From positions 186,001 to 250,000 of the forward strand of contig NZ_LNQC01000045.1 in assembly GCF_001651855.1 (NCBI RefSeq): DNA of 64,000 nucleotides, in the 5' to 3' direction. Shown in pieces: positions 1 through 64,000 of this stretch (position 1 is its first letter; every line of letters begins with the position of its first letter). The notes below the pieces were generated by a model. It did not search any database and had not been told where the DNA came from. It worked only from the letters and a program-made list of their open reading frames with translations. The position numbers were made by a program, and so were the translations under genes. This stretch comes from Sinorhizobium americanum. GTDB taxonomy: Bacteria > Pseudomonadota > Alphaproteobacteria > Rhizobiales > Rhizobiaceae.

Positions 1-333
1 GAGGAGCATCGCCGTGTGGCCGTCGTGGCCGCAGGCATGCATCAGCCCCGGCGTCTTGCTGGCATAGTTGAGGCCGGTTTCCTCAAGGATCGGCAAGGCG
101 TCGATATCGGCGCGGATGCCGATCGAACGCGGGCTGCTGCCGTTCCTGAGCGTGCCGACGACGCCGGTTTTGGCGAGCCCTGTCGTCACCGTGTAGCCGA
201 GCGCTTCGAGATGGCCGGCGATGAAGGCCGACGTGCGCCGTTCTTCCAGTCCGAGTTCCGGATGGGCGTGCAGGTCGCGGCGAATGGCGACGAGTTCCGG
301 CAAGGCATTGCTGATCGCAGCGGAAATTTTCAT
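1..333 (-). CDS. M20-family amidohydrolase, N-terminal part (cut by window edge)
   Basis: The minus strand reads from ATG at 333 to the window edge without a stop, so only about 111 N-terminal residues are visible. The product begins MKISAAISNALPELVAIRRD and contains RRDLHAHPELGLEE and MHACGHDGHTAMLL, which are the signature and metal-binding histidine region of M20 peptidases (hippurate, N-acyl amino acid and indole-acetyl-amino acid amidohydrolases). It starts one base after the stop of the upstream permease gene, so it is very likely the last gene of that ABC operon. Inference: it deacylates or deconjugates an amino acid derivative taken up by the transporter. The exact substrate cannot be read from sequence. 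Confidence 0.85.
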   Translation of the reverse strand, partial: MKISAAISNALPELVAIRRDLHAHPELGLEERRTSAFIAGHLEALGYTVTTGLAKTGVVGTLRNGSSPRSIGIRADIDALPILEETGLNYASKTPGLMHACGHDGHTAMLL

Positions 334-334
334 G

Positions 335-1159
335 TCAGGCACCACTGGTAGGAATGCGATTCTCGAAATAGCGGAAGGCGACGACCAGGATGCCGGTCAG
401 GCACATGTAGATGAGCGCAAGCAAGAGCAACGGCTCGTAGGTGAGATAGGTTTCCTGCCGCACCTTGGAGATCACCGCATAGACGTCGACCACGGTAATG
501 GTGGCGACGAGCGGCGTCGATTTGAGTTGCAGCACGGTCTCGCCGTTGAGCGTCGGCAGCGCCCGGTGGACGGCGCGCGGCAGCCAGATGCGCCGGAACA
601 TCGTCCAGCGCCCCATGCCATAGGCGCGAGCCGCCTCCAATTCTCCCTGCGGCACGCCGGCAAAGGCGCCGCGCATCACTTCCCCCTCGTAAGCCGCGAA
701 GGAGAGCGTCAGCGCCGCCACCCCATAGGGCCACGCTTCGCGCAGGTAGGGCCAGAGGAAGGAATGGCGGATCCAGGGGAACTGGGGAAAGAGCGAACCG
801 AGGCCGTAATAGAGCAGCCAGAGCTGCAAGAGCAGCGGCGTTCCGCGGATGATGGTGCAGAAGAGACGGGCCGGGAGCTTGAGGAACCAGGGGCCGGTCA
901 CCTGGACGAGCCCGAGAGGGACGGCGAGCAGGAATCCCAGGATCGCGGTGCCGAACAGCATGGCCAGGCTGACGAGGATGCCGGAGCCGAGCCTCGGCAG
1001 GTAGCGCGGCAGCCAATCCCAACGCATGAAGACCGCGACAGCGACGACGAGGCCGGCGAAGAGGATCATGAGGACGATGCGATGCGGCTTGAGAAAGCTC
1101 TCTGCTGTGGGAAGGTCCTCGGGGACAAGCGCGAGTGCGTGGGTCGTTTCGTCGGTCAT
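335..1159 (-). CDS. Polar amino-acid ABC transporter permease (HisM/OccM-like)
   Basis: This 274-residue inner-membrane protein belongs to the HisM/GlnP-type permease family. A cytoplasmic N-terminus of about 25 residues is followed by a first helix (about 28-45), and the transport core starts near residue 55. The coupling loop EAARAYGMGRWTMFRRIWLP, which docks on the ATPase, lies near residues 175-195. The start codon overlaps the stop of the preceding permease gene by four bases (ATGA), so the two are translationally coupled. It would form a heterodimeric channel with that partner. The family transports basic or polar amino acids and opines. The substrate here is inferred from context only (arginine pathway genes lie divergently). 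Confidence 0.9.
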   Translation of the reverse strand: MTDETTHALALVPEDLPTAESFLKPHRIVLMILFAGLVVAVAVFMRWDWLPRYLPRLGSGILVSLAMLFGTAILGFLLAVPLGLVQVTGPWFLKLPARLFCTIIRGTPLLLQLWLLYYGLGSLFPQFPWIRHSFLWPYLREAWPYGVAALTLSFAAYEGEVMRGAFAGVPQGELEAARAYGMGRWTMFRRIWLPRAVHRALPTLNGETVLQLKSTPLVATITVVDVYAVISKVRQETYLTYEPLLLLALIYMCLTGILVVAFRYFENRIPTSGA

Positions 1160-1881
1160 CGCTGCTCCGCGAAGCCGCGCCGGGCGTGCCGCTCGATGAT
1201 GCCGATGAGAAGGTTAGAGACGAGCGTCAGGGCGAGATAGAGCGCCCCGGCCGCGCAGAAGAACAGCAAATAGGCCTTGGTGGTGCCGGCCGCCTGGCGG
1301 GTGACGAGCGTCAGTTCGCTGAAGCCGACGACGGCAAGCAGCGCCGTGTCCTTGGTGGCGATCAGCCAGAGATTGGCAAGCCCGGGTATGGCATAGGGCA
1401 GCATCGCGGGCAGCGTAATGCGCCGCAGAACCTTGGTCGGCGACATGCCGTAAGCGCGCGCCGCCTCGATCTGTCCTGGGAGCACCGCCTTGATGGCGCC
1501 GCGCAGCACTTCGGTCGAATAGGCGCCCTGCACGACGCCAATGACGAAGATGCCGGCCGCCAAGCCGCTGATATCGACTGTGCCAATCCCCATGGCGCCG
1601 AGGAACTGATTCAGGAGGTCGGTTCCGGCATAGTAGAGAAGCAGGATGAGGACCAGCTCGGGGACGGCCCTCACGATGGTCGTATAGCACTCGAGCAGGT
1701 CGCGCAGCACCGGGCCGCCATAGAGCTTGCCGAAGGCGCCGCCGACGCCGAGCAGCAAACCGAGCGCATAGCCGCCGACGGCGATTTCGACCGAGTGGAG
1801 GAAACCCTGCAGCAGAACGCCGCCCCAGCCTGGCGCCGCAAGCGCCAGCAGGCTCCAGTTGATGAGGGAATCCGCGGCCAT
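1156..1881 (-). CDS. Polar amino-acid ABC transporter permease (HisQ/OccQ-like)
   Basis: This 241-residue HisM/HisQ-family permease is the usual length for the family. It has about five membrane segments and an EAA-type loop (IEAARAYGMSPTKVLRRITL) around residues 140-160. It follows the binding-protein gene by about 60 bases and overlaps the next permease gene by four bases. The gene order ATPase, binding protein, permease, permease, hydrolase is that of a complete importer operon. Its two permease genes resemble those of octopine, histidine or arginine systems, but this does not settle the ligand. Confidence 0.9.
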   Translation of the reverse strand: MAADSLINWSLLALAAPGWGGVLLQGFLHSVEIAVGGYALGLLLGVGGAFGKLYGGPVLRDLLECYTTIVRAVPELVLILLLYYAGTDLLNQFLGAMGIGTVDISGLAAGIFVIGVVQGAYSTEVLRGAIKAVLPGQIEAARAYGMSPTKVLRRITLPAMLPYAIPGLANLWLIATKDTALLAVVGFSELTLVTRQAAGTTKAYLLFFCAAGALYLALTLVSNLLIGIIERHARRGFAEQR

Positions 1882-1942
1882 CGCTACCTCGTGCGCCGAA
1901 AACCAAAGGCCGGCAGGTCATCGGACCGCCGGCCTGCTGCGG

Positions 1943-2725
1943 TCAGCCGCCGTAGATGTCGAAGTCGAAGTACTTCTTCGAGAACGTGTCGTAGGTGCCG
2001 TTCTCGCGGATCGCCTTGATCCCCGCGTTGATCTTGTCCTTGAGTTCGGTCTCGCCCTTGCGCAGCCCGACGCCGACGCCCGGTCCGAGCACGTCGATGT
2101 CCTGGGCGACTTCGCCCTTGTAGTCGCAGCATTCCTTGCCCTGGTCGCTCTTCAGGAAGGCGTCGAGAGCGATCGCATCGGCCTGCACGGCGTCGAGACG
2201 CCCGGCGGCAAGGTCCTGGTTAGCCTCGTCCTGCGTCTGGTACTCCTTGACCTCCACGTCGGCCGGGGCGAAATGCTTCGTCGCATAGGCCTGGTGCACG
2301 GTCGCCACCTGCACGCCGAGCGTCTTGCCGGCTAGCCCTTCCGGCGTCGGCTTGAAGTCCTCGCCCTTGGCGCCGATGATGCCTGTCGGCGTGTTGTAGT
2401 ATTTGTCGGAGAAGTCGATCGTTTTAAGGCGTTCCGTGGTGATCGACATCGAGCCGACGATCATGTCGATCTTCTTCGACGTCAGCGCCGGGATGATGCC
2501 GTCCCAGGCGACGGGGGTGATCACGCAATCAAGCTTCGCCTCGGCGCACATCGCCTTCATGAACTCGACCTCCCAGCCTTCCCAGTTGCCGTTCGCGTCC
2601 GGCGAGGTGAAGGGCGGGTAGGGTTCGGCGGCAATGCCGACCTTGACCTGTTCGGCCGAAGCGGCAACGGCGCCGGCGATCGACAGGGCGGCGGCGACCG
2701 CCAGGAGCTTCAATGTCTTCTTCAT
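1943..2725 (-). CDS. Amino-acid ABC transporter periplasmic binding protein
   Basis: This 260-residue family-3 solute-binding protein (SBP_bac_3) begins with a clear Sec signal peptide, MKKTLKLLAVAAALSIAGAV, cleaved after about residue 24 (ASA-EQ). The mature protein starts VKVGIAAEPYPPFTSPDANG, and the ligand-fold motif GWEVEFMKAMCAEAKLDC follows. The segment DMIVGSMSITTERLKTIDFS is the classical hinge region of HisJ/ArtJ/OccT-type proteins. It delivers a polar or basic amino acid to the two permeases encoded just downstream. The ATPase gene lies 36 bases upstream on the same strand, which indicates one operon. Confidence 0.92.
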   Translation of the reverse strand: MKKTLKLLAVAAALSIAGAVAASAEQVKVGIAAEPYPPFTSPDANGNWEGWEVEFMKAMCAEAKLDCVITPVAWDGIIPALTSKKIDMIVGSMSITTERLKTIDFSDKYYNTPTGIIGAKGEDFKPTPEGLAGKTLGVQVATVHQAYATKHFAPADVEVKEYQTQDEANQDLAAGRLDAVQADAIALDAFLKSDQGKECCDYKGEVAQDIDVLGPGVGVGLRKGETELKDKINAGIKAIRENGTYDTFSKKYFDFDIYGG

Positions 2726-2761
2726 GCTGTTCCCTTTTTTGGTTGTTGAGCATTGCTGAAT

Positions 2762-3535
2762 TCAATGAATCGAACTGATGAACTTCTTCAGCCTTTCGGA
2801 TTTCGGCGCGCCGAAGATCGCCTCGGGCGGCCCCTGTTCCTCGATGATGCCGTTGTGCAGGAAGACGATATGGTTGGCGACGTCGCGGGCGAACTTCATC
2901 TCGTGGGTGACGAGGATCATCGTCCGCTTCTCGCGCGCAAGATCGCCGATCACGGCGAGGACTTCGCCGACGAGCTCTGGGTCGAGCGCCGAAGTCGGTT
3001 CGTCGAAGAGCATGACCAGCGGCTGGATCGCCAAGGCGCGGGCGATCGCGGCGCGCTGCTGCTGGCCGCCGGAGAGAAAGGCCGGATAGGCATCGCGCTT
3101 CTCGAAAAGCCCGACGCGGTTGAGCAGCCTCTCCGCCGTCTCCACGGCCTCGGCCCTGGATTTCCCCAGCACGTGGACCGGAGCCTCGATGACGTTTTCG
3201 AGGATCGTCATGTGCTGCCAGAGATTGAAGCTCTGGAAGACCATGCCGAGTTGGGTGCGGATGCGCTGCACCTGCTTGCGGTCGGCGGGAACCAATCCGC
3301 CTTTGCCGTCCGGTTTCATGCGGATTTCTTCGCCATGGACCGAGACCCGTCCGGCCGAGGGCAATTCCAGCATGTTGATGCAGCGCAGAAAGGTCGATTT
3401 CCCGGAGCCGCTGCCGCCGATGACGGCAATCACGTCGCCTTGCCGGGCGTTGAGCGACACACCCTTCAGCACTTCCAATGGCCCGAAACGTTTGTGGAGG
3501 TCGGTGACCTCGATTGCCTGGGCCGCATCCGTCAT
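2762..3535 (-). CDS. Amino-acid ABC transporter ATP-binding protein (HisP/GlnQ-like)
   Basis: This 257-residue ATPase carries a Walker A motif (GGSGSGKSTF, near residue 40), the signature LSGGQQQRAAIARAL, and Walker B with the D-loop (VMLFDEPTSALDPE), followed by the H-loop VTHEMKF. The length and the preference for polar amino-acid systems fit HisP/GlnQ/OccP. It is the first gene of the minus-strand operon that continues through the binding protein, two permeases and the M20 hydrolase. It diverges from the TetR gene at 3792. The 256-base divergent gap is AT-richer than its surroundings and must hold both promoters, but I could not define a single convincing operator in it. Confidence 0.93.
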   Translation of the reverse strand: MTDAAQAIEVTDLHKRFGPLEVLKGVSLNARQGDVIAVIGGSGSGKSTFLRCINMLELPSAGRVSVHGEEIRMKPDGKGGLVPADRKQVQRIRTQLGMVFQSFNLWQHMTILENVIEAPVHVLGKSRAEAVETAERLLNRVGLFEKRDAYPAFLSGGQQQRAAIARALAIQPLVMLFDEPTSALDPELVGEVLAVIGDLAREKRTMILVTHEMKFARDVANHIVFLHNGIIEEQGPPEAIFGAPKSERLKKFISSIH

Positions 3536-3791
3536 CGACAGACGTCTCCCGTCCCTCGCAGAGCTTCTCGTGAAGGCATGAAAACAGTCCCCCTGGTCGT
3601 CTTTTCGTGCAGCATCTTCGGCTTGTCACGCTGTTTCATGATAGGCATCGTTGCACTTGTGCCACTATTATTCAAGTGTATAATAACTTCGCCGCTGATT
3701 TTTGGCGCGCCCTCATTCATATACGACATCCCCGCAGGAGCCGCGCAATGAGCCTAACCGTCTGGCAGACACCGACGATCGGGCAGAGCGA

Positions 3792-4418
3792 ATGGGGGCG
3801 GCCGTGAACCGCCGCAGCTTTCACCGCGCTCCGGAAGGCGAACGCCGCCAGGAACTGATCGAGGCGACGCTCGACTGCATAGCGGAATTCGGGCTCAAGG
3901 GCGCGACGGTCCGGCAGATCGCGGTCCGCGCCGGCGTGACCGCCGGGCTTGTCCGTCACTATTTCGACTCGAAGGATCAGATGGTGGCGGAGGCCTATCG
4001 CGCCGTCATCGCCTCCCTCACCGAAAAGGCGAAAAATGTCGAGGGCGATCCGACGACGCGGCTCAAGGACTTCATTGCCATCAACCTGACCGAACCGGTC
4101 GCCGACAGCCGCAGCGTCTCGCTCTGGGCCGCCTTCATCAGCCAGGTGCGCGTCGATCCGGTGCTCGCCGAAATCCATCGCGAGGGTTATCTCGCCTTTC
4201 GCAACGCGCTCCAGGATCTGTTGAGCGTTTTCCTCGCGGCGAAGGGCAGGCCCGCTGGTCCGGAGGAATGCCGCCGCTACGCGATTGCGATAAATGGCCT
4301 CGTCGACGGGCTGTGGGTGGAAGGCTGTCTTGCCGGCGATCTTTTCCGCGATGGCGAACTGGTCGGCATAGCCATGGCCTCCGTCGAGGCGTTGCTCGGC
4401 CTGCCGATAGAACAATAA
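3792..4418 (+). CDS. TetR/AcrR-family transcriptional regulator (BetI-like)
   Basis: The protein has an N-terminal helix-turn-helix typical of TetR repressors: RQELIEATLDCIAEFGLKGA, then VRQIAVRAGVTAGLVRHYFD. The ligand-binding C-terminal half resembles the BetI-type domain. The reading frame is open upstream to 3702. I prefer ATG at 3792 or GTG at 3804, because the extra N-terminus looks non-coding and the HTH begins about 15 residues in. It is followed after 18 bases by the transaminase gene and diverges from the ABC operon. Inference: it is a local regulator of both. The effector is unknown. Confidence 0.85.
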   Translation: MGAAVNRRSFHRAPEGERRQELIEATLDCIAEFGLKGATVRQIAVRAGVTAGLVRHYFDSKDQMVAEAYRAVIASLTEKAKNVEGDPTTRLKDFIAINLTEPVADSRSVSLWAAFISQVRVDPVLAEIHREGYLAFRNALQDLLSVFLAAKGRPAGPEECRRYAIAINGLVDGLWVEGCLAGDLFRDGELVGIAMASVEALLGLPIEQ

Positions 4419-4436
4419 CAGACGGGAGAAATCACC

Positions 4437-5627
4437 ATGCGTTACGCGTCGATCACCTCGCGCCTGGCGGATCTCGGCTCCGGCAAATGGTCGCTGCACA
4501 TCCGCGCGCGGCAGCTGAAGGCGAGCGGCGCTGATCTCATCGAGCTCACCATCGGCGAGCCGGACCTGCCGCCGGACCGCGCCCTTCTCGACGAGTGCCA
4601 GCGCGCCATGAATGCCGGGCGCTACCGCTATTCGAATGGCCGTGGCGAGCCCGCCATCGTCGCCGCGCTTGCGGAAAAATACCGTCGCCGCCGTGCCGAT
4701 GTGACTGCGGCGAACATTCTCTGTTTTCCCGGCACCCAGACGGCCCTCTTCGCCGTCATGCTGGGTCTGACCGAGGCCGGCGACGGCGTGCTCGTCGGCG
4801 ATCCGCTCTATGCCACCTACGAAGGCGTCATCCGTGCGACCGGCGCCCATCCAGTCCTGGTGCCGCTAAAGCCGGAGCACGGTTTTCACATGCGGGCGGA
4901 AGACCTGGAGCGGGCGGTCACGCCCGCCTGCCGCGTCCTGCTTCTGAACACGCCGCACAACCCGACCGGAGCAGTGCTGACGGCGGCGGAGATCGCGGCC
5001 ATCGGCGAGGTGGCGCGCCGCCATGATCTCTGGATCGTCTGCGATGAGGTCTATGAGGAACTGGTCTTCGACGCCGTCTTCGCGTCGCCCTTCGACAATC
5101 CGGATCTCGCCGAACGCACCGTGGTTGTCTCGTCCATTTCGAAGTCGCATGCCGCCCCCGGCTTCCGCAGCGGCTGGGCGATCGGGCCGGCGGAATTCAC
5201 CGAACGCCTGCTGCCGGTTTCGGAAACGATGCTTTTCGGCCAGCAGCCCTTCATTGCCGACATGACCGCCTATGCGCTGACGCATGAGATCGACACGGCG
5301 CGGCAGATGCGCGAGGCTTACAGGGGGCGCGCCGGCCGGATAGCGATGGCTCTCGCCCGGACGCCGGGCGTCTCGGTTCTGCCGCCGGAGGCCGGCATGT
5401 TCGCGCTGATCGACGTCGCCGGAACGGGTCTCTCGGGCGAAGCCTTCGCGTGGGCGCTGCTCGAGGAAGAAGGCGTGGCAGTGATGCCGGGCTCCTCGTT
5501 CGGTGAGCAGGCGCAGGATTTCGTCCGGGTGAGCCTGACCGTACCGGATGCGCCGCTCGACGAGGCGTGCCGGCGCATCGCCGCTCTCGCCGAACGCTGC
5601 ACGGATCGAAGGGAGCGCCGCGCATGA
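4437..5627 (+). CDS. aruH: PLP-dependent aminotransferase, probable arginine:pyruvate transaminase
   Basis: This 396-residue fold-type I aminotransferase has the substrate loop LTIGEPDLP, the conserved NTPHNPTGAVL region, the cofactor aspartate in CDEVYEEL, and the PLP lysine in SSISKSHAAPGFRSGW. Its N-terminus (MRYASITSRLADLGSGKWSL) and overall layout resemble AruH of Pseudomonas, which transfers the arginine amino group to pyruvate to give 2-ketoarginine and alanine. The strongest support is the next gene, an AruI-like 2-ketoarginine decarboxylase that overlaps it by four bases. Alternative: a general aromatic or aspartate aminotransferase. A Shine-Dalgarno sequence (gggag) lies just upstream of ATG 4437. 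Confidence 0.78.
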   Translation: MRYASITSRLADLGSGKWSLHIRARQLKASGADLIELTIGEPDLPPDRALLDECQRAMNAGRYRYSNGRGEPAIVAALAEKYRRRRADVTAANILCFPGTQTALFAVMLGLTEAGDGVLVGDPLYATYEGVIRATGAHPVLVPLKPEHGFHMRAEDLERAVTPACRVLLLNTPHNPTGAVLTAAEIAAIGEVARRHDLWIVCDEVYEELVFDAVFASPFDNPDLAERTVVVSSISKSHAAPGFRSGWAIGPAEFTERLLPVSETMLFGQQPFIADMTAYALTHEIDTARQMREAYRGRAGRIAMALARTPGVSVLPPEAGMFALIDVAGTGLSGEAFAWALLEEEGVAVMPGSSFGEQAQDFVRVSLTVPDAPLDEACRRIAALAERCTDRRERRA

Positions 5628-7234
5628 GCGCCGAGATGAAAACCGTTGGCGAGGTGCTCGTCGATCTGCTCGAGGCGAACGGGGTCGAGGTCGTGTTCGG
5701 CATTCCCGGCGTTCACACGGTCGAACTCTATCGTGGGCTTTCGGCGTCGAAGATCCGCCATGTGACGCCGCGCCACGAGCAGGGTGCCGGCTTCATGGCC
5801 GACGGCTATGCGCGCGTCAGCGGCAAGCCGGGCGTGGCGCTGGTCATCACCGGGCCGGGGCTGACCAATACGATCACGGCGATGGCGCAGGCGCGGCAGG
5901 ATTCGATCCCGATGCTGGTCATTTCCGGCGTCAACCGGCGCGACTCGCTGGGGCATGGCCGCGGTCTGCTGCACGAGCTTCCCGATCAGCAGGGCATGAT
6001 GAAGACCCTGGCGCTTTATTCCCACACGCTGATCAATCCAACCGACCTGCCGCTGGTCGTCGACCGTGCCTTCGCGGTGCTGCTTTCCGGCCGGCCCGGG
6101 CCGGTGCATATCGAGATCCCGACCGATGTGATGGCCGAGCGGATTGAAAGCCGGGGGACAAAACCGGCGGCGGCGACCCGCCCGCGCTCCGACAGCGAAA
6201 CCCTGCAGAGGGCGGCGATCCTCTGTGCCGAAGCCGCGCGCCCGGTCATCCTCTGCGGCGGCGGCGCCCTGACGGCGGAGGCGGAAGTGCGTGCGCTCGC
6301 CGAGCAGATCGGCGCGCCGGTGGTCACCACGGTGAACGCCCGCGGCATGCTGGCCAGTCATCCGCTGCGCGTGCCGGCAAGCCCAAGCCTCAAGGCCGTT
6401 CGCGCCCTGCTGCGCGAGGCCGATCTGGTGCTGGCGCTCGGCACCGAGATGGGGCAGACCGACTACGACCTCTACGGCGACGGCGGTTTTCCCGTCCTCG
6501 GCAACCTGATCCGCACCGATATCGACGCCGCGCAGCTGGCGCGGGGGCCGCAGGCGGCGCTGTCGATCCTTTCCGGCGCAAGGGCGGCAACGGCGGGCAT
6601 TCTGGGCTTCCTGCCCGGCCATACCGCGGCGAAGGACGGCGCATCGCGGGCCGACGCGGCGCGCAAGGCCCTGAAGGAACTGACCCCGAAGATGCGAGCC
6701 GAGATCGGTGTCATCGAGCTGATCTACAAGGCCCTTCCGGACTGCACGATCGTTGGCGATTCGACCCAGGCCGTCTATGCTGGCAATCTCTATTGCGACG
6801 CACCGCGGCAGCGCGCCTGGTTCAATTCCGCCACCGGTTACGGTTCGCTCGGCTATGCCCCACCGGCGGCGGTCGGCGCGGCGATTGCCGACCGCGCGAG
6901 GCCGGTCGTCTGCCTTGTCGGCGACGGCGGTTTCCAGTTTTCGCTAGCCGAGATCGGCTCGGCGTTTGACGCCGGAGCGAGAGTGATCTTCCTCGTCTGG
7001 AACAATGATGGCTATCGGGAGATCGAGTCCCACATGGTCGAAGCCGGGGTCATGCCGGAAGGCGTGAAGCCTTCGGCGCCGGACTTCCTGCTGACCGCCA
7101 AGGCTTATGGTGTCCCGGCCGAGCGGTTGACGGATATTAAGGACTTGCCGCGCGCGCTCGCGGAGGCCGCTTTGCAGCCGGGGCCGTCGCTGATCGAGAT
7201 CCATCAGGACAAGACCGCCGGCGTCGGCGGCTGA
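5624..7234 (+). CDS. aruI: Thiamine-diphosphate decarboxylase, probable 2-ketoarginine (5-guanidino-2-oxopentanoate) decarboxylase
   Basis: The protein is 536 residues from ATG 5624, which overlaps the transaminase stop (ATGA). It has the three-domain layout of acetolactate synthase-like ThDP enzymes. The N-terminal Pyr domain carries the catalytic glutamate in TPRHEQGAGFMADGYAR. The central domain follows, and the C-terminal PP domain has the ThDP/Mg signature GDGGFQFSLAEIGSAFDAG ending in NNDGY. Together with the preceding transaminase this is the AruHI pair: arginine to 2-ketoarginine to 4-guanidinobutyraldehyde plus CO2. No acetolactate synthase small subunit (ilvH) is adjacent, which argues against a branched-chain amino acid role. 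The substrate is assigned by context and resemblance, not by active-site proof. Confidence 0.8.
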   Translation: MSAEMKTVGEVLVDLLEANGVEVVFGIPGVHTVELYRGLSASKIRHVTPRHEQGAGFMADGYARVSGKPGVALVITGPGLTNTITAMAQARQDSIPMLVISGVNRRDSLGHGRGLLHELPDQQGMMKTLALYSHTLINPTDLPLVVDRAFAVLLSGRPGPVHIEIPTDVMAERIESRGTKPAAATRPRSDSETLQRAAILCAEAARPVILCGGGALTAEAEVRALAEQIGAPVVTTVNARGMLASHPLRVPASPSLKAVRALLREADLVLALGTEMGQTDYDLYGDGGFPVLGNLIRTDIDAAQLARGPQAALSILSGARAATAGILGFLPGHTAAKDGASRADAARKALKELTPKMRAEIGVIELIYKALPDCTIVGDSTQAVYAGNLYCDAPRQRAWFNSATGYGSLGYAPPAAVGAAIADRARPVVCLVGDGGFQFSLAEIGSAFDAGARVIFLVWNNDGYREIESHMVEAGVMPEGVKPSAPDFLLTAKAYGVPAERLTDIKDLPRALAEAALQPGPSLIEIHQDKTAGVGG

Positions 7235-7391
7235 CCGGTGTCAGGCGAGCGCAGATTTGACTTTTGCGCCCCGGAATGGTGTTAAGGGCGCCTGCTCGAA
7301 TCCGGCCATGTTCTTCAACTAGGCTTACGGGATCGGGCTGAATTATATCTGCGGGCGCTAAAGGCGCCGAGAGAAAGGGACTGCGTCCTCG

Positions 7392-7847
7392 ATGGACCGC
7401 TTGGGTGGTGGCAGCAGAAACATGCAGGCCGGCCGGCTTCTTGCCGTGCTGTGGCTGTTCTGCGCTTCCTTTGCCATGCAGGTCATCGCCGTCGGGCAGG
7501 GCGTTTCCGGTCGTCTGGGTGCGCAGAGCGGCAGTGTCTCGGCGCCCGACAGCGGAGCGCCCGATCGCCCCGCCGCCCGTCAGGTCTCGCGCGCCGTCGC
7601 CTTGCCGGAATTGCGCATCGTCGGCGAGCGACCCGATGGCAAGCTGACGCTCGGCGGCGATCCGGCCGCGGTCCTTGCGGCCGAAGCGGCGATCTTGCCG
7701 ACCTATGAAGACATTCGGCTCCTCGTTTTCCCGCGCAGGGAAGGCGCAGCCGGCGCCCGCCACGCAAGCGAGCGCATCCGCGGACCGCCCGCGGCCTACA
7801 GCGCCGCGCGTCTTATCAGACGCGCAAGGGTCGCTGTAGCAATTTGA
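7392..7847 (+). CDS. Hypothetical protein with N-terminal signal or anchor, 3' end formed by a repeat
   Basis: This is a 151-residue ORF of unknown function. A hydrophobic segment (LLAVLWLFCASFAMQVIAVG, about residues 17-37) suggests export or a single membrane anchor. The rest is a low-complexity Ala/Arg/Pro stretch and a short acidic-hydrophobic part (TYEDIRLLVFP). The last 16 residues are encoded inside the palindromic repeat at 7799-7901. The start is uncertain: ATG 7392, or ATG 7422 directly before the hydrophobic stretch. I recognise no family. It lies 153 bases before secDF on the same strand. Confidence 0.5.
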   Translation: MDRLGGGSRNMQAGRLLAVLWLFCASFAMQVIAVGQGVSGRLGAQSGSVSAPDSGAPDRPAARQVSRAVALPELRIVGERPDGKLTLGGDPAAVLAAEAAILPTYEDIRLLVFPRREGAAGARHASERIRGPPAAYSAARLIRRARVAVAI

Positions 7848-7901
7848 ATTGCTGCATGTCTTTGTCCTTAAATCGAGGTCGATTTAAGGAGACATGCAGT
7901 A
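7799..7901. repeat. Sinorhizobium-type palindromic intergenic repeat, copy 1
   Basis: The left block contains an inverted repeat gcgcgtct/agacgcgc with a tatc loop. The right block is a long imperfect palindrome from 7851 to 7900: gctgcatgtc with tccttaaatcg on one side, cgatttaagga with gacatgcagt on the other. The left block recurs at 44984. The gcatgtc...gacatgc arms recur at 35351. Such RIME-like elements are common at rhizobial gene ends. Transcribed, it would form strong hairpins between the hypothetical gene and secDF. Confidence 0.8.
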
Positions 7902-8000
7902 GAATTGCGATTGAGAATTCGGCGGAGGTCCACTCCGGCTCGATGAAACCCAGCCCGATGAGTGCCACAAGGCGCGTCCGGGCGTTTTTGGAATTTCCAC

Positions 8001-10535
8001 ATGCGTACATCCAGATGGGCGGTTCTCGCCTATGTCGCGATCATTATCTTCGGATGCCTCGCGGCGGTGCCGAGCGTGCTGACGCCGGCCATGCGGGAGC
8101 AATTCGCTTCCGTGCTTCCCTTCAAGCCGGTCACCCTCGGCCTCGACCTCAGGGGGGGATCGCACCTCGTGCTCGAGGTCGACGGGGCGGGGCTGCAGAA
8201 GGCGCGCCTCAACTCGCTTCTCGACGACACCCGCCGCGTTCTGCGCGGCGAACGCGTCTCGGCTTCTTCGGCGCGCATCAGCGGCAATAGCGTGACGGTA
8301 AACGTCACGGATCCGGCTGACCGCGAAAAGGTGCTGCCGAAGCTGCAGGAACTCGCGGCACCCGTCGGCACCGTTGGCTTCGGCGGCTCCGCGCCCGAGC
8401 TCGACGTGACGGCAAATGGCGACGTGATCACACTTGACATGACCGAGGCAGGCCTTGCCGACCGTATGACCAAGGCGGTCGAGCAGAGCCTTGAAATCAT
8501 CCGCAACCGCGTCGACCAGGTCGGCGTCGCCGAGCCGCTGATCCAGCGCATCGGCTCGAACCGCATTCTCGTGCAGCTGCCGGGCCTCCAGGACCCGACG
8601 CGGCTGCGCGAGCTGCTCGGCTCGACCGCGCAGATGAGCTTCCACATGCTCGACCAGACCGTCGATATCACGCAGCCGGCTCCGCGCGGCGTCGATATCC
8701 TGCCGGGCGCCGATGACGGCAACAAGTATCCGGTCGAAAGCCGTATCGCCATTTCCGGCGAACGCCTCGAAGATGCGAAGGTCGGCTTCGACCAGCGCAC
8801 CAACCAGCCGGTCGTGGACTTCGCCTTCGACTCGCTCGGCGCCCGTCAGTTCGCCGACATCACCCGCGAAAATGTCGGCCGTCCCTTTGCCATCGTCCTC
8901 GACGGCAAGGTCCTGACGGCGCCGGTCATCAACGAACCGATCCTCGGCGGCCGTGGCCAGATCAGCGGCAACTTCACGGTGGAGGAGGCAACGGTCCTCT
9001 CGGCACTGCTTCGCTCCGGCGCCCTGCCAGCACCGCTCACTATCATCGAGGAGCGCTCGGTCGGGCCTAACCTCGGCAGCGATTCGATCCGCATGGGTCT
9101 CTATACGGGCCTTGCCGGGTTCGGCCTCGTCGTCACCCTCATGATTGTCCTTTACGGTGCCTGGGGCATGATCGCCAATGCCGGCCTGGTGCTGCACACC
9201 ATCATGACAATCGGCGTTCTCGGCCTGATCGGCTCGACGCTGACCCTGCCGGGCATTGCCGGTATTATCCTCGGCATCGGCATGGCGGTCGACGCCAACA
9301 TCCTCATCAACGCCCGCATCCGCGAAGAGACGGAAGCAGGCGCCGGTGCGATGAAGGCGCTCGACGTCGGCTTCAACAAGGCCTATGCGACCATCCTCGA
9401 TTCCAACGTCACCACGCTTGCCGGTACGGTTCTCCTGTTCTGGCTCGGCAGTGGTCCGGTCCGCGGCTTCGCGGTCACCATGATGCTCGGCATCATCATC
9501 TCGATGTTCACGTCGGTCACCGTCGTGCGCCTGCTGATGCGCGAGGTTGTCGTGCGCCGCAAGATGAAGAAGCTGGAGATCCCGTCGCTCTTCGGACGGG
9601 TGCCGCATTTGCCGACCTTCTCCTTCATGAAGCGCCGCTACCAGGCGATCGGCTTCTCGGCCTTCCTGTCGATCAGTTCGGTCATCCTGTTCTTCACGCC
9701 GGGCCTCAACTACGGCATCGACTTCATCGGCGGCATTCAGGTCGAGGCGGTTTCAAAGGATAAGATCGACCTGCCGACGCTGCGCCACGGCCTCGAAGAG
9801 CTCAATCTCGGCGAGGTGGCGCTGCAGGACTTCGGCGGCGGCCAATCGGTGCTCATCCGCGTCCAGCGCCAGCCCGGTGGCGAACAGGAGCAGACGGCAG
9901 CCCTGAACAAGATCAAGGATGCGGTAACCAAAGCGATTCCGGATTCGACGATGGAGCGGACCGAGGTCGTCGGTCCGACGGTCAGCGGCGAGCTGGCGCG
10001 TTCGGGCTTCCTCGCCGTCGGTCTCGCCATGGTGGCGATCCTGCTCTACATCTGGTTCCGCTTCGAATGGCACTTCGCCGTCGGCGCGATCGCCGTGTTG
10101 CTGCTCGATATCACCAAGACCGTCGGCTTCTTCGCGCTGATGGGGATCGACTTCAATCTGACGGCGATTGCAGCCCTGCTGACGATGATCGGCTACTCGG
10201 TCAACGACAAGGTGGTGGTCTACGACCGCATGCGCGAGAACCTGCGCAAGTACAAGTCGATGCCGTTCTCCGATCTCATCGACATGAGCATCAACCAGGT
10301 GATCGCGCGATGCATCTTCACCTCGATGGCGACGGCGCTTTCGCTGGTGCCGATGGCGATCTGGGGCGGCGAAGCGGTGCGCAGCTTCGCCTGGCCGATG
10401 ATCTTCGGGGTGATCGTCGCGACGACCTCGTCGATCTATATCGGCGGTCCGATCCTGCTGTTCCTCAGCCGTTGGTGGAAGGACCGCGAGGCGAGCCGCT
10501 CCGGTGCGCAGCAGCCCGGTGCGCCGGCGGCCTGA
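8001..10535 (+). CDS. secDF: Fused protein translocase subunit SecDF
   Basis: This protein of about 844 residues joins SecD and SecF, the proton-driven accessory complex that helps the SecYEG translocon release exported proteins at the periplasmic face. The SecD part opens with one membrane helix and the hallmark GLDLRGGSHLVLEVD, then periplasmic P1 regions and five helices that include GIAGIILGIGMAVDANILIN. The SecF part begins near residue 540, with its hallmark GLNYGIDFIGG and a second set of helices (YSVNDKVVVYDRMREN). ATG 8001 is preferred over the longer frame from 7962, because the N-terminal helix begins there. A rho-independent terminator follows. Confidence 0.95.
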   Translation: MRTSRWAVLAYVAIIIFGCLAAVPSVLTPAMREQFASVLPFKPVTLGLDLRGGSHLVLEVDGAGLQKARLNSLLDDTRRVLRGERVSASSARISGNSVTVNVTDPADREKVLPKLQELAAPVGTVGFGGSAPELDVTANGDVITLDMTEAGLADRMTKAVEQSLEIIRNRVDQVGVAEPLIQRIGSNRILVQLPGLQDPTRLRELLGSTAQMSFHMLDQTVDITQPAPRGVDILPGADDGNKYPVESRIAISGERLEDAKVGFDQRTNQPVVDFAFDSLGARQFADITRENVGRPFAIVLDGKVLTAPVINEPILGGRGQISGNFTVEEATVLSALLRSGALPAPLTIIEERSVGPNLGSDSIRMGLYTGLAGFGLVVTLMIVLYGAWGMIANAGLVLHTIMTIGVLGLIGSTLTLPGIAGIILGIGMAVDANILINARIREETEAGAGAMKALDVGFNKAYATILDSNVTTLAGTVLLFWLGSGPVRGFAVTMMLGIIISMFTSVTVVRLLMREVVVRRKMKKLEIPSLFGRVPHLPTFSFMKRRYQAIGFSAFLSISSVILFFTPGLNYGIDFIGGIQVEAVSKDKIDLPTLRHGLEELNLGEVALQDFGGGQSVLIRVQRQPGGEQEQTAALNKIKDAVTKAIPDSTMERTEVVGPTVSGELARSGFLAVGLAMVAILLYIWFRFEWHFAVGAIAVLLLDITKTVGFFALMGIDFNLTAIAALLTMIGYSVNDKVVVYDRMRENLRKYKSMPFSDLIDMSINQVIARCIFTSMATALSLVPMAIWGGEAVRSFAWPMIFGVIVATTSSIYIGGPILLFLSRWWKDREASRSGAQQPGAPAA

Positions 10536-10563
10536 CGCCGCCGCGCCTGTTGCCGAAAAGTCA

Positions 10564-10593
10564 GGGGCAGCCTCGAGGGGCTGCCCCTTTTTT
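10564..10593 (+). terminator. Rho-independent terminator of secDF
   Basis: The inverted repeat ggggcagcc / ggctgcccc has a short loop (tcgag) and is followed directly by six T residues. It lies 28 bases after the secDF stop. Confidence 0.88.
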
Positions 10594-10862
10594 GTCCGAA
10601 AGTGCTGCCTTTATCCGAATCGTCACTTGCAGGCCGATTCGGCGCTCCCTAGATAGGAAGTGCTCCTGCAGGGGAGCACGGGATTGTCTACGAGGCAGTC
10701 AGAAACGCATGGAGAAGAAATATTTTTCGTCTCATCGTTTTTGTAGTTGACTAAATTGGTAGATTATTCTAGTTTGCAGACCGTGACGCGGAAGGAGTCC
10801 GCCTCACATTGTTCATGAAACGCCGCGGCGCTCTGTGCCGCGCCCAGCCAAAGGAGAGTGAC

Positions 10863-10958
10863 ATGTCCAGAACCGTCTCGACCGCCGCCCCCTGCGGCTC
10901 TCGTTCCCTTTGTCGTGCAACAGTGAAAGGCCTCATTCGTACGCTTTGCCGAATGTGA
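10863..10958 (+). CDS. Possible 31-residue Arg/Cys-rich peptide
   Basis: A short frame starts at ATG 10863, eight bases after a strong Shine-Dalgarno sequence (aaaggagag). It encodes a 31-residue basic peptide beginning MSRTVSTAAPCGSRSLCRAT, with three cysteines. An AT-rich stretch (about 10720-10780) lies upstream and could hold a promoter. The 68-residue gene at 11037 follows after 78 bases. It could be a leader peptide, a small protein or chance. The ribosome-binding site is the main support. Apart from this frame and the secDF terminator, the 500-base gap before 11037 shows nothing I can name. Confidence 0.35.
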   Translation: MSRTVSTAAPCGSRSLCRATVKGLIRTLCRM

Positions 10959-11036
10959 CCTGTCGAACTTACCGAATTCACCTATTGCCGAGAAATGAAA
11001 ATATCCGCGCCCGATGCGTGGAGGAGCGTTATTCGC

Positions 11037-11243
11037 ATGAACAAGCAAGTTATCGAATACGGCGGAGAAGCCGTTGGCGTCGTCGTCCCGGATCAGGACC
11101 GGTTCAAGTTCCTGGCCGTCAAGTATCATGTCTGGGATCTCGACGCGAAGCGTTTCGGCTCTGCCGATGAGGCGCGTGCGGCCATAGGGCACCTGCTTGC
11201 CGGCCGGAATGCGGCCAAACCCCAGATCGGCGCGGCGGCGTGA
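11037..11243 (+). CDS. Small conserved-looking hypothetical protein (68 aa)
   Basis: ATG 11037 has a good ribosome-binding site (gaggag, nine bases upstream). The 68-residue soluble product reads MNKQVIEYGGEAVGVVVPDQ, then KFLAVKYHVWDLDAKRFGSA and DEARAAIGHLL, which looks like a compact alpha/beta protein with natural composition. The frame is open upstream to 10995, but the SD supports 11037. The function is unknown. It precedes kpsF on the same strand by about 265 bases, and the intervening DNA shows no other gene. Confidence 0.65.
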   Translation: MNKQVIEYGGEAVGVVVPDQDRFKFLAVKYHVWDLDAKRFGSADEARAAIGHLLAGRNAAKPQIGAAA

Positions 11244-11508
11244 TTCTGCGCCGCTGCCCCAAGCCTTAAGAGAGAAACGTAAGCAGTTTGTTACGGACGG
11301 TCCCGCGGAGGCGCGTTTCCTGCCGCCGAACGCGCCTGTGGAAAATCCAGTCCACCGAGGTGAGTGCTGCGAAAAGTGGACGATTTGGGCGATACACGGC
11401 GGAGTGAGGCTTGGTTTGCGAGAGGAAAGGGCTTATTTGGCTCTATATTCCGAGCGAGGCCGCGAGAGGCGAACTCGCCGTCATATCGTTTCTGGACCGG
11501 GTTTGATT

Positions 11509-12519
11509 ATGGGCTTGCGAAATGTGAAGGCCGAAGGGCATTCCCCTAGTGCCATTCTGGACTCGATCGGCCGGACACTGACGACGGCGACGAACGGCAT
11601 CAAGGCGCTCGCCGAGCACCTAGCGGCGGACGCAAACTTTGCGCAAAGCCTCGTCAGTGCCGTCGAGTTGATTGGTGACGGGCATGGCCGGGTCGTCGTT
11701 TCCGGCGTCGGCAAGAGCGGGCATATCGGCCGCAAGATTGCCGCGACCTTGGCCTCGACCGGCACCTCCGCCTATTTCGTCCACCCGACCGAGGCAAGCC
11801 ACGGCGATCTCGGCATGGTCACCTCCGATGACGTGCTGATCCTGTTGTCCTGGTCGGGCGAGACGGCGGAACTCGCCAACATGCTCACCTATGCCAAGCG
11901 CTTCAGGGTGCCGATCGTCTCGATCTCGTCGAACCGCGACAGCATCCTGGCCCGCAATTCCGAGATTGCCCTGGTGCTTCCAAGGGTGCCGGAAGCCTGC
12001 CCGCACGGCCTCGCACCGACGACATCGGCCATGCTGCAACTCGCCGTCGGCGATGCGCTGGCGATCGCGCTTCTGGAGCGGCGCGGCTTTTCCGCCGAGG
12101 ACTTCAAGACCTTCCATCCGGGCGGAAAGCTCGGCGCGCAATTGCGGCTGGTGCACGAGCTTGCGCATCAAGCCGAACAGATGCCGCTGCTAGCCATCGG
12201 CCGGCCGATGAGCGAGGCCGTCATTGAAATGTCGTCAAAGGGCTTCGGCGTCGTCGGCATCGTCGACGGAGCCGGCGTGCTCGTCGGCGTCATCACCGAT
12301 GGCGACTTGCGCCGGCACATGGGCGGCGACCTGCTCGGCCAGCCGGTCGAAGACGTCATGTCGCATCATCCGAAGGTGGTCCAGGCAGACCTGTTGGCGA
12401 GCGCCGCCATGGAATTCATGCAGGAGCACAAGGTCACCGTGCTGTTCCTCGTCGACGAGGCGGGGATGCCCGAAGGCATCCTGCACATTCACGACCTCTT
12501 GCGCGCCGGCGTTGCCTGA
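11509..12519 (+). CDS. kpsF: KpsF/GutQ-type arabinose-5-phosphate isomerase
   Basis: The 336-residue product has an N-terminal SIS sugar-isomerase domain (VVVSGVGKSGHIGRKIAATL, SHGDLGMVTSDDVLILLSWS) and two C-terminal CBS domains (about residues 205-330). This is the normal length and architecture of KdsD/KpsF, which interconverts ribulose-5-P and arabinose-5-P for Kdo synthesis. The metal/active-site segment FHPGGKLGAQL is present. The frame runs open to 11197, but ATG 11509 gives the family's usual N-terminus. In Sinorhizobium this position downstream of rkpJ is called kpsF3. It converges on rkpJ, and the two coding ends overlap by 31 bases. Confidence 0.9.
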   Translation: MGLRNVKAEGHSPSAILDSIGRTLTTATNGIKALAEHLAADANFAQSLVSAVELIGDGHGRVVVSGVGKSGHIGRKIAATLASTGTSAYFVHPTEASHGDLGMVTSDDVLILLSWSGETAELANMLTYAKRFRVPIVSISSNRDSILARNSEIALVLPRVPEACPHGLAPTTSAMLQLAVGDALAIALLERRGFSAEDFKTFHPGGKLGAQLRLVHELAHQAEQMPLLAIGRPMSEAVIEMSSKGFGVVGIVDGAGVLVGVITDGDLRRHMGGDLLGQPVEDVMSHHPKVVQADLLASAAMEFMQEHKVTVLFLVDEAGMPEGILHIHDLLRAGVA

Positions 12520-13817
12520 CCCGAAGCGGCCGCCTTCTTTTCCGGCTTTTGCCGGGGCGGCGGATCGACAAAGGCGCCGGGTTCGTTGACGGTGTTGTGG
12601 TGCAGTCGCTCGGCAATGGCTTGAGCCCCGGCATCGGTTCCGGCGGCGGAATAGAAGTTGCCGCGAACCTGGATCGAGGCCGCCATCAGCCGGAACATTG
12701 CCGTGCTCAGCTCCGAATCCGGCGGCCGCGGCGCTTTCCAGAACGTATCTAGCGGCTGCTGGTCCGTGAGCCCCCCGATATCGAAAACGGCTTTGCCGAG
12801 GATTTTCACCGGTTTGCCCTGCTTCAAGGCATGCAATCCGGCGGTCGAGTTGACCGTCACCATGCCAGTGCACTTTTCCGCCAGCAGATCCAGATTGCCG
12901 CCATCAAGATAGATGACGCGCTCGGCCACCCCGAGGGCCGCCGCTTGATGGGCAATGATCCGGCGCCAGGGGATAAGGCTGTTGTCGAGCGGGTGCAACT
13001 TGACGGCGAGCTTGCTGGTCGCCGGCGCATGGCGCGCGAAGGAGGCCAAAATATCCGCGATCGCCTCCTTCTGGCTGTTGAAGGGAGAGTGCGCCCGCAG
13101 TTGGAAATCGGTCTCGAGTTGCAGCGGGTAGACGAAATAGGGCGCGCCTGCAGCCGTGAGCGAGGCGACCAGCGCGTCTGCGGCTCTTTGCTGGCGCTTG
13201 CTTGCAGCCAGACGTCTCACCCAGCCGGCATATTCGGCCAGCGGATGAAAGATCGCGTGCCGGCGATAACCCGGAAAAAGAAACCAGAAGAAGACATTCG
13301 GCAGATTGTAGAGAAGGTCATAGGCCGCCTCGGCCAGGAAGGCCTGTGTGTGCCGCCGCCGCCAGTCCGGCTCCGGCAATCCGGCCGCCGCTTGCAGGAT
13401 CTGCCGCGGATCGACGGGGAAATGCGAATTGGACGACATGCCGCCTCGCTCGAGCGTAAGCCAGTCGGGCCTGAGATACCCCATCTCGACGACGAAGACC
13501 TCGATCCCGAGCCGGCGAGCGGCGGCGATCGCCACCCGGTGGTAGGGGCGCTCCTCGCCGAGGAGGACGAGATCGCTGACGGAATGGCGGCGGAGGAACA
13601 GCTCCACATAAGCGCCCCAATCGGTGAGCGAGCCGCGATAGTTGTGCGCCCCGCCGCGCCGCCAGAAGATCTGGTCGCCCGCGTTGAGATTGATGCGCAG
13701 GCATGTGTGGCCGAAGGCCTCGAGCCGCGCGGCGATCTTGGCAAAGATCGGCGAAGACGGGCCCTGCAGGAACAGGAATGTCCGCCGTGGCTGCTGGATC
13801 GTGGTGCCTGCCGTCAT
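12489..13817 (-). CDS. rkpJ: RkpJ, capsule polysaccharide synthesis protein (KpsS-like)
   Basis: The 442-residue cytosolic protein resembles the capsule_synth family (KpsS/LipB, involved in building or modifying the lipid end of capsular chains). Visible family features are the N-terminal RTFLFLQGPSSPIFAKIAAR (the QGP motif typical of KpsS), GLHALKQGKPVKILGKAVFD and TVNSTAGLHALKQG, all also seen in Kdo transferase-like capsule proteins. ATG 13817 is chosen because it starts 23 bases after the rkpI stop. An upstream in-frame ATG at 13901 would overlap rkpI by 61 bases. It is the last gene of the rkpAGHIJ run. The disordered C-terminus is rich in Pro/Lys/Ala. Confidence 0.85.
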   Translation of the reverse strand: MTAGTTIQQPRRTFLFLQGPSSPIFAKIAARLEAFGHTCLRINLNAGDQIFWRRGGAHNYRGSLTDWGAYVELFLRRHSVSDLVLLGEERPYHRVAIAAARRLGIEVFVVEMGYLRPDWLTLERGGMSSNSHFPVDPRQILQAAAGLPEPDWRRRHTQAFLAEAAYDLLYNLPNVFFWFLFPGYRRHAIFHPLAEYAGWVRRLAASKRQQRAADALVASLTAAGAPYFVYPLQLETDFQLRAHSPFNSQKEAIADILASFARHAPATSKLAVKLHPLDNSLIPWRRIIAHQAAALGVAERVIYLDGGNLDLLAEKCTGMVTVNSTAGLHALKQGKPVKILGKAVFDIGGLTDQQPLDTFWKAPRPPDSELSTAMFRLMAASIQVRGNFYSAAGTDAGAQAIAERLHHNTVNEPGAFVDPPPRQKPEKKAAASGQATPARKRS

Positions 13818-13840
13818 GCTCGAATTCCCCGCAGCCGCCG

Positions 13841-15514
13841 CTATTGCAGCGCGTCCCTGTGCAGGTTGGCGTGCTTGAGCAGGGCACGCAGAAGGTTCCA
13901 CGGGTCCTCGTCCTTCGGAGCTTTGGGCCGGTGATTTGCCGGGCGCGCTTTGGCAAGCGGGACGATGAAATAGTCCGTGCGCGGGTCGGGAAAGGGATCG
14001 GCAAAGGACTTCAGGAGGGGCGCATGATCACCGTAGAAGACGAGCCATACCGGGCGGTCCAGCCTGTCGAGACCGTCGACCAGCTTCCTCAGCGCGGCAT
14101 CCGATTGCTGCAGGATCGCCAGGTAGATGTCGACCGGGTTGGTGAGCGTTTCGACGCGGCCGGGTTCCCAAGGCCCGTGATTGGCCATTGAGGCAACGAA
14201 GAAGAGCCCGCTTTCGTCGTCGGGGAGTTTCCGCATCTCCTCCAGAACTCTCGCCGCCAGCGCGGCATCGGAGACATATAGTCCGTCTTGCGCAGGGTCA
14301 TGATCGAAGGCGTCGAGCATGGTCAGTGTCTCGAAGCCGAGCACCGGCATGGCCTTGTGGCGCAGGAAGAAAGTCCGGTCATAGGGATGAATGAAATGCG
14401 TGCGCCAGCCGGCGCGCTTCAGCTTTCCCGGCCAGACGACATCGGCATAATGGGCGGCGCGAAGATAGGGATAGCTCGCATCGACATGGATATCGTCCGG
14501 CTCGAGGCCGCTCAACACCGCGAATTCGGTGCGCAGCGTGTAGCCGCCCTCGAAAACATTGCTCAACCGGCCCCATTGCACTGCCTGCTGGCGCAGCCTG
14601 TCGACCGCCGGCAGCTTGATCGTGTCGACGCCGAAATGCCGCATGTCGATGAAAGATTCCGATTGCCAGACGACGATCAGCGGCGCCTCCTCATGGCCGA
14701 TCAACTCATGAACGGCGGCGCGCAGGCGTTCTGAAAGTTCGGCGACGATCTTCTCGCGCTTGACCCCCAGCCAGACGATGAAGTGGAAGACCACCGAGCC
14801 GAAGGTGCCGAAGCGCACCGTGCTCATCTTGACGTTGACCTTCTTGCCCACGAGCCGCTGCACGAGAGCGGCCGTCGGGCGGTTGACGGGGCCGTAGAAC
14901 AGCAGGAGCCAGGGTCCGGCGGCGACCGCGATCATCACCAGGATCCAGAAGGGCTTGTCGCGAGCCGGCAGGATGCTCGGCTCGAAATACATGTAGAGAC
15001 CAGAGACCCCGAAGACGTAGAGGAACGCGACGATCCAGAACAGGATGTTCAGCGAGGTCGCATAGAAAATGCTCTTGTATTTGAAGACGTCGGCGACGAG
15101 CGCGATGTCGGAGAAGACCAGCGGCTCGCGGATGAACTTGAACTTCGCGCGGGAAATGCCGGTGAAGATGATGAAGAAGCTCATTACCCCGGCCGCCGCG
15201 TAGAGCGGTCGCCAGGAGATGGCGAAAAAGCCGGCGAAGACGAGGGCTATCACCGGCAGTCTGGCGAGCGCATCGATGATATCCTGGTTGCGACCATGCG
15301 GAGACGCGTTCTTCCGACGCTCGCGTGCCGGCAAGGCAAAGCGGTCGGTGAAGAAGATCACCCCGCAGGACAGCAGGCAACAGCCAAGCGTCAACGCTGC
15401 CGGATAATCGTGCAATTCAAAGGGAAGTAGCGCCAATCCGTTACCTTCGAGCCTTTCCGCGCCTCGCCAGCAGGTCTCCGCCCGACACTTAAATGCTAAC
15501 CACTGCAGGCACAA
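13841..15514 (-). CDS. rkpI: RkpI, membrane sulfatase/phosphoglycerol-transferase-like protein
   Basis: The protein has up to 557 residues. Four or five N-terminal membrane helices (about residues 37-55, 85-130, 165-190 and 200-220) are followed by an alkaline-phosphatase-superfamily domain like LTA synthase and OpgB. Metal and active-site landmarks are IVVWQSESFIDMR, the nucleophile region NVFEGGYTLRTEFAVLSGL, HPYDRTFFLR, MANHGPW and FYGDHAPLL. Inference: it transfers a phosphate-linked group onto a surface glycan. The start is uncertain. ATG 15514 gives a Cys-rich leader, while TTG 15436 has a better ribosome-binding site (gaagg). The gene lies between rkpH and rkpJ with gaps of about 20 bases. 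Confidence 0.85.
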   Translation of the reverse strand: MCLQWLAFKCRAETCWRGAERLEGNGLALLPFELHDYPAALTLGCCLLSCGVIFFTDRFALPARERRKNASPHGRNQDIIDALARLPVIALVFAGFFAISWRPLYAAAGVMSFFIIFTGISRAKFKFIREPLVFSDIALVADVFKYKSIFYATSLNILFWIVAFLYVFGVSGLYMYFEPSILPARDKPFWILVMIAVAAGPWLLLFYGPVNRPTAALVQRLVGKKVNVKMSTVRFGTFGSVVFHFIVWLGVKREKIVAELSERLRAAVHELIGHEEAPLIVVWQSESFIDMRHFGVDTIKLPAVDRLRQQAVQWGRLSNVFEGGYTLRTEFAVLSGLEPDDIHVDASYPYLRAAHYADVVWPGKLKRAGWRTHFIHPYDRTFFLRHKAMPVLGFETLTMLDAFDHDPAQDGLYVSDAALAARVLEEMRKLPDDESGLFFVASMANHGPWEPGRVETLTNPVDIYLAILQQSDAALRKLVDGLDRLDRPVWLVFYGDHAPLLKSFADPFPDPRTDYFIVPLAKARPANHRPKAPKDEDPWNLLRALLKHANLHRDALQ

Positions 15515-15535
15515 GCGCGGCAGAGAGCTCCACGG

Positions 15536-16339
15536 TCACCGTCCACGACTGCGCGCGATCGCCCGGTCGAACCACCAGTCGATCAGCGGCCGAACGGCGG
15601 GGCCGAAGCGCCCGAGGAGGAAAAGCGTGAGGCCGAAATAGATCTCGAACCGCTTTTTTGCGACGCCATTGCCGATCTTCCTGGCAACGGCCTCCGCGCT
15701 CCAGGGACGGACGACACCCATCACCACGCTTGCCTCCGGCGGGCGCTCCGCGATCTCCCGCTCGAATTGGGGCGTTTCCGTATCCGGTGGAAAGCCCACC
15801 GATATGTCGACGCCATGGCAGCGGCCCTCGCTGCGCAACGCCTCGGCAAAACCGCGCAGCGCGAACTTCGACGCGCAATAGGCGGTGTAGCCGTAGATGC
15901 CGATAAGCCCGGAACCCGACGAAATCATCACGATGTGACCACGGCGGCGCCGCGCCATGTCCGGGTAGACGGCACGTACCGCGTTGACGGTGCCGGAAAA
16001 ATTCGTGTCCATCTGACGGCGGAACGCGTCGCTCGACGCGTCCAGGAACGGCGCCGGTTCGACAATGCCTGCGGAGGTCACGAGAATGTCGCAGGGGCCG
16101 AGCGCCTCGACGCAGTGGCCGATCGCCGCGCCGATTTCGGCCTCGTTCGCGACATCGGCCGTTTCGATGTGAATGTCGGCGGCCTGGGCGCCGTGTTTGG
16201 CAACGAGCTTCTGCGCCGCGAGTTCCAGGAGATCGCGCGAGCGCGCAATGAGCGACAGCCGCGCTCCCCGGCCCGCATAGAGGGCCGCGAGTGCCAGGCC
16301 AATGCCGCTGGAGCCGCCGGTTATGATCACATGGGTCAT
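15536..16339 (-). CDS. rkpH: RkpH, short-chain dehydrogenase/reductase
   Basis: This 267-residue classical SDR has the NAD(P) motif TGGSSGIG (residues 7-14), the catalytic serine in MISSGSG and the YxxxK pair in YTAYCASK. It resembles 3-ketodihydrosphingosine reductases and has a hydrophobic C-terminal segment (FGLTLFLLGRFGPAVRPLID) that could attach it to the membrane. In the rkp pathway it is thought to reduce the 2-amino-3-ketone product of the RkpG acyl-condensing enzyme. It lies 43 bases downstream of rkpG. Confidence 0.92.
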   Translation of the reverse strand: MTHVIITGGSSGIGLALAALYAGRGARLSLIARSRDLLELAAQKLVAKHGAQAADIHIETADVANEAEIGAAIGHCVEALGPCDILVTSAGIVEPAPFLDASSDAFRRQMDTNFSGTVNAVRAVYPDMARRRRGHIVMISSGSGLIGIYGYTAYCASKFALRGFAEALRSEGRCHGVDISVGFPPDTETPQFEREIAERPPEASVVMGVVRPWSAEAVARKIGNGVAKKRFEIYFGLTLFLLGRFGPAVRPLIDWWFDRAIARSRGR

Positions 16340-16382
16340 GCAGCAACCTGCCTGCCGCCGCGGCTCGACGCGGCCACGATGT

Positions 16383-17798
16383 CTAGCGCGCCGAGAGCGC
16401 CTTCAGCATCTGATCGATATCGACGCCGCCGAGGCCGAAATTCCGTTGGATCAGATCCGTCAGCCGCTCGGCCGTCAGGGCGACGGTGCGGCGGATCTGC
16501 TCCTCCGTATGCTCGCTGGTGATGAAGAAGCGCAGCCGCGCCATGCCCTCCGGAACGGCGGGATGGATAATCGGCAGCACGTTGACGCCGGCGGCGAGCA
16601 GATCGTTCGAAAGCTGTACCGCCCTGAGCGAATCGCCGACGATCACCGGCACGACCGAGTAACCGCCACTGAGGCCCGTGTCGAGACCGGCCTCCTTGGC
16701 GAGTTTCAGGAACAGGGCGCCGTTGCGCCTCAGCGCTGCGGTGCGCTCCGGCTCCCCTTCGAGCACGTCGAGGCTCGCCACCGCCGATGCTCCGAGAACG
16801 GGCGCGAGGCCGACGCTGTAGACGAAGCCGCCGGCCGACGCCTTGAGCACGGCCGCCAGTGCCGCACTGCCGGCGATATAGCCGCCGCAGCTCGACGTGG
16901 TCTTCGACAGGGTTCCCATCCAGATGTCGACCTCGTGCGGATCGACCCCGAAATGTTCGGCCAGGCCCTTGCCCCGCCGACCCAGGACGCCAAGCGAATG
17001 GGCCTCGTCCACCATCAGCCAGAAGCCGAATTCCGCCTTGAGCTTCAGAAGTGCAGGCAGGTTGGCGACATCGCCGTCCATCGAATAGATGCCTTCGACA
17101 ATCACCATGATGTGGCGATAGTCGCCGGAAACCGTGCGCAGCACATGTTCGAGGTCGGCAGTATCATTGTGCTTGAACAGGCGGCGTGCGGCGCCTGAAA
17201 GCTTGATGCCGGCAAGGGCGCTGTTATGGATGAACTCGTCGTGGATCACGAGGTCCTGCGGCCCCAGCAGGCAGCCTATGGCAGCCACGTTGGTGAGATA
17301 GCCGCTGACGAAACAGACGGCCGCCTCGACGCCGTAGAAGCGTGCGATCCGCTCCTCGAGCTCGACATGCACCGGTCTTTCGCCTGCCACGAGCCTGCTC
17401 GCCGAGGCGGAAATCCCGAAGGTTTCGATCGTCTCGCGCGCCCTGTCGAGCACATGGGCATGTCTGTTCAGCCCGAGATAGTCATAGGACGCGAAGTTGA
17501 TGAGCTTGCGGCCGTCGATCACCGTCGTCGCGCCGGCGGCGGTCTGATGAGCCCGATAGAACGGATTAGCGATGCCGAGTTGCTCGCTCGCGAACTTCTG
17601 CGCTTGCACCTGCTTGAATTCCGGCAGGTCCTCGAAGCGCGCCTGCTGGCGGCGCGGGGCAGGCGGCAACTCCCGTTCCGAGCGCGCCATGCGGTTGCGC
17701 TCGGAGGATTGATGGGTGTTCCTCATCCTGTCCAGCAGGTTCTCCCTAAGGCTGCTGTTCATCTTGGAGAAGATCTGGCCGTTTCCGTCCTTGCTCAT
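16383..17798 (-). CDS. rkpG: RkpG, PLP-dependent acyl transferase of the alpha-oxoamine synthase family
   Basis: The 471-residue protein is an alpha-oxoamine synthase, related to 8-amino-7-oxononanoate synthase, KBL and serine palmitoyltransferase. It shows DEAHSLGVLGRRGKG and the PLP lysine in GTLSKTTSSCGGYIAG. An N-terminal extension of about 70 residues precedes the fold. The start codon overlaps the rkpA stop by four bases (ATGA). Adjacent to a polyketide synthase, it would condense the ACP- or CoA-bound acyl chain with an amino acid to make a sphingoid-like lipid, presumably a lipid carrier for K-antigen synthesis. That role is known for the rkp region in outline, not in detail. Confidence 0.92.
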   Translation of the reverse strand: MSKDGNGQIFSKMNSSLRENLLDRMRNTHQSSERNRMARSERELPPAPRRQQARFEDLPEFKQVQAQKFASEQLGIANPFYRAHQTAAGATTVIDGRKLINFASYDYLGLNRHAHVLDRARETIETFGISASASRLVAGERPVHVELEERIARFYGVEAAVCFVSGYLTNVAAIGCLLGPQDLVIHDEFIHNSALAGIKLSGAARRLFKHNDTADLEHVLRTVSGDYRHIMVIVEGIYSMDGDVANLPALLKLKAEFGFWLMVDEAHSLGVLGRRGKGLAEHFGVDPHEVDIWMGTLSKTTSSCGGYIAGSAALAAVLKASAGGFVYSVGLAPVLGASAVASLDVLEGEPERTAALRRNGALFLKLAKEAGLDTGLSGGYSVVPVIVGDSLRAVQLSNDLLAAGVNVLPIIHPAVPEGMARLRFFITSEHTEEQIRRTVALTAERLTDLIQRNFGLGGVDIDQMLKALSAR

Positions 17799-20700
17799 TG
17801 GCTCAGTGCTTTTTCCTTGACTGCTCCGATATGGCGTTGCGTCAGTTCGGTGACGAGCTTGTCGTCGGCCGGTTCGGCATCGTCGCTCTGATCGCGCTTG
17901 CTGACCTTTTCGTAGAGCTTGCGCGCAACGTCGCCGACGGTCGTGGTGTCGGCGACGCCGCTGAGCGGCATGTCGAAGCCGGTATTCTGCTGGAAGCTTA
18001 GGCCGAGCTCGACCGCCATCAGGCTGTCGAGGCCGATCTCCTTCAGGATCTTGCCGCGCGTCACCGTATCCTTGGCGACGCGCAGAATGGCGGCGATCTC
18101 GCCTGCCACCAGATCGAACAGGATATCCTCGGCCTCCTGCGCCGACTTGCCCTCGATCATCGCCACCAGGTCCATCTTGGTGCCCTCGGTGCCGGAGGCA
18201 TGCTGGTCGGCGCTGCGCAGGATGACCTCGAAGAGCGCGTTCTTGGCAACCGGCAAGTTGCGCGCCGCCGCCCAGTCGATCTCGGAGATCATCACGACGG
18301 CGGCACCGACGCTGCCCGGATCGGCGGCGATATGGCTCTCCACCATATCGAGCGCCATCTGCGCCTTGAGCGCCGTCTTGCCGATGCGCTTGGAAAGCAG
18401 ATCGTTCACATCGGCGTTCTGCGTCAGGTAACCGGCATCGGCGATGGCGCCGAAGCCGACGGCCAGCGCGGCCAGCCCCTCGGCGCGCCGCGCGCGGGCG
18501 AGGCCCTCGAGATAGCCATTGGCGGCAACATAGTTCGCCTGGCCCGGATTGCCGACGAGTGTGGTTGCGGAGGAGAACAGGATGAAATTGTCGAGCTTAT
18601 CCTTCCGCGTCAGCCGGTCGAGGATCGTCGCGCCCTTTGCCTTCACCTCGATGACCGGTCGGTTGCGCTCTCGGCTCAAGTTGCTGATCAACGCGTCGTC
18701 GAGCACCATTGCCGCGTGCACGATCGAGCGCAGCGGCGCCTGTGCCCGAAGGGTCGCGAGGAGCGCTTCGACGGCAGCGGCGTCGGTCACGTCGCAGGCG
18801 TGAAGCGATGCCGTCACGCCGGCCTTCTTCCAGCGCTCGACCATCGCGCTCGTGGCGGCATCCGCCTGGCCCCGGCGTGAACAGAGGGCGATGTGGCGGG
18901 CCCCCTTCTCGACGAGCCAGTTGGCGGCGACAAGGCCGAAGCCGCCGATGCCGCCGATGAGAAGATGCATGCCATCCGGATCGACCTTCATGCCGCGACG
19001 CGGCTTGGCGGCAATCTCGTGCTTGCCGGCGACCGGCGGCAGCACGACGATCTTGCCGATGTGGCCCGCGTTCTGCATGAGCCGGAAGCCATTGCCGATC
19101 TCGTCGAAATCGAAGGCGCGATAGGGAAGCGGCGTCAACCGGCCCTCGTCGAACAGCGCACCGATCTCCATGAAGATGCGCTTGGTCAGCTCCGGCTGGT
19201 TGACGAGGAGCTGGTCGGCGTCAATGCCAAAATAGCTGACATTGCGGCGGAACGGCCTAAGACCGATCTTGCTGTCGGCGTAATAGTCGCGCTTGCCGAG
19301 TTCCAGGAACCGCCCGAACGGTTTGACGAGGGCGAGGCTCTGCTCCATCGCCTCGGCGAAGAGCGAGTTGAGGACGAGGTCCACGCCTTCGCCGCCGGTC
19401 ACGGCGCGAACGTCATTGACGAAACCGAGCGTACGGGAATCGAAGACGTGGTCGGCCCCGAGCATCGCCAGGAACCGCCGCTTCTCGCGGGTTCCGGCCG
19501 TCGCGATGACCTTGGCGCCCTTCAGCTTGGCGACCTGGAGCGCGGCGAGACCGACCCCGCCGGCAGCGCCGTGAATGAGGATCGTCTCGCCCGCCCGGAT
19601 CCGGCCGAGCTCGACCATGGCATAATAGGCGGTGAGGAAGGCGACGGGCAGGGTGGCGGCGGCCACCGGGCTGATCGTCTGCGGCAGCTTGGCGACGCCC
19701 GCCCGAGAGACGACGGCATGCGTCGAGAAGGCGGCAGAGGCGATCGCCATCACCGCATCGCCAACGGCGAGATCGTCGACGCCTTCGCCGACTTCGACCA
19801 CATGGCCGGAAAGCTCCATGCCGATCGTTGCGCCGGCAAAGCCGTCTTCGAGCGCCTCTTCCGGCAGCAGGCCCATGGCCCACATGACATCGCGGAAGTT
19901 GAGCCCCGTGGCGGCGACGGAGACGACGATCTCACCCGGTCCGGCCTTCGGCACGTCGGTTTCTTCCCAGGCGATGCTGCCCACCTGGGAGCTGACGCGC
20001 TGGCGAATGGTCGCGGCCGGGAAAGCGCTTGTCTTGCCTTCGGTCTTGACTGCCGGACCGGCGACGGCCCGGATTTCCGAGATCAGACCCGTCGTACGAT
20101 CAAGCAGCCATTCGCGGTTAGAACCTTCGATGGTGAGCAGCGGCAGCGCCGAGGCAAGCAACTTCTCGCGGGTCGCGCCGGAATGATCGGAGAGATCGAG
20201 CGAATGAACGTCGAGGAATTCATACTCGTTCTGCAACACGCGGACGAATGTCCACAGTCCCGAATTCACGCCCGAGCTTGCCGTCCCAGCCACCGGAGCG
20301 CCGCCCGGCGCCAACAGCACGAGGCGGGGACGCTCGGCGCCGGCGGACTCCGCGTTCGCAAAACGCTGCTTCAGCGCTTCAGCAAAGGCGCTGAGCGCCA
20401 GCACCTGCGTCTGCAGCAGGTCGGAGCCGGCGTCGCTGGCGGGATCTGCCGTTGCAGAGACGTAAACCGCGCGGACCGGCTTTTCGCCGAGCCTGTCGAG
20501 CGCTGCCCCGAGCGCGGCGACATCAGCAGCCATGTCACCCGACACGGCGACAGGAATGGCCTCGGCAGGAACAGAGCTTTTCCGTCCGTCCGTTTCGATC
20601 AGCAGATAGGGGCCAACGGCGGCTTCGCTTGCCATCGGCCGCGCCGTAGCTGTGCCGCGCGCCTCGATCAGGATCATATTGCCGTGCGGGCACTCGCGAT

Positions 20701-23700
20701 CGCCGACGCTGACATCGTCAAGCTCGAGATCGGCCAGACATTTCTGCCAGTGCGACACCGCGGCGAGCCTGCCAATCGGGAACTCCGCCGTCTGGCTGCG
20801 CTCGAACCAGCCATCGGAAAGGCCGAGCGCAAAATCGCCGAAGATCGACGGAGCACTGACGGCCGCAACGAGCGCGCCGCTTTCCCGCAGCATCGAACGA
20901 AGCGCGGTGCGGACATCGGCTTCCTCTTCGATCAAGCGATAAAGGTTGTCCGAAGCGCTGACGGCGAGATCGAAGGGCCCTATCGCGGCGAATTCGCTCT
21001 TCTTCAGAATGCGCACATGGGCGTCTTCCTCGAACGCGATCTCGAGGTTGCGTTGCGCATTGTCCCGCGGCTCGACGACCGAGAGGGTCGTTTCATGCCG
21101 TGCCGCGAGATCGGCCAAGCGCCGCGTGAAGCCGGCGGAGACGCTGCCGAGCTCGACGATGCGCAGGCGCGCGCCGCCAAGCTGTGCAGCAAGGGCGCGC
21201 TCGACCATGCCGAGGAGCTGATCCATGCGCGAACGGCTCGCCACCGAGTGGACGGCCTGATGGTCGAGCGTCGCCTCGCTAATAAAGCCGGCATTGAAGA
21301 CCGCCGTTTCACTGCCGGCCGTTCTCGCCAGCAACAGGTCGAGGCGGCTCAGTGCTTCCGCATAGGCATTGTTGATCAGCACCGCTTCGACGGCGCGGTC
21401 GGGACGCTCGCCATAGAGCTCGCCGAGGATCTCATCGACGGATGGCAGTGTAAACTCAGGCGCGATTTTCCAGCTGCCGTTCTGATGTTCGCAGAGCCCG
21501 GCATCCTCGAGCGCGTAGAGGCAGTTCGCCAAGAAACACTGGAAGGCGAAATCGCCCGGCAGGCCAGCGCCTTGGATCGTGCTCTTGCCGCGCGCCAGCT
21601 TGAGCGCGATTTCATGGCAGGCGCGGTAGATCGCCGCGTTGAAGAGCAGCGTCGCGTTGTCGATGCCGCTTTCGGCGGCCGATTCCGTCAGCTTCGCGGG
21701 CACCGCTCCTGTAAACTTCGTGCCGGGCACGATCACATCGGACAGAACTGCCTCGTAGTGGAAGGACAGGCCGTCTAGCGTCTTGTGCTTGCGCAGATAG
21801 GTTCGGCGGAAACGGCAATCGTCGAAATGCGCGATCGCTTCGCCGCTCGCATCGAAGAAGTGGAAGCGGGCCTTGATCGAATTGGCGCTGACACGGTCGA
21901 TCTCGATCGTCGCACGGGCAATCGGCTTGCCTGCATTGACGACGCGCACCGAACCGAAGCGAACTGGGATATAGGGCGCGCCGCCTTTGTCGCCGGTGAA
22001 GCGGTCGAAGAGCGCCACTAGCCCGTGGAATGTAGCGTCGACGGAGATCGGATTGAGCGCGTAGGCGACGAGGGGATGCCCCGAACCAGCCGGAGGCTTC
22101 AGCTCGACATCGATCAGCCGGTCCCCATAGGCGATCGCCTTGGCGAGCAATTGGAAGCGTGGGCCGTAGTCGAGCCCGAAGTGCTTGGCCGTGTCATAGG
22201 CCTTTTCGGGCGTGACGGTGGCTGTCGTCGCCAGACCGGCGAAGGAGGGCCGCGTTCCGTTCGCAACGGCTATCGGCTTGCGGCTTCTCGCCACCGCATG
22301 CACCGTCCAATCATCCTCAGAGAGGCGCTCGCGTGAACGGATCTCGATGTCGCCGGTTTCCGGCGACAGGACGGTCGAGAGTTCCATCATCCGGCTGTCG
22401 CTGAGCTCGAGCGGCCGGACGATCTCGAGATTGGTGATCTCGACTTCGTCGCTGCCGTAATATTGCTGCGCGGCCGAGACCGCCACCTCGATGAAACCGC
22501 TACCCGGCAGGATTGCCTTGCCGTCGACGACATGTTCGGCGAGGTCCGGGAAAAGATGCCCATCGATATGGTTTTTCCAGCTGCCGCTGTTGGGGTCGCC
22601 GCGCCAGCCGGTCAGGCGGTAGGGCTTGCCGGAGCGACCGAAGAGGTCGGTCGCATCGGTGGTCGCCTGCGGGCGCAGTTCGACTGGTTCGAACGGCAGG
22701 CTCGGCAGCTCGATGAAGGCGTCGCGCTTGCCATGGACGCGCAAGCTGTCGACCGCCGCACCATGGGCGAGGGCCCGCGCCATTGATGCGGAGATCGGGT
22801 CCTGCCCCCTCTCGCCGGCATCGCGAAGCAAGGTCGGCACGACAGTTGCCGGAACCGCCGCCTGCTTGATCGTTTCCTTGACGTAGGAGGCGAGGATCGG
22901 CCGTGGAGAGATTTCGATGAACAGCCGGCAGCCGAGCGCCAGCGCCGCGTCGGTGGCCGCCTGGAAACGCACCGGCTCGCGGACATTCTTCCACCAATAG
23001 TCCGGATCGAGCTCGGTACCGTCGAGCGCGCTGCCGGTGACCGTCGACAGATAGGTCAGGTCCGTCCGGCGTGGGGCGATATCGGGAATATCGGCGAGGA
23101 ACGCCTCTTTCGCCCGGTCGATGATCGGATGATGGAACGGGTAGTTGATGTCGAGGATCTGAACGGGGATCTTCGCTTTGCGGGCGGCGTCGCGGAAGGC
23201 GGTGACCTCCTGCGCCGGCCCGGAGATAGTCACCGAATTGTGCGCGTTCACGGCTGCGATGCAGACGTCGTTGAGGCCGCGCGCCTCGGCAAAGGCGGCG
23301 GCCGCCTCATCGCCGAGCATCACGGCCGCCATCGTGCCCTGGCCCGCCAGCAGATCCTGATGCAGCGAGCGCTTGGCGACGATCGATACGGCATCTACCA
23401 GCGACAGGGCGCCTGCCGCATAGGCAGCGGCAATCTCACCGACCGAGTGGCCGAACACGGCGACCGGCTTGACACCCATCGCCACAAGCGAGTCGGAAAG
23501 CGCCGCCTGGATCGCAAACAGCAGCGGCTGGGCGACTTTGGTGTCGGCAAGCTTCCTGTCGAGCTCCGGGCCGGTCAAGAGGTCCTTAAGATCGATATCC
23601 GAGTGGAACTTGAAGAGCGCGCTGACCGACGTGAAGGACTGTCGAAAATGCAGGTTTTCGCGGAAAGCCTCGACACCCATCCCGGCCCATTGCGAACCGT

Positions 23701-25294
23701 TGCCGGAGAAGACGAAGGCGACCTTGGCATCCTTGACCGGCGCCTCGCCGATTTCGCCGATATCGGAGCCGGGATTTTCCAGCTGGCTGGCGATCGCCCG
23801 GACGATATCCTCGGGATGGTCGCTGCGCGCCGCAAAGCGGTGGCGCATGTGGGTGCGGTTTGCGCCAGAGGCGGCGATGATGGCGCGCGTCTCTTCCTTG
23901 GAGGCACCTGCGAAGGCCGCCTTGTAATCCTTGAGCAGGTTTTCGAGGCTCGATTGCGTGTGGGCGCTGGCAAGAAACACATGGCCCGCCGATGCGGCCT
24001 GTGTCCTTTCCTGCGGGACCGGATCCGGATCGCTGATCACGACATGCGCATTGGCGCCGCCGAAGCCGAAGGAGTTGATGCCGGCGAGCCGGGTGCGCTT
24101 GCCCTTCAGGAGTTCGATCGGATTGGCCGTCACGCGGACGTTGAGGCCCTCGAAATCGATATTTTCGTTCGGCGTATCGAAATGCAGCGATGCCGGAAGG
24201 TAGTTGTGCTCGAGAGCGAGCACCGCCTTCAGCATGCCGAACAGGCCCGAGGCGGGCTCGGTGTGGCCGATATTCGACTTGATGGAGCCGATCGGCACCG
24301 GCGCGCGGCGCTTGGCGCCGATGACGGTGCCGATCGACCACACTTCCGCCGGATCGCCGACCTTGGTGCCGGTGCCATGGCCTTCGACGAAGGCCACCTG
24401 GTTGGCGTCGATGCCATTGCCGTCGTAGATGCTCTTCAGCAGATTGGCCTGCGCCTCGCGCGAAGGCAGCGAGATGCCGTTGGTGCGGCCGGCCGAATTG
24501 ACGCCGGAGGCGACGATCCTTGCATAGCTCCTGTCTCTTTCACGGCGGGCCCGGTCGGAGCGCCGCAGCACGAAGACGACGCCGCCCTCGGCGCGGACAT
24601 AGCCGGCGCCGTCATTGTCATAGGCGCGGCAGAGGCCTTCCGGCGACAGCATGCGCGCCTGGGCGAAGCCGACGAAGGGAAGCGGATGGGCGAGAATATT
24701 GACGCCGCCGACGATCGCCGTGTCGATCTCGCCGGCGTTCAGCGCCCGCATCGCCTGGTCGAGCGCGACGAGCGAGGAGGAACAGGCGGTATCGACCGTC
24801 ATGCTCGGGCCGCTCAGCCCAAAGACATGCGAAATACGGTTGGAAACGATCGAGAGCGTGTTGCCGGTCATGAAATAGGGGCCGGCGGCCGCCGGGTCCT
24901 CGACCGTCAGGTTGGCATGATCGAGGCTCGATGCGCCGATATAGACTCCGACATTCTCGCCGTTGAGCGACGCGACCGAGATATTCGCGTCCTCGAGGGC
25001 GCGCCAGGCGAGCTGCAGCAACACCCGCTGCTGCGGGTCCATATACATGGCCTCGCGCTGCGACATGCCGAACACGGCCGGGTCGAAATCGTAAATCGTG
25101 TCGAGAACGCCGGCGGCGAAGGAATAGGTCTTGCCCTGCGTCCCCATGACCGGGTGCCAGAAGCGCGCCAAGTCCCAGCGGTCGCCCGGCACGCTGGAGA
25201 CGGTGCACATGCCTTGACGGAGAATTTTGAAGAGCGCCTGCGGCGATTGCGCTCCAGGTGCCAGGCAGGCACGCCCTATGATTTCAACAGTCAT
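17795..25294 (-). CDS. rkpA: RkpA, multidomain type I polyketide/fatty-acid synthase
   Basis: The protein has 2499 residues and the domain order of a highly reducing iterative PKS. The ketosynthase spans 1-430 (DTACSSS with Cys171, EGHGTGT His306, NIGH His344). The acyltransferase spans about 525-830 (GHSVGE, Ser617). The dehydratase spans about 880-1170 (HVVDGKAILP with His921, and Asp1086 region). A methyltransferase-like segment lies near 1350-1500 and its SAM loop is degenerate. Enoylreductase (about 1760-2090, IHGAAGGVG near 1908), ketoreductase (about 2100-2290, IGGIGGFG, Tyr2255) and acyl carrier protein (about 2375-2465, GLDSL with Ser2424) follow. No thioesterase is present, which fits product release by RkpG. 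It heads the rkpAGHIJ operon and is required for K-antigen lipid synthesis in S. meliloti. Confidence 0.95.
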   Translation of the reverse strand: MTVEIIGRACLAPGAQSPQALFKILRQGMCTVSSVPGDRWDLARFWHPVMGTQGKTYSFAAGVLDTIYDFDPAVFGMSQREAMYMDPQQRVLLQLAWRALEDANISVASLNGENVGVYIGASSLDHANLTVEDPAAAGPYFMTGNTLSIVSNRISHVFGLSGPSMTVDTACSSSLVALDQAMRALNAGEIDTAIVGGVNILAHPLPFVGFAQARMLSPEGLCRAYDNDGAGYVRAEGGVVFVLRRSDRARRERDRSYARIVASGVNSAGRTNGISLPSREAQANLLKSIYDGNGIDANQVAFVEGHGTGTKVGDPAEVWSIGTVIGAKRRAPVPIGSIKSNIGHTEPASGLFGMLKAVLALEHNYLPASLHFDTPNENIDFEGLNVRVTANPIELLKGKRTRLAGINSFGFGGANAHVVISDPDPVPQERTQAASAGHVFLASAHTQSSLENLLKDYKAAFAGASKEETRAIIAASGANRTHMRHRFAARSDHPEDIVRAIASQLENPGSDIGEIGEAPVKDAKVAFVFSGNGSQWAGMGVEAFRENLHFRQSFTSVSALFKFHSDIDLKDLLTGPELDRKLADTKVAQPLLFAIQAALSDSLVAMGVKPVAVFGHSVGEIAAAYAAGALSLVDAVSIVAKRSLHQDLLAGQGTMAAVMLGDEAAAAFAEARGLNDVCIAAVNAHNSVTISGPAQEVTAFRDAARKAKIPVQILDINYPFHHPIIDRAKEAFLADIPDIAPRRTDLTYLSTVTGSALDGTELDPDYWWKNVREPVRFQAATDAALALGCRLFIEISPRPILASYVKETIKQAAVPATVVPTLLRDAGERGQDPISASMARALAHGAAVDSLRVHGKRDAFIELPSLPFEPVELRPQATTDATDLFGRSGKPYRLTGWRGDPNSGSWKNHIDGHLFPDLAEHVVDGKAILPGSGFIEVAVSAAQQYYGSDEVEITNLEIVRPLELSDSRMMELSTVLSPETGDIEIRSRERLSEDDWTVHAVARSRKPIAVANGTRPSFAGLATTATVTPEKAYDTAKHFGLDYGPRFQLLAKAIAYGDRLIDVELKPPAGSGHPLVAYALNPISVDATFHGLVALFDRFTGDKGGAPYIPVRFGSVRVVNAGKPIARATIEIDRVSANSIKARFHFFDASGEAIAHFDDCRFRRTYLRKHKTLDGLSFHYEAVLSDVIVPGTKFTGAVPAKLTESAAESGIDNATLLFNAAIYRACHEIALKLARGKSTIQGAGLPGDFAFQCFLANCLYALEDAGLCEHQNGSWKIAPEFTLPSVDEILGELYGERPDRAVEAVLINNAYAEALSRLDLLLARTAGSETAVFNAGFISEATLDHQAVHSVASRSRMDQLLGMVERALAAQLGGARLRIVELGSVSAGFTRRLADLAARHETTLSVVEPRDNAQRNLEIAFEEDAHVRILKKSEFAAIGPFDLAVSASDNLYRLIEEEADVRTALRSMLRESGALVAAVSAPSIFGDFALGLSDGWFERSQTAEFPIGRLAAVSHWQKCLADLELDDVSVGDRECPHGNMILIEARGTATARPMASEAAVGPYLLIETDGRKSSVPAEAIPVAVSGDMAADVAALGAALDRLGEKPVRAVYVSATADPASDAGSDLLQTQVLALSAFAEALKQRFANAESAGAERPRLVLLAPGGAPVAGTASSGVNSGLWTFVRVLQNEYEFLDVHSLDLSDHSGATREKLLASALPLLTIEGSNREWLLDRTTGLISEIRAVAGPAVKTEGKTSAFPAATIRQRVSSQVGSIAWEETDVPKAGPGEIVVSVAATGLNFRDVMWAMGLLPEEALEDGFAGATIGMELSGHVVEVGEGVDDLAVGDAVMAIASAAFSTHAVVSRAGVAKLPQTISPVAAATLPVAFLTAYYAMVELGRIRAGETILIHGAAGGVGLAALQVAKLKGAKVIATAGTREKRRFLAMLGADHVFDSRTLGFVNDVRAVTGGEGVDLVLNSLFAEAMEQSLALVKPFGRFLELGKRDYYADSKIGLRPFRRNVSYFGIDADQLLVNQPELTKRIFMEIGALFDEGRLTPLPYRAFDFDEIGNGFRLMQNAGHIGKIVVLPPVAGKHEIAAKPRRGMKVDPDGMHLLIGGIGGFGLVAANWLVEKGARHIALCSRRGQADAATSAMVERWKKAGVTASLHACDVTDAAAVEALLATLRAQAPLRSIVHAAMVLDDALISNLSRERNRPVIEVKAKGATILDRLTRKDKLDNFILFSSATTLVGNPGQANYVAANGYLEGLARARRAEGLAALAVGFGAIADAGYLTQNADVNDLLSKRIGKTALKAQMALDMVESHIAADPGSVGAAVVMISEIDWAAARNLPVAKNALFEVILRSADQHASGTEGTKMDLVAMIEGKSAQEAEDILFDLVAGEIAAILRVAKDTVTRGKILKEIGLDSLMAVELGLSFQQNTGFDMPLSGVADTTTVGDVARKLYEKVSKRDQSDDAEPADDKLVTELTQRHIGAVKEKALSQ

Positions 25295-25698
25295 GTATGA
25301 TCGAACGCTCTGAGAACTGCCGTTAAATTGATCCAGCCAATCGCAACGTCAAACGAAAATTGCAACCGGCGATACATTCGCTGGGCGGTTTTCCCCTTTT
25401 TTGTACCCCCTGCTGCATTAGGGAGCTTTTAACTCATAGGGCCTAGCTTTCAACCCCAAAGGACTAGATAAACGGCCTGCAATCCCCGTCCAAGACAATT
25501 ACGGCGACAAGTCGTAACCGTTTTCGAGGGCGGTATGGCCGGAAAGGCGCAGTTCCGAATATTTTGGCCCGCTTCACGGCGGGTGACTTGTTGTGGGACG
25601 GCGATTGTGCTTTTCAGGGTCCGGCGGATTCCTGCCGGGAAGAATGCGGCGCAGATTTTTGAACGGAATCATCGCTGTGCCGAATACGGAGTAACCTA
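25295..25698. other. Divergent rkpA/rkpU promoter region
   Basis: This 404-base gap lies between two diverging genes and must carry both promoters. It is clearly AT-richer between 25310 and 25500. A short inverted repeat ttacg...cgtaa lies near 25497-25517. I see no open frame and no repeat element, and no sigma-specific promoter that stands out. Confidence 0.5.
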
Positions 25699-26886
25699 GT
25701 GAAACGAGTGACTGCCCTTCTGCTTTGTACCGCGCTTGCGGGATGTCAGGCTGTACCGGGCGAGGGGCCCCTGACCAGCGATATCGTCGCAGAGGCCGGC
25801 CAGTCGGGATCGCAGATCGGCAGGAAGAACGCCACCGTTTTCGACATCATTGATATCGACGGCCAGTCCGCGCGGCTCGTTTCCGAATATGTGGCGACGA
25901 CGCTGAGCCGCCGCTTCGGCATCGGCGGTGGCGTCGGCCAGGTGGTGATCGGCGTCGGCGACCAGCTGAAGGTCACGATTTTCGAGGCGGGCAGCGACGG
26001 GCTGTTTTCCACAACGGAATCGAAACAGACGAGCATCGATCTCGTCGTCCAGCCGGACGGCAAGGCGGCGATCCCCTATGTCGGCTCCGTCCGCTTCGCC
26101 GGCCTGACGCTGGAACAGGCGCGCCAAGCGATCCTCGACGCGCTGAAGCAGAAGGCCGTCGAGCCGGACGTCATCGTCACCTCGACGTCGACCGCCTCGC
26201 GCATCGTCACCGTCTCGGGCGCTGTCGGCCGCCCGTCGGTGGTGCCGCTCAATCTGGTCAGCGAAACCATCAACGAGGTGATCGCCAAGGCCGGCGGTCC
26301 CTCGGCGCAACCCTACGAGACCTATGTCACGCTGGTGCGCGGCAAGAAGACCGGAACGGTTCTCCTGAAGTCGATCATCGAGAGCCCGTCGGAAAACATC
26401 CATGTGAAGCCGGGCGACCAGATCTTCGTCACCCGCGACCCGCGCACCTTCACCATCCTCGGCCAGGTGCGTGCCAACCAGCGGGTTGAATTCGGCGCCA
26501 ACGACCTGAACCTGCTGGAAGCGGTGGCGCTCGCCGGCGGTGGGTCGGATCGGACCATCGATGCGAAGGGCTATTTCGTCTTCCGTTACGAGGAGCCGGA
26601 CATCGTCATGAGCCTGCTCGGCCGGGAGCGCTTCAACACCATGCTGAGCAAGGGCATGAAGCCCGACAGGGTCGGCCGCTATCCGATCGTCTACCGTTTC
26701 AACATGACGAACCCGGACAGCCTGATCGTCGGGCAGACCTTCCCGATCAAGAACCGCGACGTCATCTACGCCTCGCGGCATCCCTCGGTCGACATCACGA
26801 AGTTCATGGAGTTCATCGCCCGGCCGATCGGGATCGCGAATTCCGGCGTCAACGTGGCCGACAATATCAACGATCTCAACAATTGA
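25699..26886 (+). CDS. rkpU: RkpU, polysaccharide export lipoprotein (Wza/KpsD family)
   Basis: The 395-residue protein starts MKRVTALLLCTALAGCQAVP, a lipoprotein signal with the lipobox ALAGC (Cys16). A Poly_export domain (VVIGVGDQLKVTIFEAGSDG) and SLBB beta-grasp domains (ITVSGAVGRPSVVPLN-type and TILGQVRANQRVEF segments) follow, as in outer-membrane polysaccharide export proteins. It diverges from rkpA, the position named rkpU in S. fredii and S. meliloti. It would export the K polysaccharide or a related surface glycan. The family's cytoplasmic-membrane partners are not encoded in this window. Confidence 0.9.
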   Translation: MKRVTALLLCTALAGCQAVPGEGPLTSDIVAEAGQSGSQIGRKNATVFDIIDIDGQSARLVSEYVATTLSRRFGIGGGVGQVVIGVGDQLKVTIFEAGSDGLFSTTESKQTSIDLVVQPDGKAAIPYVGSVRFAGLTLEQARQAILDALKQKAVEPDVIVTSTSTASRIVTVSGAVGRPSVVPLNLVSETINEVIAKAGGPSAQPYETYVTLVRGKKTGTVLLKSIIESPSENIHVKPGDQIFVTRDPRTFTILGQVRANQRVEFGANDLNLLEAVALAGGGSDRTIDAKGYFVFRYEEPDIVMSLLGRERFNTMLSKGMKPDRVGRYPIVYRFNMTNPDSLIVGQTFPIKNRDVIYASRHPSVDITKFMEFIARPIGIANSGVNVADNINDLNN

Positions 26887-27112
26887 TGGTCGCGCGGGGG
26901 GAACGACACCCCCTGCGGGCCACGCTTCCCGCGAACGAAGCGGCACCGCGCCGCCGCTAACATCCATTGCCTTGATCGCTTGCGTTCAATCGCGCCGAAG
27001 CGGCAGCGGCCGGCGAACATGCTTGCCGCCCCGCGCGTTCTGTGATTGATCTTGCAGGATTAAATCGATTTGCCGGTCGCCAATATTGGTCGGCTATCGC
27101 GAGGAGTGGCCC

Positions 27113-27712
27113 ATGGCTGAAGACGCCTTGATCGTCATCGACATGCAGAACGATTTCTGCCCGGGGGGCGCGCTTGCCGTGCCGGGCGGCGATGAAATCG
27201 TGCCGATCGTCAACCGTCTGATCGAAGCGGCGCCGCACGTCATCCTGACCCAGGACTGGCACCCGGCCCGCCATTCGAGCTTCGCTTCGAGCCACCCCGG
27301 CAAGGCGCCCTTCCAGACGGTGACGATGCCCTATGGCGAACAGACGCTCTGGCCGGATCACTGCGTCCAGGGAAGTTCGGGAGCCGATTTTCATCCCGGC
27401 CTGCGATGGACGACGGCGGAACTGGTGGTGCGCAAGGGCTTCCGCACCGGGATCGACAGCTATTCAGCCTTCTTCGAGAACGATCACCTGACCCCGACGG
27501 GACTAGCCGGTTACCTGCGCGAGCGCGGCATCGCCAAGGTGTCGCTCTGCGGTCTGGCGACCGATTTCTGCGTCGCCTACTCGGCGCTCGATGCGGTCGC
27601 TGAGGGCTTTTCGACCTCCGTCGTTCTCGCCGCCTGTCGCGGCATCGATCTGAACGGATCGCTGACCGCGATGACCAGGCGCATGCGCGAGGCGGGCGTT
27701 GAACTGATCTAG
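27113..27712 (+). CDS. pncA: Nicotinamidase/pyrazinamidase
   Basis: The product is 199 residues from ATG 27113, which has the ribosome-binding site gaggag (upstream frame to 27086 rejected). It is an isochorismatase-fold hydrolase with the catalytic aspartate in VIDMQNDFCPGG, the metal ligands in TQDWHPARHSSF and the nucleophilic cysteine in GLATDFCVAYSALDA. It deamidates nicotinamide to nicotinate. The next gene, pncB, consumes nicotinate, so the pair forms the Preiss-Handler NAD salvage entry. Confidence 0.95.
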   Translation: MAEDALIVIDMQNDFCPGGALAVPGGDEIVPIVNRLIEAAPHVILTQDWHPARHSSFASSHPGKAPFQTVTMPYGEQTLWPDHCVQGSSGADFHPGLRWTTAELVVRKGFRTGIDSYSAFFENDHLTPTGLAGYLRERGIAKVSLCGLATDFCVAYSALDAVAEGFSTSVVLAACRGIDLNGSLTAMTRRMREAGVELI

Positions 27713-27778
27713 CCGCGGCGGAGCAGGATCAATCGATCGCGACGGCCCCGTGACGATCCAGAAGGAGCGAAGTCTCAG

Positions 27779-29083
27779 ATGCCAAAGACCGATATCGCGC
27801 GGCGGGTCTATAACCACACCTGGAAGCTCGACCCGATCGTCCGCAGCCTGTTGGATACGGATTTCTACAAGCTCCTGATGCTGCAGATGATCTGGCAGCT
27901 CTATCCGGATGTCGACGCGACCTTCTCGCTGATCAACCGCACCAAGACCGTGCGGCTTGCCGAAGAGATCGACGAACAGGAGCTGCGCGACCAGCTTGAT
28001 CACGCCCGCACGCTGCGCTTCACCAAGAAGGAGATGATCTGGCTCGCCGGTAACACCTTCTACGGCCGCAAGCAGATCTTCTCGCCGGAGTTCCTCTCCT
28101 GGCTCGCCAAGTTCCGCCTGCCCGAATACGAGCTGTCGCGCCGCGGCGGCCAGTTCGAGCTGACCTTCCGTGGGCGCTGGGTCGAGACCACCATGTGGGA
28201 GATCCCTGCTCTGGCGATCATCAACGAGCTGCGCTCCCGAGCCGCGATGAAGGGCCTCGGCCCCTTCACGCTCGACGTGCTCTATGCGCGCGCCAAGGCC
28301 AGGATGTGGTCGAAGGTCGAGCAGCTGCGGCACTATCCGAACCTGCGCATTTCCGACTTCGGCACCCGCCGCCGGCACAGCTTCCTGTGGCAGCGCTGGT
28401 GCGTGGAGGCACTGAAGGAAGGCATCGGCGCCTCTTTCTCCGGCTCGAGCAACGTGCTTCTCGCCATGGACAACGATCTGGAGGCGCTCGGCACCAACGC
28501 CCACGAACTGCCGATGGTGGCCGCCGCACTTGCCCGCGACGACCGGGAGCTCGCCGCCGCTCCCTACAAGGTCCTGCAGGACTGGAACCAGCTCTATGGC
28601 GGCAATCTGCTGATCGTCCTGCCGGATGCCTTTGGAACCGCCGCCTTCCTGCGCAACGCCCCGGACTGGGTGGCGGACTGGACCGGCTTCCGGCCCGACA
28701 GCGCCCCGCCGATCGAGGGCGGCGAGAAGATCGTCGCCTGGTGGAAGAAGATGGGCCGGGACCCGCGCGACAAGCTGTTGATCTTCTCAGACGGGCTCGA
28801 CGTTGACACGATCATAAAGACATACCGCCATTTCGAGGGGCGCGTGCGCATGAGCTTCGGCTGGGGCACCAACCTGACGAACGATTTTGCCGGCTGCGCG
28901 CCGACCGAGATCAGCGGCCTCAACCCGATTTCGATCGTCTGCAAGGTCAGCGAAGCCAACGGCCGTCCGGCCGTCAAGCTCTCGGACAACCCGTTAAAGG
29001 CGACCGGCGACCCGGCCGAGGTGCAGCGCTATTTGAAGTTCTTCGGAACGGAGGATTTCGTCGAGCAGAGCGTCCGGGTGTGA
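27779..29083 (+). CDS. pncB: Nicotinate phosphoribosyltransferase
   Basis: The 434-residue enzyme has the usual PncB length. It contains the N-terminal [20 protein letters not shown], the region [20 protein letters not shown], the phosphohistidine motif FGTRRRHSF and the phosphate-binding [11 protein letters not shown] and [10 protein letters not shown] motifs. It makes nicotinate mononucleotide from nicotinate and PRPP. A Shine-Dalgarno sequence (aggagc) precedes ATG 27779. The gene lies 66 bases after pncA. Confidence 0.96.
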
Positions 29084-29099
29084 GGACAATCCCAAAAAA

Positions 29100-29120
29100 G
29101 AAACCGGCCGGGCCGGTTTC
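29100..29120. terminator. Perfect hairpin after pncB
   Basis: The arms gaaaccggcc and ggccggtttc are separated by one base. Six A residues precede the hairpin on the plus strand, so the terminator T-run is on the minus-strand side, and after the hairpin the plus strand has no T-run. It may still end pncB transcripts. The gap to 29346 otherwise holds only a small taagg...cctta inverted repeat. Confidence 0.5.
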
Positions 29121-29346
29121 AAGAAGGAGAATTGCGATTGTCCACCATCGCGGGTTTATACTAAGGATTGAAACCTTAAGCTTCCGTTATCGCGGGACGC
29201 CAAGCCAGGCATACGACGCGCAGCGATCGAAAAGCGGCACCCGGATGTCGCAATAATATGACTTATTGGGGTCCCTCACTATTTTCTTGTATTTCCCCCA
29301 GAATACCCCATGATGCGCCCATTGAGGTACACCTTGGGAGGGGTTC

Positions 29347-29559
29347 GTGCGTCAAGCCTATTCGCCTGATGACGTCGACGTCATGCGCGGAGCACTGGAT
29401 GTCTGGTGCGCCCTGCACAATGTCGGCAAGGATGGAGCAGAGGCCAACAGAGCCGCCCGGCGCATCCTCGACTTGATGGACAGGAGGAAGTGCTCCTGCG
29501 ACGAGCTGCTTGCTCAGCTCGGAGATTTCCGGCCGGAGCCGCGCCAACGCGCCTTCTAA
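29347..29559 (+). CDS. Small conserved-looking hypothetical protein (70 aa)
   Basis: A GTG start at 29347 lies six bases after a purine-rich Shine-Dalgarno sequence (gggagggg). The product starts MRQAYSPDDVDVMRGALDVW and continues through ARRILDLMDRRKCSCDELLA. It is soluble, probably all-helical, and of sensible composition. The function is unknown and there is no recognised domain. It stands alone between pncB and a small minus-strand ORF. Confidence 0.6.
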   Translation: MRQAYSPDDVDVMRGALDVWCALHNVGKDGAEANRAARRILDLMDRRKCSCDELLAQLGDFRPEPRQRAF

Positions 29560-29696
29560 AAACAAGCGACAGCATCATCCGAGGTTCTGCGCGGCTGGTC
29601 CCGTTTGACGGAGCGCTGTGCACGGAGGCGTGCGTTTGCGCCGCCCGAGTGGCGAGCCGAGCGCGCGGGATGATGCATCGCGTTGCCCGTCGATCG

Positions 29697-29843
29697 TTAC
29701 CGCGGGATCGACGAGGTGATCTCGCCGGAGATGGCGGCGTTCGCCTGTATCCTGTGCTGCGTTAGCGCGACATGGAGAATGCCGGATACTACGATCGACA
29801 CGACGAGAACGGCGATGGTGGCGCCGAGCCCCGATTTGATCAT
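29697..29843 (-). CDS. Small single-pass membrane protein (48 aa)
   Basis: A short minus-strand frame reads MIKSGLGATIAVLVVSIVVS and then a polar tail (HVALTQHRIQANAAISGEIT). It has one membrane helix at about residues 5-26. ATG 29843 is eight bases after a consensus Shine-Dalgarno sequence (ggagg). ATG 29849 is in frame but too close to it. The function is unknown. The rest of the 29560-30094 gap shows no supportable gene. Confidence 0.5.
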   Translation of the reverse strand: MIKSGLGATIAVLVVSIVVSGILHVALTQHRIQANAAISGEITSSIPR

Positions 29844-30094
29844 CCCCATGTCCTCCAGGAAGGCGTGAATTGCCGCTCCGGCTGTCAAAGCGCGAAATGG
29901 AGATATTCCTGCGGCGGCGACCCGGCTGTTCCCCGAGTAACGGTGGATATGGTTAACGATGTCTTCACGGGGTTCGGCGGGCGGTCTGCAACAATCATGC
30001 GGCGCCACCATGTTTTGGACATGTTTCTGGCAACCACTCGCCGGCCAATGCGTTCCCTGCGAACGCAGGGTGATATTCTTGATCGAGAGCTTGG

Positions 30095-32359
30095 ATGGCG
30101 CAAAGCGATGCCGCGTCGAAGATTGACCCCGACAGTCAGGGGCCGGAAGAAACCGAGCCGAGCCGAGATCACCCGGACCGTTCGGAAGGCGCAGCATTCT
30201 CAAAAACCAGAAGAGCACTCGCCGGGCTCGGCCGCGCTCTGACGAGACTTGGCCGGGCGCTCGGCGAGGAAGTGCCCGTCGCGGCACGTCGAGCCGGTGA
30301 AAAATCACGTGCCGCCGCACTTGCCGCCTTGGATCGGCTGAGGCGGCCTTCGAGCGGCAATGGCGAATCCTCCGCTCTGGCGGAGCGCCTGCCGAGGCAT
30401 TGGTTTAGGGCGCGGCGAGGCGCCGCAACTGAAGACCGCCCAGCCACACCGAAGCGTCCGGCTGGCCGGCGCGCAATCCTGCTGCGGAGCGCAGCGGCGG
30501 CGGCCGTGGCGTCGTTCGTGTTGCTGGCCGTCGTCTTCGCCTGGGCGCTCCGCGACGTTCCCTGGAACGAAATCGCCAAAGGCTCGCTGAAGCCGGTCGT
30601 CGTGCTGGAAACCGCCGACGGCAAGCCCCTGGTGAGTCAGGGGCCGTTTCAGGGATCCTATGCGGCACGTGCCGATTTTCCGCCGCATCTCGTCGAGGCG
30701 GTGCTCGCCAGGGAGGACCGGCGCTTCTACGAGCATTCCGGCATCGATTTGAGGGGCATCGCCCGGGCGGTCTACACCAATCTCGGTGCGGGGGAGGTCG
30801 TGCAGGGCGGCAGCACCATCACCCAGCAGCTGATCAAGATACTCTATCTCGAGCGCGACCGCACCTGGAAGCGCAAGATCCAGGAGGCAGTGATCGCCTT
30901 CTGGCTGGAGCGCAAGCTCGGCAAGGACGAGATACTCACCCGCTATCTGAACAATATTTATCTCGGCGCCGGCGCCACCGGCGTGCCGGCGGCGGCGCGG
31001 ATCTATTTCGACAAGGAGGTGCAGGCGCTTTCGATCGGCGAGTCGGCGATGCTGGCGGCGATCATCCGGGCGCCATCGCAACTCAATCCGCTCACCAATC
31101 CGGAGGGCGCCCGGCAGCAGGCGGAGCTGGTCCTCGATGCGATGGTGAAGGGCGACAGGATCACCCAGGAAGAGGCGAAGGTCGCCCGCGCCGACTTCGG
31201 CAAACTGCAGCCGACTAGTCCTGCGGTCCGCTCGGGAAGCTGGTTTGCCGACTGGATCATGCAGGATGCCCGCGAGCTCGCCGGCCCCTATCGCGGCACG
31301 ATCAAGGTGAGGACCACCATGGTGCCACGGCTGCAGGCGATCGCCGAGAAGGTCGTCGCCGATGCGCTGCGGCGCGAGGGCGGCAAGGCGGGCGTCTCGC
31401 AGGCCGCCCTAGTGGCGATGACCCCGCAGGGTGCCGTCGTCGCCATGGTCGGCGGCCGCGACTATACCAAGAGCACCTTCAACCGCGCCTTTTCGGCGAT
31501 GCGCCAGCCCGGCTCCGCCTTCAAGCTGTTCGTCTATTACGCCGCGCTGAAGCGGGGGCTGACGCCGTTCGACCCGGTGGAGGATGCTCCGATCGAGATC
31601 AACGGCTGGTCGCCGGAAAATTTCGGCGGCGGCTATAGCGGCGTCGTCAGCATCGCTGAAGCCTTTGCCCGCTCGCTGAACGCGGCGACGGTGGCGCTGG
31701 CGATGGAGGTCGGCATCGACGAGGTCATCGCCTCGGCCCGGGAACTCGGCATCGACGCCAAGCTTGCCGACACGCCGAGCCTCGCGCTTGGTTCCTCGGA
31801 GGTGAACCTGCTCGACCTCACCGGCGCCTATGCTTCCGTCAGGGCGGGCCGGGCGCCGATCGAGCCCTGGGGCATCGAGTCGCTCCATGCCGAGGGCCAG
31901 CCGCAGGCCTTCCGCGTCGGCCCTTCCAGGGAGGCCACCACCGATATCAGCCAGTACCGATCGGATCTCGTTTCGCTCTTGCGGCTCGTCGTCGAGCGCG
32001 GCACCGGCCGCGAGGCCGATATCGGCATGCTCGCCGCAGGCAAGACCGGCACCAGCCAGAACCACCGCGACGCCTGGTTCGTCGGCTTCACCGAACCACT
32101 GATCGTCGGCGTCTGGGTCGGCAACGACGACGAAACGCCGATGAAGGACGTCACCGGCGGCAAGCTGCCGGCGCGGATCTGGAAAAACTTCATGACCGCG
32201 GCACTGGCCGAGGGCACTCCGCAGGAGCCGGGTGCACAAGTGGCGGGCTCGGCGCCAGCTTGCAACTTCCGCGCCTGTGCCAGGGCGTATCGGTCGTTCC
32301 GACCGGATGATTGCACGTTCCAGCCGTATTACGGACCGCGGAGGCTTTGCGAGAAGTAG
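30095..32359 (+). CDS. Class A penicillin-binding protein (PBP1A-type)
   Basis: The 754-residue bifunctional peptidoglycan synthase has a long basic, Ala/Arg-rich cytoplasmic tail (residues 1-126), one membrane helix (127-152), a GT51 glycosyltransferase domain (catalytic glutamate in REDRRFYEHSGID, Glu207) and a transpeptidase domain. The transpeptidase has SAFK (Ser474), SLN (527-529) and KTGTSQNHRDAW (near 650). Both active sites are intact. The unusually long N-terminal tail is low complexity and may bind cell-division partners. The C-terminus holds several cysteines (ACNFRACARAYRSF). It acts in cell-wall elongation or repair. Confidence 0.93.
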   Translation: MAQSDAASKIDPDSQGPEETEPSRDHPDRSEGAAFSKTRRALAGLGRALTRLGRALGEEVPVAARRAGEKSRAAALAALDRLRRPSSGNGESSALAERLPRHWFRARRGAATEDRPATPKRPAGRRAILLRSAAAAAVASFVLLAVVFAWALRDVPWNEIAKGSLKPVVVLETADGKPLVSQGPFQGSYAARADFPPHLVEAVLAREDRRFYEHSGIDLRGIARAVYTNLGAGEVVQGGSTITQQLIKILYLERDRTWKRKIQEAVIAFWLERKLGKDEILTRYLNNIYLGAGATGVPAAARIYFDKEVQALSIGESAMLAAIIRAPSQLNPLTNPEGARQQAELVLDAMVKGDRITQEEAKVARADFGKLQPTSPAVRSGSWFADWIMQDARELAGPYRGTIKVRTTMVPRLQAIAEKVVADALRREGGKAGVSQAALVAMTPQGAVVAMVGGRDYTKSTFNRAFSAMRQPGSAFKLFVYYAALKRGLTPFDPVEDAPIEINGWSPENFGGGYSGVVSIAEAFARSLNAATVALAMEVGIDEVIASARELGIDAKLADTPSLALGSSEVNLLDLTGAYASVRAGRAPIEPWGIESLHAEGQPQAFRVGPSREATTDISQYRSDLVSLLRLVVERGTGREADIGMLAAGKTGTSQNHRDAWFVGFTEPLIVGVWVGNDDETPMKDVTGGKLPARIWKNFMTAALAEGTPQEPGAQVAGSAPACNFRACARAYRSFRPDDCTFQPYYGPRRLCEK

Positions 32360-33342
32360 AGATCGAAGGGCGGCGCAGTGCCGTGCCTGAAGTGTCTTCG
32401 GTCGGTTGAGCTTCTTCTGTGCGCCCAAGTCCAAAGCTCAGAAGACTGATCGTGTCCAGGTGGGGTGAGGCAGTGAAGCTTAGTGCAGTCTTCCGTGTTG
32501 AGAAGGTGTCACGACACTTCGCTAATCGACGCGCGATCATGCGCTACGCTCTGTCTCGCTTCCCTCGTCCAATTCCTGGATTGGCAGAAAGCCGTATCCG
32601 TGTAGCCACTCGCGAATGATGAGTCGGATTATCGATTCTCGCGTCATCTCAAGCAATTCGCAGGCGAGGACGAGCGCCAACTCCACGTCGTCGTCATCGA
32701 ACGTCCGCCTATCCACGTTTTCGGTGTGAACCATTGTCGCCATGACTGCCCCTACTACTACAACCTCACAGACTAAAGGTTCTCACAGCACACGTTACAG
32801 TCAAGGATTACGGGCCCCTTCAAAGGGGTAGAATATGCCGCTAAGCCGTTGGAAAAATTGGGCTAAGACCTTTGTCGCGGTCTCCTAAGACTAAGGTCCT
32901 AAAGTCGCGTGCGCGCGGGCACCCTCAAGTCGCCGAGGCAACAGGCGACCTATTGAACGCAGTCAAAGCCAATAAGGCCGGGCGGGCAAAGCGGCGCTCA
33001 CACGGGACGGGCCCAGAGGCGCGGAGCTAACCCGAGTCCCAGAGCTGCCGGAGGGTACACGGCGATGCTCTGGGCCCCGCGTGGCCCACACCGGAGGGGG
33101 ATTATTCTCCGACGTGGTAACTGCGCATTTTGCTCCCCCGTTGGCCTTGAGAAAATCTCCCAAATCGGCGGAAAGTACATCTTGCGGGCTGCTCAATGTG
33201 CGTCCTGGCACATGCGAATTACTGAGGGACCCGGCGGGAACCTTTTGCGCGACAATACGTTATCCGGAATCGCTCCGCTCATCCTGGCCTCAACCCGGGA
33301 GCCGTGCCGCTCTGCTAAATACGATGATTTTATTGAGAAAAC
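32360..33342. other. Gene-poor stretch at the 3' end of tRNA-Thr
   Basis: This stretch of nearly 1 kb has lower GC than its neighbours in its first half. It holds only one supportable gene (32537-32743). Longer frames here have poor codon use or antisense-like composition. An inverted repeat cccagagc / gctctggg lies at about 33038-33076. The location, immediately past the CCA end of a tRNA gene, is where integrative elements usually insert. I could not find a duplicated tRNA end within the window. Confidence 0.4.
32537..32743 (-). CDS. Small acidic protein with possible ribbon-helix-helix fold (68 aa)
   Basis: The minus-strand frame encodes MATMVHTENVDRRTFDDDDV, then ELALVLACELLEMTRESIIR and LIIREWLHGYGFLPIQELDE. 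The helix pair with SIIRLIIREWL resembles a CopG/Arc-type dimerisation and DNA-binding unit, but the basic N-terminal strand is not obvious. The function is unknown. It is the only credible gene in the tRNA-Thr-adjacent gap, and an antitoxin- or phage-like origin is possible. Confidence 0.5.
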   Translation of the reverse strand: MATMVHTENVDRRTFDDDDVELALVLACELLEMTRESIIRLIIREWLHGYGFLPIQELDEGSETERSA

Positions 33343-33417
33343 TGGTGCTGCTAGAGAGATTTGAACTCTCGGCCTCTCCCTTACCAAGGGAGTGCTCTAC
33401 CCCTGAGCTATAGCAGC
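33343..33417 (-). tRNA. tRNA-Thr (anticodon GGT)
   Basis: The complement folds as a full cloverleaf. The acceptor stem pairs gctgcta with tagcagc, the D-arm contains agctcaggggtagagc, the anticodon stem-loop is ctccc-ttGGTaa-gggag, and the T-arm is gagag-ttcaaat-ctctc. CCA is encoded. The total is 75 nt. The anticodon GGT reads ACC/ACU codons. Confidence 0.95.
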
Positions 33418-33676
33418 ATCCGGCGGCGTTTCGAGTACGCCGCAGCAAGCGAGGGGCCTATTGCCATAGCTTGCGGGAGAGCGCAAGCCGCATTTCGAAG
33501 TTTTTGGTCGGGTTGGGACATGCCGGCATGCGGCAGGCCCGGTATCGGATCGCAAATGCCGCTGGTTTCAATAGTTTGGGCTAGATCGTGGCTGAAAATT
33601 CGCCTTTGTTTTTTCGCATTTCTCTCGGTCCGAAATCCTCTTGCTGCTTCCGGGGCGCCCGCTTTTGCGCTAATCC

Positions 33677-33895
33677 ATGATCATGCAGAACGACGACGAC
33701 AAGGAGCGCGCGCCGGGGCCGCGAAGCGGCGGGCAGAAGGGCGTGAACGAAGCCGAGGCGCGGCGCCAGCGGCTGGCGAAGACGCTGCGCGACAATCTCC
33801 AGCGCCGCAAGCAGCAGGCGCGGGCCCGCCGGGCGGGCGACGCCGACGAGACATCCGGGCTGCCCGCCGCAAAATCGGACGAATCGGGAGACTAG
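33677..33895 (+). CDS. Small highly charged protein (72 aa)
   Basis: The product begins MIMQNDDDKERAPGPRSGGQ and continues EAEARRQRLAKTLRDNLQRR KQQARARRAG, with an acidic tail. It looks like one basic amphipathic helix flanked by disordered ends. The frame ends at TAG 33893-33895. Such a small protein is commonly found upstream of murA in rhizobia, which I take from memory of the neighbourhood. The function is unknown. ATG 33683 is an equally possible start. Confidence 0.6.
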   Translation: MIMQNDDDKERAPGPRSGGQKGVNEAEARRQRLAKTLRDNLQRRKQQARARRAGDADETSGLPAAKSDESGD

Positions 33896-34053
33896 TAATC
33901 GGCGGGGATAAACCGCCTGCTTCGCTCGGCTCCCGCCATTCCTGTCGACTTTGCATTTCAAGGCACTTCTAATTTCCCGGCATCTCCACTAAGAGACGCC
34001 CTTCAGAACACCGGATTTTAAGAAAGCGGGCGGCGCCCCGTGCGAGAGGTCTC

Positions 34054-35346
34054 ATGGATCGCATCAGGATCGTAGGCGGAAATCAACTTCAGGGGGTCAT
34101 CCCCATTTCCGGCGCCAAGAACGCTGCTTTGCCGCTGATGATCGCATCGCTCCTGACCGACGATACGCTGACCTTGGAAAACGTGCCGCATCTCGCCGAT
34201 GTCGAGCAGCTGATCCGGATCCTCGGCAATCACGGCGCCGATATCTCCGTCAACGGCCGCCGCGAGCGCCAGGGCGAGAGCTACGCCCGCACCATCCATT
34301 TTACCAGCCGCAACATCGTCTCGACCACGGCGCCCTATGAGCTCGTCTCGAAGATGCGCGCCAGCTTCTGGGTCATCGGGCCGCTGCTTGCCCGTGAAGG
34401 CAAGGCGCGCGTCTCGCTGCCGGGCGGCTGCGCCATCGGCACGCGGCCGGTCGATCTCTTCATCGAGGGCCTGGCGGCGCTCGGCGCCAACATCGAGATC
34501 GACGGCGGCTACGTCAACGCCACGGCGCCGGAAGGCGGGCTCACCGGTGGGCGCTACGTGTTCCCGAAGGTCTCCGTCGGCGCCACCCATGTGCTGATGA
34601 TGGCGGCGACCCTTGCCAACGGCATGACGGTGATCGGCAATGCCGCCCGCGAGCCCGAGGTCGCCGATCTTGCCAAGTGCCTGAACGCCATGGGCGCGAA
34701 GATCACCGGTGCCGGCACCGGCACGATCACCATTGAAGGCGTGCGCTCGCTGTCGGGCGCCCGCCACCGGGTGCTCCCCGACCGGATCGAGACCGGCACC
34801 TATGCCATGGCGGTGGCGATGACCGGCGGTGACGTGATCCTCGAGGACACGGAGGCGAGCCTGCTCGATACCGCGCTTGAAGCGATCCGCCGCACCGGCG
34901 CCGAGATCAGCGAGACGAACAGCGGCATCCGCGTCGTGCGCAATGGCGCCGGCATCCGGCCGGTCGATATCGTCACGGATCCCTTCCCTGGTTTCCCGAC
35001 CGACCTGCAGGCGCAGTTCATGGGCCTGATGACCAAGTCGAGCGGCGTTTCCCACATCACCGAGACGATCTTCGAGAACCGCTTCATGCATGTGCAGGAA
35101 CTGGCGCGGCTCGGCGCGAAGATTTCGCTTTCCGGCCAGACGGCGAAGATCGAAGGCGTCAGCCGCCTGAAGGGCGCCCCGGTGATGGCGACTGACCTGC
35201 GCGCTTCCGTCTCGCTGGTCATCGCCGCACTTGCCGCCGAGGGCGAGACGATGGTCTCGCGCGTCTACCATCTCGACCGCGGCTTCGAGCGGCTCGAGGA
35301 AAAGCTGACGCGCTGCGGCGCCCATGTGGAACGCGTCAGCGACTGA
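34054..35346 (+). CDS. murA: UDP-N-acetylglucosamine 1-carboxyvinyltransferase
   Basis: The 430-residue EPSP-synthase-family enzyme starts [29 protein letters not shown]. It carries the PEP-binding, fosfomycin-sensitive cysteine in [13 protein letters not shown] (Cys126) and the conserved C-terminal [10 protein letters not shown] segment. It catalyses the first committed step of peptidoglycan synthesis. The length and all motifs are normal. A palindromic repeat follows immediately downstream. Confidence 0.97.
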
Positions 35347-35350
35347 TCGC

Positions 35351-35403
35351 TGCTGCATGTCGCCCAAGAGTGTGTGCCGGTTTTGGGATAACGACATGCA
35401 CAA
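35351..35403. repeat. Palindromic intergenic repeat, copy 3-type
   Basis: The outer arms tgcatgtcg / cgacatgca enclose an inner pair cccaa...ttggg, forming a long hairpin directly after murA. The outer arm matches the arm of the repeat at 7851-7900, while the inside differs. It probably acts as an mRNA 3'-end hairpin, a role common for such elements. Confidence 0.7.
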
Positions 35404-35495
35404 AAACAGATCACGCGCCTGACCGTTGCGGTTTCGGGCGCAACGTCTTATGTCCTTGATGATTGCGGTGCAAAAGTCGGCGCCGGGCTACAGGG

Positions 35496-35945
35496 ATGGA
35501 TCGCATGGATGCTTTGAAGCTGCTGGCGCTCGACGAGGAAGACCTGGGGGTCGTTTCCGCTCATGTGCAAGACGCAGTCTTCAAGGTGGCCGGCATTCAT
35601 TATGATCCGCGCCGGCGCCAGTTTTCCCTCGTCGTCAACCGCTTCGTCTGGGAAAAGGCGGAAGGCAAGCGCAGGAGCTTCGAGCGGCGCCGCGCCCTGC
35701 TGCTGTTCAAATGCGTCAGCGCCGTGCGCTCGCTCGGCTTCGACCGGGCCGATATGGAAGCGGTGCTCGATCTGCTGGCCTTGCGCTTCCTGGTCAAGGG
35801 GGAGGGGCCGGAGGGAACGGTCGAGATCGTGCTTGCCGGCGATGCCTCGCTCGCGCTCGATGTGGAATGCATCGAGGCGCAGCTTGCCGATACCGGCGGG
35901 GCATGGGAAACCGCGTCCAAGCCGCGCCATCCCGAAGGCGACTGA
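35496..35945 (+). CDS. DUF2948 family protein
   Basis: The product is about 149 residues from ATG 35496 (or 35505). It reads MDALKLLALDEEDLGVVSAH VQDAVFKV, then HYDPRRRQFSLVVNRFVWE and ends with ALDVECIEAQLADTGG. This matches the DUF2948 family of Alphaproteobacteria, whose function is unknown and which usually sits beside hisD and UPF0262 genes as here. It is cytosolic and has no catalytic motif. The frame is open to 35463, but the shorter starts match family N-termini. Confidence 0.82.
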   Translation: MDRMDALKLLALDEEDLGVVSAHVQDAVFKVAGIHYDPRRRQFSLVVNRFVWEKAEGKRRSFERRRALLLFKCVSAVRSLGFDRADMEAVLDLLALRFLVKGEGPEGTVEIVLAGDASLALDVECIEAQLADTGGAWETASKPRHPEGD

Positions 35946-35978
35946 GCAGAGCGCCGCACCACCAAGAGGATCATCGCA

Positions 35979-37283
35979 TTGGCAATCCGGTTGAATTTTC
36001 TCGACAGCGGCTTCGAACGTGACTTCGCCGCCTTCCTGACAACCAAGCGGGAGGTCTCCGAGGACGTCAACGCCGTGGTGCGCGCCATCATCGACGACGT
36101 GCAGGCCCGTGGCGACGCGGCGCTCGCCGACTATTCCGCCCGGTTCGACGGCGTGGATTTCAGCGTCGCGCCCATGGCGGTCAGCCCGGCCGAGATCGAT
36201 GCGGCGATCGACGCGGTCGCGCCGGAGGTGCTCGGCGCCCTCAAGGTTGCGGCGACCCGCATCGAGGCGCATCACCGCCGGCAGGTGCCGAAGGACGATC
36301 TCTACGAGGATGCGATGGGCGTCGGCCTCGGCTCGCGCTGGACGGCGATCGATTCGGTCGGGCTTTACGTTCCGGGCGGCACCGCCAGCTATCCGAGCTC
36401 GGTGCTGATGAACGCGTTGCCGGCCAAGGTCGCCGGCGTGCCGCGCATCGTCATGGTCGTGCCGACAAGGGGCGGTGCGATCAACCCCGCGGTGCTGGCG
36501 GCGGCAAGGCTCGCCGGTGTCGAGGAAATCTATCGCATCGGCGGCGCACAGGCGATCGCGGCGCTCGCCTACGGCACTGAGACGATCGCGCCAGTGGCGA
36601 AGATCATGGGCCCCGGCAATGCCTATGTGGCGGCCGCCAAGCGGCAGGTCTTCGGCACGGTCGGCATCGACATGATCGCCGGCCCCTCCGAGGTGCTGGT
36701 GATCGCCGATGGCGACAACGATCCGGATTGGATCGCCGCCGATCTGCTGGCGCAGGCCGAGCACGATGCCGGCGCCCAGGCGATCCTGATCACCGATGAC
36801 GCCGCCTTCGGCGCGGCGGTCGAACAGGCGGTTGAGCGGCAGCTGAAGACGCTGCCGCGCGCCGAGACGGCGGCGGCGAGCTGGCGCGACTTCGGCGCCG
36901 TGATCCTCGTGCCGGATCTCGACAAGGCCGTGCCGCTCGCCAACCGGCTCGCCGCCGAGCATCTCGAGCTGGCCCTGGCCGATCCGGACTCGATGGTGCC
37001 GAAGATCCGCAATGCCGGCGCCATCTTCATCGGCCGCCATACGCCGGAGGTGATCGGCGACTATGTCGGCGGCTCCAACCATGTGCTGCCGACGGCGCGC
37101 TCGGCGCGCTTCTCCTCTGGCCTCGGCGTGCTCGACTATATGAAGCGGACCTCCATTCTCCGGCTCGGGCCCGAGCAGCTGCGCATTCTCGGCCCGGCGG
37201 CGATCGCGCTTGCCAAATCGGAAGGGCTGGAGGCCCATGCCCGCTCGGTCGCCATCCGCCTCAATCTTGAGGACGCCGGATGA
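35979..37283 (+). CDS. hisD: Histidinol dehydrogenase
   Basis: The 434-residue enzyme oxidises histidinol to histidine (last two steps of histidine synthesis, NAD and Zn dependent). It contains [20 protein letters not shown], the conserved [23 protein letters not shown], the catalytic/metal region [13 protein letters not shown] and [19 protein letters not shown]. It uses a TTG start at 35979, with aagagga as ribosome-binding site. The start of the UPF0262 gene overlaps its stop by four bases. Confidence 0.97.
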
Positions 37284-37756
37284 GGGCGGACCGCAACTTG
37301 CGCCTCTGCGATGTCGTGCTGGACGAGACGATCGGCCGCTCGACGCCGGACGTCGAGCACGAGCGCGCGGTTGCGATCTTCGATCTTTTGGAAGAGAACC
37401 TGTTCGAGCCCGTCGGCCACCCGGGCGGGCCTTATCGGCTCAACCTGTCGCTGCTCGACTCGAAGCTCGTCTTCGCCATCTCGACCGATGGCGGCGATGC
37501 GGTTGCCACCCATATTCTGTCGCTCACCCCCTTTCGCCGCATCGTAAAGGACTATTTCCTGATCTGCGAAAGCTATTACGAGGCGATCCGCACGGCCACG
37601 CCGAGCCAGATCGAGGCGATCGACATGGGCCGCCGCGGCATTCACAACGAGGGCTCGCAGACGCTGATGGATCGGCTTTCCGGCAAGATCAGGCTGGATT
37701 TCGACACGGCGCGGCGCCTCTTCACCCTGGTCTGCGTGCTCTATTGGCGCGGCTGA
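37280..37756 (+). CDS. UPF0262 family protein
   Basis: The 158-residue soluble protein contains [45 protein letters not shown] and [21 protein letters not shown]. These are hallmarks of UPF0262, an alphaproteobacterial family of unknown function found downstream of hisD. It overlaps hisD by four bases and precedes the phosphatase gene by 11 bases, so all three are probably co-transcribed. Confidence 0.9.
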
Positions 37757-37767
37757 CGGAGGCGGAC

Positions 37768-38220
37768 ATGAGCGGCATCGCCTCGCCCGGATCGAAGATG
37801 CCTCGCTCGATACTCTTCATGTGCGGCATGAATGCGATCCGCTCGCCGATGGCCGAGGCGCTGGCCAAAGCTGCCCTGCCGAAGGGCACCTATGTGGCCT
37901 CGGCGGGCGTCCGGCAGGGCGAGCGCGACCCCTTCGTCGACGTCGTTCTCGACGAGATCGGTCTGTCGATCGGCCGCCATCAGCCGCGCACGCTCGAAGA
38001 ACTCGAAGACGATTATTTCGATGTGATCGTCACGCTGGCGCCGGAGGCGCACCACAAGGCGCTGGAACTGACCCGCTCGATGGCGGTCGACGTCGTCTAC
38101 TGGCCGACGCCGGACCCCACGGTGGCGACCGGCACTCGCGACCAGATCGTCGGCGCCTATCGCGCCGTCAGAGACCACCTCGCCGGCCTGATTGCCAGCC
38201 GGATCGCCGGCCGCGAGTAG
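37768..38220 (+). CDS. Low-molecular-weight protein-tyrosine-phosphatase/arsenate reductase-like protein
   Basis: The product is 150 residues from ATG 37768. The P-loop CGMNAIRS (C-x5-R-S) lies near residues 18-25, and the C-terminal aspartate lies in YWPTPDPT. This is the LMW phosphatase fold, also used by thioredoxin-type arsenate reductases, but no extra redox cysteine pair is visible, so a phosphatase role is more likely. It lies in the hisD operon. Confidence 0.85.
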   Translation: MSGIASPGSKMPRSILFMCGMNAIRSPMAEALAKAALPKGTYVASAGVRQGERDPFVDVVLDEIGLSIGRHQPRTLEELEDDYFDVIVTLAPEAHHKALELTRSMAVDVVYWPTPDPTVATGTRDQIVGAYRAVRDHLAGLIASRIAGRE

Positions 38221-38407
38221 GTCGGCTGAAGGCCAACGCGGTTCGCTTCAGCGTCGATGAACCCGGTAGCGGCAGCGCAGGGTAGAATTCAAGAAAAAAC
38301 GGGCATCAAGGCGGGTTCACAAATCCATGGCGATTGTGTAGTTTCCGGCAAATTTTTCAAGGATGCGTGGCGCATCCGCTCTTGAACATGAGAAAGCATC
38401 ATCCTTT

Positions 38408-38626
38408 ATGGCGAAAGAAGAAGTCCTCGAATTTCCGGGCGTGGTCACCGAATTGCTTCCCAACGCGACCTTCCGCGTAAAGCTGGAGAACGACCATGAG
38501 ATCATCGCCCACACGGCCGGCCGCATGCGCAAGAACCGCATCCGCGTTCTCGCCGGCGACAAGGTGCTGGTCGAAATGACCCCCTACGACCTGACCAAGG
38601 GCCGCATCACCTACCGCTTCAAGTAA
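38408..38626 (+). CDS. infA: Translation initiation factor IF-1
   Basis: The 72-residue S1-type OB-fold protein starts [20 protein letters not shown] and includes [19 protein letters not shown]. The length and sequence are canonical. It binds the ribosomal A site during initiation. The 187 bases upstream probably carry its own promoter. Confidence 0.98.
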
Positions 38627-38667
38627 GCGTTAGCGGCGGTAACCTCCGGGATTCGCGGCTCGTTTCC

Positions 38668-39288
38668 ATGACAGTCACCCAAAAGCTGATATTAGCCTCC
38701 GGATCACCGCGTCGCGTCGAGCTCTTGGCACAGGCGGGCATCGAGCCGGCGCGCCTGCTGCCGATGGACCTCGACGAGACGCCCAAGCGCGCCGAGCACC
38801 CCCGCTCGCTCGCCCGCCGGCTTTCCGCCGAGAAGGCCAAGGCGGCGCTGGCGGCGATCAAGGGCGAGCCGGGCTGGGACGGCAGCTATATTCTCGCGGC
38901 CGACACGGTCGTCTGCGTCGGCCGCCGCATCCTGCCGAAGCCGGAGCTCGTCAGCGAAGCCTCGAGCGCGCTGCATCTGCTCTCCGGCCGCAGCCACCGC
39001 GTCTATACCGGCATCTGCCTTGTGACGCCGGATAGGACGCTCCGCCAGAAGGTGGTCGACACGAAGGTGCGCTTCAAGCGCCTTTCCGGGCTCGACATCG
39101 AGAGCTATCTGGCCTCCGGGCAATGGCGCGGCAAGGCCGGTGGCTACGGCATCCAGGGCATCGCCGGAAGTTTCGTCGTCAAGCTCGTCGGCTCCTATAC
39201 CAATGTGGTAGGCTTGCCGCTCTACGAGACCATCAATCTCCTCATCGGCGAGGGGTACGACGTCCACGGTCGCTGGCTGGAAGGCTGA
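38668..39288 (+). CDS. maf: Maf-like nucleotide pyrophosphatase
   Basis: The 206-residue protein has the Maf signature [19 protein letters not shown], the catalytic aspartate in [12 protein letters not shown] and [36 protein letters not shown] is the conserved C-terminal part. Maf proteins hydrolyse non-canonical or dTTP/UTP-type nucleotides and are linked to septum control. yacG follows six bases later. Confidence 0.95.
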
Positions 39289-39294
39289 AGGCAG

Positions 39295-39507
39295 GTGAGT
39301 GGCGAAGGCAAGAAGAAGAGCTCGAATGTCGAGCCCCTGCGCCCGACGCGGCCCTGCCCGGAATGTGGCCGCCCGTCGGTGCGCGAGCACTATCCCTTCT
39401 GCTCCGAGCGCTGCCGCAACGTGGACCTCAACCGCTGGCTTTCCGGATCCTACGCCATCCCCGTCGCCGACGACGAGTCGAAGGCCGACGACGGCGAGGA
39501 TCACTGA
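39295..39507 (+). CDS. yacG: DNA gyrase inhibitor YacG
   Basis: The 70-residue zinc protein has the CPECG...CSERC four-cysteine site ([30 protein letters not shown]) and an acidic tail. It uses a GTG start at 39295, six bases after the maf stop. YacG-family proteins bind GyrB and inhibit gyrase. The arrangement infA-maf-yacG followed by tRNA-Phe is commonly seen in rhizobia. Confidence 0.93.
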
Positions 39508-39717
39508 CGGCGCGCCGCAAGGCGCCGAAGCACGGCTCCGATCCTGCTGAATCCCTTTGCTTTTCACGGCTTTTCCACGCCCCCGGGATTTCCTTCGAAA
39601 AAGAGTCATTTGGTGCTGGACACCGCCGAACAAGATGCTATAACCCCGCTCGCTTCCGGGGCGAACCAAGCGCCCCGACGGTCTTCGAAAGCGAAGGCCG
39701 CTGCCAAAAGGCAGGAT

Positions 39718-39793
39718 GCCCGGATAGCTCAGTTGGTAGAGCAGCGGATTGAAAATCCGCGTGTCGGTGGTTCGAATCCGCCTCCGGGCACCA
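39718..39793 (+). tRNA. tRNA-Phe (anticodon GAA)
   Basis: The 76-nt cloverleaf has acceptor stem gcccgga/tccgggc, D-arm gctcagttggtagagc, anticodon stem-loop gcgga-ttGAAaa-tccgc, T-arm ggtgg-ttcgaat-ccgcc, and encoded CCA. An insertion-sequence relic begins about 35 bases beyond its 3' end. Confidence 0.97.
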
Positions 39794-39830
39794 TTCAGCT
39801 CCTTGCCCAGCCCGGAGACATAGGTAACAG

Positions 39831-39963
39831 TTGGCCCCTGAGACATGGGTGACAATCTCGTGTCGAACGGATTGTCAATGGTTTGCAAAGTCCTCCACTC
39901 AGATCGATATACCCCAGGTCATATCGCATGAAGCTGACGAGCCAAATTCCATCGTCGACATGG
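39831..39963 (-). pseudogene. C-terminal relic of an insertion-sequence transposase (frameshifted)
   Basis: On the minus strand one frame reads HVDDGIWLVSFMRYDLGYID, and the next frame continues QTIDNPFDTRLSPMSQ. Joined across one frameshift this matches the C-terminal tail typical of integrase-type IS transposases (WLVSFMxYDLGY...xNPFxxRLSPMS). The rest of the transposase is absent. The flanking motifs catgtctcagg and catgtctccgg, repeated at 39797-39846, look like remains of the element's end. The relic sits between tRNA-Phe and the regulator gene at 40049 and marks the border of the core block. Confidence 0.7.
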
Positions 39964-40048
39964 CACGAAGCGGACCGCTCATGCGTGACTGGCAGCAAGT
40001 CCGTGATGGCGCGTCGCGCTGCATGGTAGTCAATCGGCCCTGGCGGCG

Positions 40049-41089
40049 TTAGCGCACGCCAAAGTGCCGGTGGAACCTCCGCAGCTTTGCGGGCGTGACA
40101 TGATAGGAGCGCTTGAACCAATGGACGAAGTGGGCGCAGTCCGTGAAGCCGCATTCATACGCGATCTGCGCGATGGAGCGATCGCTGTTGAGCAGTAGCC
40201 ATTTCGCGGCCTTCAAGCGCATCTGCCGCCAATAGCGGGCAGGAGAAACCTGCAGATGCCTCTGGAACAGACGGCAGAGTTCGCGTTCCGATGTGCCGAC
40301 GCTCGCTGCGATCTGGGCGATGGAGCAGAGCTCATACATCTTCTGGCGCATGATGCCGATTGCGTTCACGACGCGCCGGTCCTCGCACTTAAGGCCGAGG
40401 TCGAGTCCCTCGGTGACTTTCATTTTGTCGAAGCCGAGGTCTCCGAGAAGATAGTGGAAAGCCTTGTGGACCCGGGACTCGCCGCAGGCTTCGGCAACCA
40501 GGTACATGGCGAGATTGATGGCGGCCAAGCCTCCTGGCGAGGTAATGATCGTGCCGTCTCGAACGACCGGCATGTCCGTTATCGGCGTCACCTCCGGGAA
40601 AGACTGGCGGAGCATGCCGGCCAGCGAGAAATGTACCGCACATCGCTTTCCCGTCAGGAGTCCGGCCTCAGCCAGAACAAAACTTCCCGCGCAGCTTCCG
40701 ACGAGCGGAATCCCCTGACGATCCGCGGCAACCAGGAAGTCGTAAAGGGCCGGGGATGGCTTTTCCGCGCTGTGGAGAATTCCTCCGTGCACGACGATGT
40801 AGTCGTAGTCCGCCGGATCGCCGAATATCCTGTTCGGATGCACCCTCATGCCGCAGCTCGCGGTGATGGGCGCTTCGTCATGGGACAGAAAATCCCAGGT
40901 GCAATAGATCTGCCGGCTGAAATCGCTTTCGTCTCCGGCGAGGCGCAGGAAATCCACGAAGCAGGCAAGCGGCATCAAGGTGAAGTTCGGGGTTGGCACG
41001 ATGCCGACGCGAAGCGGCGTTTCGACAAGCGGAGGCGGTTTGCTCGGGCCGAGGTCTGAATAGTCGCGGTGCAAAGGAACGGCCTCCAC
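40049..41089 (-). CDS. GlxA/GbdR-like AraC-family transcriptional regulator
   Basis: The protein has about 346 residues. The N-terminal half is a DJ-1/PfpI-like domain (LRVGIVPTPNFTLMPLACFV, PLVGSCAGSFVLAEAGLLTG). The C-terminal half holds two AraC helix-turn-helix units (IAQIAASVGTSERELCRLFQ and IAQIAYECGFTDCAHFVHWF). This layout is shared with GbdR and CdhR, activators of glycine betaine and carnitine catabolism. The start is uncertain: GTG 41089, or TTG 41074 with a better Shine-Dalgarno sequence (ggagg). It diverges from a betaine-type binding-protein gene, which it probably controls. Confidence 0.88.
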   Translation of the reverse strand: MEAVPLHRDYSDLGPSKPPPLVETPLRVGIVPTPNFTLMPLACFVDFLRLAGDESDFSRQIYCTWDFLSHDEAPITASCGMRVHPNRIFGDPADYDYIVVHGGILHSAEKPSPALYDFLVAADRQGIPLVGSCAGSFVLAEAGLLTGKRCAVHFSLAGMLRQSFPEVTPITDMPVVRDGTIITSPGGLAAINLAMYLVAEACGESRVHKAFHYLLGDLGFDKMKVTEGLDLGLKCEDRRVVNAIGIMRQKMYELCSIAQIAASVGTSERELCRLFQRHLQVSPARYWRQMRLKAAKWLLLNSDRSIAQIAYECGFTDCAHFVHWFKRSYHVTPAKLRRFHRHFGVR

Positions 41090-41250
41090 TTTCCATATTA
41101 ATTGTCCGAAACATACAATACAGGACGGCGCCACACAAATAGCCTCGGTTCGCACGGGAGAAGCGGAAGCGATGATCAGAAGTCCCGGAAAAGACCAGAT
41201 CGCTCCGCCCGCCCAGCTTGATGCAACACGAAACCTCAAGGGGAGCGAGC

Positions 41251-42246
41251 ATGAGGAATCTTCTGGCATTTGCGGTGATGGGCGTCACCGCGGGACTGGC
41301 TTCGGCGGCGAACGCAGAATGCGGCACGGTCACCGTCGCGAATATGAACTGGCAAAGCGGCGAACTGCTGGCGCATGTGGACAAGTTCGTCCTGGAGCAC
41401 GGCTTCGGTTGTCAGGTCGACTTCGTGCCCGGCGACACCGTGCCGACGATCACGTCCATGGTCGAAAAGGGGGCGCCTGACATTGCGGGCGAGGCCTGGG
41501 TGGACCTCGTCCCGGAAATCGTGAAACGAGGAACCGCGGAAGGTCGAATTGTACAAATCGGACAAGCCCTGTCGGATGGCGGCATTCAGGGCTGGTATGT
41601 TCCGAAGTACATCGTGGATGCAAATCCGCAGATCAAGACGGTCGACGACGCATTCGCCCATCCCGAACTCTTCCCGGATCCCGAGGATGCCTCCAAGGGA
41701 GCCGTATTCAACGGTCCGACCGGCTCGGGCGGTTCGGTCGTCAGCGCGCAGCTCTTCAGAGCCTATGGCGGGCCGTCGAAGAGTTTCAACCTTGTCGATC
41801 CCGGTACGCAGGCGGGCCTCGATGGCGCGATGGCCAAGGCAAACGAGCGGAAAGAAGGGTGGCTCGGCTACTACTGGTCGCCGACGGCTCTTCTCGGAAA
41901 GTACGCTATGGTGCGGCTGGAGGCTGGGGTGCCGCATGATCCCACGGAGTGGAAACGGTGCAACACCGTCGCCGATTGCCCAGATCCCAAGAGGAACGAA
42001 TGGCCGAAGGACAATGTCGTCACCCTCGTCACGAAGAGGCTGGCCGATGGCAGTCACCCTGACGTGGCGGCCTATCTCAGCAAGCGCTCGTGGGACAACC
42101 AGACCGTCAGTTCCGTCATGTCCTGGATGACGGACACGCAGGCGAACGGTGAAGAAGGTGCGGTCCATTTCTTCAGGGAGCATCCCGACCTTTGGAAGTC
42201 GTGGCTTCCGGCCGAGATCGCCGGGAAGATTGAAGCTGCCCTCTAA
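41251..42246 (+). CDS. Glycine betaine/proline-type ABC binding protein (OpuAC family), orphan
   Basis: The product is 331 residues from ATG 41251, with a strong ribosome-binding site (aagggga). The signal peptide MRNLLAFAVMGVTAGLASAA is cleaved before ECGTV. The mature domain has NWQSGELLAHVDKFVLEHGF, EAWVDLVPEIV, the aromatic-rich WLGYYWSPTALLGKY and SWDNQTVSSVMSWM, consistent with an aromatic cage for a quaternary amine. No permease or ATPase gene is adjacent. The matching components may be those at 59.5-61.6 kb. A strong terminator follows. Confidence 0.9.
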   Translation: MRNLLAFAVMGVTAGLASAANAECGTVTVANMNWQSGELLAHVDKFVLEHGFGCQVDFVPGDTVPTITSMVEKGAPDIAGEAWVDLVPEIVKRGTAEGRIVQIGQALSDGGIQGWYVPKYIVDANPQIKTVDDAFAHPELFPDPEDASKGAVFNGPTGSGGSVVSAQLFRAYGGPSKSFNLVDPGTQAGLDGAMAKANERKEGWLGYYWSPTALLGKYAMVRLEAGVPHDPTEWKRCNTVADCPDPKRNEWPKDNVVTLVTKRLADGSHPDVAAYLSKRSWDNQTVSSVMSWMTDTQANGEEGAVHFFREHPDLWKSWLPAEIAGKIEAAL

Positions 42247-42255
42247 ACAGATGAG

Positions 42256-42290
42256 AACGGCGCGGACCTGGAAGGGTCCGCGCCGTTTTC
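42256..42290 (+). terminator. Rho-independent terminator of the binding-protein gene
   Basis: Thirteen-base perfect arms (aacggcgcggacc / ggtccgcgccgtt) flank a six-base loop and run into four Ts. It starts 10 bases after the stop codon, so the binding-protein gene is probably a single-gene transcript, and the flavoprotein gene at 42355 depends on read-through or its own promoter. Confidence 0.88.
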
Positions 42291-42354
42291 GCTACCGCAC
42301 GGTCCGCCGGGGTCCCGCAAGGCAGCCGCCACTTCACTCGCATGAGATGCCAAA

Positions 42355-44340
42355 ATGACGAGCAGATTTCCCAGGATTTTCTCCGAAATTGCCCTTGGTC
42401 CCCATAGACTTAGAAACAGGGTCGTTTTCGGCGCGCACACGGCGAATATGTCCGAGAACGGCCTGCCCGGCGACCAGCACATCGCCTATTATGTGGAGCG
42501 TGCGCTGGGCGGGGCGGCCATGATCGTGGTGGAGCCGATGCCGGTGCACCCGGCGACGGTTCTCACCCGTGGCAACTTTCGCACTTGCGACGACACGGTC
42601 ATTTCAGCCTTCCGGAAGCTGACCGATGCCGTCAAGCAGCACGGCGCGGTCGTCCTCCAGCAGCTCTACCACGTCGGCAGCCATGGAGACTCCGATCTTT
42701 CCTACCATGCTCATTGGTCTCCGTCCGGCGGGCCGAGCTATCACGACAGCGACGGTTCCCACGCCATGACCGAGGGGGAGATTGAGGAAACCATCGAAGC
42801 TTTCGTCAGCGCAGCGCTCCGCTGTCAGGCCGCAGGCTTCGACGGGGTCGAGGTCTGGGCGGCCTATGGCGGCCTGGTCGATCAGTTCTGGACGCCGTTT
42901 TACAACAAGCGTGAGGATCGATGGGGCGGGGCACTTGCCAACCGCATGCGGTTCTCGCGAGAGATCCTCAGCCGCATCAGACGACGCTGTAACCCGGATT
43001 TCATCGTCGGCCTGACCGTCAGCGACGAGCCGGGCTGTCCCACGGCTCTCACGCGCGACGAGCTTGCGGAGATCGTGGCCAGGCTCGATGAGGATGGGCT
43101 TATCGATTACGTAACCTGCGGCTCGGGCGGATATTTCGACTATGGCAGCTTGATGCCGACCTTTCTTTATCCCGAGCGCCTGGGAGCGGAGTTGTCTGCG
43201 CGCCTGAAAGCGGTGGTAAACCACGCCCTGGTTGTTGCCGAGAGCCATATCCGCACGCCGGAAAACGCCGAGATCACCCTCGGCGAGGGGGCCGCGGATC
43301 TCGTTTCCATCGTGCGTGGCCAGATCGCCGATCCTCATCTCGTCAACAAGGCGGCCGCCGGCGCGCCGGAGGATATCCGCGGCTGTCTCTCCTGCAATCA
43401 GATGTGCTGGGGCCGCCGGTCGCGCGACTATTGGATCAGCTGTCTGATCAATCCTTCGGTCGGCAGGGAGGCTGAGTGGGGCGGGGACCGCCTGCGTCCG
43501 GCCGAGCGCTCGAAATCCGTACTCGTCGTTGGCGGCGGGCCCGCCGGGCTCGAAGCGGCGCGGGTCGCGGCGGAGCGGGGGCATAAGGTTGTCCTCGCCG
43601 AGGCCGCGGATCGACTTGGCGGCGCGTTCCGTCTTGCGGGCGAACAGCCGCGCCGCGCGCAAATCCTGGATCTCTTCCGTTGGTACGAGGTTCAGTTCGA
43701 AAAGCTCAGCGTAGAGGTGCGCCTGAACACTTACATGGAAGGCGCCGATGTCGCGGCTCTCGGTGCCGAGGCGGTCATACTGGCAACGGGGTCGCTGCCG
43801 TTGGAAACCGGGTTTCAGAAAGCCCTGCCGGACCGGCCGAACCTCCCCGGATTGCAGGAGGGGAACGTCTTTTCTGCCGAAAGCGTCATGGCGCGTGAGG
43901 CAAGACCGGGCAGCCGGGTCGTGCTGCTCGACGAAACCGGCGGTTGGAAAGGATGCGGTACGGCATGGAAACTCGCCGAACAGGGCCATCAGGTTCTGTT
44001 CGTAACGCCGGATGCACTCGTCGGCAAGGAGCTGCAGCGCACATCGGCCGACGTGCCGTTGCGCCGGACCTTGAAGAAACTCGGCGTCGAATTCTTTACG
44101 GAGACCAGTGTTGACAGTTGGCAGGGGGATTCCGCTGTGTTGATCTCACATCTGACGGGAACGACCCAGACCGTTGTCGCCGACAGCCTAGTCGTCGCAT
44201 CGACGAACACGGCCGCCAACTGGCTGGCGCGCGAGCTTGCTGACTTGGGAATACCCTTTATCGAGGTCGGCGATGGGGTGGCGCCGCGGCAGGCTCCCTT
44301 CGCTTTCTATGAGGGGCGCGTGGCGGGCATGAATCTCTAG
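42355..44340 (+). CDS. FMN/4Fe-4S/FAD oxidoreductase of the trimethylamine-dehydrogenase/N-methylproline-demethylase type
   Basis: The 661-residue protein has an N-terminal OYE-type FMN barrel (residues 1-360; PRIFSEIALGPHRLRNRVVF, VEVWAAYGGLVDQF WTPFYN). A four-cysteine iron-sulfur site follows (GCLSCNQMCWGRRSRDYWIS CLINP, C-x2-C-x3-C-x11-C). The C-terminal half is an FAD/NAD-binding domain (VLVVGGGPAGLEAARVAAER). Relatives include trimethylamine, dimethylamine and histamine dehydrogenases, 2,4-dienoyl-CoA reductase and the stachydrine-pathway N-methylproline demethylase. Beside a betaine binding protein and a GbdR-like regulator, an N-demethylase of a betaine-derived amine is the best guess. 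Confidence 0.85.
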   Translation: MTSRFPRIFSEIALGPHRLRNRVVFGAHTANMSENGLPGDQHIAYYVERALGGAAMIVVEPMPVHPATVLTRGNFRTCDDTVISAFRKLTDAVKQHGAVVLQQLYHVGSHGDSDLSYHAHWSPSGGPSYHDSDGSHAMTEGEIEETIEAFVSAALRCQAAGFDGVEVWAAYGGLVDQFWTPFYNKREDRWGGALANRMRFSREILSRIRRRCNPDFIVGLTVSDEPGCPTALTRDELAEIVARLDEDGLIDYVTCGSGGYFDYGSLMPTFLYPERLGAELSARLKAVVNHALVVAESHIRTPENAEITLGEGAADLVSIVRGQIADPHLVNKAAAGAPEDIRGCLSCNQMCWGRRSRDYWISCLINPSVGREAEWGGDRLRPAERSKSVLVVGGGPAGLEAARVAAERGHKVVLAEAADRLGGAFRLAGEQPRRAQILDLFRWYEVQFEKLSVEVRLNTYMEGADVAALGAEAVILATGSLPLETGFQKALPDRPNLPGLQEGNVFSAESVMAREARPGSRVVLLDETGGWKGCGTAWKLAEQGHQVLFVTPDALVGKELQRTSADVPLRRTLKKLGVEFFTETSVDSWQGDSAVLISHLTGTTQTVVADSLVVASTNTAANWLARELADLGIPFIEVGDGVAPRQAPFAFYEGRVAGMNL

Positions 44341-44476
44341 GCGCTACCGCTACCGCGTTCCCGCTGCTCGACCGCGCGAATTCGCACGCATGTCGGGGTC
44401 GTCTTGTTTGTCGAGACGAACGGCAAGTTGGTAAACCAGCCGGACCCGGAGCGTAAGAGCAAGGAAGGTTCATCCG

Positions 44477-45004
44477 GTGAGCGATGAGCAGACAGCGGTT
44501 GACGCGTTTCGAAGCTTGCCGGCGGTCGAGCCGCACGAGCTTGTCGGGCTCTGGAGGGGGCTTGGCATTCCGACTGGCCACCCGCTCGATGGCGTGCTGG
44601 AAAACCTCGGATGGTTCGGCAAGCGTTTCAGGCCGGATATGCGCGTCGATGCGCTGTTGTTTCGCGTCGGACAGCGGCTCATCGCCATCGATCCGGCGAG
44701 AATACCGCTTCGTCTGGCGCTTCGTTTCCAAAACATCGGCAGGATGGGCGCCGCGAGACACCTGTTTTCGTGCCTCCAGCGCGGACTTCGGGCGAAAGGC
44801 CCGGTGGCCCTGTTGAGGACCATGCCGTTTGACGGCGTGGCGAGTGCCGCCATCGTCTATGACCACCAGCCGATCGTCGACTATTTTCGCCGGATCGACA
44901 AGCAGAGGATCATGGGAGCGATGACGATCAGCGGTGACGACCGGATCTACTTCTTCGAACTCGAGCGAGTGGATGAACCTTTACAGCGCCACGCGTCCAA
45001 TTAG
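44477..45004 (+). CDS. GXWXG / DUF4334 domain protein
   Basis: The 175-residue soluble protein (GTG start 44477, ribosome-binding site aaggaagg) has an N-terminal GXWXG part (ELVGLWRGLGIPTGHPLDGV LENLGWFGKRF) and a C-terminal DUF4334 part (SAAIVYDHQPIVDYFRRIDK QRIMGAM). This pair of domains occurs in stress-associated proteins of unknown function. The last residues are encoded inside a palindromic repeat. It follows the flavoprotein gene by 136 bases. No link to amine metabolism is proven. Confidence 0.8.
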   Translation: MSDEQTAVDAFRSLPAVEPHELVGLWRGLGIPTGHPLDGVLENLGWFGKRFRPDMRVDALLFRVGQRLIAIDPARIPLRLALRFQNIGRMGAARHLFSCLQRGLRAKGPVALLRTMPFDGVASAAIVYDHQPIVDYFRRIDKQRIMGAMTISGDDRIYFFELERVDEPLQRHASN

Positions 45005-45069
45005 ACGCGCAAAGGTCACGGTAGCACTTTGAATTACTGCCAGCTGAATAGCTGCCCCGTGGCAGTAAT
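44984..45069. repeat. Sinorhizobium-type palindromic intergenic repeat, copy 2
   Basis: The left block (cagcgccacgcgtcc ... agacgcgcaaaggtc, then gtagcactttgaatt) matches the left block of the repeat at 7799 at most positions. The right half forms a different hairpin, attactgcc ... ggcagtaat. It overlaps the 3' end of the GXWXG gene by 21 bases and extends to four bases before the end of the next, convergent gene. Confidence 0.75.
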
Positions 45070-45072
45070 CAT

Positions 45073-45327
45073 CTATCGCCGAGCATCTGTTTTCGACGAC
45101 TGCTTTTTCGTGCGCGGTCGCCCGGCTGCTGCAGGGCGTTCGCCAAGCTCGGCCTCGGCTGCATCCCTCTCCAACCTGAGTTGTCTCAGTCGGGCCGTTT
45201 TCTTCTCTCTCGCCAATGCTTCCTGTTCCATGATTGCCCGACAGGCGAGAGTTGCCTGATCGACAGCGTGGTTCGAGGCGACTTTCTTGCTCGGCTTGAA
45301 CGGATCACTTCGGCCAACATCTTTCAT
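45073..45327 (-). CDS. Small conserved-looking charged protein (84 aa)
   Basis: The product begins MKDVGRSDPFKPSKKVASNH AVDQATLACRAIMEQEALAR and continues EKKTARLRQLRLERDAAEAE, with a basic tail. It is a predicted helical, soluble protein. Similar short DPFKPSKKVASN proteins are frequent in rhizobial genomes, often annotated only as hypothetical. It lies 58 bases downstream of the cold-shock gene on the same strand. Confidence 0.68.
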   Translation of the reverse strand: MKDVGRSDPFKPSKKVASNHAVDQATLACRAIMEQEALAREKKTARLRQLRLERDAAEAELGERPAAAGRPRTKKQSSKTDARR

Positions 45328-45385
45328 TGCCTTCTCCTTCGTGAGGTCAGGAACGCTGAAGCCCAGGTCATCTCGACGGGCGACA

Positions 45386-45595
45386 TCAAAGTGCGCGAAG
45401 GTTGTCCGCAGAACTCTTGCCCGACCTGCGGTCCTGAGTGATTTCGAAACTTACCTTTTGGCCGTCTTTGAGAGTGGAGAGACCGGCACGCTCGACCGCC
45501 GAAATATGCACGAAGACATCCTGACCGCCGTCATCCGGCTGGATGAAGCCAAAGCCCTTGGTGCTGTTGAACCACTTTACCGTTCCAGAAGCCAT
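45386..45595 (-). CDS. Cold-shock-domain protein
   Basis: The 69-residue CspA-family protein starts [20 protein letters not shown] and contains the RNA-binding motifs KGFGFIQPD and [12 protein letters not shown]. The ribosome-binding site aagga lies upstream of the ATG. The 5' leader contains a perfect short hairpin (atcgcc-ccag-ggcgat, 45624-45639), which may influence mRNA folding. Confidence 0.95.
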
Positions 45596-45712
45596 GTAGC
45601 GTCCTTTTCAACCGTCAGAGACCATCGCCCCAGGGCGATCCGAGAAAGCCAATCTTTTCATGAAGTCGCGATCGAGTGCAACGGAATAAGAGTAGGGTCA
45701 CTCGTCAATTGC

Positions 45713-45796
45713 TTAGTACCAGCGTCCCCGGCCGTACCAGCCGCCGCCCAATAGAATGAGAACAAGGACGATGATTAAGAGCGTCGTGATATCCAT
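45713..45796 (-). CDS. 27-residue hydrophobic membrane peptide
   Basis: The frame encodes MDITTLLIIVLVLILLGGGW and ends YGRGRWY, one membrane helix with a Gly/Arg/Trp/Tyr tail. ATG 45796 has a good Shine-Dalgarno sequence (aggag). It resembles the N-terminal half of the DUF3309 small membrane proteins. A GGAAC-N17-CGTT promoter lies about 65 bases upstream, as expected for a gene of the rhizobial general stress response. The function is unknown. Confidence 0.65.
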   Translation of the reverse strand: MDITTLLIIVLVLILLGGGWYGRGRWY

Positions 45797-45860
45797 CGCG
45801 GTCTCCTGAAGTACATGGTCGACTTCACCGCGCTTGACGGTGGGTACTTCGATTGACGGA

Positions 45861-45886
45861 AACGTCCAAGCACGAAGGTTTGTTCC
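45861..45886 (-). promoter_or_regulatory. RpoE2/EcfG-type promoter, GGAAC-N17-CGTT
   Basis: On the minus strand GGAAC (45886-45882) and CGTT (45864-45861) are separated by 17 bases, the spacing of the RpoE2 general-stress consensus in Sinorhizobium. It faces the 27-residue peptide gene. One such match per window is expected by chance, so position and orientation carry the case. Confidence 0.5.
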
Positions 45887-46010
45887 ATGCTCGGGAGTGG
45901 AGGCTTGACCGGAGTGCCCGGCACTTGGCTGCAGCCGTCTGTTGCCAAGGGACTTTATTGAACTCACACTGCTTGAGCAGAGAAGGGCCCAGCCGAGGGG
46001 CGGGGCCCTT

Positions 46011-46200
46011 CATTTGAAATGATTGAAAATATCAAGTATCAATCGGCGAAGGACAAAGGAATATTCTTTATCAAGAAAACATACTCGAGAAAATTACTTG
46101 ATAACGCCTGGAAGATTTTTCCTTGCAAGAAGGAGATTACACAATAATAGGCACATATCAATAAAAAATTAGGGGATTATTTTAAGTCATACTGGGGCGC
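46011..46200. other. AT-rich intergenic island
   Basis: Of the 480-base gap from 45797 to 46276, about 190 bases are markedly AT-rich compared with the surrounding 60%+ GC. It contains an inverted repeat ttatcaag / cttgataa (46068-46075 and 46097-46104) and a weak hairpin aagggccc / gggccctt just before it (45983-46010). No frame of coding quality is present. It could be a scar of an acquired element or a protein-binding region. Confidence 0.45.
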
Positions 46201-46276
46201 GAGAATGCGAGCAGCCAACGTGTAGTGACGACGGATACCCTTGGTCGCGCAATCTGCTGCAGAGCGGGCAAGTGCT

Positions 46277-47653
46277 CTAAGAAGCTTTTTCGCAGAGCGA
46301 CCGCGCGTTCAGGAGACCCCAGCCGAAGACTGGATCCTTGCCCGGATCGCCGAGGTCTTCGACGTTGCCGGCGAGCCTCTCGCGGATCGGCGCGGGGCCG
46401 AGTGCCGGTTCCGACGCCTTCATCAACGCCACCGCGGCGGTGACGAAAGGTGCGGCGAAGGAGGTGCCGGTTTTCGGACGGGCTCCGCTGATCGACGCCG
46501 CTGTCCAGACGGCCACACCGGGAGCAGCGAAGTCGATGTGGTCGCCGCGTCCGGCGCGCCTGTAAGGTCGCTTGCTCTTGTCCGTCGCCGTCACGGCGAT
46601 GACCTCTTCGTAAGCGGCGGGATAGACCGGCTCCGCTCTCGGGCCGCCATTGCCGGCGGCGGCCACCAGGATGATGCCGCGTTCGCTCGCCTTCTTCACC
46701 ACCTGTTCGAGCAGCCGATTGGGCGGGCCGGCAAGGCTGAGATTGATAAGCTGCACCCGACGCGCAGCAAGGAGGTCGAGAGCACGCACCAGATCGAAGG
46801 CGCCGGAGCGGTCGTCTTGCCTCGTGGCCCGGTAAAATGCATCGACGGCGATCAGGTCCCCGCCCGGAATGAGGCCGGGTGTGCGGCTCGTCGCGGACCC
46901 GACGAGCAGAGCCGCGATGGCAGTGCCGTGCTGCTTCCCCGACTGAGGAAACCGTTCATCGGCAAGGCGGATGATTTCGATATCGCTTCCTTCGAAGGCG
47001 TCGTGCTCGGGGTTGATCGCAGTATCCACGAGGCCGATCGTTACGGCGCCGCTGCAAGCGCTCGGTCGATCGTCAGCCGAGGGCCAGCCGATGACGCTGC
47101 GCGCCAGGCAGTCGCCGTGCGCGCAATGCTCTGCGGCCCGTTCCGGGCGGAAGTAATGGTTGAAGTCGATGCTGGCCTCTGGCGCAAGGGTCTGCGCCCG
47201 CGCTCTCGCGGCGTCCAGTGTCATCCTCGCGGGGATGCGAAGCTTGACGATTTCGCTGTCGAGCATCGTCACCGTGCCGCGGTCGACGACCTCGAAGCCC
47301 GCTTCGGCCAGCTGCGTGAGTTGGGCGGCGCTGAAGCCGAAACCGAGGATCTCATCCGGCGCTCGTGTCGGTACGGCGGGTGCGGCAGGCGCACGCCGGG
47401 CGCTGCTTCGGCGTGGAAAGAAGCCGCGGAAGGGGAGCAGGTTCCTGCCGCCGTTCCACCCCGCGCCGGACCGGTAGGATCCGGAGCGCCCGGATCTGCT
47501 GCCTCCGTCATCGCCGTCGTCATCGTCGGCCAGGGCCGTTTTAGCACCGAGAATTTCCAACTTCGTTCCGCTGCCGGAAACCATGATGTCGCCGGCGACG
47601 AAGGCTATTGCCGTAAGGGACATGACCAGAATTTCTTTCAGCGTGGTCACCAT
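46277..47653 (-). CDS. Secreted subtilisin-like serine protease (S8)
   Basis: The product is 458 residues from ATG 47653 (ribosome-binding site gagg). A hydrophobic N-terminal export segment (about residues 8-28) is followed by a possible ALA-DDDD cleavage site near 42. A disordered acidic and Arg/Ser/Gly-rich stretch spans about 43-100, then comes an inhibitor-like part. The subtilase domain has Asp210 (GLVDTAIN), His242 (KQHGTAIAALLVG), Asn335 (AAAGNGG) and Ser398 (TGTSFAAPF), so the triad is complete. It diverges from the ECF sigma gene with 135 bases between. The promoter element GGAATAGA-N12-CCGTT lies upstream. The longer frame to 48307 is rejected because it is antisense to the sigma gene. 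Confidence 0.92.
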   Translation of the reverse strand: MVTTLKEILVMSLTAIAFVAGDIMVSGSGTKLEILGAKTALADDDDGDDGGSRSGRSGSYRSGAGWNGGRNLLPFRGFFPRRSSARRAPAAPAVPTRAPDEILGFGFSAAQLTQLAEAGFEVVDRGTVTMLDSEIVKLRIPARMTLDAARARAQTLAPEASIDFNHYFRPERAAEHCAHGDCLARSVIGWPSADDRPSACSGAVTIGLVDTAINPEHDAFEGSDIEIIRLADERFPQSGKQHGTAIAALLVGSATSRTPGLIPGGDLIAVDAFYRATRQDDRSGAFDLVRALDLLAARRVQLINLSLAGPPNRLLEQVVKKASERGIILVAAAGNGGPRAEPVYPAAYEEVIAVTATDKSKRPYRRAGRGDHIDFAAPGVAVWTAASISGARPKTGTSFAAPFVTAAVALMKASEPALGPAPIRERLAGNVEDLGDPGKDPVFGWGLLNARSLCEKAS

Positions 47654-47730
47654 CTCAAAACCTCGATCTTGCTTGAAGCAGGAGAGTGCATTGCTTGGAC
47701 AGACGGGCGGCTGCCTGTAGATTGAATGAG

Positions 47731-47755
47731 AACGGCTGAGTCGTCGATCTATTCC
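47731..47755 (-). promoter_or_regulatory. Putative ECF promoter of the subtilase gene
   Basis: On the minus strand it reads GGAATAGA, 12 bases, CCGTT, which is GGAAT-N16-CGTT. The ATG at 47653 lies about 78 bases downstream. The same 13 fixed positions occur upstream of the genes at 49208 and 50362. Confidence 0.75.
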
Positions 47756-47788
47756 CATTTCTCGTCCAAATTGCGGAGTTTCGGAGTC

Positions 47789-48331
47789 ATGAGCGATGCG
47801 GTGAAGGATGTCGGTGAACGCCTCATAGCGTTCCTGCCCAATCTGCGCCGCTTCGCCATATCGCTCTGCCGCTCGCGCGATGTCGCCGACGACCTCGTCC
47901 AGGCGGCTTGCGAACGGGCGCTGGCGAGCGCCGAACGCTTTGAGCCGGGTACGCGCTTCGACGCATGGATGTTCCGCATCCTCCGCAACCTGTGGATCGA
48001 CCAAGTGCGCAGGCAGAAAACCGTGGGCATTCAGGACGATATCTCCGAACGCCATGACATTGCCGGCTCCTCCGGGGAGCGCGAAGCCGAGGCGCGGCTG
48101 ACGCTCAAGACCGTGGCGGAAGCGATCGGAGAGTTGCCGGAGGAGCAGCGGGAGGTGCTCATCCTCGTCTGCGTGGAGGAGCTTTCCTATCGCGAGGCGG
48201 CCGATGTCCTCGACATCCCAATAGGTACGGTAATGAGCAGGCTGGCGAGGGCCCGCAAGAGTCTGGCCGAGACTGCGGGAATAACGGCAAAGACCGCACG
48301 TTCTCACGTAATGAAGGGCGTAGAGGGATGA
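47789..48331 (+). CDS. ECF-family RNA polymerase sigma factor
   Basis: The product is 180 residues from ATG 47789 (GGAG four bases upstream). Region 2 runs through RDVADDLVQAACERALASAE and FDAWMFRILRNLWIDQVRRQ. Region 4 holds LPEEQREVLILVCVEELSYR EAADVLDIPIGTVMSRLARA. It lacks sigma regions 1 and 3, as ECF factors do. The anti-sigma gene overlaps its stop by four bases. The three promoter elements nearby (GGAAT-N16-CGTT) are the likely targets. Its own promoter is not obvious, since no copy of the element faces it. Confidence 0.95.
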   Translation: MSDAVKDVGERLIAFLPNLRRFAISLCRSRDVADDLVQAACERALASAERFEPGTRFDAWMFRILRNLWIDQVRRQKTVGIQDDISERHDIAGSSGEREAEARLTLKTVAEAIGELPEEQREVLILVCVEELSYREAADVLDIPIGTVMSRLARARKSLAETAGITAKTARSHVMKGVEG

Positions 48332-49119
48332 CCAGGACGGATTTCTCCGACGAGATATTGATGCGCTTTGCCGACGGCGAGCTCGATGTCGAGACCTCCG
48401 CTGAGGTCGAGCGGGCGATGGAAACCGACGACGAACTTGTCGCGCGGGTGGGCCTCTTCATCGAAACGCGTCAGGCGGCGAAGACCGCCATGAAACCGCT
48501 ACTCGAAGAACCCTTGCCGGCCGAACTCAAATCCGCCGTCGAGAGGACGGTCGCGGAAAAGGCGTCGGCGCAGAGTGGATCGGCCCCCAGGGTGGTGTCT
48601 TTCCCGCATCGGGCCGCAAACGATCGGCGGATAAGCCGCTGGGCCGCACCCATCGCCGCCTCTGTTGTGGCCGTCATCGCCGGGTTCGGTGGATATTGGC
48701 TGGGCCGCGGTGGCGAAGCGACGCCATCTCATGTGCTGCCGCTCGCGGCTTTGAGCAAACCGGCGCTCGACGAGGCGCTCGTAACGGTCGCCTCCGGTGC
48801 CGAAAGGCAACTGCCGGGTTCCGACCAGCGCTTTCGGGCCATTGCGACATTCCGCGACAATGCACAGGCGCTCTGCCGCGAATTCGAAGTGGATTCGGCC
48901 GACCGCTCGACGGTGGTTTCCGTTGCCTGCCTTGCCGGCGCCGAATGGCGCGTGACTTTCGCCGTCGCCGCGCCAGGCGGCAGCGATGGCTATGCGCCGG
49001 CATCATCGCTCGAAACCCTCGACTCCTATCTGACGGCGATTGGCGCCGGGCAGCCACTCGAGACAGCGGAAGAAGCCAAGATACTCGGCGATCTTCGTCA
49101 AAAACGCGAAGCGAACTAA
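48328..49119 (+). CDS. Membrane anti-sigma factor
   Basis: The 263-residue protein starts MTRTDFSDEILMRFADGELD VETSAEVERAMETDDELVAR, the helical sigma-binding N-terminus of anti-sigma factors (no zinc-binding HCC motif). One membrane helix follows (about 107-128, WAAPIAASVVAVIAGFGGYWLG region), then a periplasmic domain of about 130 residues containing two cysteines (ALCREFEV, VACLAGAEW). It overlaps the sigma gene by four bases. The periplasmic part would sense an envelope signal. Inference: the cysteines may be redox-active or form a disulfide. Confidence 0.88.
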   Translation: MTRTDFSDEILMRFADGELDVETSAEVERAMETDDELVARVGLFIETRQAAKTAMKPLLEEPLPAELKSAVERTVAEKASAQSGSAPRVVSFPHRAANDRRISRWAAPIAASVVAVIAGFGGYWLGRGGEATPSHVLPLAALSKPALDEALVTVASGAERQLPGSDQRFRAIATFRDNAQALCREFEVDSADRSTVVSVACLAGAEWRVTFAVAAPGGSDGYAPASSLETLDSYLTAIGAGQPLETAEEAKILGDLRQKREAN

Positions 49120-49132
49120 AAATTCGCGCCGT

Positions 49133-49157
49133 GGAATAGAGGCAGGCATCGCCCGTT
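49133..49157 (+). promoter_or_regulatory. Putative ECF promoter of the NSSS-repeat gene
   Basis: The element reads GGAATAGA, 12 bases, CCGTT (GGAAT-N16-CGTT). The ATG at 49208 lies 51 bases after the -10-like CGTT, and gaggag provides the ribosome-binding site. It sits in the 88-base gap after the anti-sigma gene, so the repeat gene can be transcribed independently. Confidence 0.78.
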
Positions 49158-49207
49158 ACTCCATCGGACCGAGGAAACCGGTCCGGTCTAAATGAGGAGT
49201 AATTGGC

Positions 49208-49582
49208 ATGATCAAGAATTGGGTAAATACCGCGCTCGCCGCCGGATTGGCGGCATTCGTGGGCTCTGCCGCCGAGGCGAGCCAGCACCCGCAGATCCTT
49301 CCTGACGGCGCCAGCTCGCAGAGGCAGAGCAGCCACGCGACCGGGCGCACGGACGGCGAGATCATCGTTGCCGGCAACAGTTCGTCCAACTCGAGTTCCA
49401 ATTCATCGAGCAATTCCAGTTCCAACTCGTCTTCGAACAGCTCCTCGAATTCGAGTTCGAACTCCTCTTCGAACAGTTCCTCGAACTCCAGTTCGAACTC
49501 GTCCTCGAACAGTTCGTCCAACTCGAGCTCGAACAGCTCCGATCGGGACTATCGTCCCGGCAAGCTGTGGCGCGTGCGCTGA
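49208..49582 (+). CDS. Exported (NSSS)13 repeat protein
   Basis: The 124-residue protein has a signal peptide (MIKNWVNTALAAGLAAFVGS AAEAS, cleavage near residue 25). A polar spacer (about 26-56) is followed by thirteen uninterrupted NSSS tetrapeptides and NSSD (57-112), and a short basic C-terminus (RDYRPGKLWRVR). No enzyme domain is present. The composition suggests a flexible, secreted or surface-exposed polymer. Ser/Asn-rich tracts can be glycosylated or cell-wall associated, but that is inference. It belongs to the ECF locus by position and by the shared promoter element. A strong terminator follows. Confidence 0.88.
   Translation: MIKNWVNTALAAGLAAFVGSAAEASQHPQILPDGASSQRQSSHATGRTDGEIIVAGNSSSNSSSNSSSNSSSNSSSNSSSNSSSNSSSNSSSNSSSNSSSNSSSNSSSNSSDRDYRPGKLWRVR
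49376..49543 (+). repeat. Degenerate 12-bp tandem repeat encoding NSSS
   Basis: Fourteen 12-base units encode NSSS thirteen times and then NSSD. The units differ in synonymous codons: all six serine codons (AGT, AGC, TCA, TCC, TCG, TCT) and both asparagine codons occur. No two adjacent units are identical, although some distant ones are. Confidence 0.95.
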
Positions 49583-49599
49583 ATACGCACGGCAAAGGA

Positions 49600-49630
49600 A
49601 GCGGGGGCCGGATGAATGCCGGCCCCCGCT
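49600..49630. terminator. Terminator between the convergent repeat gene and DUF gene
   Basis: Arms agcgggggccgg and ccggcccccgct enclose a seven-base loop. T-rich DNA follows on the plus side (catttatctt) and a shorter T-rich run on the minus side. It probably serves both convergent genes. Confidence 0.8.
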
Positions 49631-49648
49631 CATTTATCTTGTAACGTT

Positions 49649-50362
49649 TCAACGAACAGCACGCGCCACCTTTCGGTACCACCCCTGACCGGCGATTGTG
49701 TTCCGGTAGATCGTCTCGCGCTCGACGGCCTCCCGTCTGGTCTCGGCGCGGATTTCCGCCGTCACGGCTGCATCCACGCGGCGAAACGGTATCACCTGAA
49801 CGAGCGGCGTTCCCTTCTCGATGACATGGAGGCCATCCGGCGCCGTGGCGAAGAAGGGGAAGTGGATGTTTGCGGCGTAGGTATCGGTGTCGACGATGCC
49901 CGCCACGCATTCGAATGGCTGCCCCGGCCGGTTGAGCGGCGGCAGGAAAAGGCAGCTCCAGCCAGGCGGCGTTCGTATTGACCAGTAGTTGTGAAACTTG
50001 CAAGGGGGAGAGGGCTCGCGGGGATTTCCCGCCACCTGATGAGCCCCGTGATTGCTGACCATGACGCGGTCGAACTCCCAGCCTGCTTCGACACTGCGGC
50101 CGCCGTCCTTGATCTCCAACCTGACGGTGGCGGCGATCGGCAGAATCCACCCGGCGGCCATCGCATCGAGAAAAGGCATGCAGCGCTTGGCGGTCAGGCC
50201 ATTGTTGCCGGTCGACAAGTGGTTTTTATCAATCGCCGGCAGCTTTCGGAACCAATCCGGCAGGGCCGACTTGGCCGGCACAGGCCGCGCGATGACGCCT
50301 TGGTCCTCCGGCCGGCAGAGAAAGCGCATGACCCGCGGTTCTTTCTGCAAAATATTCAACAT
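49649..50362 (-). CDS. Conserved hypothetical protein, DUF6065-like
   Basis: The 237-residue soluble protein starts MLNILQKEPRVMRFLCRPED. It contains ALPDWFRKLPAIDKN, KRCMPFLDAMAAGWILPIAA, VSNHGAHQVAG and FFATAPDGLHVIEKGTPLVQ VIPF. The PDW...C.PF.DAM..GW pattern resembles DUF6065 proteins, a family of unknown function with phage and proteobacterial members. That assignment is from memory and tentative. Its start has a good ribosome-binding site (ggag) and the third copy of the GGAATAGA-N12-CCGTT element upstream, which links it to the sigma/anti-sigma/subtilase locus. Confidence 0.8.
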   Translation of the reverse strand: MLNILQKEPRVMRFLCRPEDQGVIARPVPAKSALPDWFRKLPAIDKNHLSTGNNGLTAKRCMPFLDAMAAGWILPIAATVRLEIKDGGRSVEAGWEFDRVMVSNHGAHQVAGNPREPSPPCKFHNYWSIRTPPGWSCLFLPPLNRPGQPFECVAGIVDTDTYAANIHFPFFATAPDGLHVIEKGTPLVQVIPFRRVDAAVTAEIRAETRREAVERETIYRNTIAGQGWYRKVARAVR

Positions 50363-50395
50363 CCCGGTTTCTCCAGTTTCGAGTGGCTCGGGAGA

Positions 50396-50420
50396 AACGG
50401 TGCGGCGCGACTTCTATTCC
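50396..50420 (-). promoter_or_regulatory. Putative ECF promoter of the DUF6065-like gene
   Basis: The minus strand reads GGAATAGA, 12 bases, CCGTT. It lies in the 70-base gap between the antiporter stop (50433) and ATG 50362, with about 34 bases from CGTT to the start codon. It matches the elements at 47731 and 49133 at all 13 fixed positions. Confidence 0.75.
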
Positions 50421-50432
50421 CTCGGCAGGATT

Positions 50433-52226
50433 CTATGCATCAGTCGGTTTTCCGACCGCGGAGGCCCGAATGGCATGGCGTTCCCTGCCGGTGCCGTCGA
50501 TCGGTTGCAGCAACCTGCGAAATTCATCCCGTTTCTCGTGGATCGATGCGATCACGAGGCCCATTGGAATGCCGATATCGACGAGCACGGCTTGCGAGAG
50601 CTGCAGGCTTGCCTCGATGTTCTCCGGCACGGCATCCGTGACTTTCAGCTCGTACAATTCCGTCGCGTGCACCGCATCGCGCGCGCGGGCGACAATGGTC
50701 AGATCCGGCCGTTCGGATCGCGCAGCACGGACGATCGATTCGACCGCGTCGGGATTGTCTATGGTCACGACGAGGGCGCGGGCGCTTTGAATTCCGCATC
50801 GCCGAAGGAGCTCGATCCGGGTGGCATCGCCATAAAAGATCGTATCTCCGCGCGCTCGCTGTCTGGCGACCAGCGCGGGATCGGCATCGATCGCCAGGAA
50901 TTTCAATTCATGCCGTGAGAGCATCTCGGCGACCAATTGCCCGACGCGCCCGTATCCGACGACGATCACACGCTCGGGATCGTCGTCATGCTGTGGCGTC
51001 AGCCCTGCGAACTGAGCTTCATCCATCCTGGCATATGCCGCACCTCGGCCGACGATGCGGATCAGCATCGGAATTCCGATCATCGTCAAGATTGCAGCGA
51101 CCGTCGCCGTGGCGCCGGCTTCAGCAGGGACCACATTGCCCACTACAGCCGCACCGATAAGGATCAGCGCGAACTCGCCGCCGGGGCCTAGGATGATCGC
51201 CAACTCGCCGGCGCCTCGGTTCGACAATCCCATCAGGCGGGCGATGGGGAACAGGATGGCTGCCTTGATGGCGAAGAAGCCGATCGCGACACCAAGTGTG
51301 GGGATCGGGTTGGCAATGATTTCCGATAGGTCGAGGCGGGCTCCGACAGAAACGAAGAAAAGGCCAAGCAGAAGCCCCTGGAAAGGCTGGATCGTCACCT
51401 CGATCTGCCGGCGATACTCGGTTTCGGCCAAGAGCAGCCCGGCGATGAAGGCGCCGAGGGCCATGGACTGGCCGCTGAGCGCCGTGACAAGGCCGGAGCC
51501 AATCACGACCAGGAGGCATGCAGCGACGAACAGTTCACCGCTCTTTGTTGCGGCGACCAGCTTGAACAGGGGGCGAAGAACCAGACGGCCCAACCCGGCC
51601 ATCGCGATCAGCGCCAGTGCGGCAGGCGCGAGCGCGTACAACAGGCCGGCGCCGAGCTCACTTCCTCCACGTGCACCCAGCATCATCACCATGAACAGGA
51701 GCGGCGCCACGGCGAGGTCCTGGAAGAGCAGCACGGCGAAGCCTGCGCGTCCAACCGTGGTGTTCAGCAGTTTGCGCTCAACAAGCGACGGCAGAATGAT
51801 CGCTGTCGAAGACATCGCCAGCGCGCTGCCGAGCACGACCGCTGAAGCTGGCGTTTGGCCCAGAAGGCCCGCAACGCTTGCCAGAAGCGCTGTCGTGGCG
51901 AAAAGCTGCAATCCCCCCAGCCAGAAGACGAGCCTGCGCATCAGCAGCAAGCGGTTCCACGACAGTTCAAGCGCGATCATGAAGAGAAGGAACGCAACGC
52001 CGAACTCAGCTAGATGGGTGATCTGACCGACTTCCGTTATGGATATTGCCGAGAGCCACGGTACGTCTCTGGCAAGAGCTCCGAGACCGAAGGGGCCGAG
52101 CATGATGCCGGCGGCCAAAAATCCGAAGACCGGGCTCAATTTCAACCGCCCGAACAGAGGCACGATGACGCCGGCCGTCGCTAGAAACAGCAGGAGCTCC
52201 TTGTAATTTTCGGTTTCCGGCGTCAT
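50433..52226 (-). CDS. CPA2-family monovalent cation:proton antiporter (KefB/YbaL-like)
   Basis: The 597-residue protein has about twelve membrane helices (residues 1-385; LLLFLATAGVIVPLFGRLKL, FGVAFLLFMIALELSWNRLL, VGSALAMSSTAIILPSLVER) and a cytoplasmic TrkA-N/RCK domain (about 400-560) with the nucleotide motif VIVVGYGRVGQLVAEML. Such proteins exchange K+ or Na+ for H+ and respond to electrophiles or pH. The family length is normal. It is not obviously part of the ECF regulon, because no copy of the promoter element faces it. Confidence 0.93.
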   Translation of the reverse strand: MTPETENYKELLLFLATAGVIVPLFGRLKLSPVFGFLAAGIMLGPFGLGALARDVPWLSAISITEVGQITHLAEFGVAFLLFMIALELSWNRLLLMRRLVFWLGGLQLFATTALLASVAGLLGQTPASAVVLGSALAMSSTAIILPSLVERKLLNTTVGRAGFAVLLFQDLAVAPLLFMVMMLGARGGSELGAGLLYALAPAALALIAMAGLGRLVLRPLFKLVAATKSGELFVAACLLVVIGSGLVTALSGQSMALGAFIAGLLLAETEYRRQIEVTIQPFQGLLLGLFFVSVGARLDLSEIIANPIPTLGVAIGFFAIKAAILFPIARLMGLSNRGAGELAIILGPGGEFALILIGAAVVGNVVPAEAGATATVAAILTMIGIPMLIRIVGRGAAYARMDEAQFAGLTPQHDDDPERVIVVGYGRVGQLVAEMLSRHELKFLAIDADPALVARQRARGDTIFYGDATRIELLRRCGIQSARALVVTIDNPDAVESIVRAARSERPDLTIVARARDAVHATELYELKVTDAVPENIEASLQLSQAVLVDIGIPMGLVIASIHEKRDEFRRLLQPIDGTGRERHAIRASAVGKPTDA

Positions 52227-52463
52227 CGACAGCTCTCAACTTCCACGCCAGGCCGCACCAATTCCGATGCCGCATCCGCTCTCTTGACGATCCTACTCTC
52301 ATTTCAGGTGGATAGTGTCGCCGCTGCGATAAGGAATGCCAACGCACGCAACGTATGCTCCGCGCCAGCCTGGCCTGCCGCTTTCAGCGAGCAGGAAAAG
52401 CGCTGCATGGCTGCGTTGTCCAGACTTTGCCCGTCTGGCTACACGGGCCGGTGAGAGGGACGC

Positions 52464-52907
52464 TCAGGGGTCAGTGTATCCGCGGGCGAAAAGGCGCAGC
52501 TCATAGGCCTTGGGATCACGTTGAAAGATCACGGCACCCTTCCGCTCGGACTGCTGTGGAATATAGTCGAGCACGGCGCTGCTCTCCTCGACGACCTCGT
52601 CGCCCTTGCGAAGCTCACCTTGAATCTCGACCGCGGCAACGGACCTTCCCGCACGATTTTCGGCGGCGAACTCGACCACGTAACTGCCATTCGTGGAGGT
52701 GACCTGGACCGGCAGAACGACGAGTTGGGCCGTCCCCTTGGGCTCGCTCAGCCCTTCCACGACCAAGTATGCGAGCACCGCAAGCAACGCCAAGCTACTC
52801 GTTCCGGCCGCGATCCACTCGACAGTGGATGTTCCGGGCCTTCGCGTGATTGTCTCGCTGTCACGCTGCTCCTTCTGCCTGTCGCCTTTTGCGGAGTTTT
52901 TTGTCAC
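52464..52907 (-). CDS. TIGR02588-family membrane-anchored protein
   Basis: The product is 147 residues from a GTG start at 52907 that overlaps the upstream stop (GTGA). A charged cytoplasmic tail of about 30 residues is followed by one membrane helix (IAAGTSSLALLAVLAYLVVE) and a periplasmic beta-rich domain (QVTSTNGSYVVEFAAENRAG, AAVEIQGELRKGDEVVEESS). This matches TIGR02588, always described beside TIGR02587; the function is unknown. The 237-base gap upstream of the antiporter gene holds no further gene. Confidence 0.82.
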   Translation of the reverse strand: MTKNSAKGDRQKEQRDSETITRRPGTSTVEWIAAGTSSLALLAVLAYLVVEGLSEPKGTAQLVVLPVQVTSTNGSYVVEFAAENRAGRSVAAVEIQGELRKGDEVVEESSAVLDYIPQQSERKGAVIFQRDPKAYELRLFARGYTDP

Positions 52908-53740
52908 AGGATGAGCCTCGCCACCGCCGCCCCCAATGCGCCTGGAAACGAAAGAACCACGACCGCGCTCAGCGTTTCCGAGAGGCCGGCGCCATCGGTT
53001 CTGCCGAAAGTCCAAAGGATGTAGAGGTTGACCAGCATCACAAGGGCATAGCCGACGATCGCATATCGGAAGAAGATGCTGAAGAACCCGGAGCCCGGTT
53101 CCGGATTGTGCGTGCCGCGGAATTCGAGTTCATAGACGAAGGCGTGCATGAGGCCGAGCGTTCCGACAACCAGGGCGACCTCCTGCCAGGGGTTCATCTT
53201 GTAGGCAATCAGGACAACCTCTTCGGTTGGTGCGATGTTCACCGACAGGAACAGTGCTCCGACGACCATCAGAAACAGTTCGCCGGCGTAACCGGGCTCC
53301 GGAATCTCGTTGTCCTCCAACGGACTGGGACCCAACTGAGCCCTCGCCAACGATGCTCCCAAACTGCCGGGTACAACCTGAACGGCAATCTTTCCGACCA
53401 CCTCCCGGAGCGGCATTTCCGCGTTCACGATCCCGAAGATCAAAAGAACCGCAGTCGCCGCGAAAGCGGCAACCAGGACCGCCACCAATGCATCCGCTAT
53501 ACGGTCGCGAAGCATCACCGTCTCGCGAAAGCCTCCATATTTGTGCAACAGCACCAGCATCGGGACGGTGACTGCCAGCAACAGAGCAAGCCGCAAAGGG
53601 TGAAGATGGAAACCCAACGCCCAAGCTTCCATCGTCATCAGCACCGGTACGGCGAAGATCAATGCTCCGGCGAAGGCGCGGCCGAGACCGATCCAGAACT
53701 CGCGCCGCGTTGGGCCGACGGTCACTTCAGTTGACGCCAA
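52904..53740 (-). CDS. TIGR02587-family integral membrane protein
   Basis: The 278-residue protein has about seven membrane helices (FWIGLGRAFAGALIFAVPVL, ADALVAVLVAAFAATAVLLI, YAGELFLMVVGALFLSVNIA and others). A conserved EEVVLIAYKMNPWQE loop lies after the helix SVNIAPT. It pairs by four-base overlap with the TIGR02588 gene, so the two are probably a complex. There is no known function and no catalytic motif that I recognise. Confidence 0.85.
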   Translation of the reverse strand: MASTEVTVGPTRREFWIGLGRAFAGALIFAVPVLMTMEAWALGFHLHPLRLALLLAVTVPMLVLLHKYGGFRETVMLRDRIADALVAVLVAAFAATAVLLIFGIVNAEMPLREVVGKIAVQVVPGSLGASLARAQLGPSPLEDNEIPEPGYAGELFLMVVGALFLSVNIAPTEEVVLIAYKMNPWQEVALVVGTLGLMHAFVYELEFRGTHNPEPGSGFFSIFFRYAIVGYALVMLVNLYILWTFGRTDGAGLSETLSAVVVLSFPGALGAAVARLIL

Positions 53741-54154
53741 TTCGTTCCCCTTTCACGACCTTGCACGTGCATCGGCTCATGCAAGCAGGTGAAAAATAAT
53801 GCTTGCTGCGCATTCCTGTTCCGGAACACTGCAGGATTCTCTTGGTGTCTCCGGCGTTGCCGTTGCAGGTCTGCCCGCCCAGCCGTCATTGCAGCGTCGC
53901 TTGACGCCAATTGGATCGTTCGAGTCTGATTGGCTACGGAACAGGCCGGCATGTTGCGGCGTTTAGCCAATCGTTCTTCAGGGCGGCAATTGTTTGCGTG
54001 CTTTTCGCGTCGTGTTTTGAGATGCCGAAGGAGGCGGGGAACTTCGCCCCCGAACTCGTCGAGAAGCCACCTTCCTGACCGGATTAGAACCTCAAGGTGA
54101 GATCGGCTCACCATCCAAATGCTCTCCTGGCCTCTGACCGGAGGGAGGACCGAT
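53741..54154. other. Divergent gap between TIGR02587 and sugar-type ABC genes
   Basis: This 414-base non-coding gap must contain promoters in both directions. It includes a near-palindrome gttccggaac (53817-53826). No coding frame is convincing, and no ECF-type element of the local consensus was found. Confidence 0.4.
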
Positions 54155-55378
54155 ATGCTGCTTCGTCCTGCGAGAACTCTCGCCGCAGCGACCATGCTGC
54201 TTGGCTTGCCGGCATTGGCTAACGAGACCGTCCGGATATCCGGTTGGGGCGGGTCAGAGGTCGCCATCGTCAATGGCTTGTTGACCGACGTTCTTGCCGA
54301 AAAGCTCGCGAAAGAGGGCATCACGGTAAAATACGAGCCGGTCGATGGCGAGTTTTCGCAATTCATTATCAACGGCCTGTCGGCGGGCACCGCGCCAGAC
54401 CTTTTCTACGTCGACATCTTCTGGGCGCGCTCCGTGTTCAGCGCCGGTCAGGCCTTGCCGGTAACGCAGGACGTATCCGGCTTCGCAGCCAATCTCGTCG
54501 AGGCGTTCACATATGAAGGGAAGCTTTACGCGATCCCGAAGGACTTCAACACGCTGGCGGTCCATTTCAACAAGGACATCTTCGATGATGCCGGCGTTGC
54601 CTATCCGAGCGACGGCGATACGTGGAAGACGCTGCAGGAGAAACTAGTCGCCGTGCACGAGGCTCTTCCGGAGGTCGATGGCCTCTGTCTCGTTCCGGAA
54701 TATGCCCGCTTCGGGGCCTTTGCATTGTCGACAGGCTGGACCCCCTTCGACAGCCGGGGAAGAACGATGCTCGATCAGCGCTTCCGTCGGGCTTTTGAGT
54801 TCTACACCGGCCTCGTGAAGTCCGGGGCTGCCGTCCTGGCCGCCGACGCGGGGCAAAGCTGGGCCGGCGGTTGCCTGGCGTCCGAGCGGGCTGCCATAGC
54901 GATCGAGGGCGCCTGGATCATCAGTGCCCTGCGCGATAGTGCCCCAAACATGAACCTCGGCACTGTCCGAATGCCGAAGGACCTCGAAAGCGGCAAACGA
55001 GGCAATATCGTCTTTACGGTCGGCTGGACCGTCAACGCGGCCTCCAAGGTCAGCAAGGCTGCTGCAAAGGTCGCCGAGCTCCTGACCTCAAAGGAGGCCC
55101 AGCAATGGGTTTTGGAGCAAGGACTGGCCCTGCCGAGCCGGACCGGTCTGGCTGATAACTCCTGGCTGCGCGGCGGCCGTCCCGAACAGATGACAAGCCG
55201 CGTGATACTTGAAGGACTGTCGGACGATCACGTCATGCCGTATTTCTTCGGAAAGGTGGGAGGTAGTTGGATGCAGCCGATCAATGCTGCTCTCAATTCT
55301 GTCATCCTCGGGGAGACGGACGCCGACACGGCTTTGGCATCGGCGCAAAGCGCCCTCGATCGGATGCTCGCGAATTAA
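54155..55378 (+). CDS. Sugar-type ABC transporter binding protein (SBP_bac_1)
   Basis: The product is 407 residues from ATG 54155 (ribosome-binding site ggagggagg). The signal peptide MLLRPARTLAAATMLLGLPA precedes NETVRISGWGGSEVAIVNGL. The mature protein follows the family-1 fold (GTAPDLFYVDIFWARSVFSA, GKLYAIPKDFNTLAVHFNKD, AIAIEGAWIISAL). The family binds oligosaccharides or polyols. It heads a three-gene operon with two permease genes. The ligand is not deducible. Confidence 0.9.
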   Translation: MLLRPARTLAAATMLLGLPALANETVRISGWGGSEVAIVNGLLTDVLAEKLAKEGITVKYEPVDGEFSQFIINGLSAGTAPDLFYVDIFWARSVFSAGQALPVTQDVSGFAANLVEAFTYEGKLYAIPKDFNTLAVHFNKDIFDDAGVAYPSDGDTWKTLQEKLVAVHEALPEVDGLCLVPEYARFGAFALSTGWTPFDSRGRTMLDQRFRRAFEFYTGLVKSGAAVLAADAGQSWAGGCLASERAAIAIEGAWIISALRDSAPNMNLGTVRMPKDLESGKRGNIVFTVGWTVNAASKVSKAAAKVAELLTSKEAQQWVLEQGLALPSRTGLADNSWLRGGRPEQMTSRVILEGLSDDHVMPYFFGKVGGSWMQPINAALNSVILGETDADTALASAQSALDRMLAN

Positions 55379-55443
55379 AGCTGCGTTGCTCTCGAGCAAG
55401 GACGAGAGGACTCGTTAGTCGGGCACCCTCAGGAGGAGCATGC

Positions 55444-56532
55444 ATGGGGCGAGCAGGTTCGGAAGAGCGGAGCGGCTGGCTCTTCATCTTGCCCTTCACG
55501 GTCTCGATGGCGCTGTTTTTCGTCTACGCGATCGTCCGGACCGCCTATTACAGCTTTACCGATTTCGACCTCTTCAAGGCTCCGAGCTTCGTCGGGCTGT
55601 CCAATTACACTGCGCTTGTCTCCGATGAGCTTTTCCTCACTGCCCTGCGCAACACGATCGGCTTCTCGCTCATCGTCACAACGGTTCAGACGGCGCTTGC
55701 GCTTGCCCTGGCGGTTCTCGTGAACCACGCCGTCCGGGCGAGGGGGCTCGTCAGGACCGTGTTTTACCTGCCATCCATCATGTCCAGTGCGGCCATGACG
55801 CTTATCTTTCTTTGGCTCTTTCAAAGAGACGGCTTCATGACCGCGATCGTCGGCGTCGTGCTTGCCTATCACCGGCACATCCTTCTGTTCTTCGTGGGCA
55901 TCGCTGCGGTGCAGGGTGCGCTCGTTCTCAAGGCGCGGCGCCGCTATGATGGCGTTTCGATTTTCGACCCCTTCTTTCTGCTCGTCGCCGCCGCGAGCGC
56001 GCTCACACTTGTCGTCGCCTGTGCCCTCGCGGGATTGCTGCCCGTCTTCGATAACGATCTGCGTGTTTCCTGGCTGAATACTCAGCAGCGCTTCTTCTTC
56101 ATGCCGGTCACGCTGTGGTCGGTGGCGTTGATGAATATCTTTACGACCGTCCCGACGCTGATGCTGTTGTTCCTGGCGGGGCTCCAATCGATCCCGAACG
56201 CCTTGTACGATGCGGCCGAGATCGACGGGGCCAACGCTTTCCAGCGATTTCGCCATATAACCGTGCCGGCGCTTAGGCCGGTGACCTTTGCCGTCGTCAC
56301 GATGAGCATAATCGGCACGCTGCAGATGTTCGACCAAGTCGCGATTCTGGGAGATGCGGCGCCGCTGGCAAGTCGCGTGACGCTTGCATATTACGTCTAT
56401 GAGAACGCGTTTCCGGCCGGCGCCTCTTCGAGGATCGGCATGGCAAGTGCGGCGGCGCTCGTCCTCGGCATTCTGACAATCGCGGTCGTCTACGTTCAAA
56501 AGTCGGTCGGCGTGAAGGAACGGGCCGAATGA
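55444..56532 (+). CDS. Sugar-type ABC permease (MalF-like) with a central insertion
   Basis: The product is 362 residues from ATG 55444 (aggagg ribosome-binding site). The N-terminal helices and core are MalF/UgpA-like (WLFILPFTVSMALFFVYAIV, TVFYLPSIMSSAAMTLIFLW) with the coupling loop EIDGANAFQRFRHITVPALR near residues 255-275. Between LFQRDGFMTAIVG and the next core helix it carries about 80 extra residues with two or three hydrophobic segments (HILLFFVGIAAVQGALVLKA, FDPFFLLVAAASALTLVVAC) that ordinary family members of about 300 residues lack. It overlaps the next permease gene by four bases. Confidence 0.88.
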   Translation: MGRAGSEERSGWLFILPFTVSMALFFVYAIVRTAYYSFTDFDLFKAPSFVGLSNYTALVSDELFLTALRNTIGFSLIVTTVQTALALALAVLVNHAVRARGLVRTVFYLPSIMSSAAMTLIFLWLFQRDGFMTAIVGVVLAYHRHILLFFVGIAAVQGALVLKARRRYDGVSIFDPFFLLVAAASALTLVVACALAGLLPVFDNDLRVSWLNTQQRFFFMPVTLWSVALMNIFTTVPTLMLLFLAGLQSIPNALYDAAEIDGANAFQRFRHITVPALRPVTFAVVTMSIIGTLQMFDQVAILGDAAPLASRVTLAYYVYENAFPAGASSRIGMASAAALVLGILTIAVVYVQKSVGVKERAE

Positions 56533-57929
56533 TGGCGAGGAAGACCGCTGCGGATGCCCGGCCCTCACGCCGCCCTCTGCCGGCTGGCGCGCTTCGCCGG
56601 CGGCAGCTGGCCCTCAGCACCTGGTTATATCTCGCCCTTCTTGCCGTCGCGACGATAATGACAGGGACATTTGTTCTTGCCTTTATGGCGAGCCTGAAGG
56701 TCGATCCACTGGAAAGGCCGTTCCGTGTCTATTTCGATCAGCTGAACCCGGCCGCGTGGATTGCCGCCGCCCGTTTGGGGCAAGAGGGTGCGGGTGACGC
56801 TTTGTGGGGAGGACTGTCTCCCGGCGCCGAAGTGGACTTCAGTGTCACTTACGGAGCGCCCGCCGGGACCGAGATCGTCGAACCGAAGGCCGAGATTCCG
56901 CGCCGCCGCCCGGGGTCGGGCATCGCCGCTGCGCTCATGCGACATTACGCGGCGGATTATGCGTCAATCGCGCTGAAAAGTTCCAGTTCGGCAATGATGC
57001 AGGTTCGTGCCGAGAAGGGAGGATTGCAAGCGTGGCAGACGCGGACATTCGTCTATGAGATCACCTACCGCACCGACGGCCAGGATCAGCCATGGATCGA
57101 ACGCACGCCCCTCAATCTGACCGCTCCGCCCTCTCAAACGCTTGTCGAAAGTCCGATTTCGCCATCGCGGTCCGAGCGTCGCGGACGTCTCCTGAGTTGG
57201 GACAACATCACGCCAGGCGTTCTCGGGCTGATCTTCAACAACTACCGGCGGGTGATAAACGAGACGGCTGACCTAGAGACCGGGAAAAGCCTGTTCGGGA
57301 GCTGGCTGGTCAATAGCTTCGCCATCGCCGCCGGACGCTTGGTCCTGACGCTCGTCGTCGCCAGCCTTGGCGGATATGCACTTGCGCGGCTCAAATTCAG
57401 CGGCAGCCGTTTCATATTCGCTGCTTTGCTCTTCTCGATGACGATTCCAGCGCAGGTGACCTTCGTCTCGAACTATCTGATCTTCAGGGACCTGTCGCTT
57501 CTAAACACCCCCTGGAGCGTAATCGTCGTTTTCGTCGCCTCGGCCAATGTCCTGTTGATGAAGCAGTTTTTCGAAGGGTTTCCAAAAGAGATAGAGGAGG
57601 CGGCGATCATGGACGGCGCCAGCCGTTTTCAAGTGTTCTGGAAGATCGTGCTGCCAAACGCAAAGCCGGCCTTGTTGGTCAACGCAATTCTCGCCTTCCA
57701 AGGTGCCTGGAACGATTTCTTTTGGCCCCTCGTCCTCATCACCAGCCCGCCCGAAGCGCTGACGGTCCAGGTCGGGCTTCTCAGCCTGCGTCGCTCGTTC
57801 GGGGGCGCGCAGGGCGATTGGGGACTCGTTCTGGCCGGCGCATTCATCTCGATCGTGCCGGTGCTTATCCTCTTCGTACTCTTCCAGCGGCACATCGTCT
57901 CGAATGAGCTCACCAGGGGCATCACCTAG
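56529..57929 (+). CDS. Sugar-type ABC permease (MalG-like) with a large periplasmic insertion
   Basis: The 466-residue protein is much longer than the usual MalG-type of about 280. Helix 1 (about 31-55, LALLAVATIMTGTFVLAFMA) is followed by about 170 residues without membrane segments (FRVYFDQLNPAAW through TPLNLTAPPSQTLVESPISP), predicted periplasmic and beta-rich. The normal core then begins near residue 255 (SWLVNSFAIAAGRLVLTLVV) and includes the EAA loop AAIMDGASRFQVFWKIVLPN. No ATPase gene follows, so a shared or distant ATPase is needed. Confidence 0.88.
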   Translation: MMARKTAADARPSRRPLPAGALRRRQLALSTWLYLALLAVATIMTGTFVLAFMASLKVDPLERPFRVYFDQLNPAAWIAAARLGQEGAGDALWGGLSPGAEVDFSVTYGAPAGTEIVEPKAEIPRRRPGSGIAAALMRHYAADYASIALKSSSSAMMQVRAEKGGLQAWQTRTFVYEITYRTDGQDQPWIERTPLNLTAPPSQTLVESPISPSRSERRGRLLSWDNITPGVLGLIFNNYRRVINETADLETGKSLFGSWLVNSFAIAAGRLVLTLVVASLGGYALARLKFSGSRFIFAALLFSMTIPAQVTFVSNYLIFRDLSLLNTPWSVIVVFVASANVLLMKQFFEGFPKEIEEAAIMDGASRFQVFWKIVLPNAKPALLVNAILAFQGAWNDFFWPLVLITSPPEALTVQVGLLSLRRSFGGAQGDWGLVLAGAFISIVPVLILFVLFQRHIVSNELTRGIT

Positions 57930-58016
57930 CGCTGCCAAGCCATCCTTTGTTGGTGACCTCGAGGCGTCATACTTTGAGGGGGGCTTCCACCACCGAAGCG
58001 ATCCACCTCTCGCCTA

Positions 58017-59240
58017 TCATTTCATGACGGTTTTTATCTTGGCGATAGATTCGAGCGTGCGATGGACGGGGCACTTGCCGGCAATTTCCTCAATCTTGCT
58101 GCGAAGCGCCTCGGAGATCCCGCCGTCGATGGAAATCACGCGCTCGAATTGATCGATCCTGCCGCTGCCGAGTTCCGTTTCGGTGCATTCCTCGCAGTCC
58201 TCCGCATGAATCTTGGCATGCGAGACGTCAACGCCAATTCGCCCGAGGGAAAGCTTTTTGTGGTCGGCATAGAGACGCAATGTCATCGATGTGCAGGCGC
58301 CAAGTGCAATCGACAGGAAGTCATAGGGTGATGGCCCGGAATCGAGCCCGCCCACTCTTTTGGGCTCATCGGCGAACAGCCGATGGCCGCCAGCCTGAAC
58401 CGCGTTTTGAAACTTGCCTTCGCCCGTTTCCGTCACACGGACATGTTCAATCGGCTCCTCGCCCTGCGGCAGGTCAGCGGAGACATAACGGGTCAGCCAT
58501 CCCGATATGATCCGGCCGACGAAGGCTGCGTCCTCCGGATCGGTGAGCAGATGATCGGCCTTATCCAGCGACACAAAGCTCTTCGGATGTCTGGCCGCAT
58601 GGAAGATTTCGGTAGCATTCTCGATTCCGACGGTCTCGTCCAGGGGAGCGTGGAGAATGAGAAGCGGCCTTCTCAGGTTTGCAACGGCATCCTTAATACG
58701 CTGCTCACGTGCGTCTTCGACAAATTGCTTTCGAACGAGGAATGTACGCCCGGCAAGTTCGACGTCGGCAGCACCGCTCTTTTCGATCTCCTCGAGGCTC
58801 GTCCCGAAGTTCTTCAGCACGTGACCCACATCGGCCGGTGCGCCGATTGTGGCCACGGCGCACACCTCAGGAATCTCATTGGCGACGGCCAGAACAGCAG
58901 CGCCCCCGAGCGAGTGGCCAATCAGCAATGACGGTGCCTGATAGCGTTGACGGAGATAGTCGGCGGCGGAAACCAGGTCGGCGACATTGGAGGAGAAATT
59001 CGTCGAGGCGAATTCGCCTTCGCTCGATCCCAGGCCGGTGAAATCGAAGCGCAGGACAGCGATACCTTCGCGCGCAAGCTCCGCGGCAATGCGGCGCGCG
59101 GCCGCCAGATCCTTGGAACAGGTGAAGCAATGCGCAAAGAGTGCGTAAGCGCGCAATTTCCCGTTGGGCAGATCGAGGCGGGCGGCCAGGGTGGCCCCGG
59201 AATGGCCGGCAAATTGGTGCCTTTGCGTGTTGAAAGACAT
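58017..59240 (-). CDS. Alpha/beta-hydrolase-OsmC fusion protein
   Basis: The product is 407 residues from ATG 59240 (ribosome-binding site aaggag). The N-terminal half is an alpha/beta hydrolase with nucleophile Ser in IGHSLGGAAV, acid in HAPLDETVG and His in DKADHLL. The C-terminal half is an OsmC/Ohr domain with the two redox cysteines in LGACTSMTLRLYA and GKCPVHRTLE. OsmC enzymes reduce organic hydroperoxides. The hydrolase partner is of unknown substrate. This fusion is widespread in Proteobacteria. It is a stress-type gene and stands alone. Confidence 0.92.
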   Translation of the reverse strand: MSFNTQRHQFAGHSGATLAARLDLPNGKLRAYALFAHCFTCSKDLAAARRIAAELAREGIAVLRFDFTGLGSSEGEFASTNFSSNVADLVSAADYLRQRYQAPSLLIGHSLGGAAVLAVANEIPEVCAVATIGAPADVGHVLKNFGTSLEEIEKSGAADVELAGRTFLVRKQFVEDAREQRIKDAVANLRRPLLILHAPLDETVGIENATEIFHAARHPKSFVSLDKADHLLTDPEDAAFVGRIISGWLTRYVSADLPQGEEPIEHVRVTETGEGKFQNAVQAGGHRLFADEPKRVGGLDSGPSPYDFLSIALGACTSMTLRLYADHKKLSLGRIGVDVSHAKIHAEDCEECTETELGSGRIDQFERVISIDGGISEALRSKIEEIAGKCPVHRTLESIAKIKTVMK

Positions 59241-59554
59241 GGTAACGCTCCTTGGCTCCGCGGAAAGGAGCATTCTACACCTGCAACGGCGACGGACTAC
59301 CTAGCTGTTGTCCAATCGCGATTTGAGGAGTGAGGTCGACGCGGCGGCATCGCCGATGGTCTCCTCGGTTATGTGCCTCTGCTCGTCGTGCGCAAAATGG
59401 ATCCCCGAGCGAACGCGGCGCTCAAGGGCGAAAGCGGCATCCGGCCGGGCGGTTCTGAGAAAATGCTGGCAATGACCGAGGTCATTGCCAGCGAAGTACT
59501 TGCCGGGGGAGTGGCCCAACAAGTTGGGGAACGCCTGATGGATGTGCGCCCAGG
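59241..59554. other. Gap with a 26-bp near-perfect palindrome
   Basis: No frame here is convincing in any direction. At 59466-59491 the sequence ctggcaatgacc / ggtcattgccag forms 12-base perfect arms around a two-base centre. There is no T-run. It could be an operator for the downstream hydrolase-OsmC gene, or the end of the transporter transcript (stop at 59555). Confidence 0.6.
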
Positions 59555-60580
59555 TCAACCGCTGACGGCGTTTAGCAGATCGTATCGTGAAACCACGCCA
59601 ACCGGCCGTTTGCCATCGGAGACGGTGATAACTCCATCGTGTTCTTTCGCGACCTGCAGGAGTTTCGACAATTTGTCTGACGCGAGCACTGAGGGGCTGG
59701 AAGGGGCCGGGGTCTGTCCGGCGGCAAGGGGTTGCATCACCTTCCCGGCGGAAACCAGCTCCAGTCGGGAAATTCCCTTCACGAAATCGGCGACGTAATC
59801 GTCGACGGGCTCCGTCACGATTTGTTCGGCAGTTCCCACCTGCACGAACCGGCCGTCCTTCATGATGGCGATATGCGTTCCCAATCGGATCGCTTCGTCC
59901 AGGTCATGCGTGATGAAGACGGTTGTCTTCTTGAGTACCTTCGAGAGGTCCAGAAATTGCTCCTGAAGCTGCCGCCTGATGAGCGGATCGAGCGCCGAGA
60001 ATGGCTCGTCCATCAGCAGGATCTCGGGATCGGCAGCCATCGCGCGGGCGAGCCCCACCCGCTGTTTCATGCCGCCGGAAAGCTCATCAGGGTAACGGTC
60101 GCCCCAGCCGTCGAGGCTGACTAGGCGCAGCTTTTCAAGCGCGACATCATGGCGGTCAGCCCTGCTCATGCCGCGCAGTTCCAGGCTCAGAGCGACGTTG
60201 TCGATGACGGTCCGGTGGGGCAGCAGAGCCATGTTCTGGAACACCATGCCCACGCTTTGCGAGCGCAACTGCCGCAGTTGCGGCCCCTCAAGGGCGTTGA
60301 CATCCTGGTTGGCGACGCGGATCACGCCCGCCGTCGGTTCGACAAGCCGGTTGATGTGGCGGACAAGCGTGGACTTTCCGGACCCGGAGAGCCCCATGAT
60401 ACAGAAGATCTCACCCTGTCTGACGGTGAAGGACACGTCCGCGACGCCAACGACGCAGCGATATTGCTCCAGGATTTCCTTCTTGCTCAAACCACGCTCG
60501 ATGACCGCCGAATGGGCTTCTTTCGAGTTCTCGCCGAAAATCTTCCAGACGTTCCTGCATTCGATGACCGCGTCAGTCAC
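59555..60580 (-). CDS. Betaine/choline-type ABC transporter ATPase (OpuAA/ChoV-like)
   Basis: The 341-residue protein has Walker A in GLSGSGKSTLVRHINRL, the signature LSGGMKQRVGLARAM, Walker B ILLMDEPFSALDPL and the H-loop ITHDLDEA. It ends in one CBS-like segment (VLASDKLSKLLQVAKEHDGV ITVSDGKR) of the type found in ProV, where CBS domains sense ionic strength. The N-terminal region RGLSKKEILEQYRCVVGVAD is also typical of ProV/OpuAA proteins. The ATG is separated from the permease stop by 10 bases. No binding-protein gene is adjacent. Confidence 0.93.
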   Translation of the reverse strand: MTDAVIECRNVWKIFGENSKEAHSAVIERGLSKKEILEQYRCVVGVADVSFTVRQGEIFCIMGLSGSGKSTLVRHINRLVEPTAGVIRVANQDVNALEGPQLRQLRSQSVGMVFQNMALLPHRTVIDNVALSLELRGMSRADRHDVALEKLRLVSLDGWGDRYPDELSGGMKQRVGLARAMAADPEILLMDEPFSALDPLIRRQLQEQFLDLSKVLKKTTVFITHDLDEAIRLGTHIAIMKDGRFVQVGTAEQIVTEPVDDYVADFVKGISRLELVSAGKVMQPLAAGQTPAPSSPSVLASDKLSKLLQVAKEHDGVITVSDGKRPVGVVSRYDLLNAVSG

Positions 60581-60590
60581 GCTGGACTCC

Positions 60591-61553
60591 TCAGTTCTTG
60601 ATGGCCGACGACGGCAATTGTTGAGCTTGATCCGTCCGGGACGTTTTGGCTACGGAGCGCACCAGCCCGATGGGGCCCTTGCTGAGCCATTCGCCTTTCT
60701 TCCGCGGCTTGGCGAGCGCCTGCGTCAGGCGGTCCAGCACGATCGCGAGAGCGACGATGCCTACGCCGCCGACGGTTGCGATGCCGATGTCGAGCCGGCC
60801 AATACCGCGGAGCACCATCTGCCCAAGTCCGCCGACAGCGATCATTGAAGCGATCACCACCATCGACAGCGACATCATAAGGGTCTGGTTGACGCCGGCC
60901 ATGATCGTCGGCATCGCCAGGGGCAGCTGTGCCTTCCACAGAAGTTGCGACTCCGTGGCGCCGAAGGCGCGCATCGCTTCGACTACGTCGCCGGGAACCT
61001 GCTTCATTCCGAGGTATGTCAAGCGGATCACAGGCGCGACGGCGAATATGACGGTAACGATTACGCCGGGCACGTTGCCGATGCCGAAGAGCATCACCAC
61101 CGGGACCAGGTAAACGAAAGCCGGAATGGTCTGCATACCGTCAAGGAGTGGCCGCAGGATTGCGTAAAGGGTTTCCGACCGCGAGGCCCATATGCCGAGC
61201 GGAATGCCCAAAGCGAGCGAGAAAATCAGCGAGGTCAGGACGATGGCCAGGGTGAGCATCGTTTCCGGCCACACGCCGATAAAACCCACAAAGAGCAAAA
61301 TAGCGACAAGTCCGAGCGCGAGCCTGATTCCGGCTATCTGCCAGGCGACGAGTGCGACGACCAGCACCACGACCATCGGGGGCACAGCCCCCAAGGCTGC
61401 GGTAAAGGACAGCAACATTGAATCGACCGGCGCCTTCACGGCTTGGAAGAACGGCCGGTAGTTGTCTACGGCCCACCGCAAGCCAGCGGTCATCCATTCG
61501 GCAAGCGGAAGCTTTCCGCATGCGAACGGATCGAGAAATCCGCATTCTGCCAT
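60591..61553 (-). CDS. Betaine/choline-type ABC permease (OpuAB/ChoW-like)
   Basis: The 320-residue protein has an N-terminal cytosolic part and about seven membrane helices (VPPMVVVLVVALVAWQIAGI, TMLTLAIVLTSLIFSLALGI, GNVPGVIVTVIFAVAPVIRL). The EAA-type coupling loop EAMRAFGATESQLLWKAQLP is present. The permease-ATPase order is that of ChoXWV or ProVWX systems with the binding-protein gene missing. The orphan OpuAC protein at 41251 is a candidate partner, which is inference. Confidence 0.92.
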   Translation of the reverse strand: MAECGFLDPFACGKLPLAEWMTAGLRWAVDNYRPFFQAVKAPVDSMLLSFTAALGAVPPMVVVLVVALVAWQIAGIRLALGLVAILLFVGFIGVWPETMLTLAIVLTSLIFSLALGIPLGIWASRSETLYAILRPLLDGMQTIPAFVYLVPVVMLFGIGNVPGVIVTVIFAVAPVIRLTYLGMKQVPGDVVEAMRAFGATESQLLWKAQLPLAMPTIMAGVNQTLMMSLSMVVIASMIAVGGLGQMVLRGIGRLDIGIATVGGVGIVALAIVLDRLTQALAKPRKKGEWLSKGPIGLVRSVAKTSRTDQAQQLPSSAIKN

Positions 61554-61926
61554 TTGTTCCCTCTTTCGTTAGGTTTTTCTGATTTTTATCACAGCGAGAC
61601 GTTGTTACCCGGCGCAAAAAAGTAGCGTCACAGGTGACTTAATTTCGGCTGCCATCGCGCGGCCGAAGCGCCATCCGGTCGGATCATCGAGGAAGATGCA
61701 TGGCCCCATAATGGCCGAACTTGCCGAGGATGTGAGCGGTGGGAAGCGTGGCATCATCGCTGTGGCTTGCTTCCACGTCGGTGCGGCCGTCGCTCCGGAC
61801 AAGGTTCGAGCGACGCTGGACCGGTGGCCTGCCACCGAAGGCAATTATGACGAGGAAAATCCAGTCCGCATCGAGGGAGGACGCATCAAGGCACCGATCG
61901 GACCGGCTCGTGCGTCGAAGCGCGCC
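61554..61926. other. Gap between the ABC permease and LysR genes
   Basis: This 373-base stretch has frames of up to 84 codons on both strands, but none has a convincing start, ribosome-binding site or composition. The last 20 bases (61907-61926) precede the LysR stop. It probably contains the promoter of the permease-ATPase operon. I see no other feature in it. Confidence 0.4.
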
Positions 61927-62886
61927 TCACCAATCATGTCGTCTGGCTGACGCCATTTGGTCGGGCGCGATCTTGCGTTCCTGCTCTGCCACTTCGCGCA
62001 GCCAATCCCGAAGAACACAAGCTGCAGCCGACAGTTCGCGGTTGTTGTTGGTCGTCAGATAGTAAGCGCCTGGTGCCGGGATCATCAGCTCCGTGAGCCT
62101 TACGAGCTTTCCCTCGTCGATGAGATGGCCGACCAGCCGCTCCCAGCCTACAGCGACGCCTTGGTCCGCCATGGCGGCCTGTAAGGCGACAGTGAATCTG
62201 CTGAATCTCCGGCCACTGCTCAGGGCATGGGGAATCCCGGCACGCAACAGCACCTCTTCCCATCCGGCCCAATCCGGATCGCCCCAAGCCACATGCAGAT
62301 GGGGCAATTCCGCCAGCTCTGCTGCGGTCACGCCCTGGTGTTCTGCCGCAAATCCCGGCCCGCAGACAGGGTAAATCACGTCGTCGAACAGCAGCTCGGC
62401 CGTCTCGTCTAGCCATGCACCGAAACCGTAGCGTATCCGCAACTCGACCTCGGATCGCCGATAATCCTTGGCATTGTCGGAAATCAGATGATCGACCGCG
62501 ATGTCCGGGTATCGCCGCCAGAAATCCGGCATTCTCGGGATCAGCCACATTGTCGCGAAGGCGTCGGTGCAGGCGATCGTTACATTGCGGACCTGGTCGC
62601 CGCGCTTGATGGCGCGCACCACGTCCGATGCCTTGGAAAAACCGCTCGCCAAGACACTGTACAGCTCTTCCCCTGCGGGGGTGAGCGCGACGCCCTTTGC
62701 GTTCCGCACAAACAGCGGCACGCCAACCTCTTCTTCGATCGCCTTTATTTGTCTGCTGACCGCGCCAGGCGTCACGTTCAACTCGCTTGCTGCCAATTTG
62801 AAGCTTAGATGGCGCGCAGACGCCTCGAAAACGGCAAGTGTAGTGAGTGACGGAAGGTCGTAGAACCTACGAACCATTTGGCCCAA
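61927..62886 (-). CDS. LysR-family regulator (GcvA-like)
   Basis: The 319-residue protein starts MGQMVRRFYDLPSLTTLAVF EASARHLSFKLAASELNVTP GAVSRQIKAIEEEVGVPLFV, the winged helix-turn-helix and linker of the GcvA subgroup. An effector-binding domain follows (VTIACTDAFATMWLIPRMPD, GYGVAVG-like MADQGVAVGWERLVGHLI). It diverges from the MttB-family gene with 156 bases between and lies next to the betaine-type transporter. It is probably their regulator. An atypical start is not needed, as ATG 62886 fits family alignments. Confidence 0.92.
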   Translation of the reverse strand: MGQMVRRFYDLPSLTTLAVFEASARHLSFKLAASELNVTPGAVSRQIKAIEEEVGVPLFVRNAKGVALTPAGEELYSVLASGFSKASDVVRAIKRGDQVRNVTIACTDAFATMWLIPRMPDFWRRYPDIAVDHLISDNAKDYRRSEVELRIRYGFGAWLDETAELLFDDVIYPVCGPGFAAEHQGVTAAELAELPHLHVAWGDPDWAGWEEVLLRAGIPHALSSGRRFSRFTVALQAAMADQGVAVGWERLVGHLIDEGKLVRLTELMIPAPGAYYLTTNNNRELSAAACVLRDWLREVAEQERKIAPDQMASARRHDW

Positions 62887-63042
62887 CTCCCGGATCGGTA
62901 GGAACGCCGCACGCTAGCATAATAGTCAACTGCCGCGTGAGACTTTTGCATTTGGTTATTCCAGACGGCTCGGTCATTAGTCTAGTCCGTGCGCGACGTC
63001 GACCTTCCGCACACGAGAAACACTGCAGGGAGAACAGGCGCT

Positions 63043-64000
63043 ATGAACGTGCAAGCCAACACGGCAAGAAGGGGCGGCCGAGACGCCCGTCGTGTGCTCC
63101 GGACCACTCCGAAATTCCAGATGTTTCCGACGCTCAGGCGTGGCCTCCCCGACACGGCGCCCATGAACGAGGAGCAGATCGAGCGCATTCACACCGCCTC
63201 GATGGACATCCTGGAGGAAGTGGGTGTTGTGTTCCGCGACCCGATCGCGCTGGAGGACTGGAAGCGCGCCGGCGCGGACGTCCGGGGTGAGCGCGTCCAT
63301 CTCGACCGGGCGCTCGTCATGGACCTCATCAAGACGATCCCGCCCGAAATCAAATATTATGCCCGCAACCCCGAGAACAACGTCGAACTCGGAGGCAAGA
63401 AGTCGATCTTCGTGCCAATGACGGGCGCGCCCTATATGCGCGACCTCGACGACGTCCGCCGCGGCCCGACGATCGCCGACCTCGGCACCTTCCACAAACT
63501 GGCCCACATGATGCCGGCGCTGCATTCGTCAGCGCATCACATCGTCGAGCCGATGGACATCGTGGTGGCCCACCGCCATCTCCACATCACCTATTCATCG
63601 ATGAAGTACTCGGACAAGATGTTCATGGGGATGACCACGTCGCCCAAGAACGCCGAGGACGTGCTCGACATGTGCGCCATCCTGTTCGGCGCGGAGTTCC
63701 TCGAAACGCATGCCGTCGCTACCGGCAACTGCAACGGCAACTCCCCACTGGTTTGGGACCAGACCATGCTGGGCGCCATGCGGGCGTTCAATCGGCGAAA
63801 CCAGCCGGTTCTCTGCTCTCCGTTCGTCCTGGGCGGCGCAAACACCCCCGCGTCCACCGCCGCTGCCGTCGCGCAGCTCAACGCCGAAGCCCTTTCTGCG
63901 CTTGCATATACCCAAGTCGTGCGCCGCGGATGCCCGGCGATCTATGGCCACTACTTGTCGACCGTTTCGATGCAGTCGGGTGCGCCGATGGCCGGAACGC
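63043..64000 (+). CDS. MttB-family (trimethylamine/glycine betaine) methyltransferase, 5' part
   Basis: The plus-strand frame is open from ATG 63043 (ribosome-binding site gggaga) to the window edge, giving 319 residues. It reads MNVQANTARRGGRDARRVLR, then HTASMDILEEVGVVFRDPIA, GAPYMRDLDDVRRGPTIADL, ATGNCNGNSPLVWDQTMLGA and LGGANTPASTAAAVAQLNAE, which are conserved in the MttB family. These enzymes transfer methyl from TMA or betaines to a corrinoid protein. Rhizobial members are usually of the non-pyrrolysine type (glycine betaine). The region of the possible pyrrolysine codon (about residue 330) lies beyond the window, so this cannot be checked here. Confidence 0.88.
   Translation, partial: MNVQANTARRGGRDARRVLRTTPKFQMFPTLRRGLPDTAPMNEEQIERIHTASMDILEEVGVVFRDPIALEDWKRAGADVRGERVHLDRALVMDLIKTIPPEIKYYARNPENNVELGGKKSIFVPMTGAPYMRDLDDVRRGPTIADLGTFHKLAHMMPALHSSAHHIVEPMDIVVAHRHLHITYSSMKYSDKMFMGMTTSPKNAEDVLDMCAILFGAEFLETHAVATGNCNGNSPLVWDQTMLGAMRAFNRRNQPVLCSPFVLGGANTPASTAAAVAQLNAEALSALAYTQVVRRGCPAIYGHYLSTVSMQSGAPMAGT

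Follow-up and report, generated by a model that had tools for sequence, protein, structure and literature searches.

An rpoE6-type ECF26 sigma/anti-sigma module with a conserved promoter element inside the sigma gene and probable anti-sigma-only feedback

We analysed a 64,000-nucleotide stretch of Sinorhizobium americanum DNA (the window), which contains an rpoE6-type ECF26 sigma/anti-sigma module orthologous to rpoE6-ecfR6 of S. meliloti. This module likely has four sigma-dependent promoters, none of them in front of its own sigma gene, and a self-limiting feedback that acts through the anti-sigma factor only. The fourth promoter element lies inside the sigma gene; no other part of the system is conserved as well, and it alters the reading of how the system is controlled. 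The best reading of the data is that the lineage has swapped positive autoregulation for anti-sigma-only feedback via a dual-coding promoter. The initial annotation of this DNA was right in its observation of three shared elements, and the regulon it described is a known one; the fourth element, which it missed, is the interesting part.

Genes and promoter elements of the locus

The sigma gene (47789–48331, plus strand) encodes a protein of 180 amino acids, assigned to the rpoE6 type by sigma regions 2 and 4 and by its orthologues. Sigma70_r2 and Sigma70_r4_2 are its only sigma regions, which fits ECF26, a group label carried over from the S. meliloti orthologue (PMC6180224). As in other ECF26 modules, it is adjoined by the gene of a membrane anti-sigma factor (48328–49119, plus strand; 263 amino acids) composed of a cytoplasmic domain, a membrane helix and a periplasmic domain, and, as is typical of the RpoE6 type, a serine protease gene is divergent from it, namely, the subtilase (S8 peptidase) at 46277–47653 on the minus strand (Pfam Peptidase_S8, 7.7e-32). 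The locus also contains an NSSS-repeat protein with an export-like N-terminus (49208–49582, plus strand), described from its translation and from relatives standing behind the element at other loci, and a DUF6065 protein (49649–50362, minus strand; Pfam DUF6065, 1.1e-08).

Exact copies of GGAATAGA-N12-CCGTT, with 0 mismatches, are present where the initial annotation had placed them: at 47731–47755 on the minus strand (P2, subtilase), at 49133–49157 on the plus strand (P1, NSSS-repeat protein), and at 50396–50420 on the minus strand (P3, DUF6065 gene), with gaps to the start codon (77, 50, and 33 bases, respectively) roughly as claimed. Allowing up to three mismatches, the window has 25 matches versus a shuffled mean of 10.65. 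The whole-genome search it had proposed (6,649,779 bases) yields these three as the sole exact copies and two further sites at one mismatch. Its statement that no other GGAATAG occurs in this orientation in the window has to be corrected, as GGAATAGA is also found at 12648 (plus strand), there without a matching -10.

Equally, the sigma gene does not lack a visible copy, as had been stated: GGAATAACGGCAAAGACCGCACGTT at 48278–48302 (plus strand) lies inside the sigma reading frame. It is three mismatches away from the 13-base form, yet is an exact GGAATA-N15-CGTT. It ends 25 nt ahead of the anti-sigma start and faces the anti-sigma gene, and we predict it to be an ECF promoter of that gene from the motif, its conservation and the codon bias described below. 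GGAATA-N15-CGTT has nine sites in the 6.65-Mb genome, versus one for the reversed control, and four of the nine fall in a single stretch of 2.7 kb, which is this locus; all four have the -35 GGAATA and -10 GT of ECF26 promoters. The open reading frame lists at three of the five other sites (L185, L187, L188), as well as at one of the one-mismatch sites (L004), gave no further target.

The orthologous locus, rpoE6-ecfR6 on pSymA of S. meliloti (SMa0142–SMa0148), is covered by Lang et al. (2018), who overexpressed each ECF sigma factor of this species (PMC6180224). In the parts of that report considered here, activation by overexpression and transcription start sites have been shown: RpoE6 (SMa0143) raises SMa0142, SMa0144, SMa0146, and SMa0148, with log2 values of 4.7 for the serine protease SMa0142 and 6.5 for SMa0148; the raised genes include ecfR6. 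The consensus given for RpoE6 promoters is -35 GGAATA / -10 GT; the promoter listed for SMa0142, GGAATAGACCGACGACTCAGCCGTT, differs from P2 of the window in one base of 25, and that listed for SMa0148, GGAATAGAAGCCTCTCCGTTCCGTT, has all 13 fixed bases of the window element. SMa0146, named as a prominent RpoE6 target (PMC6180224), would be the NSSS protein, judging by the gene order in S. meliloti 4H41 (L032), where the corresponding elements stand before the NSSS protein and the DUF6065 protein. A foreign ECF26 promoter is driven by RpoE6 at about log2 8 in S. meliloti devoid of ECF sigma factors (PMC10880074), and a screen of peptidases in planta that included the protease SMa0142 scored fixation as + for it (PMC8175422). 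Thus, the proposal that the three elements are target promoters of the neighboring ECF sigma factor agrees with RpoE6 overexpression, but the regulon as listed in the initial annotation was incomplete, with the intragenic copy missed; the small regulon itself is already in print for S. meliloti (PMC6180224).

If the main user of the elements were RpoE2 or some other ECF26 paralogue, the neighboring sigma factor would be a minor one. Indeed, 27 of the 40 RpoE6 targets are common to RpoE2, RpoE4 weakly raises SMa0142 (0.7) (PMC6180224), and paralogues exist, given eight matches to the sigma protein in total in genome G000. We nevertheless consider such usage very unlikely, as SMa0148 and SMa0144 are tabulated with RpoE6 alone, the effect of RpoE4 on SMa0142 compares with 4.7 for RpoE6 (PMC6180224), and the elements go with the neighboring sigma gene throughout the clade defined below.

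Exchange of the upstream for the intragenic element

Relatives of the sigma factor were taken from the best 80 matches in named contigs and from searches of 199 genomes of the family, 397 of the order, and 33 of the genus. The 152 loci with a sigma match were reduced to 143 by removing nine duplicates, to 142 without L062 (too short), and to 117 by removing rows below 44.5% identity. The tree of these 117 rows, built on columns excluding the sigma tail, pointed to a set of 64 rows containing the window. These 64 rows (the clade) and 28 near rows (the outgroup) were picked by hand from the tree with the table of elements already seen, and the split was tested afterwards: in a careful tree of the 92 rows, a branch with support 95/65 separates the clade from the outgroup, and this branch occurs in 96% of 200 bootstrap trees from a bootstrap that had not settled.

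Under a relaxed motif, GGAAT-N15..17-CGT, 62 of the 64 clade rows and none of the 28 outgroup rows have an element within the sigma gene or at its end, whereas a plus-strand element upstream of the sigma gene (15–110 bases before it) is found in two of 64 and 25 of 28 rows, respectively. The minus-strand element pointing away from the sigma gene is present in 56 of 64 versus 15 of 28 rows. With a stricter CGT[TC], 60 of 64 clade rows retain the intragenic element; under a strict motif and a wider upstream window, three rows (L047, L128, L153) have both. Two clade rows are devoid of the intragenic element, L126, which has no anti-sigma match in its 3.5 kb, and L135, where the anti-sigma gene is present. 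In more distant flanking DNA the motif occurs 33 times in 950,418 strand-bases, that is, 0.0045 per search window. An anti-sigma match is present in 23 of the 28 outgroup rows, and two of the five loci without it stop at or just past the sigma gene. By a rough motif test, the divergent subtilase is seen in 47 of 64 clade rows, many of these loci being cut at 1.5 kb, and in 10 of 28 outgroup rows.

The distance from the -10 to the anti-sigma start is 22–28 nt in 54 of 60 rows, and some of the distances in the remaining six probably reflect wrong start calls by the script. Both sequence and conservation thus point to a sigma-dependent promoter that lies in the sigma gene, shortly ahead of the anti-sigma gene; its activity is known only from the S. 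meliloti work (PMC6180224).

The outgroup pattern recurs in other orders of the class: of 20 loci, none has an intragenic and 19 have an upstream element. Since the upstream form is found in these loci and in 25 of 28 outgroup rows, it most likely predates the intragenic one. Neither an intragenic nor an upstream element is seen with the motif used in the 25 most distant rows of the 117-row tree; this motif could simply miss theirs, because the motif reported for S. meliloti RpoE1 from the same group is different, GAAT-N18-GTCT (PMC3616915). On the tree, whose support is moderate (95/65), the exchange counts as roughly a single event and so is not a repeated correlation: the tree offers 2 to 3 independent pairs (starred branches), which puts significance out of reach, and Fisher values for rows, which ignore relatedness, were set aside.

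In the window, no plus-strand element stands upstream of the sigma gene, in contrast to a canonical positively autoregulated ECF operon. Instead, TTGGAC (47695–47700), 17 bases, and TAGATT (47718–47723) match the promoter region at the mapped start of S. meliloti rpoE6 and form a candidate RpoD-like promoter of the sigma gene (47695–47723, plus strand). By analogy with S. meliloti, the sigma transcript would start at 47731, inside the -10 of P2, and the protease transcript at about 47722, inside the -10 of the sigma promoter. This overlap should not leave room for two polymerases together, and so activity of P2 should hinder new sigma synthesis in Sinorhizobium. The head-to-head pair is recognizable in 13 of 14 Sinorhizobium rows, in some of them with base changes. 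A scan for RpoD-like promoters upstream of the sigma gene gave a mean best score of 2.63 in the clade versus 2.02 in shuffled sequences, and 1.32 versus 0.96 in the outgroup, the shuffles preserving base composition alone; outside Sinorhizobium neither this promoter nor the overlap was clear in the scan, and we confine the claim to the genus.

The usual rule for ECF sigma factors is positive autoregulation, and the region upstream of the sigma gene is a frequent source for deriving target motifs (PMC8103513). By this rule, the whole sigma/anti-sigma operon would be autoregulated, with the intragenic site as a minor extra promoter, and in the work of Lang et al. ecfR6 rises with RpoE6 alone, which the authors took to favor autogenous control of the operon, with an internal ecfR6 promoter as a further possibility (PMC6180224). 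We find this explanation unlikely, given the scarcity of upstream elements in the window and in the clade, the RpoD/RpoH-like motifs at the S. meliloti rpoE6 start, and the origin of the rise of rpoE6 under overexpression in the plasmid-borne gene (PMC6180224).

Codon use in the sigma tail

Among 113 scorable columns, the codon bias is strongest at four codons of the sigma gene, 164, 165, 171, and 172, and these write the -35 and -10 of the intragenic element. Of the 62 clade rows with Gly at codon 164, 61 use GGA (background 15.9%); of the 61 with Ile at codon 165, 60 use ATA (8.6%); all 56 with Arg at codon 171 use CGT (9.6%; gap in seven rows); and 39 of the 52 with Ser at codon 172 use TCT (2.8%). 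The residues between the -35 and -10 codons vary across rows. Two rows, L048 and L049, have a CGTA form of the -10.

One could suppose that the tail (Gly-Ile ... Arg-Ser) is kept for protein function and that its likeness to a promoter is incidental, and the Gly-Ile and Arg-Ser residues are indeed also conserved in most rows. We hold this to be highly improbable, and reject the view that a protein motif alone explains the conserved tail: the codon choice far exceeds the background exactly at the -35 and -10 codons; the sister rows L163 and L164, which have the upstream promoter instead, encode the same Gly-Ile as GGG-ATC and GGC-ATC; the sigma reading frame of L051, L151, and L153 stops within the element, and the -10 CGTT is retained; and a promoter for ecfR6 is listed at this position within S. 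meliloti rpoE6 (PMC6180224). Judging by these sequences, what is conserved in the sigma tail is the DNA, not merely the protein.

Proposed control and comparison with known systems

In the control scheme we propose, the sigma factor would serve four promoters of its own locus, those of the subtilase (P2), the anti-sigma gene (intragenic), the NSSS protein (P1), and the DUF6065 protein (P3). Basal sigma and anti-sigma factors would come from one transcript off the RpoD-like promoter. A signal acting on the C-terminal domain of the anti-sigma factor would free the sigma factor from its membrane partner, and the freed sigma factor would turn on the subtilase, the NSSS protein, and the DUF6065 gene and also fire the intragenic element, producing a short transcript for the anti-sigma factor alone, while polymerase on P2 would hinder the overlapping head-to-head sigma promoter. 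The net outcome would be a self-limiting rather than self-amplifying feedback. In this scheme, the signal, the hindrance of the sigma promoter by P2, and the negative sign of the feedback are our inferences.

As for the signal, one guess is a disulphide at the C-terminal domain of the anti-sigma factor, where Cys183 is present in 59 of 60 rows and Cys201 in 60 of 60, the two residues sitting on successive strands of the model (182–189 and 195–203). When the anti-sigma alignment was used as a profile against solved structures, the best E was 0.19, which is the chance level. Foldseek gave nothing at E ≤ 0.001, and no clear relative of the C-terminal domain was seen, which argues neither way.

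A broader statement, for which we see the chances as even, is that an ECF26 lineage reversed the sign of its feedback, losing the upstream promoter while codons of the sigma tail became the promoter of the anti-sigma gene, that the divergent promoters in Sinorhizobium are mutually exclusive, and that the tail is kept largely for the promoter of the inhibitor. If true, a self-amplifying alarm has turned into a self-limiting one. The sister systems, which share the motif but are wired the other way round, are a natural comparison, and the intragenic promoter can be removed by synonymous changes; hence, the effect of the sign of ECF feedback on a stress response is directly testable. Moreover, motif methods that read the region upstream of the sigma gene would miss a clade whose motif sits inside it.

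Among the literature matches listed on internal anti-sigma promoters or this locus, only PMC3489674 and PMC6180224 were judged relevant; a Brucella ECF paper, which in the part considered concerns group ECF16, was dropped as a comparison. S. meliloti rpoE6-ecfR6 has the same gene order and motif as the window and shows no difference in kind, but the parts of PMC6180224 considered here do not take up how the internal promoter is conserved among genera, the constraint on its codons, or its exchange for upstream autoregulation. The upstream-autoregulated ECF26-like modules of the 28 outgroup rows and 20 class-level loci share a related sigma factor and the motif, and differ in that the element faces the sigma gene from upstream (25 of 28 and 19 of 20) and never lies inside it.

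The sigH-rshA system of Corynebacterium glutamicum belongs to another phylum and another ECF group. There, sigma and anti-sigma factors are transcribed from housekeeping promoters, and a sigma-dependent promoter inside the sigma gene drives the anti-sigma gene alone, as proposed here; an overlap with a divergent protease promoter and a clade-wide codon constraint are not seen in the portions of that report considered (PMC3489674). New beyond sigH-rshA is that the trait is fixed in a clade, is written in the codons of the sigma tail, and replaces the upstream promoter of the relatives.

Conserved cysteines of the anti-sigma factor

In the C-terminal domain of the membrane anti-sigma factor (gene 48328-49119, plus strand), Cys201 is present in all 60 anti-sigma proteins of the clade and Cys183 in 59 out of 60, and the structure model places the two residues on successive strands. 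This arrangement of near-invariant cysteines hints that the anti-sigma factor may sense a redox signal.

Sigma genes and their promoters in relatives

For the clade sigma gene of locus L126 (G165:C1), no anti-sigma match was found nearby, within the locus of 3.5 kb, and the intragenic element (48278-48302, plus strand, in the window) is absent; this gene is possibly a decaying copy.

In loci L160 and L161, at -82 to -44 from sigma, the upstream element, facing sigma, and the divergent one share a palindromic -35 box, GGAATAATTCC, and these overlapping elements are a predicted back-to-back ECF promoter pair. In L177, L179, and L180, the sigma start codon lies about 90 bases further away from the overlapping pair formed by the RpoD-like sigma promoter and the divergent ECF promoter, which gives the sigma gene a long leader.

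The NSSS-repeat protein and a rearranged cassette

The (NSSS)n repeat protein (49208-49582) has relatives in L031-L036, L038, and L044, recurring across loci behind the same promoter element; in many loci, the repeats are preceded by a segment resembling DGxIIVAG. The comparable place in L051 is occupied by a D-rich repeat protein. In Inquilinus limosus (L036), the cassette order is changed, with the subtilase and NSSS-type genes located downstream of sigma, at about +2700, each retaining its own promoter element.
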